A stretch of 37,801 nt of DNA from an uncultured Ignatzschineria sp. (lineage in GTDB: Bacteria > Pseudomonadota > Gammaproteobacteria > Cardiobacteriales > Wohlfahrtiimonadaceae), in the NCBI GenBank assembly GCA_947632245.1, contig CANRON010000165.1, forward strand, positions 1 to 37,801, in the 5' to 3' direction. The position numbers were made by a program, and so were the translations under genes. The notes beneath the pieces are model-generated. The model made no database searches. It saw only the letters and a program-made list of their open reading frames with translations, and had not been told where the DNA came from. Positions 1-37,801 of this stretch are shown piece after piece. Numbering within the stretch: the first letter of the stretch is position 1; every line of letters begins with the position of its first letter.

Positions 1-2
1 TT

Positions 3-440
3 GTTGATATGGTAGGGCTGCGTCAGGTGACATTCTATATTACGGATTGTCGTCAATCAGTTTTACTGGTCGGAAAACGTAATGGCGATAGATTTGAGTT
101 TGATAAAGAGGACTATTCTTTAGTTGAGAGGTTTGTGGGTGGGCGATTTCTTCAGATATACATGCTGAAAGAATACTTGAGTTATGTACAAGTCCGGGGT
201 GGAGAGCCATTTTTTGTCACAGATGCTCTGGATGGACAAGCATTTGTACGGATTGCGGGGGTGTTAGGTCTAGTTGTAAAGCCTTTAGTGGAAGATATGC
301 TCAATGTTGTGCTTGTTGCGGGGCGGGCTGCAGGTCGATCGGCTGGAGATATTGTCGGTTTTGAGTTGCTAACGGGGAGTATCTATCAAAATGCAGATGA
401 AGTTGATGTGAGGGAGATCGTTATAGATCTAGGGTGGTAG
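3..440 (+). CDS. hypothetical protein, 5'-truncated by the window edge (frame is open to position 3)
   Basis: ORF open upstream of the first ATG at 9; stop at 440 directly abuts the next start at 441, suggesting an operon. Confidence 0.6.
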   Translation, partial: VDMVGLRQVTFYITDCRQSVLLVGKRNGDRFEFDKEDYSLVERFVGGRFLQIYMLKEYLSYVQVRGGEPFFVTDALDGQAFVRIAGVLGLVVKPLVEDMLNVVLVAGRAAGRSAGDIVGFELLTGSIYQNADEVDVREIVIDLGW

Positions 441-1481
441 ATGCGGGAAGAAAAAGGCTCAGTATTATTAATGGTTATGATAATCGCACTTGTCTTATCG
501 CTTGTGCTGTTAGTTGTGAGCGCATCGCTTGAGAGAAAGTTATTTCAATTGCGAAGAAAAATAAACTTTGAAGGTGAATTGGTTCAGCTTAATCACGATT
601 TTAATGAGTTCGTTAATGTTTACTCCCGTCAAGTTTATGAGCGTTTAGATCATGCGTGTCATCTTCAGGGGCATCAGGGTGAGGTTAATGAAGATTTGGT
701 GTTTGAGGGGATGATGATTGATATGGTCGGTTATTGTCATGAGGAGTCCTATCGAAAAATGGTGAGATTTAGAGGAGTTGATGGTGTTAAAGGGCAAGAG
801 GTCACGCTGAATCGTATACTGTTTCAAGAAAAGGGGAGTGAGGCGTTCAAGTCTGAGGTAGAAAGCTATGAGATTGTAAAAAATGATGCTTGGGAGGTAA
901 CGATTTTGACGGGTGGGGGTATGTATCGATACATTCTTCCGATTAGGGCGGATGATGATGGTCGGGAGGTATTCGATACGGGGGGTTATTTGTTGGATTC
1001 AGTGGTTGATCAGGGTTTTTATGTAATTTTGGAAGGTGTTTTGTGGCAACTTCCTAAAGAGCAGGGGCGGTCAGCTTTCATTATTTATGATATTTCAGGA
1101 AATGAGTTTTTAGTGGATTATCGGGTGAAAGATAATATTCATCTTTTATTAAGAGAGTTTTATGGATCAGGTATCTTTAAGTTGAATATATTGACGCTGG
1201 CTATGGCGAAAATTGATCAACGCGCAAGTGAAATTGAGGTTGATGCTATCTTTGTTGGAGATGATTATGCGGTTGAGTATGTGGATCTAGATGGCGTTTC
1301 GCTCATTGGTAATAAAGGGGGTGAGTTGCTGGCGGTCGATTGGGGTGGTAAGCCAAGATGGGGGCGGCAATATGAATGGTATAAAAGTAGTAATATAAGT
1401 TGCGGTCTTGGGCGGGAGGTGTTTATGCCCGTTGAAGGATTTGTTATCGGTTGTCAGCGCAAGGGGTGGATCAATATTTAA
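441..1481 (+). CDS. putative type IV pilin-like / PilX-like minor pseudopilin
   Basis: N-terminus MREEKG|SVLLMVMIIALVLSLVLLVV: short charged leader, Gly, then a hydrophobic helix as in PilX-type pre-pilins; remainder not recognised. Confidence 0.5.
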   Translation: MREEKGSVLLMVMIIALVLSLVLLVVSASLERKLFQLRRKINFEGELVQLNHDFNEFVNVYSRQVYERLDHACHLQGHQGEVNEDLVFEGMMIDMVGYCHEESYRKMVRFRGVDGVKGQEVTLNRILFQEKGSEAFKSEVESYEIVKNDAWEVTILTGGGMYRYILPIRADDDGREVFDTGGYLLDSVVDQGFYVILEGVLWQLPKEQGRSAFIIYDISGNEFLVDYRVKDNIHLLLREFYGSGIFKLNILTLAMAKIDQRASEIEVDAIFVGDDYAVEYVDLDGVSLIGNKGGELLAVDWGGKPRWGRQYEWYKSSNISCGLGREVFMPVEGFVIGCQRKGWINI

Positions 1482-1582
1482 TGCAATAGAGATACATTGT
1501 GGCGAGTTGAATGCTTGCGCGATATACTCATGGGTGGGTGGTAATAGAGTTAGCGGTGAGTATGTAACTAAAGAGGTTAGCT

Positions 1583-2380
1583 ATGGATAAGAACGCAAGT
1601 GATGCGGTTTTTTATGAAACGCTTCTAGTGAAGCGTTTTCAGGATGGTGTCTGGCGTGAAATAGAGGACGATGTATTAATCGAGGTCCCTGTATCGCTGA
1701 TATATAATGGGTATCCGCACGTAGTTATAATGTGTACCCCATGCGACATAGTAGACTTTGTTTATGGTTTCTCATTCACGGAAGGGATCGTTACGACTTT
1801 GCAAGACATTCGCTCGATTGAGTTGCGAGTGAAAGAATTGGGTGTGGAAGCGCACATTGAAGTGACGCCGCTTTGTGTGAGTAGAATAAGTGCGCGAAAA
1901 CGACAGATGACGGCTCGAACAGGGTGCGGAATATGTGGGTTGGATTCTTTATCTGATGTGGTGAGAGAGCAAGCAAAGATTGATTATGAATTTGATATCG
2001 TCGAAGCATCGATTGATAGAGCGCTTAAGGATTCAGGCTTGTTGCAGGTCATGAATCAGCGTACAGGTGGGGCGCATGCGGCATTCTTTGTGTCGAGTGA
2101 CGGGGAGATACTCTTGACGCGCGAAGATGTTGGGCGACATGTCGCGCTTGATAAGTTGATCGGGGCAATGTTGCAAAAAGGCATTGATCCTAGGGCTGGA
2201 TTTATATTGACGACATCGCGAGCAAGTTTTGAGATGGTGCAAAAAGCAGTTGCGGTTGGGGTGGGATTGTTGGTAACAATGTCTGCGCCGACATCAATGG
2301 CAATCAACCTTGCTCGAAAAATGCAAATTAAGCTTGCGGCATTTACGCGTGTTGGCAAAATTAATTTATACCAAGGTTGA
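1583..2380 (+). CDS. fdhD: formate dehydrogenase accessory sulfurtransferase FdhD
   Basis: FdhD motifs: FTEGI, RTGCGICG, GGAHAAFF, REDVGRHVALDKLIG, TTSRASFEMVQKA. Confidence 0.93.
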   Translation: MDKNASDAVFYETLLVKRFQDGVWREIEDDVLIEVPVSLIYNGYPHVVIMCTPCDIVDFVYGFSFTEGIVTTLQDIRSIELRVKELGVEAHIEVTPLCVSRISARKRQMTARTGCGICGLDSLSDVVREQAKIDYEFDIVEASIDRALKDSGLLQVMNQRTGGAHAAFFVSSDGEILLTREDVGRHVALDKLIGAMLQKGIDPRAGFILTTSRASFEMVQKAVAVGVGLLVTMSAPTSMAINLARKMQIKLAAFTRVGKINLYQG

Positions 2381-2403
2381 CAGAAATAGCTATTAATTAT
2401 ACT
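2377..2403 (+). promoter_or_regulatory. candidate sigma70 promoter for the str operon (-35 TTGACA 2377-2382, -10 TATACT 2398-2403)
   Basis: Perfect -35 overlapping the fdhD stop codon; 15-nt spacer to TATACT (5/6), or 17 nt to TACTAT (4/6). Confidence 0.5.
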
Positions 2404-2413
2404 ATTTCGTATC

Positions 2414-2432
2414 CCCCTAAGCTTATTAGGGG
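2414..2432 (+). terminator. stem-loop CCCCTAA-gctta-TTAGGGG followed by a T-rich tract (fdhD terminator or 5' leader hairpin of str mRNA)
   Basis: Perfect 7-bp inverted repeat, then TATTTATGTTATTTTTTG. Confidence 0.5.
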
Positions 2433-2482
2433 TATTTATGTTATTTTTTGTAACTCATGTTATTAGCAAGGATTAAGATTTA

Positions 2483-2857
2483 ATGGTAACAGTTAATCAG
2501 TTGATCCGCCGTCCGCGCGGAACGAAAGCTGATAAATCTGACGTTCCTGCACTTGAGGGTTCTCCTCAACGTCGTGGAGTGTGCACAAGGGTTTATACAG
2601 CAACACCTAAAAAACCTAACTCTGCTATGCGTAAAGTATGTCGTGTTCGTTTAACTAACGGATTCGAAGTATCTAGCTACATTGGTGGTGAAGGTCATAA
2701 CTTACAAGAGCATAGTGTTGTTTTAGTTCGTGGTGGTAGAGTGAAAGACCTTCCAGGGGTTCGTTATCATGTTGTTCGTGGTGCGTTGGACTCACAAGGT
2801 GTTGATAAACGCCGTAAAGGTCGTTCAAAATATGGTGCTAAAAAGCCTAAAGCGTGA
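2483..2857 (+). CDS. rpsL: 30S ribosomal protein S12
   Basis: Near-canonical S12 sequence ([33 protein letters not shown]). Confidence 0.99.
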
Positions 2858-2906
2858 TGCTTAGTTTCTTAGTTTAATTGGATTTAGTATTTGTTGAGAG
2901 TATCTC

Positions 2907-3377
2907 ATGTCTAGAAGAAGAGAAGTCCCAAAACGCGAGATTTTACCGGACGCTATTTACGGCGACCTATTGCTTGCGAAATTTATTAATATGGTGATGG
3001 TTTCAGGTAAGAAATCAATTGCTGAGCGTATCATGTACGGTGCATTAGACATCGTTAAAGAAAAAGGTCACGAAAGCCCAGTTGAGGCTTTAGAGCAGGC
3101 TTTGGATAACGTTCGACCAAAAGTTGAAGTTAAGTCAAGACGTGTTGGTGGTGCGACTTATCAGGTTCCTGTTGAAGTTCGTGCGTCAAGACGTGATGCA
3201 TTAGCGATGCGCTGGATTGTAGATGCAGCGAGAAAACGTTCTGAGAAATCAATGGTGCGCCGTATGGGTGCTGAGATCTTAGATGCGCTTGATAATCGTG
3301 GTGCAGCTGTAAGAAAAAGAGAAGACATGCACCGCATGGCTGAAGCGAACAAAGCGTTCTCGCATTTCCGTTGGTAA
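2907..3377 (+). CDS. rpsG: 30S ribosomal protein S7
   Basis: S7 sequence [20 protein letters not shown]...; between rpsL and fusA. Confidence 0.99.
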
Positions 3378-3402
3378 TAGAAATTTACAGAATTTGTTCA
3401 TG

Positions 3403-3440
3403 CAATTGCGGTGCTCATTGAATTTGGGACACCGCATTTG
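3403..3440 (+). promoter_or_regulatory. intergenic stem-loop between rpsG and fusA
   Basis: CAA(T)TGCGGTG / CACCGCA(T)TTG: 10 bp with one mismatch, extended inward by CTC/GGG with one bulged A. Confidence 0.55.
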
Positions 3441-3484
3441 TTGTTTAAAGAAATTAAGATTTAATTTTAAAAGAAGGATTTATT

Positions 3485-5584
3485 ATGGCTCGAACTATGC
3501 CTATTGACCGATACCGTAATATTGGTATCAGTGCTCACATTGATGCAGGTAAAACGACAACTTCAGAGCGTATCCTCTTCTATACAGGTAAAAGTCACCG
3601 TATCGGGGAAACTCATGATGGTACTGCAACGATGGACTGGATGGCTCAAGAGCAAGAGCGTGGTATTACAATCACCTCTGCAGCTACAACTTGTTCATGG
3701 AAAGGAATGAAGCAGCAGTTTCCTGAGCACCGTATTAACTTAATCGATACACCGGGGCACGTTGACTTCACAATCGAAGTAGAGCGTTCAATGCGTGTAC
3801 TTGATGGTGCGGTGATGGTTTACTGTTCAGTGGGTGGTGTTCAGCCGCAGTCTGAAACAGTATGGCGTCAAGCGAACAAATATGCCGTTCCAAGAATTGC
3901 ATTTGTAAACAAAATGGACCGTACGGGTGCTGACTTCTTCCGTGTTGTTGAGCAGATGAGAGAGCGCTTACGTGCAAATGCTGTTCCAATTCAGATTCCA
4001 ATTGGTGCTGAAGATAAGTTTGAAGGTGTGATCGACTTAGTAACAATGAAGGCGATCTACTGGAATGAAGAAGATATGGGTATGACGTTCGAAGAGCGTG
4101 ATATTCCGGAAGCGCTTCTTGCTGATGCAGAAAACTATCGTTCGAAAATGGTAGAAGCTGCTGCAGAATCAAGTGAAGAGTTGATGGATAAGTATCTTGA
4201 AGACGGTGAGTTGACGATTGATGAGGTTCGTGCGGGTATTCGTGCGCGTACTCTTGCGTCAGACATGGTTCCAGTTTGCTGTGGTACTGCGTTTAAAAAC
4301 AAGGGTGTGCAAGCACTTCTTGATGACGTTATTTACTATCTCCCATCACCAGTAGAAGTTAAGCCTATTTCTGGTGTGCTTGATGATGGTGAGCCGGCGG
4401 TTCGTGAGTCGTCTGATGAGGCGCCTTTCTCGGCACTTGCTTTTAAACTTGCAAATGACCCGTTCGTAGGTAACTTAACGTTTGTTCGTATTTACTCTGG
4501 TGTTATTAAGTCAGGTGACCACGTTGTGAATCCTGTAAAAGGTAAGCGTGAGCGTATCGGTCGTCTACTTGCAATGCACTCAAACTCTCGTGAAGAGATT
4601 GATGAGGCGCGTGCAGGTGATATCATCGCAATGGTTGGGCTTAAAGATGTAACTACAGGGGATACTCTGTGTGATCAGAAAGACCAAATCACACTTGAGC
4701 GCATGGAATTCCCAGAGCCAGTAATCTTTGTAGCGATTGAGCCAAAAACAAAAGCTGACCAAGAGAAAATGGGTATGGCGCTTTCACGTCTTGCGCAGGA
4801 AGATCCATCTTTCCGTGTAAGAACGGATGAAGAGTCAGGGCAAACAATCATTGGTGGTATGGGTGAGCTTCACTTAGATATCATCGTTGACCGTTTGAAG
4901 CGTGAGTTTAAAGTAGAGTGTGGTGTTGGTGCACCTCAAGTTGCTTACCGTGAAACAATTACTAAAACGATTGAAGCTGAAGGTAAATTTGTTCGTCAGT
5001 CGGGTGGTCGTGGACAGTTTGGTCATGTTTGGTTGAAGATTGAGCCGCAAGAGCTCGGTAAGGGTTATGAGTTCATTGATGCGATTGTAGGTGGGGTTGT
5101 TCCTAGAGAGTTTATTCCTGCTGTTGATCGTGGTGTCAAGGAGCAAATGGCAAATGGTGTAATCGCAGGTTATCCAATCGAAGATGTTAAAGTAACGCTT
5201 TATGATGGTTCATATCATGATGTTGACTCAAGTGAGATGGCGTTTAAAATCGCAGGATCTATGGGTTTCAAAAATGGTGTGCAGAAAGCAGGTCCGGTAT
5301 TACTTGAGCCTGTAATGAAAGTAGAAGTTGAAACGCCAGAAGATTACATGGGTGATGTTATGGGTGACCTTAACCGTCGTCGTGGTAACCTTCAGGGAAT
5401 TGATGATGCATTTGGATCTAAACTTATCAGAGCAGAAGTTCCGTTATCTGAAATGTTTGGTTATGCAACAGCACTTCGTTCATCAACACAAGGTCGTGCA
5501 ACATATTCGATGGAGTTCTTGAAATATAGCCAAGCTCCAAACTCTGTTGCAGAGGCAATCATTAATGCAAACAAGGCTGACTAA
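3485..5584 (+). CDS. fusA: translation elongation factor G
   Basis: EF-G G1-G4 motifs ([21 protein letters not shown]) and full-length similarity. Confidence 0.99.
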
Positions 5585-5608
5585 ATTAGTCAAATTTAAA
5601 TAATTTGT

Positions 5609-5636
5609 TTGCAATCTAATAGACAAGCTCTATAAT
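5609..5636 (+). promoter_or_regulatory. candidate tuf promoter (-35 TTGCAA 5609-5614, -10 TATAAT 5631-5636, 16-nt spacer)
   Basis: Perfect -10 hexamer with acceptable spacing, 42 nt upstream of the tuf ATG. Confidence 0.5.
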
Positions 5637-5651
5637 GTAGAGCTTGTTTTT
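5623..5651 (+). terminator. Rho-independent terminator-like hairpin after fusA
   Basis: ACAAGCTCTA-taatg-TAGAGCTTGT (perfect 10 bp) followed by a T tract (5647-5651). Confidence 0.65.
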
Positions 5652-5652
5652 A

Positions 5653-5661
5653 GCTCTTTAA
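5653..5661 (+). promoter_or_regulatory. boxA-like antitermination element in the tuf leader
   Basis: GCTCTTTAA, identical to the core of the rrn leader boxA (TGCTCTTTAACAA). Confidence 0.4.
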
Positions 5662-5678
5662 AAAATTGGGGTATTAAT

Positions 5679-6869
5679 ATGTCAAAGGAAACTTTTAGCC
5701 GTAATAAACCGCACGTAAACGTCGGTACAATAGGTCACGTTGACCACGGTAAAACAACATTAACAGCTGCGTTAACTAAAGTTGGTAACGAAGCTGTAGG
5801 TGGAAACGTTCGTGCATACGATCAAATCGATAACGCACCTGAAGAGAGAGAGCGTGGTATTACAATCTCTACTTCACACGTTGAGTACGAATCACCAAAC
5901 CGTCACTACGCACACGTAGACTGCCCAGGACATGCTGACTATGTTAAAAACATGATCACAGGTGCTGCGCAAATGGACGGAGCAATTCTTGTATGTTCAG
6001 CAGCTGATGGCCCTATGCCACAAACACGTGAACATATCCTTTTATCACGCCAAGTAGGTGTTCCATATATCGTTGTTTTCTTAAACAAAGCGGATATGGT
6101 TGATGACGCTGAGTTGATCGAATTAGTAGAAATGGAAGTTCGTGAACTTCTTGATGCTTACGATTTCCCAGGTGATGATACCCCAGTAATCGTTGGTTCA
6201 GCACTTAAAGCAATTGAGGGTGATGAATCAGAAATTGGTGTTCCAGCAATTAAAAAGCTTCTTGAAGCATTAGATACTTGGATCCCACAACCAGAGCGTG
6301 AAATCGATAAAGCATTCTTGATGCCAATCGAAGACGTGTTCTCAATCTCAGGACGTGGTACAGTAGTAACAGGACGTATCGAGTCTGGTATTGTGAAAAC
6401 TGGTGAAGAGTTAGAAATCGTTGGTATTCGCCCAACTGCAAAAACCATCTGTACTGGCGTTGAAATGTTCCGTAAACTACTTGATCGTGGTGAGGCGGGT
6501 GACAACGTAGGGGTTCTTCTCCGTGGTACAAAGCGTGAAGATGTAGAGCGTGGTCAAGTTTTAGCAAAACCAGGTTCGATTAAACCACATACAAAATTCG
6601 AAGCAGAAGTTTACGTTCTTTCAAAAGAAGAAGGTGGACGTCATACGCCATTCTTTAAAGGCTACCGCCCACAATTCTACTTCCGTACTACGGACGTAAC
6701 AGGTGCTTGTGAGCTTCCGGAAGGTGTTGAAATGGTAATGCCAGGCGACAACGTGAAAATGGTAGTTGAGTTAATCAACCCAATCGCGATGGATGAAGGT
6801 TTACGTTTCGCAATCCGTGAAGGTGGTCGTACTGTTGGTGCTGGTGTTGTAGCGAAAGTTATTGCATAA
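5679..6869 (+). CDS. tuf: translation elongation factor Tu
   Basis: EF-Tu motifs [44 protein letters not shown]. Confidence 0.99.
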
Positions 6870-6880
6870 TTAATTTTTTT

Positions 6881-6904
6881 CCTAGGCCTAAAATTAGGTC
6901 TAGG
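6881..6904 (+). terminator. terminator-like hairpin between tuf and rpsJ
   Basis: CCTAGGCCTA-aaat-TAGGTCTAGG (10 bp, one G-T wobble) preceded by T7 and followed by ATTTTT. Confidence 0.6.
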
Positions 6905-6923
6905 ATTTTTGAATGAGAGTAGT

Positions 6924-7235
6924 ATGGATAATCAAAGAATCAGAATTCGCCTTAAAGCTTTCGACTATCGTTTAATTGATCAGTCTGCGAAAGAAATTGT
7001 TGAAACTGCAAAGCGTACTGGCGCACAGGTTAAAGGTCCTATTCCTTTACCAATTAAGCGTGAAGTATTTACAGTATTGACGTCACCGCATGTAAACAAA
7101 GATGCGCGTGATCAGTATGAGTTAAGAACTCATAAGCGTCTCATGGACATTGTGAACCCAACAGATAAAACAGTTGATGCTTTAATGAAGCTCGACTTAG
7201 CTGCTGGTGTTGATGTACAGATTCGTCTAGGTTAA
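6924..7235 (+). CDS. rpsJ: 30S ribosomal protein S10 (NusE)
   Basis: [19 protein letters not shown]...; start at 6924 preferred over the TTG at 6909 given in the track. Confidence 0.98.
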
Positions 7236-7236
7236 T

Positions 7237-7281
7237 ACGAGTTTGTTCGCGATGAAGGTCGCCAACCTTCCTCTCGTTTTT
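7237..7281 (+). promoter_or_regulatory. attenuator/terminator-like structure between rpsJ and rplC
   Basis: Outer arms ACGAG/CTCGT, inner stem GAAGGT-cgcca-ACCTTC, followed directly by TTTTT. Confidence 0.5.
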
Positions 7282-7306
7282 ATTAATATTTTATTGAGGT
7301 ATTAAA

Positions 7307-7954
7307 ATGGCAGTAGGATTAATCGGAAAAAAACTCGGGATGAGTAGAGTTTTTGGTGAAGATGGTCGCTCTTTAGCAGTGACTGTTGTGCAAATCGAAA
7401 ACAATGAAATTGCTCAAATCAAAACGATGGGTATTGATGGTTATAACGCTATTCAGGTAGCACATGGCCCACAATATTCAAGCAAAAAAACAAAAACTTT
7501 AGATGGTCATTTTGCGAAAGCAGAGATCGCATCAGCACGCTCATTATGGGAATTCCGTGTGGATGCATCTGAAGAGTTTGAAGTTGCACAAAAGTTAACT
7601 GTTGAATTATTCGAAGCGGGACAAAAAGTCGACGTTTCAGGTATTACACAAGGTAAAGGTTTCGCGGGTACTATTAAGCGTCATAACTTTGCGGGTCAAC
7701 GTAATACTCACGGTAACTCATTATCACATCGTGTTCCAGGATCTATCGGTCAGTGTCAAGACCCAGGTCGCGTTTTCAAAGGTAAGAAAATGTCAGGACA
7801 CATGGGTGCGGTTCGTAGAACTGCCCAGAATCTTGAGATCGTTGGAGTAGATACAGAACGCAGCTTACTTCTCATTAAAGGTGCTGTCCCAGGACCTAAG
7901 GGGTCAGATGTTGTTGTGTCTCCTGCAATCAAAGTGAAAAGAGGTAAGGCGTAA
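7307..7954 (+). CDS. rplC: 50S ribosomal protein L3
   Basis: [16 protein letters not shown]...; S10 operon order. Confidence 0.99.
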
Positions 7955-8562
7955 TGGAAATTCAAGTAATTGGCGGATCTCCAGTTGTATTAGATGAAAC
8001 TCAATTCAGTCGTGATTTTAACGAAGCATTAGTTCATCAAGTTGTGACTGCGTATCAAGCAGGCGGAAGAGCGGGTACTCGTGCACAAAAAACACGTGCA
8101 GAAGTAGCGGGTTCTACAGCTAAGCCTTGGAGACAAAAGGGCACAGGTCGTGCGCGTGTTGGTAGTAAGCGTAACCCTATCTGGAGAGGTGGTGGTGTAA
8201 CGTTTGCAGCAAAACCGCAGAACTGGAGCCAAAAAGTAAATAAAAAAATGTACAAAGCAGCTATGCTTACGATTCTTTCTGAGTTGATCAGAAGTGAGCG
8301 TTTAGTAGTTGTGGAAGAGTTCACAGTAGCAGAGCCAAATACTAAGGCGTTCATTGCTAAACTTGGAACTTTGAATGTGCGTAATGAGAGCGTATTAGTA
8401 ATCACTGAAGCAGTTGACTTCCCATTATACTTAAGTGCTAGAAACGTACCTCACGTTCTTGTTCTTGATGTTGAGGCGATTGATCCAGTAAGTCTTGTAC
8501 ACTTTAATAAAGTTGTTATGACTAAGCAGGCGCTTGTTTCTGTTAAGGAGTTGTTAGCATGA
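7954..8562 (+). CDS. rplD: 50S ribosomal protein L4
   Basis: [30 protein letters not shown] overlap with rplC. Confidence 0.99.
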
Positions 8563-8867
8563 TTCTAGATGTTAAAGAAAGATTAATGAAGGTGATTATT
8601 GCTCCTCATGCGTCTGAAAAAACAGCACGTCAAGAAGAGCTCAATCGTGAAGTAACTTTCCGCGTATTGAAAGACGCGAACAAAAAAGAGATTGCGGCTG
8701 CAGTTGAATTGATGTTTGGTCGTAAAGTCGAAAAAGTTACTGTGCTTAACCAAAATGGTAAGCGTAGATCATTCGGCCGTCACATGGGTGTTAAGCAAGA
8801 TTGGAAAAAAGCTTACGTAACACTTGCTGATGGGGAAGCGGAAATTGATTTTTTAGGTGATATGTAA
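8559..8867 (+). CDS. rplW: 50S ribosomal protein L23
   Basis: [15 protein letters not shown]...; ATGA overlap with rplD. Confidence 0.97.
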
Positions 8868-9691
8868 TGAGTATAAAAAAAGCAAAACCAACTTCACCAG
8901 GTCGCCGTGGTCTTATTCAGATTGTAACTCCTGGTCTTCATAAGGGTAAGCCATATGCGCCTTTATTAGAAGGGCAGCATAGTACTGGTGGTCGTAACAA
9001 TGATGGACGTATTACATCACGTCATCGTGGTGGTGGTCATAAACAACATTATCGTTTAATTGACTTTAAACGTGACAAAGAGAATATCCCAGCGAAGGTT
9101 GAGCGTATCGAGTACGATCCAAACCGTACTGCACATATTGCACTTCTTTGCTACGTAGACGGTGAGCGCCGTTATATTATTGCGCCTGCTAAAGTTGAGA
9201 TTGGTGATGTGTTATTTGCAGGTGCTAATGCGCCAATTAAAGCAGGTAACTCACTTCCACTTCGTAACATTCCAATCGGTTCTACAGTGCATTGTGTTGA
9301 AATGAGACCAGGTAAAGGCGCGCAATTAGCTCGTTCAGCTGGTACTTCAGTGCAACTTATTGCGAAAGAAGGTGAGTATTCTACGCTTCGTCTCCGTTCA
9401 GGTGAGGTTCGTAAAGTTCTTTCTGACTGTAAAGCAACAATTGGTGTTGTGAGTAATGGTGAGCACAGCCTTAGAGTTCTCGGTAAAGCCGGTGCTAAGC
9501 GTTGGGCGGGTGTTCGTCCGCAAACTCGTGGAGCTGCGATGAACCCGGTAGATCACCCTCATGGTGGTGGTGAAGGTCGTACAAAAGGTGGTAGACATCC
9601 AGTTACGCCTTGGGGCCAGCCAACTAAAGGCTACAGAACACGTACTAATAAGCGCACAAGTCAGTATATTGTTCGCCGTCGTACTAAATAA
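8867..9691 (+). CDS. rplB: 50S ribosomal protein L2
   Basis: [22 protein letters not shown]...[26 protein letters not shown]. Confidence 0.99.
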
Positions 9692-9714
9692 TTAAATCGA
9701 ATAAAGGGTAAAAT

Positions 9715-9987
9715 ATGCCACGTTCTATAAAGAAAGGTCCATTTATCGATCATCATCTACAAAAGAAAGTAGATGAAGCGTTAGCTTCGAACAATCGTCG
9801 TCCAATTAAGACTTGGTCACGCCGTTCGATGATTCTTCCAGAAATGATTGGACTTACAATTGCCGTTCATAACGGTAAAATCCATGTGCCGATTTTAATC
9901 ACTGAAAACATGATTGGTCATAAGTTGGGTGAGTTTGCGCTTACTCGTACTTACCGTGGTCATGCTGCAGATAAAAAAGCACGTTAA
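9715..9987 (+). CDS. rpsS: 30S ribosomal protein S19
   Basis: [19 protein letters not shown]... Confidence 0.99.
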
Positions 9988-10001
9988 TAAGGGGATAAAA
10001 T

Positions 10002-10334
10002 ATGGAAAGCAGAGCAATACATCGCCATGCGCGAATTTCTCCTCAGAAAGCGCGCTTAGTTGCGGATCAGGTACGTGGGTTACCTGTTGATCGTGCAGTT
10101 ACTTTATTGCAATTTAGTGATAAAAAAGCTGCTGATCTTATTCTTAAAGTATTAGAGTCTTCAATGCAAAATGCTGAGAATAACTTTGGTTTAGACATCG
10201 ATAACCTTTTTGTGAAAACAATCATGGTTGACGAGGGTCCACTTCTTAAAAGAATGCGTGCACGTGCTAAAGGCCGTGGAGATCGTATCCTTAAGAAGAC
10301 AAGTCACATCACAGTCATTGTTGCTGAAGCTTAA
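10002..10334 (+). CDS. rplV: 50S ribosomal protein L22
   Basis: [18 protein letters not shown]...[18 protein letters not shown]. Confidence 0.99.
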
Positions 10335-10351
10335 TTAAGGAGTAGGTCAAA

Positions 10352-11044
10352 ATGGGTCAAAAAGTAAATCCAACCGGTATACGCTTAGGGATCTCAAAAG
10401 ACTGGAATTCGCGTTGGTACGCGGATTCTAAGAGCTTCCCTGAGTTTATTGAGTCTGACTTTAAAGTTAGAGAATATTTGAGAAAAAAACTTGCAGCTGC
10501 TGCGGTTTCTAAAATTCACATCAGTCGTCCTTCAAAATCTGCTCAAGTAGTTATTCATACTGCAAGACCAGGTGTTGTAATCGGTAAAAAAGGCGAAGAT
10601 ATTGAAGTTTTACGCAAAGAGTTATCTGCGATTATGGGCTGCCCTGTACATGTATCGATTCAAGAAGTAAGAAAACCTGAATTAGATGCGTACTTAGTTG
10701 CTGAAGGGATTGCTCAACAGTTAGAGCGCCGTGTAATGTTCAGAAGAGCAATGCGTCGTGCTGTAACGAACACAATGCGTCTTGGTGCAGAAGGTATTCG
10801 TGTAAACGTTGCAGGACGTTTAAATGGTGCTGAAATTGCGCGTGGCGAGTGGTATCGTGAAGGTCGTGTGCCATTGCATACATTCCGTGCAGATATTGAC
10901 TACGGAACAGCGGAAGCATTAACGACTTATGGTATTTTAGGTGTGAAAGTTTGGATCTATAAAGGTGAAGTTTTTGATTACCTCGCTGTAGAACAAGAAG
11001 AAGCGGCACCTAAAAAGAGAAATAGAAGAAGGAAAGGTGAGTAA
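10352..11044 (+). CDS. rpsC: 30S ribosomal protein S3
   Basis: [24 protein letters not shown]... Confidence 0.99.
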
Positions 11045-11046
11045 TC

Positions 11047-11460
11047 ATGTTGCAACCAAAACGTACTAAATTTAGAAAAATGCGTAAAGGTCGTAACCGC
11101 GGTGTTGCGGCTGCAGGTAATAAGGTAGATTTCGGCGAATTCGGCTTGAAGTCTACTGAAAATGGCCGTATCAATGCTCGTGAAATCGAAGCAGCGCGTC
11201 GTGCGATTACTCGTTACATCCGTCGTGGTGGTAAAGTTTATATCCGTGTTTTTCCAGATGTTCCAATCACAGGTAAACCATTAGAAGTTCGAATGGGTAG
11301 TGGTAAAGGTAACGTTGAATACTGGGTAGCAAAAGTTCAACCAGGTCGTGTCCTTTTTGAAATTGAAGGTGTCACGGAAATTGTTGCTCGTGAAGCATTT
11401 AGACTTGCTTCAGCAAAGCTATCTGTTAAAACAGCGTTTGCTGAACGTACAGTTCTTTAA
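11047..11460 (+). CDS. rplP: 50S ribosomal protein L16
   Basis: [19 protein letters not shown]... Confidence 0.99.
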
Positions 11461-11473
11461 GAGGTAAGGATCC

Positions 11474-11683
11474 ATGAGTAAAGTAACTAAAGCAACTTCA
11501 TTAAGAGACAAGTCTGTTGATGAGTTAAAAAACGAAAAGCTTGATTTGCAACGTGGTTTATTTAACCTTCGCATGCAAAAAGCGACTGGTCAGCTTACAA
11601 AGTCACACCAGTTTAAGGAATCTCGTAAGCAAATTGCGAGAATTAACTCAGTACTTGGTGAAAAAGAAGAGGGTGGTAAATAA
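11474..11683 (+). CDS. rpmC: 50S ribosomal protein L29
   Basis: [32 protein letters not shown]; position. Confidence 0.98.
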
Positions 11684-11952
11684 TGACTGCTGCTATTGAA
11701 CAACAACATGCTCGTACCGTAGTAGGTACAGTAGTTTCAAACAAAAGTGATAAAACCATTACTGTATATGTAGAAAGATTGGTAAAGCATCCTAAGTATC
11801 AAAAATACATTAAACGCTCTACAAAATTCTATGCGCATGATGAAGCGAATACATGTAACATCGGTGATATCGTTGAAATCAAACAAGTACGCCCTATTTC
11901 TAAGAAAAAAACTTGGGATTTAGTTCGTGTAGTTGAAGAGTCGAGAGGTTAA
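11683..11952 (+). CDS. rpsQ: 30S ribosomal protein S17
   Basis: [33 protein letters not shown]. Confidence 0.98.
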
Positions 11953-11954
11953 TA

Positions 11955-12323
11955 ATGATCCAGACGCAAACAGTTTTAGACGTAGCTGATAACTCTGGTG
12001 CACGTAAAGTTATGTGTATCAAAGTTCTTGGTGGTTCACATCGTCGATACGCGACCGTTGGAGATGTAATTAAAGTTTCTGTTAAAGAAGCAATTCCACG
12101 CGGCCGTGCGAAGAAAGGTGATGTATATAACGCAGTTGTAGTAAGAACACGCAAAGGTGTTCGTCGTCAAGATGGCTCGCTCATCAAGTTTGACGGTAAC
12201 GCGGCTGTTCTTCTTAATAATAACTTAGACCCAATCGGAACTCGTATCTTTGGCCCAGTAACTCGTGAGTTACGTGGTGAGAAGTTCATGAGAATCATTT
12301 CGCTTGCGCCTGAAGTTATTTAA
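11955..12323 (+). CDS. rplN: 50S ribosomal protein L14
   Basis: [28 protein letters not shown]. Confidence 0.99.
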
Positions 12324-12340
12324 TCAAGAGGGTAGTTAAT

Positions 12341-12676
12341 ATGACAAAAATCCGTAAAGGTGATGAAGTTGTAGTAATCACAGGTAATAGTAAAGGACAT
12401 CGTGGTACCGTTCTTGAAGTTGATGGAGATCGTGTGAAAGTAGCGGGTGCAAATAAAGTTACTAAGCATGTTAAACCAAATCCACAAATTGGTGTTGAAG
12501 GTGGTAGGGTTGAACAAGAATCTTTCATTCATATTTCAAATGTAATGATCTACAATCCTGAAACTAAAAAGCAAGATAAAATCAAGATCGAACAGACTGA
12601 AGTAACTCGTGAAAACGGTAAAACTAAGATTGTTCGTGAAAGAGTTTTGAAAGCAACAAATAAAAAAGTTGGCTAG
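12341..12676 (+). CDS. rplX: 50S ribosomal protein L24
   Basis: KIRKGDEVVVITGNSKGHRGTVLEV. Confidence 0.98.
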   Translation: MTKIRKGDEVVVITGNSKGHRGTVLEVDGDRVKVAGANKVTKHVKPNPQIGVEGGRVEQESFIHISNVMIYNPETKKQDKIKIEQTEVTRENGKTKIVRERVLKATNKKVG

Positions 12677-12705
12677 TTTAAATACTTTTGGTATTATAGC
12701 CAGCT
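12667..12705 (+). promoter_or_regulatory. stem-loop overlapping the rplX stop codon
   Basis: AGTTGGCTA/TAGCCAGCT (9 bp, one G-T wobble) with inner AATAC/GTATT. Confidence 0.55.
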
Positions 12706-12725
12706 CATTTTATAAATAATTACTG

Positions 12726-12769
12726 TGCCAAACAGGATGTATCGCATTAAAAGACATATCCGTTTGGCA
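12726..12769 (+). promoter_or_regulatory. long stem-loop in the rplE leader; candidate autoregulatory site
   Basis: TGCCAAAC(A)GGATGT / ATATCCGTTTGGCA: 14 paired positions with one bulged A and one G-T pair, ending just before the AAGGA Shine-Dalgarno. Confidence 0.6.
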
Positions 12770-12781
12770 TTAAGGAATATC

Positions 12782-13324
12782 ATGAAAGCAAGATTAAAAC
12801 AGTATTATGATGAAGTTGTAGTACCAAAACTCATTGAGGAGTTTGGCTACACTAATCCAATGGAAGTTCCTAGAATCACTAAGATCTCATTAAATATGGG
12901 TGTTGGTGAAGCGGTTCTTGATAAAAAAGTTATGGACAATGCAGTTGCTGAATTAACTGCGGTTTCAGGTCAGAAAGCACAAGTTACGCTTTCTAGAAAG
13001 TCTATAGCTGGATTTAAAATTCGTGATGGTTGGCCTGTAGGCTGCCGTGTTACGCTCCGCCGTACCACTATGTTCGAATTTTTAGATCGCTTAGTAAATA
13101 TCTCTTTACCTCGCGTACGCGATTTCCGTGGTGTAAGTGCTAAGTCATTTGATGGCCAAGGTAACTATAACTTCGGTATTAAAGAGCAGATCGTTTTCCC
13201 TGAAATCGAGTATGAAAAAGTAGACGCAACACGTGGTATGGATATTAGTATCGCTACATCTGCGAAAACTGACAAAGAAGCAAAAGCACTCCTTAGCGCT
13301 TTCAACTTCCCATTTCGTAATTAA
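12782..13324 (+). CDS. rplE: 50S ribosomal protein L5
   Basis: [35 protein letters not shown] at 12782 with SD preferred over GTG 12725. Confidence 0.97.
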
Positions 13325-13341
13325 TTATAGAGCAGGAAATT

Positions 13342-13647
13342 ATGGCTAAAGTATCAATGATTAATCGTGAAAAAAAGCGTGCTGAGCTAGTAGCTAAGTA
13401 TGCTGAAAAGCGCGAACAATTAAAAAACACTATTGTGAGTGTAGAAGCATCAGATGAAGATAAAGAAGCAGCAGTAATTGCGCTTCAGAAGTTACCAAGA
13501 GATTCTTCTCCATCTAGACGTCGTAGACGTTGCAGTATTACAGGTAGACCACACGGTGTATATCGTAAATTTGGTCTTGGTAGAAACAAGTTGAGAGAAA
13601 TCACTATGCGTGGTGATATTCCTGGCTTAAGAAAAGCTAGCTGGTAG
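13342..13647 (+). CDS. rpsN: 30S ribosomal protein S14 (long, zinc-independent form)
   Basis: [24 protein letters not shown]...[24 protein letters not shown]; 101 aa, no CxxC pairs. Confidence 0.98.
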
Positions 13648-13659
13648 GAGAATTTTATA

Positions 13660-14058
13660 ATGAGTATGCATGATCCAATTTCAGATATGCTAACCCGCAT
13701 TCGTAATGCGCAAACTTCTGAAAAAGTAAGTGTTGAAATGCCGTTTTCAACCTTAAAACAATCAATCGCAAATGTTCTTCTTGAAGAAGGGTATATTGCT
13801 GGAATCGATACAACTGGTGATAAGGCTTCTAATAAGAAGTTAGTTCTTACTTTGAAATATTATCAAGGTAAAGCAGTTATCGAGCGCATCCAGCGCGTAA
13901 GTAAACCAAGCCTCCGTGTATATCGTGACAAGAATAGCTTGCCACAAGTTCTTGGTGGTTTAGGTGTTGCTATTGTTTCTACTTCACAAGGCATGATGAC
14001 TGACCATAAAGCGAGATCTTTGTCGCTTGGTGGCGAAGTAATCTGCGTTGTTGCTTAA
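13660..14058 (+). CDS. rpsH: 30S ribosomal protein S8
   Basis: [18 protein letters not shown]... Confidence 0.98.
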
Positions 14059-14070
14059 TAGGGGGTAAGG

Positions 14071-14607
14071 ATGTCACGTATAGCTAAACAGAATATTACT
14101 GTTCCAGCGGGTGTTGAAATCACTATCTCTGGTAACAATGTAAAAGCAAAAGGACCAAAGGGTGAGAATAGTCTTCAACTTCACTCTGCTGTTGGTCTTA
14201 AACAAGAAGGTACTGAGCTTGTAATCGTTCCAGATTTAGAGCAGAGCAAGGGCAGTTATGCAATTGCAGGTACAATGCGTTCACTCGTAAGTAATTTAGT
14301 GATCGGTGTATCTCAGGGCTTCGAAAGAAAATTAATTTTAAATGGTGTTGGATATCGTGCTTCGGCGCAAGGTGCCAATTTAAATCTCTCACTGGGTTTC
14401 TCTCATCCAGTCGTTCACGCTATGCCTGAAGGTGTTATTTGTGAAACTCCTACTCAAACTGAAATTTTAGTGAAGGGTGTGGATAAGCAAGTAGTCGGTC
14501 AAGTTGCAGCTAAGATTCGTGCATATAGACCACCTGAGCCTTATAAAGGTAAGGGCGTTCGTTATTCAGATGAAGTTGTTTCATTGAAAGAAGTTAAGAA
14601 GAAATAG
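14071..14607 (+). CDS. rplF: 50S ribosomal protein L6
   Basis: [19 protein letters not shown]...[16 protein letters not shown]. Confidence 0.99.
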
Positions 14608-14616
14608 GTGAGAACG

Positions 14617-14970
14617 ATGAAAAAAAGAAACGCAAGATACAGAAGAAGCCTTAAGGCTCGTATCAAAATGAGAGAGTTGAAAGTAGATCGTTTAACGGTT
14701 CACAGAACTCCAAGACACATTTATGCACAGGTTATCAGCGGATGTGGTACTAAAGTATTAGCTGCGAGCTCAACGCTTGTAGCAGATGTTAAATCTCAAA
14801 TTGAGTACACTGGTAACGTTGATGCTGCAGCTGCGGTAGGTAAAGATATTGCTGTTAAAGCAAAAGCAGCAGGCGTAACGAATGTAGCTTTTGACCGTTC
14901 AGGGTTTAAATATCATGGCCGTGTTAAAGCTCTAGCAGATGCAGCTAGAGAAGCTGGATTAGAGTTTTAA
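14617..14970 (+). CDS. rplR: 50S ribosomal protein L18
   Basis: [20 protein letters not shown]...; ATG at 14617 preferred over GTG at 14608. Confidence 0.96.
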
Positions 14971-14985
14971 TAAGGAAGGAATAAG

Positions 14986-15504
14986 ATGACTACAAAAGTT
15001 GAAAATCAAAATGCAGCTCCAGCTGCTGATGGTTACCAAGAGAAGCTTGTTACGGTAAACCGTGTTTCTAAAACCGTTAAAGGTGGTAGACAATTCGCAT
15101 TTGCTGCATTGACAGTTGTTGGTGACGGTAATGGTAAAATTGGTTATGGTTATGCCAAATCAAAAGAAGTGCCTGTTGCAATCAAAAAATCAATTGAACA
15201 AGCTAAGCGTAACATCAAGCATGTGTCTTTAAATGGTGGTACACTTCAGTATTCAGTAACTGGTGTTCATAATGCTGCGCGCGTCTATATGCAACCAGCT
15301 TCTGAAGGTACTGGTGTAATCGCGGGTGGTGCAATGCGTGCTGTTTTCGAAGTTGCTGGTGTTAAAGATGTACTTGCTAAGTGCCAAAACTCACGTAACC
15401 CAGTAAACGTTGTGCAAGCAACTATCAAAGGTTTAGCTTCAATGCTCACTCCTGAAGAGATTGCTGCTAAACGTGGTAAATCTGTAGAAGATATCAGAGG
15501 GTAA
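14986..15504 (+). CDS. rpsE: 30S ribosomal protein S5
   Basis: [47 protein letters not shown]. Confidence 0.99.
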
Positions 15505-15507
15505 GTT

Positions 15508-15687
15508 ATGACACAGAAAACTGTAAAAGTAACGCTTGTAAAGAGCACTAACAGCCGTCTTCAATCACATCGTGATTGTGTTAAAGGATTAGGCTTACGT
15601 CGCCTTCACCATACTGTTGAGGTGTTAGCTACACCTGAAAACATGGGGATGATTAATAAAGTTGCTTACTTGCTTAAAGTAGAGTAA
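15508..15687 (+). CDS. rpmD: 50S ribosomal protein L30 (59 aa, below the ORF-track cutoff)
   Basis: Own translation: [59 protein letters not shown]. Confidence 0.97.
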
Positions 15688-15705
15688 TTGGGAATAGGTA
15701 TACAA

Positions 15706-16140
15706 ATGAAATTAAATACATTAAAACCTGCATTTGGTAGTAAATCTAACCCTAAACGTGTTGGTCGTGGTTGTGGTTCTGGCTTAGGTAAAACAGCTGG
15801 TCGCGGTCATAAAGGTCAACATTCACGTTCAGGTGGATACCATAAAGTAGGATTCGAAGGCGGACAACAGCCTTTACAAAGAAGATTGCCTAAAGTTGGT
15901 TTCAACTCACAGATCGGTTTAGTAAGTGTAGAAGTTCCATTATCAGCACTTAATAAAGTGGAAGGAAATGTCATTACATTTACTTCACTTGTCGATAGCA
16001 ATGTTATTCCTGCGAAATATACTCGTGCGAAGGTCATGCTCTCTGGTGAAATTAATAAAGCAATTACCTTAAAAGGTATCCATGTTACTAAGGGCGCTAA
16101 AGCTGCGATCGAAGCTGCTGGTGGCTCTGTCGAAGAGTAA
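15706..16140 (+). CDS. rplO: 50S ribosomal protein L15
   Basis: [41 protein letters not shown] at 15706. Confidence 0.98.
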
Positions 16141-16142
16141 AT

Positions 16143-17567
16143 ATGCAAAAAAATCAAGTAGGGGCTAATAACCTCGGACGTTTTTCAGGACTCTTGTCAA
16201 GACTATGGTTTTTAGTCTTGGCATTAGTAGTCTATAGAATTGGGGTCTATATCACATTGCCGGGTATTGATGCTGTTACGCTTTCAGATGTTATGGAACA
16301 GCAGGGTCAACAGGGTGGTATATCTGCGATGATCAATCTCTTCTCAGGTGGTGCATTTGAGAAGATGTCTGTGTTTATGTTAGGGGTAATGCCTTACATC
16401 ACGGCTTCGATTGTGATACAGATGTTATCTGTGGTTTATTCCCCGCTCGAGCAACTTAAGAAAGAGGGTGAGGCGGGTCGTCGAAAGATGACGCAATATA
16501 CTCGATACATGACAATTGCTTTCGGGGTTGTGCAAGGGATCGTGTATTCGATTGCAATCATGAACGGTGGATTTGTTAATGCTGAGTTAGTGGTTATACC
16601 ACCAGTATTATTTGTCACCTTATCAACTTTGACCCTCGTCACTGGTACGATGTTCTTAGTATGGTTAGGGGAGCAAATTACCGAAAGAGGTATTGGTAAC
16701 GGTATTTCTATGATTATCTTTGCCAGCATTCTAATGGGAATACCGTCTTCGGTTGCGTTCCTATTTGAAACTGCTACCACCCAAGGTGGCGCAATGTGGT
16801 TGTTGATAGCAGTGTTCTTTCTGCTTATTCTTGCAGTCATTTTTGTCATTGTCTTCATTGAAAGAGGGCAGCGCAGAATTACGATTCAATATGCAAGAAG
16901 ACAACAGGGAAGACAGATGTCAATTGGTAACCAAACCAATCACCTTCCATTAAAACTCAATATGTCGGGAGTTATACCGGCAATCTTCGGTTCGGCGTTT
17001 CTTTCCTTTGTTTACACCATTAGTACTGGTTTGAGCAAAGTGAACGTGCCAGAATTGACTGACGCGGATACAGGGCTTTGGGGGAGCTTTAGCTACTACG
17101 TATCCTTGACACTTAATAAGCTCGGATTTTATGGAGTTAAGTACTTCTCTATAGGTCAGCCTGCATATATGATTCTTTTTGCAGGTCTAATAATCTTCTT
17201 CTGTTTCTTCTATACTGCTATGCAGTTTAACTCGAAAGAGACAGCGGAAAACCTTAAGAGAAATGGTGGTTTTATACCCGGAATTCGTCCAGGGATTCAT
17301 ACTTCGCAATATTTAGATAGAGTATTAACGCGTATCACGCTTTGGGGCTCACTCTATATTACGATTATATGTTTACTCCCGGAATTCTTTAATGGTATTA
17401 GCCCCGTGCAAATGTACTTCGGTGGTACTTCTATCCTAATTGCAGTTGTTGTAGTGATGGATCTGGTAACACAAATTCAGGCGTTATTAATGTCTCAGCA
17501 GTATGAGTCTTTAATGAAGAAAGCAAATATTAGTTCAGCATTGAATGGAACCCCACCAAACTTTTAG
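16143..17567 (+). CDS. secY: preprotein translocase subunit SecY
   Basis: SecY motifs and position (after rplO); 474 aa. Confidence 0.98.
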   Translation: MQKNQVGANNLGRFSGLLSRLWFLVLALVVYRIGVYITLPGIDAVTLSDVMEQQGQQGGISAMINLFSGGAFEKMSVFMLGVMPYITASIVIQMLSVVYSPLEQLKKEGEAGRRKMTQYTRYMTIAFGVVQGIVYSIAIMNGGFVNAELVVIPPVLFVTLSTLTLVTGTMFLVWLGEQITERGIGNGISMIIFASILMGIPSSVAFLFETATTQGGAMWLLIAVFFLLILAVIFVIVFIERGQRRITIQYARRQQGRQMSIGNQTNHLPLKLNMSGVIPAIFGSAFLSFVYTISTGLSKVNVPELTDADTGLWGSFSYYVSLTLNKLGFYGVKYFSIGQPAYMILFAGLIIFFCFFYTAMQFNSKETAENLKRNGGFIPGIRPGIHTSQYLDRVLTRITLWGSLYITIICLLPEFFNGISPVQMYFGGTSILIAVVVVMDLVTQIQALLMSQQYESLMKKANISSALNGTPPNF

Positions 17568-17587
17568 TAAAATTATCGGAGTAGAAA

Positions 17588-17701
17588 ATGAAAGTAAGAG
17601 CGTCGGTTAAGAAAATATGCCGCAAATGTAAGATTGTAAAACGTAGTGGTGTTGTACGAGTTATCTGTGAAGATGGTCGTCATAAACAACGTCAAGGCTA
17701 A
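17588..17701 (+). CDS. rpmJ: 50S ribosomal protein L36 (37 aa, zinc-type)
   Basis: Own translation: [37 protein letters not shown]. Confidence 0.98.
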
Positions 17702-17723
17702 TTATATTGAGTAATTTTAATTT

Positions 17724-17747
17724 ATCAGGTAGAATAATCTGCTTGAT
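17724..17747 (+). promoter_or_regulatory. stem-loop in the rpsM leader
   Basis: ATCAGGTAG-aataat-CTGCTTGAT, 9 bp with two G-T wobbles. Confidence 0.4.
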
Positions 17748-17769
17748 ATGATTTTAGGATAGGTTTTAT

Positions 17770-18123
17770 ATGGCACGTATAGCAGGTATCAACATACCAG
17801 TAGCAAAGCATGTGATTATTTCACTGCAATCAATTTATGGCGTTGGGCCAACAAGAGCAGCAGCAATCTGTGCAGCAGCAAATGTTGAACCAACGACAAA
17901 AGTAAAAGACTTAACAGATGAACAAGTTGATGCACTCCGTGCTCAAGTTGGTGAGTATGCTGTTGAAGGTGACTTACGTCGTGAAGTATCACTAAACATT
18001 AAGCGTCTAATGGATCTCGGTTGTAACCGTGGTATCCGTCACCGCCGTAGCTTGCCTGTAAGAGGACAACGCACAAAAACAAATGCGCGTACTCGTAAGG
18101 GTCCAAGAAGACTTGTTAAATAA
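17770..18123 (+). CDS. rpsM: 30S ribosomal protein S13
   Basis: [30 protein letters not shown]. Confidence 0.99.
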
Positions 18124-18144
18124 TTTGTTAGGGAAATTTTAAAA

Positions 18145-18534
18145 ATGGCAAAACCTTCAGTAAAAACGCGTAAGCGCGTTAGAAGAAGTGTTGTAGATGG
18201 CATTGCGCATGTACATGCATCATTCAATAACACAATCGTGACTATCTCAGACCGTCAAGGTAATGTATTATCTTGGGCAACTGCGGGTGGTTCAGGCTTC
18301 CGTGGTTCAAGAAAATCTACTCCTTTCGCTGCTCAAGTAGCTGCTGAAAGAGCGGGTACAGTAGCTCAAGAATATGGTCTTAAAAATTTAGACGTTAATA
18401 TCAGTGGTCCTGGCCCTGGTCGTGACTCTTCAGTTCGTGCATTAAGCGCGATCGGTTATAAGATCACTAGTATCTCTGATGTGACACCAATCCCACATAA
18501 TGGATGTCGCCCGCCTAAAAAGCGCAGAGTGTAA
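18145..18534 (+). CDS. rpsK: 30S ribosomal protein S11
   Basis: [22 protein letters not shown]...[13 protein letters not shown]. Confidence 0.99.
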
Positions 18535-18559
18535 TTAAATTTTTAAGGAGTAGATAGTC

Positions 18560-19180
18560 ATGGCACGTTATATTGGCCCAAAATGTAAGTTAGCAAGACG
18601 TGAAGGTGTAGACCTTCATTTGAAGTCTGGCGCACGTTCTTTCGAATCAAAATGTAAGCATGACAGAGCACCTGGTCAGCACGGCGCAAAACCTGGCCGT
18701 ACTTCTGACTATGGTCTTCAGTTACGCGAAAAACAAAAATTAAAAAGAATTTATGGCGTTTTAGAAAAACAATTCCATCTTTACTATAAAGAAGCTGACC
18801 GTCGTAAAGGATCTACAGGTGAGAACCTTCTTAAGATTCTTGAAGGCCGTTTAGATAACGTAGTTTATCGTATGGGATTTGCTGCAACTCGTGCAGAAGC
18901 ACGTCAGTTAGTAAGCCATAATTCAATTCAAGTAAATGGTGAGAAGGTAAATATTCCTTCATACCAATTAAAAGCGACTGATACAGTTTCAATTCGTGAG
19001 CGCTCTAAGAAGCAAGCTCGTATTGCATTTGCTATGGATTTAGCAGAAGCAAACGGCCTCGTTGATTGGGTTTCAGTTGATAAGACCAAAATGGAAGGCG
19101 AGTTTAAACGTGTTCCTGAACGTTCAGATTTACCAGCAGATATTAACGAGTCATTAGTAGTAGAGTTGTACTCAAAATAA
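18560..19180 (+). CDS. rpsD: 30S ribosomal protein S4
   Basis: [19 protein letters not shown]... Confidence 0.99.
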
Positions 19181-19218
19181 TAAGCATATTGGTTTTATTT
19201 CGTTCCTTCTTATTATTT
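19175..19218 (+). promoter_or_regulatory. 10-bp perfect AT-rich inverted repeat spanning the rpsD stop, upstream of rpoA
   Basis: AAATAATAAG ... CTTATTATTT, 24-nt loop. Confidence 0.35.
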
Positions 19219-19239
19219 AGATCAATCGGGTAAGTACAT

Positions 19240-20244
19240 ATGGCTTTAAATGAGTTGTTAACTCCACGTATTGTGGAGATCAAAACCGACGAAAACCACT
19301 TTTCTGAAATATCGTTAGAGCCTCTTGAGAGGGGCTTTGCGCATACTTTAGGGAATGCACTCCGTCGTATTCTGCTATCTTCGATGCCTGGTGCAGCGAT
19401 TACAGAATGTGAAATTGATGGTGTTTCGAAAGAATATTCAGCAATTCCAGGGATGCATGAGGACGTTATCGATCTTCTGCAGAACTTAAAAGGAATCGCG
19501 ATTATTCTTCATGATGCTCCAGAAGCGTACATCACCTTAGAAAAGAAAGGTAGTGGCGTGATTACTGCGGGAGATTTAGATCTTCCACATAATATCGAAA
19601 TCATCAATCCTGAACATGTAATTGCAAACCTCACTTCAAGTGGATCTGTGAAGATGCGCCTTAAAGTGGAAAGTGGCAGAGGATATAGTACAGCTGCTAA
19701 CCGTGAAAACGAAGCAGGGGATAGCTCTTCTATCGCACTTGGTTTATTTAAGTTAGACACGACTTTTAGTCCTGTTAACCGCGTTAGCTACCGTGTAGAA
19801 ACTGCACGTGTTGAACAACGTACTGACTTAGATAAGCTAGTGATTGCGTTAGAGACTAACGGAACTTTAGATCCTGAGCAAGCTCTTCGCAATGCTGCGA
19901 CAATTCTTCATGAGCAATTAAGCGTCTTTGTTGACCTTAAACCAATGCCTGAAGAAGAGCCTGTTGAGGAAGAACCAGAGTTTGAAATCGATCCTACGCT
20001 GTTAAGACCTGTTGATGATTTAGAGTTAACTGTTCGTTCTGCCAACTGTTTGAAAGCAGAAAGTGTGTATTACATTGGTGATCTGATTCAGAAGACAGAG
20101 ACAGAGCTACTTAAAACACCTAATCTTGGTAAAAAATCATTAACAGAGATTAAAGATGTGTTGGCGCAATATGGACTCTCATTAGGTATGACGCTAGATA
20201 ACTGGCCGCCGCCTAATTTAGATACAACTAAGCCACCAGCATAA
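19240..20244 (+). CDS. rpoA: DNA-directed RNA polymerase alpha subunit
   Basis: [29 protein letters not shown]; alpha-[30 protein letters not shown]. Confidence 0.99.
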
Positions 20245-20272
20245 TTTAGTTATTTGAATAGGAATTATAAAA

Positions 20273-20659
20273 ATGCGTCATCGTAAAGCAGGTCGTGCAT
20301 TTAGTCGCACATCAGCACATAGAAAAGCAATGTTCAAAAATATGTCAGTATCTATTCTTGAGCATGAAATCATCAAGACAACTCTCCCAAAAGCGAAAGA
20401 GCTTCGTGGTGAAGTTGAACCTTTAGTTACACTTGCAAAAGTGGATACAGTCGCTAATCGCCGTAAAGCATTTGCAACTTTGAGATCACGTGAAATGGTT
20501 ACTAAACTTTTCGAAGTTTACGGCCCACTTTTCAAAGAGCGTAATGGTGGTTATCTTCGTATTTTAAAATGTGGTTTCCGCCCAGGGGATAATGCTCCTA
20601 TGGCATACATTGAGTTTGTTGAGCGTCCAGCAAAAACAAATGCAGCTGATGCCAGCTAA
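20273..20659 (+). CDS. rplQ: 50S ribosomal protein L17
   Basis: [24 protein letters not shown]. Confidence 0.99.
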
Positions 20660-20676
20660 ACCATAGATTATTTATT

Positions 20677-20705
20677 AGCCGGTTATTTTTATAGCCGGCT
20701 TTTTT
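20677..20705 (+). terminator. Rho-independent terminator after rplQ
   Basis: AGCCGGTTAT-tttt-ATAGCCGGCT (10 bp, one G-T) then T tract. Confidence 0.85.
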
Positions 20706-20722
20706 ATTTAGCGGTATTTAAG

Positions 20723-21664
20723 ATGAAATTTTTCTTTTATCGAGACTCAACGAGTATCCCCAAAGCAAGTCGTATTGTAACAATCGGTGCTTTTGATGGT
20801 GTGCATTTAGGGCATCAAAAACTACTTCATAAAGTAAATGAACTACATAATCGGTATCCTGAAGCTATTCGCACGTTAATTACGTTTGAACCGCTTCCAC
20901 ACGAGTATTTTTTAGGAATGGATGCCCCGGGTAGAATAATGTCTCTGAAAGAGAAATTAATATTTCTTAAAAACTCAAAACTCGTTGATGAAGTCATTAT
21001 ATTGCCTTTCACGAGTGAGCTAAGAGAGCAAAGTCCTGAGAGTTTCATTGATGATTTCTTAGGTAAAAGTCTCAATACGAAAGCAATCGTTGTTGGCGGT
21101 GATTTCAGGTTCGGCGCAAAAGCGGCAGGATCTTTTGATAATCTCGCAGAGCTTTCGACAGAGGTCTCTTTTGAAGTCGTAAAAGAGGATTATTATTACA
21201 TTGGGGGTGTGCGAGTTTCTTCAACATTAGTGAGAGAATCTCTCAACGCTTCAAACTTCAATCAAGCAGAGCTCTATTTAGGGCGTCCTTATACAATGAT
21301 TAGTCGTGTTGTATATGGTAATCAGTTAGCGAGAACACTAGGGACCGCGACTATAAATCTGCCGATTAAGCGGTTAAAGCCACTCTTTACCGGGGTCTAT
21401 AATGTTGAAACTATCAAGTGCTCAACGGGTGAAGTTTTAGTAGGTGTCGCTAATATTGGTTTTAGACCAACAGTCAATGGCGTAAGGCCAAATTTAGAAG
21501 TACACTTACATGATGTAAATTGCAATTTGTACGGAGAGGAATTTAGTGTTAAGTTTCTCTCTAAGATCAGAGATGAAAAACGATTTGAAAGCATCGAAGC
21601 ACTTAAGGCACAGATATTAGCAGATGCCCTGGCTTCTAAAGATTATTTCAATCTTCAAAAGTAG
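20723..21664 (+). CDS. ribF: bifunctional riboflavin kinase / FAD synthetase
   Basis: TIGAFDGVHLGHQKLL; C-terminal flavokinase motifs GVANIGFRPTV. Confidence 0.96.
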   Translation: MKFFFYRDSTSIPKASRIVTIGAFDGVHLGHQKLLHKVNELHNRYPEAIRTLITFEPLPHEYFLGMDAPGRIMSLKEKLIFLKNSKLVDEVIILPFTSELREQSPESFIDDFLGKSLNTKAIVVGGDFRFGAKAAGSFDNLAELSTEVSFEVVKEDYYYIGGVRVSSTLVRESLNASNFNQAELYLGRPYTMISRVVYGNQLARTLGTATINLPIKRLKPLFTGVYNVETIKCSTGEVLVGVANIGFRPTVNGVRPNLEVHLHDVNCNLYGEEFSVKFLSKIRDEKRFESIEALKAQILADALASKDYFNLQK

Positions 21665-21667
21665 GAT

Positions 21668-24532
21668 ATGAACGTGAGCAAAGTAAAAAATACCGCAGAA
21701 AAAAATGATCATGTATACCGTGATACCTTGAATTTACCAGAAACAGACTTCGCAATGCGTGGCAATCTCCCAACAAGAGAACCTGAGTTTATTCAATATT
21801 GGGACTCGATTGATCTCTACCATAAACAGCGTGAAATATTTAAGGGTAAGCCTAAGTTTATTCTTCATGATGGCCCTCCATATGCAAATGGATCGATTCA
21901 TCTTGGGCATGCGGTGAATAAAATTTTAAAAGACATGATTGTGAAGTCGAGAAGCCAACTGGGATTTGACTCACCTTATGTTGCGGGTTGGGATTGCCAT
22001 GGGCTTCCGATAGAGCTCGTTGTTGAGAAAAAGTTTGGTAAGGTTGGCGATAAGCTTACGCCGGCTGAATTCCGTATTAAATGCCGTGAATTTGCAGAAT
22101 CGCAAATTAAAATTCAAGCAGATGGGTTTAAGCGTTTAGGGGTTCTCTCTTATGAAGAGAAACCATATCTAACAATGAATCAGGATACTGAAGCAGATAT
22201 CGTTTTATCATTGAAAGAGATTGTTAAAAAAGGCCATCTTGAAAAAGGTGCTCGCCCAGTGAACTGGTGCCTAGACTGTGGATCATCTCTTGCAGAAGCG
22301 GAAGTTGAATATGCGGATAAAGTTTCACTTAGCATTGATGTGGCTTTCCCAGTAGTAGATACCGCGGATTTAGCGAAGAGAATTAATCATGCTGTGAGCG
22401 ATGATGTATCTGTGGTTATCTGGACGACAACGCCGTGGACCTTACCCGGAAATGCTGCTGTTTCAGCCCATGCAGATTTTATGTATGCACTTGTTGAAAA
22501 AGAGGGTAAGCAAATCTTAATGGCGAAAGATCTCGTGGAAGATCTAGAAAAGTCATGGGGTGTTGGGCTTAAGGTTCTCGCGGAGTTTGAGGGTAAAGTC
22601 CTTGAAAATATTCTTGTGAAACACCCGATTGAAGAGCGCAATGTACCGGTTATTTTAGGTGAGCATGTGACGCTTGATGCCGGTACTGGATTCGTTCATA
22701 CTGCACCTGCACATGGTGAAGAAGACTATGCGGTTGCACTTAAATATGGACTTGAGTTTGAAAATCCGGTGTTAGGGGATGGTACCTATATTGATTCAGT
22801 ACCGCACTTTGGTGGGAAAAATATTCGGGGCATTGAGCCTGAAATGTTGCAGTTCTTAATCGATCGTGGCATTTTGATTCATAGTGGAAAAATCAATCAT
22901 AGTTACGCGCATTGCTGGAGACATAAAACGCCGACAATTTATCGTGCGACGCCGCAGTGGTTTATCAGCATGGATAACAAAGGGCTTCGTCAAGAGGTGC
23001 TCAATGAGATTGATGAGGTACAGTTCATCCCATCTTGGGGACGCGAACGCCTTTACGGCATGATCGAAGGTCGTGGTGATTGGTGTATCTCGCGTCAACG
23101 CTATTGGGGTGTACCCATTCCTTTCTTCTTAAACAAAGAGACAGGAGAACTACATCCGGAAACAGATGCACTCATGCAAGAAGTTGCAGACCGTATTCGT
23201 AAAGATGGTTTAGAAGCATGGTTTAGTGCAGTAGTTGCAGATTATTTACCGGCATCTGAAGCAGATTTATATCAAAAGAACACAGATACACTTGATGTAT
23301 GGTTTGACTCTGGAACAACGCATTTTAGCGTTTTATCACGACGTCCTGAGCTGAGCTATCCTGCGGATCTCTATCTCGAAGGATCGGATCAGCATCGCGG
23401 CTGGTTTAACTCCTCTATCATTACATCCGTAGCGATGAATGGTGTCGCGCCTTATAAGGCATTGTTGACGCATGGTTTTACCGTTGATGCGAATGGCCGC
23501 AAGATGTCAAAATCACTCGGTAATGGTATAGAGCCTATCGATGTCATTAATAAAATGGGTGCTGATGTCCTTCGCCTATGGGTTTCTTCAACAGATTATC
23601 GCGGTGAGATTCCTGTTTCAGATGAAATTTTAAAACGCACATCAGAAACATATCGCCGTATTCGTAACACAGTTCGTTTCTTACTTGCGAATACGAGTGA
23701 GTTTGATCTTGCAAAAAATGGCGTCTCCTTTGAAGAGATGTTGCCGCTCGATCGTTGGATTGTAGCGCGAGCGCTTGAAATTCAAGATGAGATTAAAGAA
23801 GCTTTCCTTGATTATTCCTTCCATAACGTTTATCAAAAACTTCAGTATTTCTGTTCGATTGATCTTGGTAGTTTCTACTTAGATATTATTAAAGATCGTC
23901 AGTACACGGCAGCAAAAGAATCTCTTGCACGAAGATCAGCGCAAACGGCACTTTATCATGTGTTAGAAGCATTAGTACGTTGGATGTCTCCTATTTTGAC
24001 CTTTACGGCAGAAGAAGTGTGGCTTGCAATGCGCGCACGCGGGAATGAGCGATTAGAATCTGTCTATTTAACAGAATTCTATGATGGTTTAGTACCACTT
24101 GATGCTGATTGCCCATTTGATACAGCTTACTGGAATCGTTTGCTTGAAGTTCGAGGAGCTGCCGCTAAGCTCATTGAAGTTTTACGTACAGATGGAAAAG
24201 TAGGATCATCCCTTCAAACGAGCATTACTGTGTATGCAACCGATGCATTTTATCAAGAGATTGCGAAGCTAGAAGATGAATTACGATTTGTATTGTTATC
24301 ATCTTACGCGCAAGTGAAACCATTCAATGAGTGCCCAGAATCGCTTGAAGTGCATGAATTAGGTGCAGATAAATTTGCAGTTTCAGTAGAAGTACTCGGC
24401 GATGATTACCAAAAATGTGTGAGATGCTGGCATCACCGTGAAGAGGTGGGTAAAAATAGCGAGCATGAAGATATTTGCGACCGCTGTGTTGAAAACTTAA
24501 CAACAGATGGAGAAGTGCGTCACTATGCATAA
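21668..24532 (+). CDS. ileS: isoleucyl-tRNA synthetase
   Basis: HLGH and KMSKS signatures, C-terminal zinc site CVRCWHH...CDRC. Confidence 0.98.
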
Positions 24533-25046
24533 AGTGGATCACTCACAAAGACCAGTCAACATGGTTTTCTGGTCTATTTTTGTCGTAATAGGTGTGTTAT
24601 TAGATTTTGGCACAAAATATGCGGCAGAGCATCTATTGCTGTATGGGCAAAGTGTCCCTGTGTTTGAAGGATTCAATTGGACGCTTGCTTATAATCCGGG
24701 ATCGGCTTTTAGTTTCTTAGCCGATCAAGGCGGCTGGCAGCGTTGGTTCTTTATAGGTATTACGATTGTCATTTCAATTGTTTTGTTTGTTTGGATTAAA
24801 CGTACGACGCCGGTTGAAAAAATCTTAAGATTAGGTCTTGCGTGTGTGCTTGTCGGGGCTATCGGGAATTTTATTGATCGCGTTTTTTTAGGGCATGTGA
24901 TCGATTTTATTCACGTCTATTTTGGCGAACGTCATTTCCCTATTTTTAATGTGGCTGATATCTTTGTGACAACAGGTGTAGGGTTTATAATTATTTCTTC
25001 GTTCATAGAAAAAAAACGAAAGTTTGCGCAAGAGAAGTCAGCTTAA
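24525..25046 (+). CDS. lspA: lipoprotein signal peptidase (signal peptidase II)
   Basis: [45 protein letters not shown] at 24525 overlaps the ileS end. Confidence 0.95.
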
Positions 25047-25081
25047 GCAAGCAATATATAATGACACAATAGGGTAAAAAC

Positions 25082-25711
25082 ATGGCTGTTGATAAATCAA
25101 TGCTAGAAACAATCTTAGATTATAATCGCGACTTTGTTGACTCAAAAGAGTATGACAATCTTTGTACGGATAAATACCCCAATAAAGAACTCGCGATTTT
25201 AACCTGTATGGATGCGCGTATTGTCGAGCTACTTCCTAAGGCGCTCGGAATACGAAATGGTGATGCTAAGATTATTAAAAATGCGGGTGCACTAGTCACT
25301 CATCCGTGGGGTGCTGTGATGCGAAGCCTTTTAGTTGCAGCACTTGAGTTTAATGTGAAAGAGATCATGGTCATTGGGCATACAGATTGTGGTATGCGCG
25401 GCTTTGACCCTGAGCATCTGTTGGATAAAGCCCGAAAATTTGGGATCACTGATGGGACAATATCAACACTTCGCAATGCCGGCATCGATCTTGATGGCTG
25501 GCTACGTGGTTTCGATAATGTTGCCGACAGCGTGCGTTTTACCGTAGATAAGATTCGAAATCACCCACTTATGCCTGGGCGCGTAGTTGTCCATGGACTT
25601 GTAATTCATCCTACAACAGGAAAACTGCATACCGTTGTCAATGGATATGTTGAAAATATCAATTTGCTGGAAGCGCCTGTTGTAACACTAGTAGAAGAGA
25701 GCAATGACTAA
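25082..25711 (+). CDS. beta-carbonic anhydrase
   Basis: TCMDARI and GHTDCGMRG zinc/catalytic motifs, NAGALVT. Confidence 0.88.
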
Positions 25712-26657
25712 GAAAATATTTTTAGCCAATCCAAGAGGTTTTTGCGCAGGTGTCGATAGAGCAATCTCTATTGTTGAACGTGCGCTTGATCTCTTTGGTG
25801 CCCCAATTTATGTGCGGCATGAAGTAGTTCACAATAAATTTGTAGTCGATACGCTTAAAGAACGTGGTGCTGTCTTTGTGGAAGAGCTAGATGAAGTGCC
25901 GAATGGGAAAATTGTCATTTTTTCAGCGCATGGCGTTTCTAAAGCGGTACAAGATAATGCCAAAGAGCGTGGACTGGAAGTATTTGATGCGACGTGTCCG
26001 CTTGTGACGAAAGTACATTTAGAAGTAACTCGTTTTGCTAAAGATGCGATGGATACCATTTTAATTGGTCATGAAGGGCATCCTGAAGTGATCGGCACAA
26101 TGGGGCAGTTTGATACACAGTATGGTGGTGAAATCCATCTCATTGAAGATTTAGAGGATGCGGATACTTTAGTAGTCAAGGATCCTGCAAAGATCGCTTA
26201 CGTGACCCAAACAACTTTGTCGTTAGATGATACTTCGCAAATTATTGATCGATTACGTGAGCGCTTCCCAGAGATTCAAGGACCTAAGAAAAGCGATATC
26301 TGCTATGCGACACAAAATAGACAAGATGCAGTAAAGACTTTAGCTGAGCAGTGTAGCTTGATTTTAGTGGTAGGTTCTAAGAATAGCTCTAATTCAAATC
26401 GTTTAAGAGAGCTCGCTGAAAAAGAAGGTGCTGTAAGTTATCTCATAGATAGAGCTACGGATATTGATCTCTCTTGGTTAGATGGGCATGAAAATTTAGG
26501 CGTTACAGCTGGTGCTTCCGCACCTGATGTTTTGGTAAGAGAAGTGATCGCATTACTTCAAGCGCAAGGTTATACGCTTGAGGGGAATATGCCGGGGATT
26601 GAAGAGGATGTCGTATTTCCGCTCCCTAAATTATTAAGACCGTCTGAAGAAGCGTAA
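25704..26657 (+). CDS. ispH: 4-hydroxy-3-methylbut-2-enyl diphosphate reductase
   Basis: [34 protein letters not shown]. Confidence 0.97.
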
Positions 26658-26703
26658 TACTGATGTAAATGGATCAAATATATACGTAAAAAATAGTATA
26701 AAA

Positions 26704-26735
26704 AAGCCGAAGATATTGTATCTTCGGCTTTTTTA
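26704..26735. terminator. bidirectional Rho-independent terminator between convergent ispH and ilvA
   Basis: AAGCCGAAGATA-ttg-TATCTTCGGCTT flanked by A and T runs. Confidence 0.88.
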
Positions 26736-26776
26736 TGGCGAAACATTTCTCTTTATTAAAGCTATGTCCCTCTCAC

Positions 26777-28288
26777 TTATAAGAAAAGCTTAAATGCCGG
26801 ATTATCATTTTCATCTTCAAATTGATATCCGAGCTCGTCAAGGAAAGATTGAAATGAGCCATCTTCCATATTCTCACGTGGAACCTGCATTGCAATGAGC
26901 ACTCGGCCATAGTCTGAACCATGATTTCGATAGTGAAAGAGGCTAATATTCCATCTGCCGGCAAGCATTGAGAGAAACTCTAAGAGCGCGCCGGGTCTCT
27001 CTGGGAACTCAAATCTAAATAAGCGCTCATTTTCAACATGGGCTTTACCACCGACCATATGGCGAATATGCAGTTTCGCCATCTCATCGTCACTAAGATC
27101 CACAACCTCTAGATTATTAGCTTGAAGGCGCTCGAGGATCTTTATCTTTTCATTATCGCCGGCAGAAAGTTGTAGGCCTACGAATATTACGGCTTCTTCG
27201 GCGTTAGAGTAACGGTAGTTAAATTCAGTAATACTTCTTTTACCAATAATATTGATGAAGTTTTGGAAACTACCCGGTGACTCAGGAATCTTCACTGCAA
27301 TGAGGGCCTCATTTTTTTCACCTAATTCTGCGCGTTCAGCGACATGACGTAGGCGATCGAAGTTAATGTTGGCGCCGCTCAAAATTCCGGCGACATTTTT
27401 AAATCCAGCGTTAGGATGCAATTGCAGATATTTTTTAATACCGGCAACACTGAGCGCGCCAGAAGGTTCGCTTAATGCACGGGTATTATTGAAAATATCT
27501 TTCATAGCCGCACATAATTCATCGGTGGAGACTGTAATAATCTCATCCACATGTGCTTGGCAAATTTTAAATGTCTCTTCGCCCACTAATTTTACCGCAG
27601 TACCATCTGCAAAAGATCCGACTTGATTCAGGGTAATGCGTTTACCCGCCTCTAAAGAGACCTTCATGGAAGCAGATTCTTCAGGCTCAACACCAATGAT
27701 TTTGCAGTTGGGCGCAATAAACTTCACATAAGCCGCAACCCCGGCGATAAGACCACCGCCGCCTACAGGAATAAAGATAGCATCAAGATCAGGCTTTTGA
27801 TCTAAAAGCTCTTTTCCAATCGTCCCTTGACCGGCAATGACAGCGATGTCATCAAAAGGATGGATGAATGTTTTGCCCTCTTCTTCAGATAAATATTTCG
27901 CATGCGTATACGCTTCATCAAAGTTATTACCATGAAGAATGACATTTGCCCCCATCTCCTTACAGGCATTGACTTTTAAATCAGGGGCGGAGATCGGCAT
28001 GACAATCGTCGTATTTAATTTGAGGTGTAATCCGCTTAACGCAACGCCCTGCGCATGATTGCCCGCGGAGGCGCAGATAACGCCTTTGGCTTTTTCAAGC
28101 TCTGATAATTGGAAAATTCGGTTAAAAGCACCCCTAATTTTAAAAGAGAAGATCGGCTGAAGATCTTCACGCTTGAGCCAAATATTACATTTTAATTGGC
28201 GGCTTAAGAGATAGAGATGGTCGAGCTGCGTGTTCTTTGCAACATCATAGACGCGGGCAGATAGAATATCCCGGATTAACGAATTCAT
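26777..28288 (-). CDS. ilvA: threonine ammonia-lyase, biosynthetic (two C-terminal regulatory ACT-like domains)
   Basis: SFKIRGAFNRI PLP-lysine motif, SAGNHAQGVAL, VGGGGLIAGVA, two ERPG/ESPGSF ACT-like repeats. Confidence 0.95.
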   Translation of the reverse strand: MNSLIRDILSARVYDVAKNTQLDHLYLLSRQLKCNIWLKREDLQPIFSFKIRGAFNRIFQLSELEKAKGVICASAGNHAQGVALSGLHLKLNTTIVMPISAPDLKVNACKEMGANVILHGNNFDEAYTHAKYLSEEEGKTFIHPFDDIAVIAGQGTIGKELLDQKPDLDAIFIPVGGGGLIAGVAAYVKFIAPNCKIIGVEPEESASMKVSLEAGKRITLNQVGSFADGTAVKLVGEETFKICQAHVDEIITVSTDELCAAMKDIFNNTRALSEPSGALSVAGIKKYLQLHPNAGFKNVAGILSGANINFDRLRHVAERAELGEKNEALIAVKIPESPGSFQNFINIIGKRSITEFNYRYSNAEEAVIFVGLQLSAGDNEKIKILERLQANNLEVVDLSDDEMAKLHIRHMVGGKAHVENERLFRFEFPERPGALLEFLSMLAGRWNISLFHYRNHGSDYGRVLIAMQVPRENMEDGSFQSFLDELGYQFEDENDNPAFKLFL

Positions 28289-28398
28289 GGAGTTTAACCT
28301 TTTTATTATATATTTTGAGACAGAGAGATAGCTATTTAAAAATAACTCAAGATATCAGAATGCCTGAGACAATAGGAGTTATCAAGCAATACTTCGCG

Positions 28399-29262
28399 CT
28401 ATTTTTCACCCAGTATTTTATTGATAAATATTTGAGATTCTTTAAATTGGGCGATGCACTGTTTAGCATCGTAGGCTTCGTTACTATCTTGGTCCAAAGT
28501 GAGTAGCGCGGGCAGTTTTAGCTGATTAGGATTCAGTAACGCTTTACATGTTGAAATCATTGCTTGGGAAGCTATGATCCCACTAATTGCCCTCTGTTCT
28601 TGAGCGTATTGATCTAAGATGGCTCCGACCCTATCCTGATTAATCGGTTGAAAATGAATTTTAGCATGGAGTTCAATCTCGACAGAAGTATAGAGTTTAG
28701 TAAGCGCGAGAAATAATATGTCGCGGGTACTTTGTGCTTCAATGAGGATAACGCGCGTAAAAAAAGGGCGAATGACATAGGGAATAAAGCCCCAATACTG
28801 AAATGGGGTTGTACGGATTTTAGTAGCTGATACAGGGAAAGCATTGCGAGGAGGATCGACGAGCTGTACAGAAATATTGAAGTGCTCTTCGTAAAATTGC
28901 TGATCTTGGGGCTCGCTACTAAATATGAGTGTGGGTTGAATGTTTTTTTCAGACAATGTTGCTTGTAATCGGTTGCTCCAAGCTTGCCAGCCATTAGGAT
29001 AACCGGGAATACCATCTTCATTAAATTCATGAATAATAATTCCAGGAATATCGCTTAAAATTGCTTTTGCCCAGTTCACGCGATCATCACTTGTCGGTTC
29101 CTTCGTGAAAGCACTCTCGCGGAAAAGTGCCCGATCCCGATCAGTCTCACTACAGACAAAAACATGAAGGCGGTCAACCTGCATTTTTGCAGAGAGTATC
29201 ATATTGATATGCCCCTGATGAAGCGGGTAGAATTTACCGACGATAAGACCAATTGTTTGCAT
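28399..29262 (-). CDS. NadR-like NMN adenylyltransferase with a degenerate C-terminal kinase region
   Basis: MQTIGLIVGKFYPLHQGHINMI...EDGIPGYPNGWQAWS...SSEPQDQQFYE...VSATKIRTTPFQYWGFIP..RPFF; ATG at 29262 preferred over 29304; Walker A absent downstream. Confidence 0.85.
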   Translation of the reverse strand: MQTIGLIVGKFYPLHQGHINMILSAKMQVDRLHVFVCSETDRDRALFRESAFTKEPTSDDRVNWAKAILSDIPGIIIHEFNEDGIPGYPNGWQAWSNRLQATLSEKNIQPTLIFSSEPQDQQFYEEHFNISVQLVDPPRNAFPVSATKIRTTPFQYWGFIPYVIRPFFTRVILIEAQSTRDILFLALTKLYTSVEIELHAKIHFQPINQDRVGAILDQYAQEQRAISGIIASQAMISTCKALLNPNQLKLPALLTLDQDSNEAYDAKQCIAQFKESQIFINKILGEK

Positions 29263-29304
29263 AAATATCTTCTTAAAAATAGAATTGTGGGTAGGTATCA
29301 TCAA

Positions 29305-29325
29305 ACCGTTATTTATAATAACGGT
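29305..29325. promoter_or_regulatory. perfect palindrome between divergent nadR-like and cls; candidate operator
   Basis: ACCGTTATT-tat-AATAACGGT; TATAAT hexamers at 29314-29319 and 29331-29336. Confidence 0.5.
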
Positions 29326-29396
29326 CGTGGTATAATTTATGACTCATTATTTTATCAAAATTAAATAACTCATTAACCTTAATAGAAAACGCAATC

Positions 29397-30881
29397 ATGA
29401 TTAATTCAATACTTACCGGTAGTTTTTTATGGGGTGGAAGCTTAATTGCGCTAATCCTCTATGTTATCTTTATCTTGACCATTTGTGTGAAAATTATTTA
29501 TAACACGACAAGTGTCAGTAAGACATTGGGCTATTTAGTGCTGATTGTCTTTTTACCACTTTTTGGTGTTGTTCTGTATCTCTCATTAGGTGTCAATTAT
29601 CGTAACAAGGCAATGTATGATAAAAAGCTGGAATATAATGGGGATTTAAAAGAGGAGATCTATGAATATACTAAACACATTGAGCAGAATCCGCATGCGA
29701 TTGATAATCCTGTCATTGAGCAGTTCAAGCGTCTAGCTCACTCTGTATCGACAGAGGACGTGCATTGGATGAGTTTGAATAATGACGTGATGCTTTTAAA
29801 AAATGGTGAGAATAAATACCCCGAAGTATTGAAGGAGATTGCCGCTGCAAAAGAGACGATCCATATTGAGTATTACATTGTACGTAATGATGTGATTGGC
29901 AATAAACTGAAAGATCTTCTTATTCAAAAAGCGAAAGAAGGCGTTAAGGTTCGCTTTATTTACGATGATTTTGGGAGTAAAAAGATTCGAAAAGAGTATG
30001 CAGAAGAGATGCGTGCCGCGGGTATTGAAGTATTTGCGTTTAGAAAGCTATTATTTATATTTTGGGCGAATCGGGTCAACTACCGAAATCATCGTAAAAT
30101 CATCGTGATTGATGGGCGCGTAGGATTTATTGGCGGTATTAATTTTGGGGATGACTATATCAATGTTCCCGGGAGCGGAAAGCCTATTTTAAGAGATATG
30201 CATGTGCGTCTTGAAGGATATAGTTGTTATGCATTACAGCACATATTTCTGTCCGATTGGAATTTTTGCGCAAATCAAAAGATAGAGCCAAATAGTGAGC
30301 TATTTCCGTTAGATCTGCGTGATGATCCCGGGACTAAAGCCGTTCAAATCGTTGCCAGTGGCCCTGATTCAGAAGAGCCATTTATTATGAACTCGATTAT
30401 TCAAGCGATTGCACTGGCTGAAAAAGAGATTTTAATTACTACCCCTTACTTTGTACCGACAGAGCAGATTTTAACAATGCTGAAGATTGCAGCGAGAAGT
30501 CAGGTAAAGGTAAAGTTATTAGTACCAGAAAGAACCAACTCACTTTTGGTCCGCATGGCGAGCCGCGCACTCTATCTAGATTTGCTGAAAGCAGGGGTTG
30601 AGATCTATCATTATCAAAAAGGTTTGATACACGCTAAAACGAGCGTTTATGACCGAGGGCTTTCGATGATCGGGACAGCAAATATGGATATTCGTAGTTT
30701 TGATCTTAACTTTGAGGCTAATGCGATTGTATATGACCGCGAGTTTGCCGAGTTAATGACCGCGCAATATTATGAAGACTTAGAAAGTGCGATCCAAATT
30801 ACGCTCGAAGAGTGGGAAAAGCGACCGAAATATAAGATATTTGCAGACAAATTTGTATATCTCATCTCATCGTTACTCTAG
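29397..30881 (+). CDS. cls: cardiolipin synthase (PLD family)
   Basis: Two HKD motifs: HRKIIVIDG...GGIN and HAKTSVYDRGLSMIGTANMDIRS; two N-terminal TM helices. Confidence 0.93.
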   Translation: MINSILTGSFLWGGSLIALILYVIFILTICVKIIYNTTSVSKTLGYLVLIVFLPLFGVVLYLSLGVNYRNKAMYDKKLEYNGDLKEEIYEYTKHIEQNPHAIDNPVIEQFKRLAHSVSTEDVHWMSLNNDVMLLKNGENKYPEVLKEIAAAKETIHIEYYIVRNDVIGNKLKDLLIQKAKEGVKVRFIYDDFGSKKIRKEYAEEMRAAGIEVFAFRKLLFIFWANRVNYRNHRKIIVIDGRVGFIGGINFGDDYINVPGSGKPILRDMHVRLEGYSCYALQHIFLSDWNFCANQKIEPNSELFPLDLRDDPGTKAVQIVASGPDSEEPFIMNSIIQAIALAEKEILITTPYFVPTEQILTMLKIAARSQVKVKLLVPERTNSLLVRMASRALYLDLLKAGVEIYHYQKGLIHAKTSVYDRGLSMIGTANMDIRSFDLNFEANAIVYDREFAELMTAQYYEDLESAIQITLEEWEKRPKYKIFADKFVYLISSLL

Positions 30882-30963
30882 TTTATAGACCTTACTAGTA
30901 AGCAGGTATGTCGCCGTTTTAGATCTCTCAAGAGAAACGAGTACGCGAGAATGAAACACCGTA

Positions 30964-30996
30964 AAAAGGCATCAAGAGACAATCTTGATGCCTTTT
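30964..30996. terminator. bidirectional Rho-independent terminator downstream of cls
   Basis: AAAAGGCATCAAGA-gacaa-TCTTGATGCCTTTT, perfect 14-bp arms. Confidence 0.85.
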
Positions 30997-31045
30997 CGTA
31001 CGGGGGGATTTTACTTTTAATAGGTTATGAAAAGTAGAGCTGCCT

Positions 31046-31912
31046 TTAACTGAGTTCTAAGCGCTGTTTGAGGTATTGTATTTGTTGAGGATCAAAGTGA
31101 GTCAAATTATTACGCAGTAAAAAATGGAGCGTAACAATACCGCTATTCGGTTTAAATATATCGCCATCCAAAAGGGCGCTTTCAATCTCATTGGGGCTCA
31201 GACAATAGAAATCTTCGACTTCCCCATCATTAATAGTGGGGCTAAAGCTCTCGGGCAAGGGGAGATCAAATATGAAGATACATTCATTACGCACCGTTTT
31301 ATTATATTCAGCAAGATAGTTAAATGGGCCTGAATAGTGGAGCGCAGATGTCAGATTTTCCGGAATATTCGCCTCTTCCATCGCTTCTCTTACGGCAGTT
31401 TCATGGGGTATTTCGCCATAGCTTAAACCACCGGCGGCAATATTATCGAGTTTATGGGGTTCAATTAGCTTGAGTTTTGAACGTTTAGCGATCCACATTT
31501 TATGAATCGGTTCTTGTTTCTTTGGCGCAATATAGCCATTGATATGAATGCCGTAGACCCGAAACCCTAAAAAGGGTGCAACGCCTCTTTCAATCGTGAA
31601 AAGCGCATCTTGGAGATCTCTATTAGGGTAATAGATACCATACGCTTCATTACGCCAATTTCGAATAATTTTAGCTTCAAAAAGCGCACGTGAAAATATA
31701 GCGACAGCCTTATTGCGTTCGGAAAAACTCAGTGCTAAAAACACTTTCGTGAATTCAATATGCGTGTTCTGTACTGAAAACAGGTTCGGAAATTTTTGTA
31801 ATATTTCTAGATGATCTTGATGAACCCAACCTATTGTAATGCCATTGAAGTGAAGAGGTAAATAGGCGTTATAGTTGGGTTCAGGAAGGTATTTAAAGAG
31901 GTTTGATATCAT
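31046..31912 (-). CDS. DUF4743 / Nudix family hydrolase
   Basis: Nudix box GGLSYGEIPHETAVREAMEEANIP with an N-terminal DUF4743-like region. Confidence 0.85.
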   Translation of the reverse strand: MISNLFKYLPEPNYNAYLPLHFNGITIGWVHQDHLEILQKFPNLFSVQNTHIEFTKVFLALSFSERNKAVAIFSRALFEAKIIRNWRNEAYGIYYPNRDLQDALFTIERGVAPFLGFRVYGIHINGYIAPKKQEPIHKMWIAKRSKLKLIEPHKLDNIAAGGLSYGEIPHETAVREAMEEANIPENLTSALHYSGPFNYLAEYNKTVRNECIFIFDLPLPESFSPTINDGEVEDFYCLSPNEIESALLDGDIFKPNSGIVTLHFLLRNNLTHFDPQQIQYLKQRLELS

Positions 31913-31938
31913 GGAAATCGCAAGGTGCTCGGAGGATA

Positions 31939-32544
31939 TTAACGTGAATAAAGTGTTTGTGAAATATCTGCGGCGAGACTTGATGCAATTTTGTTAAGTG
32001 CTCGGTTATAGGCCGCAACACCCGCTTCTGCATTGTAAGCATTCCCTTTTTCAGTCACATTGTAAGAAAAAGTTTTAATGATTTGGTTATTGGCATTATT
32101 AATGAGGTGTGCTTGAAGTCTCAGTACAATGTGATTCTCTTTGCCCTCTGTAAATATCTGATTCATCTCTTGTATGGTGATATCAAGACGATTAACAGCT
32201 GGCACGCTATTAGGTGCCATAATTACATATTGAAATAAGCCTCTACGCTCAAGATCTTGGGTGATAGCGCCTTGGATAAGTTGTGATGGTGGTGTGACCC
32301 AATCACTTTGTGTGTAGACTTCGATCTCATTTGGCGAACGGCTATACGTCATGTCTGTTGAAAGTCTGCCTAAGGATTTTACTTGAGAAATCATAAGGGA
32401 CGGTAGGGCTTTGTTTCCTGTTACGATATTTTCGGTCTCAGTTGTCAACAAGTAGCTTTTTTTCTGCGGCAGTGATGAGCAGCCTGCGACGAGAAGAGGA
32501 ATCGCGAGCAGCAGGATTAATGTTTTAAAGTGTTTCATATTCAT
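31939..32544 (-). CDS. ABC-type transport auxiliary lipoprotein (PqiC/DUF330-like)
   Basis: Signal peptide with lipobox LVAGC; SYLLTT start; position after the MCE gene. Confidence 0.8.
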   Translation of the reverse strand: MNMKHFKTLILLLAIPLLVAGCSSLPQKKSYLLTTETENIVTGNKALPSLMISQVKSLGRLSTDMTYSRSPNEIEVYTQSDWVTPPSQLIQGAITQDLERRGLFQYVIMAPNSVPAVNRLDITIQEMNQIFTEGKENHIVLRLQAHLINNANNQIIKTFSYNVTEKGNAYNAEAGVAAYNRALNKIASSLAADISQTLYSR

Positions 32545-32624
32545 ATCTCAAAACTCCTAAATTGAAGTGTTGTAAGGTTGTGGCGTAAGTCGAGTGATAC
32601 TTCGGCGAGCAGATGCAGTCTCTA

Positions 32625-33548
32625 CTATTCGCCAGGACCTGCTTTTTGTTTGGGTTTTCCCATAATAATGGAATTGGGCTTTGCTTCTAATTCTTGCATA
32701 AATAGCGAGAAATTATAGAGTGCATTTTCGAGCGTCGGGAAGATATTTTGAACACTCCCATTTGTCTCTTGGCCTAAGCTGCCCCAGGTTCCTAGTGTTG
32801 ATTGTGCAGTATCAAGCGTCGAATTGACTTTGCCAGCCATCTGTTCAAGTTGCTTTGTCGTGCCTTGAAGATGTTGAGCGAAGTTATTAATGGATGCCGC
32901 CGCCTCTTTAATTTCAGGCTCGATAGAATCGAGCGTTATGGTTGCTTTATCTGTTAAGGCTTCAATTTTTTTGCCTAAATCAGCCAGATCACTTGTGAAG
33001 GCATTCGTATTACTCAAGATACTCGCGAAATTATCGATATTTTCGGTGGTGAGAATTGTGCTCATTTTTTTGGATAATTCCGTTAAGGAGTGGGTGACAC
33101 TATCAAGCGCTTCATCCAAACGGCGAGATAATGAGGGACCATTAGGAATCGTTGGAATATGATCTGCTTTAGTCGGAAGCAGTGCCGGAGAATCTGGTGT
33201 ACCGCCTGTTAAGCTGACGTTGACAATTCCAGTGATCCCACGGCTCATTAGAACGGCCTTAGTATCATCTTTGATGGGGGTGCCGACATCGATATTTAAA
33301 ATAATGGATACATAGCGAGGATCTTCATGGTTTAAAACAATATCCGCAACCTTCCCGACATTCACACCACGATAATCAATCGGGGAATTAACAGAGAGAC
33401 CCGCAACGGATTCATTCGTCACAACCTTGTATTCGATCGTATTCACCTTTTCAAAACCATTTGTCAGCCAAATGATGAGTGCGATTAAGCACGCTAAGAA
33501 ACCTAGGACGAAAAGTCCGACAATAGTATAATTAAATTTGTGTTCCAT
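32625..33548 (-). CDS. MlaD-family MCE domain protein
   Basis: MEHKFNYTIVGLFVLGFLACLIALIIWL, VAGLSVNSPIDYRGVNVGKV; ATG at 33548 preferred. Confidence 0.9.
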   Translation of the reverse strand: MEHKFNYTIVGLFVLGFLACLIALIIWLTNGFEKVNTIEYKVVTNESVAGLSVNSPIDYRGVNVGKVADIVLNHEDPRYVSIILNIDVGTPIKDDTKAVLMSRGITGIVNVSLTGGTPDSPALLPTKADHIPTIPNGPSLSRRLDEALDSVTHSLTELSKKMSTILTTENIDNFASILSNTNAFTSDLADLGKKIEALTDKATITLDSIEPEIKEAAASINNFAQHLQGTTKQLEQMAGKVNSTLDTAQSTLGTWGSLGQETNGSVQNIFPTLENALYNFSLFMQELEAKPNSIIMGKPKQKAGPGE

Positions 33549-34350
33549 ATGCCTCTCCCACTGCGCGTCCACGAGGACCTTGGAAGTAATGTTGAATTAA
33601 AGGGTTATCGTTTTTAACAAGTTCTGCAATTGGCTCATAGGCAATGAGTGTTTTATTGCCTAAGAATGCAACTTTATCTGAAATTTCCCAGATAGAGTCA
33701 AGATCATGTGTCACCATTACAATTGTGAGATTCAAAGATTCTTTGAGTTGTTTCATCAGTGCGTCAAATTCACTGGCAGAAACTGGATCAAGACCCGCTG
33801 TTGGCTCATCTAAAAAGAGGAGTTCAGGATCGAGCGCAAGCGCTCTTGCTAAACTTGCGCGTTTGATCATCCCGCCTGAGAGATCTTTCGGAAGTAGATT
33901 TGCAGCTTGTGGTTTGAGCCCTGAGAGCGTGAGTTTAAGCATGGCGACTTCTTCCATATCTTTACGACTCAATTTCGTATGCTCTTGGAGGGGAACGATA
34001 ATGTTCTCTAGTACTGTGAGGGAGCTAAAAAGAGCCCCTCCTTGAAACAGCATGCCAAATGTTTGGCGAAGCTTTTGCTCCTCTTTATGAGATGCACCCC
34101 AAACAGGTTGGTTAAAGAGATATACCTGACCTTTTGTGGGTTTCTGTAACATAATGATTGTGCGAAGCAGTGTTGTTTTTCCGGAACCAGATCCACCCAC
34201 GAGTGCAACGAGTTCTCCCCGATTGACTGTCATGTTAAGGTCTTCATGAACAACGTGTGTCCCAAAGCTATTGTAAACATGTTCAATCCGAATAATATCA
34301 TCATTGTTTACCGCTTGAGTGGGGGGAAGTTGTATTTTTTGATCTGTCAT
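33532..34350 (-). CDS. MlaF-like ABC transporter ATP-binding protein
   Basis: Walker A GGSGSGKTT, signature LSGGM, Walker B LLFLDEP. Confidence 0.93.
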   Translation of the reverse strand: MTDQKIQLPPTQAVNNDDIIRIEHVYNSFGTHVVHEDLNMTVNRGELVALVGGSGSGKTTLLRTIIMLQKPTKGQVYLFNQPVWGASHKEEQKLRQTFGMLFQGGALFSSLTVLENIIVPLQEHTKLSRKDMEEVAMLKLTLSGLKPQAANLLPKDLSGGMIKRASLARALALDPELLFLDEPTAGLDPVSASEFDALMKQLKESLNLTIVMVTHDLDSIWEISDKVAFLGNKTLIAYEPIAELVKNDNPLIQHYFQGPRGRAVGEAYGTQI

Positions 34351-34359
34351 TACTTCCTC

Positions 34360-35466
34360 CTATAGACCGACATTACGCATTAAGATCGAGAATAGCGCAA
34401 CGATAATAATAACTAAGAAAATAGATTGAACAACTGCTTTCGTTGTCTGTTGACCAACACTATCAGCGCCGCCTTGTACTTGGAAGCCTTGATAGCAACC
34501 AACGAGTGTGATTACAATCGCAAATACAGGTGCTTGCACGAGACCTACGACTAATGATCGCCATGTCACCGCATCAGGGATGGCTGTAATGAATTCTCCA
34601 AAGGAGATATCCAGATAGACACTAGCAAGCACCATGCTGCCAAAGACAGACATGATATCGGCAAATAGGGTTAATAGGGGTAAGGATATTGCGAGCGCAT
34701 ACATTTTAGGAAGTACTAACTGATCGTATTTATTAATCCCAATTGTTTCTAATGCATCGACTTCTTCGTTCACGACCATAGTGCCTATTTGAGCGGCATA
34801 GGCAGCGCCGGTTCGCCCCGCGATAATAATCGCCGTTAAAAGTGGTCCCAATACTCGTAAAGTCGCAACTGCTGAGAAGTCGACAATGTAGATACTTGCC
34901 CCAAACATCTTGAGAAGATTACCTGCTTGATAAGCGATAACTGCACCGATTAAGAAGTTCAGTAGACCGATAATAGGCAGCGCCATGACGCCGGCGGATT
35001 GGATATTCGACCAAAAAGCAGACCAGCGAACTTTCCACGGCGTGAAGGCTCTACGGGTGGCTAAAACAGAAATTTCACCAATAAACTCAATGAATTTTTG
35101 AACAGCGTTACATTGCTGAATGGTTCTTTTACCAACTTTAGTCACAAATAGTGATCGAACGGGTGGGGCACTTTTTTGTACGCCATTATCGTCAATACGT
35201 GATTTTATAAAGAGATAGAGATCTAGTTGTTTTTGTACAAAGCCTTGGTAATTAATCTTGCATGATTTAGGAATGGCTTCCAAGGCAATATAGAGCTCTT
35301 GGCAGCCCATAGTATCAAGCTTTGTCAGTTTTGATCCATCGACTGTGATTTCACTTTGTGAGATCGTTTGGGATTTAAACTGCAAGGAAGCGGCTTGAAT
35401 CTGGCTGAGGTGATTAAGCGTCCAATCACCATCAACGATAATAGTATTGTTATCAAGCGTTATCAT
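34360..35466 (-). CDS. MlaE-like permease with N-terminal STAS-like domain
   Basis: IIIAGRTGAAYAAQIGTMVVNEEVDALETIGI MlaE core; N-terminal ~100 aa STAS-like. Confidence 0.9.
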   Translation of the reverse strand: MITLDNNTIIVDGDWTLNHLSQIQAASLQFKSQTISQSEITVDGSKLTKLDTMGCQELYIALEAIPKSCKINYQGFVQKQLDLYLFIKSRIDDNGVQKSAPPVRSLFVTKVGKRTIQQCNAVQKFIEFIGEISVLATRRAFTPWKVRWSAFWSNIQSAGVMALPIIGLLNFLIGAVIAYQAGNLLKMFGASIYIVDFSAVATLRVLGPLLTAIIIAGRTGAAYAAQIGTMVVNEEVDALETIGINKYDQLVLPKMYALAISLPLLTLFADIMSVFGSMVLASVYLDISFGEFITAIPDAVTWRSLVVGLVQAPVFAIVITLVGCYQGFQVQGGADSVGQQTTKAVVQSIFLVIIIVALFSILMRNVGL

Positions 35467-35538
35467 ATTGTTCTTCGCTCATAAGTGTTATGTATCCTCA
35501 AATTTCAAGTACATATGGTTTTGATGATATCTTATTCG

Positions 35539-36189
35539 TTAGCGGGGATTCACTTTTCGCCAGTTGGCAGGATCTTGTTGATTCCCCGGGGTTTTCCAAA
35601 TTCCTATTTTTGCAGCTTGGGCATCAGACTGCGCTTTTATATATATAGGGTCTTTGTTGTATTGACGGTAGACAACAGCTTGTCCTGACTTGACCATCTC
35701 TAAACCTATATCTATTTTATTAAAAAATAATTGAGAAACATAACGATTATATTGATCTTTATCTTTAATTTTGACATCAATAGTATCATTTTTTCCGCGA
35801 GGTAACAGTTTTGTTAAGGCCTCTTTTGAATCTTGTCCCCAGTGAGCTTGTTTTGTTTCGGGTGCATCTATTCCCCAAATCCGAATCGAGGCTTTGACGA
35901 CATGAGTGGTATTACCATCTGCTTTGCCTGCTGCTACAGGGCATAGTGCAGTGATTGAGTCACCATCACTAATTTTAGCAATAGTACATTGGTAAATATC
36001 TTCTTTTATTAAGGCGGTTTGAGTATGTCTGTCCGTATCAAGATATTGAGATGAATCATAAATAGAGGAGATGCCGAGTATTATTAGGAATATAAGGCCG
36101 ATAATAAATGGACTCTTTTTGCCGTTTAAGCGTTGTTTAAATGCATTTCGCAGATAGTTTTTGATAGCGTGTTTCGAAGGGTTTGACAT
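35539..36189 (-). CDS. membrane-anchored thermonuclease (SNase-like) family protein
   Basis: SDGDSI, IRIWGIDAPETKQ, DQYNRYVSQLF; N-terminal TM helix. Confidence 0.85.
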   Translation of the reverse strand: MSNPSKHAIKNYLRNAFKQRLNGKKSPFIIGLIFLIILGISSIYDSSQYLDTDRHTQTALIKEDIYQCTIAKISDGDSITALCPVAAGKADGNTTHVVKASIRIWGIDAPETKQAHWGQDSKEALTKLLPRGKNDTIDVKIKDKDQYNRYVSQLFFNKIDIGLEMVKSGQAVVYRQYNKDPIYIKAQSDAQAAKIGIWKTPGNQQDPANWRKVNPR

Positions 36190-36235
36190 TTTATTGTATT
36201 GACTTAAAAGGAACAAAATAGCGTGTTCATTTTAT

Positions 36236-36718
36236 TTAAAAGAGGGGAATCACGTAGATTTGGCACAGCTGTAGTGTTATGAGTGCAAATATACCGGCAA
36301 TGACATCATCGAACATAATACCAAATCCGCCGGCGACTTTAGTATCCACGACTTTGATGGGCCAAGGTTTTAAAACATCAAAAAAGCGGAAGAAAATAAA
36401 GCCTAAAATCGCAGTTGACCATGATACGGGTGAAAATAACATGGTAATCCATAATCCAACAAACTCATCCCAAACAATCCCGCCATGGTCATGGACACCT
36501 AGCTCATCGCTTGCTTTTTGGCAGATCACAATGCCGATAAGCCCTGCAATTACAATGAGGCTAATATAGCCCCATAACGGTAAGAAACTTGCAAAAAGAG
36601 CCCATAAAGGAAGTGCCATTAAGGTGCCCATGGTGCCAGGGGCTATTGGGGACATGCCTGAGCCAAATCCAGAAGCGAGAAACTGCCATGGCGTTTTAAT
36701 CGTAATTTTGGGTTTCAT
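36236..36718 (-). CDS. pgpA: phosphatidylglycerophosphatase A
   Basis: GFGSGMSPIAPGTMGTLMALPL, HDHGGIVWDEFVG, DDVIAGI. Confidence 0.95.
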   Translation of the reverse strand: MKPKITIKTPWQFLASGFGSGMSPIAPGTMGTLMALPLWALFASFLPLWGYISLIVIAGLIGIVICQKASDELGVHDHGGIVWDEFVGLWITMLFSPVSWSTAILGFIFFRFFDVLKPWPIKVVDTKVAGGFGIMFDDVIAGIFALITLQLCQIYVIPLF

Positions 36719-36814
36719 TTAAAGCCTCATGCTGGAAGGGAATATCTAAGTACTATTTTATCTTATGACTCTGTTTGTCAATTAATGACAAGGTAACCAT
36801 AAGATTATCGTCAA

Positions 36815-37351
36815 TTATCGAAAGTAATGCTTTCTGATAAAGCTAAGCTCATTGATAGATTCGCGGATATCATCTAGCGCCAGATGTGTATTTTGTTTTT
36901 CATAGCTCATCGGGTTTTCGTACCAACGTTTCACGACTTCTTTAAAAGAGCTCACATCGATATTGCGATAATGGCAAAATTGATCGAGTTCGGGCATATA
37001 TTTTTTAAGGAAACGGCGATCAGTACCGATGCTATTGCCACAAAGCGGCGATTGACCGGCCGGAATCCATTGGCTTGCAAACTCAATAGTCGCATTCATT
37101 GCATCAATGACAGAAGTATCACTTTTCTGAATGCGGGCAACTAAACCAGAGTTACCATGTGTTGTTTGGCACCACTCATCCATAAGCGCTAATACTTCTT
37201 CCGGCTGAAATATAGCGAGATTTGGACCTTCCGCTAATACGTTTAGATCTTTATCAGTCACGATAGAGGCGATCTCAATAATATGATGTGTATCTTCATC
37301 AAGCCCCGTCATTTCAAGATCAATCCAAAGGAGATTACTGTCTAATTGCAT
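36815..37351 (-). CDS. orn: oligoribonuclease
   Basis: [22 protein letters not shown] DEDDh exonuclease; ATG at 37351 preferred over 37423. Confidence 0.96.
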
Positions 37352-37641
37352 TATTTGGCCTATATATAATTTATCTGTGTGTCCGAACATTTTCTCATAA
37401 AGCGAAGAAAGATTATACCGCAATCATAGTCTGCGTTAAAAGGACGCGGTGAGGGACACTCTATTGCGAGAAATTACGAGTGAAATAAGTATTAAGCGTT
37501 TGCAGGCGATACGATAGATTTAAAATAGATAGGAGGATGACACTCAGATATAATGTTGCTACGTTTCAGTAAGATAGCAAAAGGTGTTTGAAAAGGTTGC
37601 ATTTAATTTAGATTCATACAATGAGATAAAGGGAAAGTTTA

Positions 37642-37801
37642 ATGGAAGGCGAAATGCACAAAAAACCAAGCTTAGTGATGAACTCAGAGAGAAGATATTA
37701 TGCTCTAAAAGATGCGGAGAACAGAGAGTATCAATTTACTATCGGATCGCTATTTTCAGAGGCTTGGTGTTTTACCCGAGGTTTTAAGTTAAATTTTTTC
37801 C
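37642..37801 (+). CDS. 3'-truncated hypothetical, probable membrane protein N-terminus (not in the ORF track)
   Basis: ATG at 37642 after GGGAAAG, open to the window end: MEGEMHKKPSLVMNSERRYYALKDAENREYQFTIGSLFSEAWCFTRGFKLNFF... Confidence 0.6.
   Translation, partial: MEGEMHKKPSLVMNSERRYYALKDAENREYQFTIGSLFSEAWCFTRGFKLNFF

Follow-up and report, generated by a model that had tools for sequence, protein, structure and literature searches.

The NadR of Escherichia coli has the architecture HTH-NMNAT-RNK, in which NMNAT denotes the NMN adenylyltransferase domain and RNK the ribosylnicotinamide kinase domain, and the tetramer reported for Haemophilus influenzae NadR includes both of these enzymatic domains (PMC7221760). 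For Francisella, the passage of PMC3376133 that cites Sorci et al. 2009 describes an NMN synthetase, NadE*, which works with NadM instead of NadD. Our literature search on Ignatzschineria and Wohlfahrtiimonas found nothing on NAD biosynthesis. Here we analysed a stretch of 37,801 nucleotides (the window) from an uncultured Ignatzschineria sp. (assembly GCA_947632245.1, contig CANRON010000165.1), which encodes a NadR homologue of 287 aa. We consider it probable that this protein is a monofunctional NMNAT derived from an HTH-less NadR, that it keeps a dead but maintained kinase stub, and that it serves as the sole adenylyltransferase of an NMN-first NAD route.

The reading frame runs on the minus strand from an ATG at 29262 to a stop codon at 28399-28401 and contains 287 codons; the preliminary description had named no strand. 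The ATG is preceded at a short distance by AAGAAGA (Table 1). Residues 1-174 match the NF005988 NadR profile at 1.2e-57 and residues 3-184 match TIGR01526 at 1.4e-54; among solved structures the best match is that of H. influenzae NadR (1lw7, 1.1e-59), with SATKIRTTPFQYW.FIP..RPFF in register. The motifs GKFYPLHQGH (9-18), YPNGW (88-92) and SATKIR (145-150) are intact. The protein stayed below the whole-protein cut-offs of both models (195.9 versus 201 for NF005988, 185.5 versus 341 for TIGR01526), as would be expected if half of the protein is missing. The NMNAT domain begins at the protein start and no N-terminal HTH precedes it, so that the preliminary description, which had recognised the N-terminal half as a NadR-type NMNAT without an HTH, was borne out on both points. 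The NMNAT half shares 55% identity with G282, a canonical NadR of the NMNAT-RNK type, and 46% with E. coli NadR, and its dN/dS was 0.05-0.12 in the informative pairs. NadM and the archaeal single-domain NMNATs share the reaction class and the superfamily with our protein but belong to a different lineage; similarity to the NadM model TIGR01527 was weak (18.8 bits versus a cut-off of 181.2, E 9e-4).

Table 1 Features at the locus, in window coordinates
Feature	Position	Strand	Basis or remark
Whole CDS, NadR-type NMN adenylyltransferase with eroded kinase half, 287 aa	28399..29262	-	
NMNAT domain, residues 1-168	28759..29262	-	Profile, structure-relative and motif matches
Putative relic of RNK first strand, P-loop and first helix, residues 168-199, FTRVILIEAQSTRDILFLALTKLYTSVEIELH	28666..28761	-	Alignment and profile scores
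Rest of tail, residues 200-287	28402..28665	-	No RNK homology detected; purifying selection within genus
Neighbour, ilvA-like threonine dehydratase	26777..28288	-	Product named from sequence; syntenic in one sister genus
Neighbour, cardiolipin-synthase-like gene	29397..30881	+	Product named from sequence; syntenic in two sister genera

What the protein shares with H. influenzae NadR is the NMNAT half (GKFYPxHxGH, YPNGW, SATKIR) and also the linker into the first RNK strand, whereas it lacks the P-loop, Walker B and lid of the kinase, and its tail has 119 aa against ~180. Compared with E. coli NadR, both the HTH and the kinase are lacking. Within its own family, the tail that follows IRPFF is likewise 119 aa long versus 180 in true NadR. 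The P-loop position, where NadR has ILGGESSGKS, is occupied by ILIEAQSTRD; the relic loop is two residues shorter than the canonical P-loop and the Walker A residues are lost. No member has the Gly, Lys and Ser of Walker A, and the tail lacks ~60 RNK residues, the lid region among them. The shortening and the loss of the P-loop had both been read correctly from the window. Neither an intact P-loop nor a different conserved nucleotide-binding motif, the two findings that the preliminary description had set against its own reading, was found in the C-terminus.

We compared the first 31 tail residues with a profile of 18 RNK domains, including diverse ones from outside the family, and obtained a score of 23.2, whereas 60 column shuffles gave 10.2 +/- 2.0 with a maximum of 16.5. 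The alignment begins with residue 1 of the tail opposite residue 1 of the RNK domain. The score was 21.7 without the sister genus (shuffle maximum 14.6) and 20.2 when the profile held only RNKs of other families (15.0); leaving out the first residue, a shared F, cut it to 16.8. A profile comparison with the family's own seven RNKs only was not significant (E 0.12-0.4). The signal of kinase ancestry in the first ~31 tail residues is therefore real but modest. Beyond ~35 residues the tail scored no better than shuffles against RNK, and the proposed alignment of the Walker B-like FIDTDF with GIIASQA lacks statistical support. Pfam detected no domain in the tail. An AlphaFold model from three sequences had a mean pLDDT of 57, with ~30-60 in the tail, which was drawn as low-confidence alternating strands and helices; Foldseek with this model ranked full NadRs first, but with an rmsd of 17.6 and a TM of 0.49, and it was not used as evidence. 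The reading of the protein as an NMNAT without an NR-kinase half thus agrees with the absence of the P-loop and with the restriction of recognisable RNK sequence to those first ~31 residues.

The same data bear on the idea that the tail is not a kinase relic at all and is unrelated sequence gained after the NMNAT domain. The 172-aa form of a sister genus (described below) would allow such a gain, RNK homology is not detected past residue ~200, and the lack of a Pfam match and the non-significant test against the seven close RNKs point the same way. However, the deeper RNK profile aligns the first 31 residues in register and well above the shuffle maximum, the score holds without the sister genus, and the order of strand, P-loop position and helix is kept. 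We regard a gained tail as unlikely, though deserving some weight, and prefer an eroded kinase half.

The kinase-less NadR form was found in 17 of the 18 family genomes. All nine Ignatzschineria genomes, which include Candidatus Ignatzschineria merdigallinarum and I. ureiclastica and most of which are 98-99% complete, carry the protein at ~287-310 aa. In a sister genus (two genomes, G011 and G013), the protein has 287 aa and carries IALYGETAES where the P-loop would lie, a sequence resembling a half-decayed P-loop of the IAILGGESSGKS type. In six genomes of another genus, probably Wohlfahrtiimonas, the protein has 172 aa and stops precisely where the NMNAT domain ends. The gene order is ilvA - NMNAT - cls in the genus with the 172-aa form and NMNAT - cls in the other sister genus, and this common order marks the proteins as orthologues that differ in how far the tail has been lost. 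The kinase-less form is lineage-wide and no local accident, and one family shows a bifunctional enzyme at several stages of domain loss (relic, eroded stub and clean loss), for which the gene content offers a metabolic reason. A decaying pseudogene or an assembly artefact might be suspected from the shortened domain, the lost motifs and the draft state of the assembly; this is refuted by conservation and selection, since nine species of the genus share this form, their genomes being mostly 98-99% complete, the NMNAT half has the dN/dS given above, and there is no NadD as a replacement.

The tail identity was 26-29% between the genome of the window (G000) and two other species of the same genus. 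In the least saturated species pair (G006/G001), the tail pN/pS was 0.15 (95% CI 0.08-0.26); values of 0.36 (G004/G005) and 0.48 (G008/G003) came from pairs in which synonymous sites were near-saturated. The reading frame is unbroken in all 11 tail-bearing genomes of the two genera. The tail evolves faster than the NMNAT half, yet it is maintained as a protein, and purifying selection at a pN/pS of 0.15 suggests that it still does something. The tail might conceivably still act as an NR kinase that binds nucleotides through a non-canonical motif; the selection on the tail would be compatible with this, as would the two genes for PnuC-family transporters in a genome that lacks any further RNK domain. 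This is very improbable, because every member has lost the Gly, Lys and Ser of Walker A with no alternative motif conserved, the tail is so divergent among congeners, and ~60 residues including the lid are gone.

Another possible function is that of a repurposed module for regulation, oligomerisation or partner binding, which would make the protein a sensor as well as an enzyme; a structural or sensor role of the remnant had been raised in the preliminary description. The low pN/pS in the least saturated pair and the 11 unbroken frames are in its favour, as is the participation of both domains in the H. influenzae tetramer, whereas the absence of an HTH and of any known ligand-binding domain, the rapid divergence, and the complete loss of the tail in a sister genus with an otherwise intact NMNAT are difficult to reconcile with it. 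We consider such a module unlikely and favour a maintained, catalytically dead stub. The gene of one congener (G002, L009, positions about +450 to +1150) is a mosaic: it is 93-100% identical to G005 until the NMNAT/tail boundary, 95-100% identical to G004 past the boundary through the tail into the next gene, and then G005-like again. A recombination tract has exchanged the tail between species in this case.

NadD (TIGR00482) was not detected above the cut-off in any of the 18 family genomes, and the weak NadD matches that we inspected in the family were CoaD. Among 32 genomes of the order, NadD was found in one (G020), and this genome contains no close relative of the NadE seen in the family. 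In the genome of the window, the nucleotidyltransferase superfamily comprised HldE-, RibF- and glycerol-3-phosphate-cytidylyltransferase-like proteins, names that rest on length, sequence and context, together with the 287-aa NMNAT; no NadM was found there. The assembly is 93% complete, and caution about absences is needed because no CoaD was found in it though all relatives have one; the absences in this genome rest on searches across the family, whose relatives are 98-99% complete.

The NadE of this genome has 3fiu as its best match (218.8 bits, next 156.8), a structure deposited as NAD synthetase which we take to be the Francisella enzyme that the literature describes as an NMN synthetase, and we infer its specificity as an NMN synthetase from this best match. 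The nadE gene adjoins a nicotinate phosphoribosyltransferase gene (NF005529, 567 bits, cut-off 378) in a two-gene unit, and nadC is present with nadA next to it. The preliminary description had also suggested the loss of NR salvage and proposed a search for another NR kinase or PnuC. No other RNK domain was found in the assembly, so salvage through NadR appears lost, while the PnuC part of the search gave two PnuC-family genes (G000:C144:2698-3264, L054, and G000:C22:4893-5459, L067). Neither of them is near a kinase gene in the stretch examined. The only above-cut-off PF13521 match in the genome was considered as a separate NR kinase and proved to be thymidylate-kinase-like.

The explanation that we favour builds on observed domain content, P-loop loss, distribution, NadD absence, gene inventory and selection on the tail, whereas the activities of the enzymes, the sequence of steps in the pathway and the role of the tail are the parts that we infer. 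Counting against it are the two PnuC-family genes in a genome where no RNK is recognisable. The protein would descend from a Pasteurellaceae-type NadR without an HTH, the RNK half of which decayed to the maintained, catalytically dead stub. NaMN would come from de novo synthesis (NadA, NadC) or from nicotinate through nicotinate phosphoribosyltransferase, and would be amidated first by the putative NadE*-type NMN synthetase; the 287-aa protein, the only NMN/NaMN adenylyltransferase found in the genome, would then make NAD (NMN + ATP -> NAD + PPi). The cell would make NMN itself, and relatives that still salvage NR would take the kinase from a second NadR, so that the kinase half would have become dispensable. 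As the family has no NadD and its NadE is most like the Francisella NMN synthetase, the 287-aa protein is probably essential, being the only NMNAT and not a salvage leftover.

This route would resemble that of Francisella in having no NadD, in having a NadE closest to 3fiu and in placing amidation before adenylylation, but the NMNAT is a kinase-less NadR and not NadM. The family would be a candidate addition to the few bacteria thought to amidate before adenylylating in NAD synthesis, with a NadR-derived enzyme in the role of the Francisella NadM. The Ignatzschineria lineage consists of fly-associated opportunists, and in them the protein should be essential if it is the only NMNAT. If the protein were annotated automatically as a tri- or bifunctional NadR, NR salvage and NAD-dependent repression would be predicted in error.

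The second, full-length NadR, with an HTH and an intact P-loop, was found in two relatives (G001 and G006) and in the six genomes of the genus with the 172-aa form, in several cases beside PnuC. In its NMNAT half, GKF is changed to GAF, YPNGW is absent and SATKIR is replaced by HGEDIRR/CSEDIRR-type sequences, and these altered motifs make it probable that the protein acts only as kinase and repressor. G001 and G006 have no nadC match above the cut-off, yet keep the full-length NadR and PnuC, and they may depend on salvaged precursors.

In the NMNAT-domain tree, with weak bootstrap support, the second NadR groups with E. coli NadR, which does not group with the 287-aa protein, and the kinase-less type groups with the H. 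influenzae-like G282. The corresponding identities are 57% and 55%, with 34-37% between the two types. A plain origin by duplication and subsequent split was set aside, as each type groups with a different NadR from outside the family, albeit with low branch support; these separate groupings suggest that the halves were probably lost in two separate lineages and not after one duplication. It is a tentative idea, and one that we would not bet on, that two NadR lineages were reduced in opposite directions, one losing the kinase and the other the adenylyltransferase, with the stub kept for a new, non-catalytic function, for instance in assembly or in the binding of a partner. If true, a textbook bifunctional enzyme would be split across two genes. 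In another family of the same order, NadR-like proteins (loci L019, L020 and L021) have an intact P-loop and a degenerate NMNAT half (GHFEPLHQGH, SATKIR absent), and are thus the mirror image of the kinase-less 287-aa protein.
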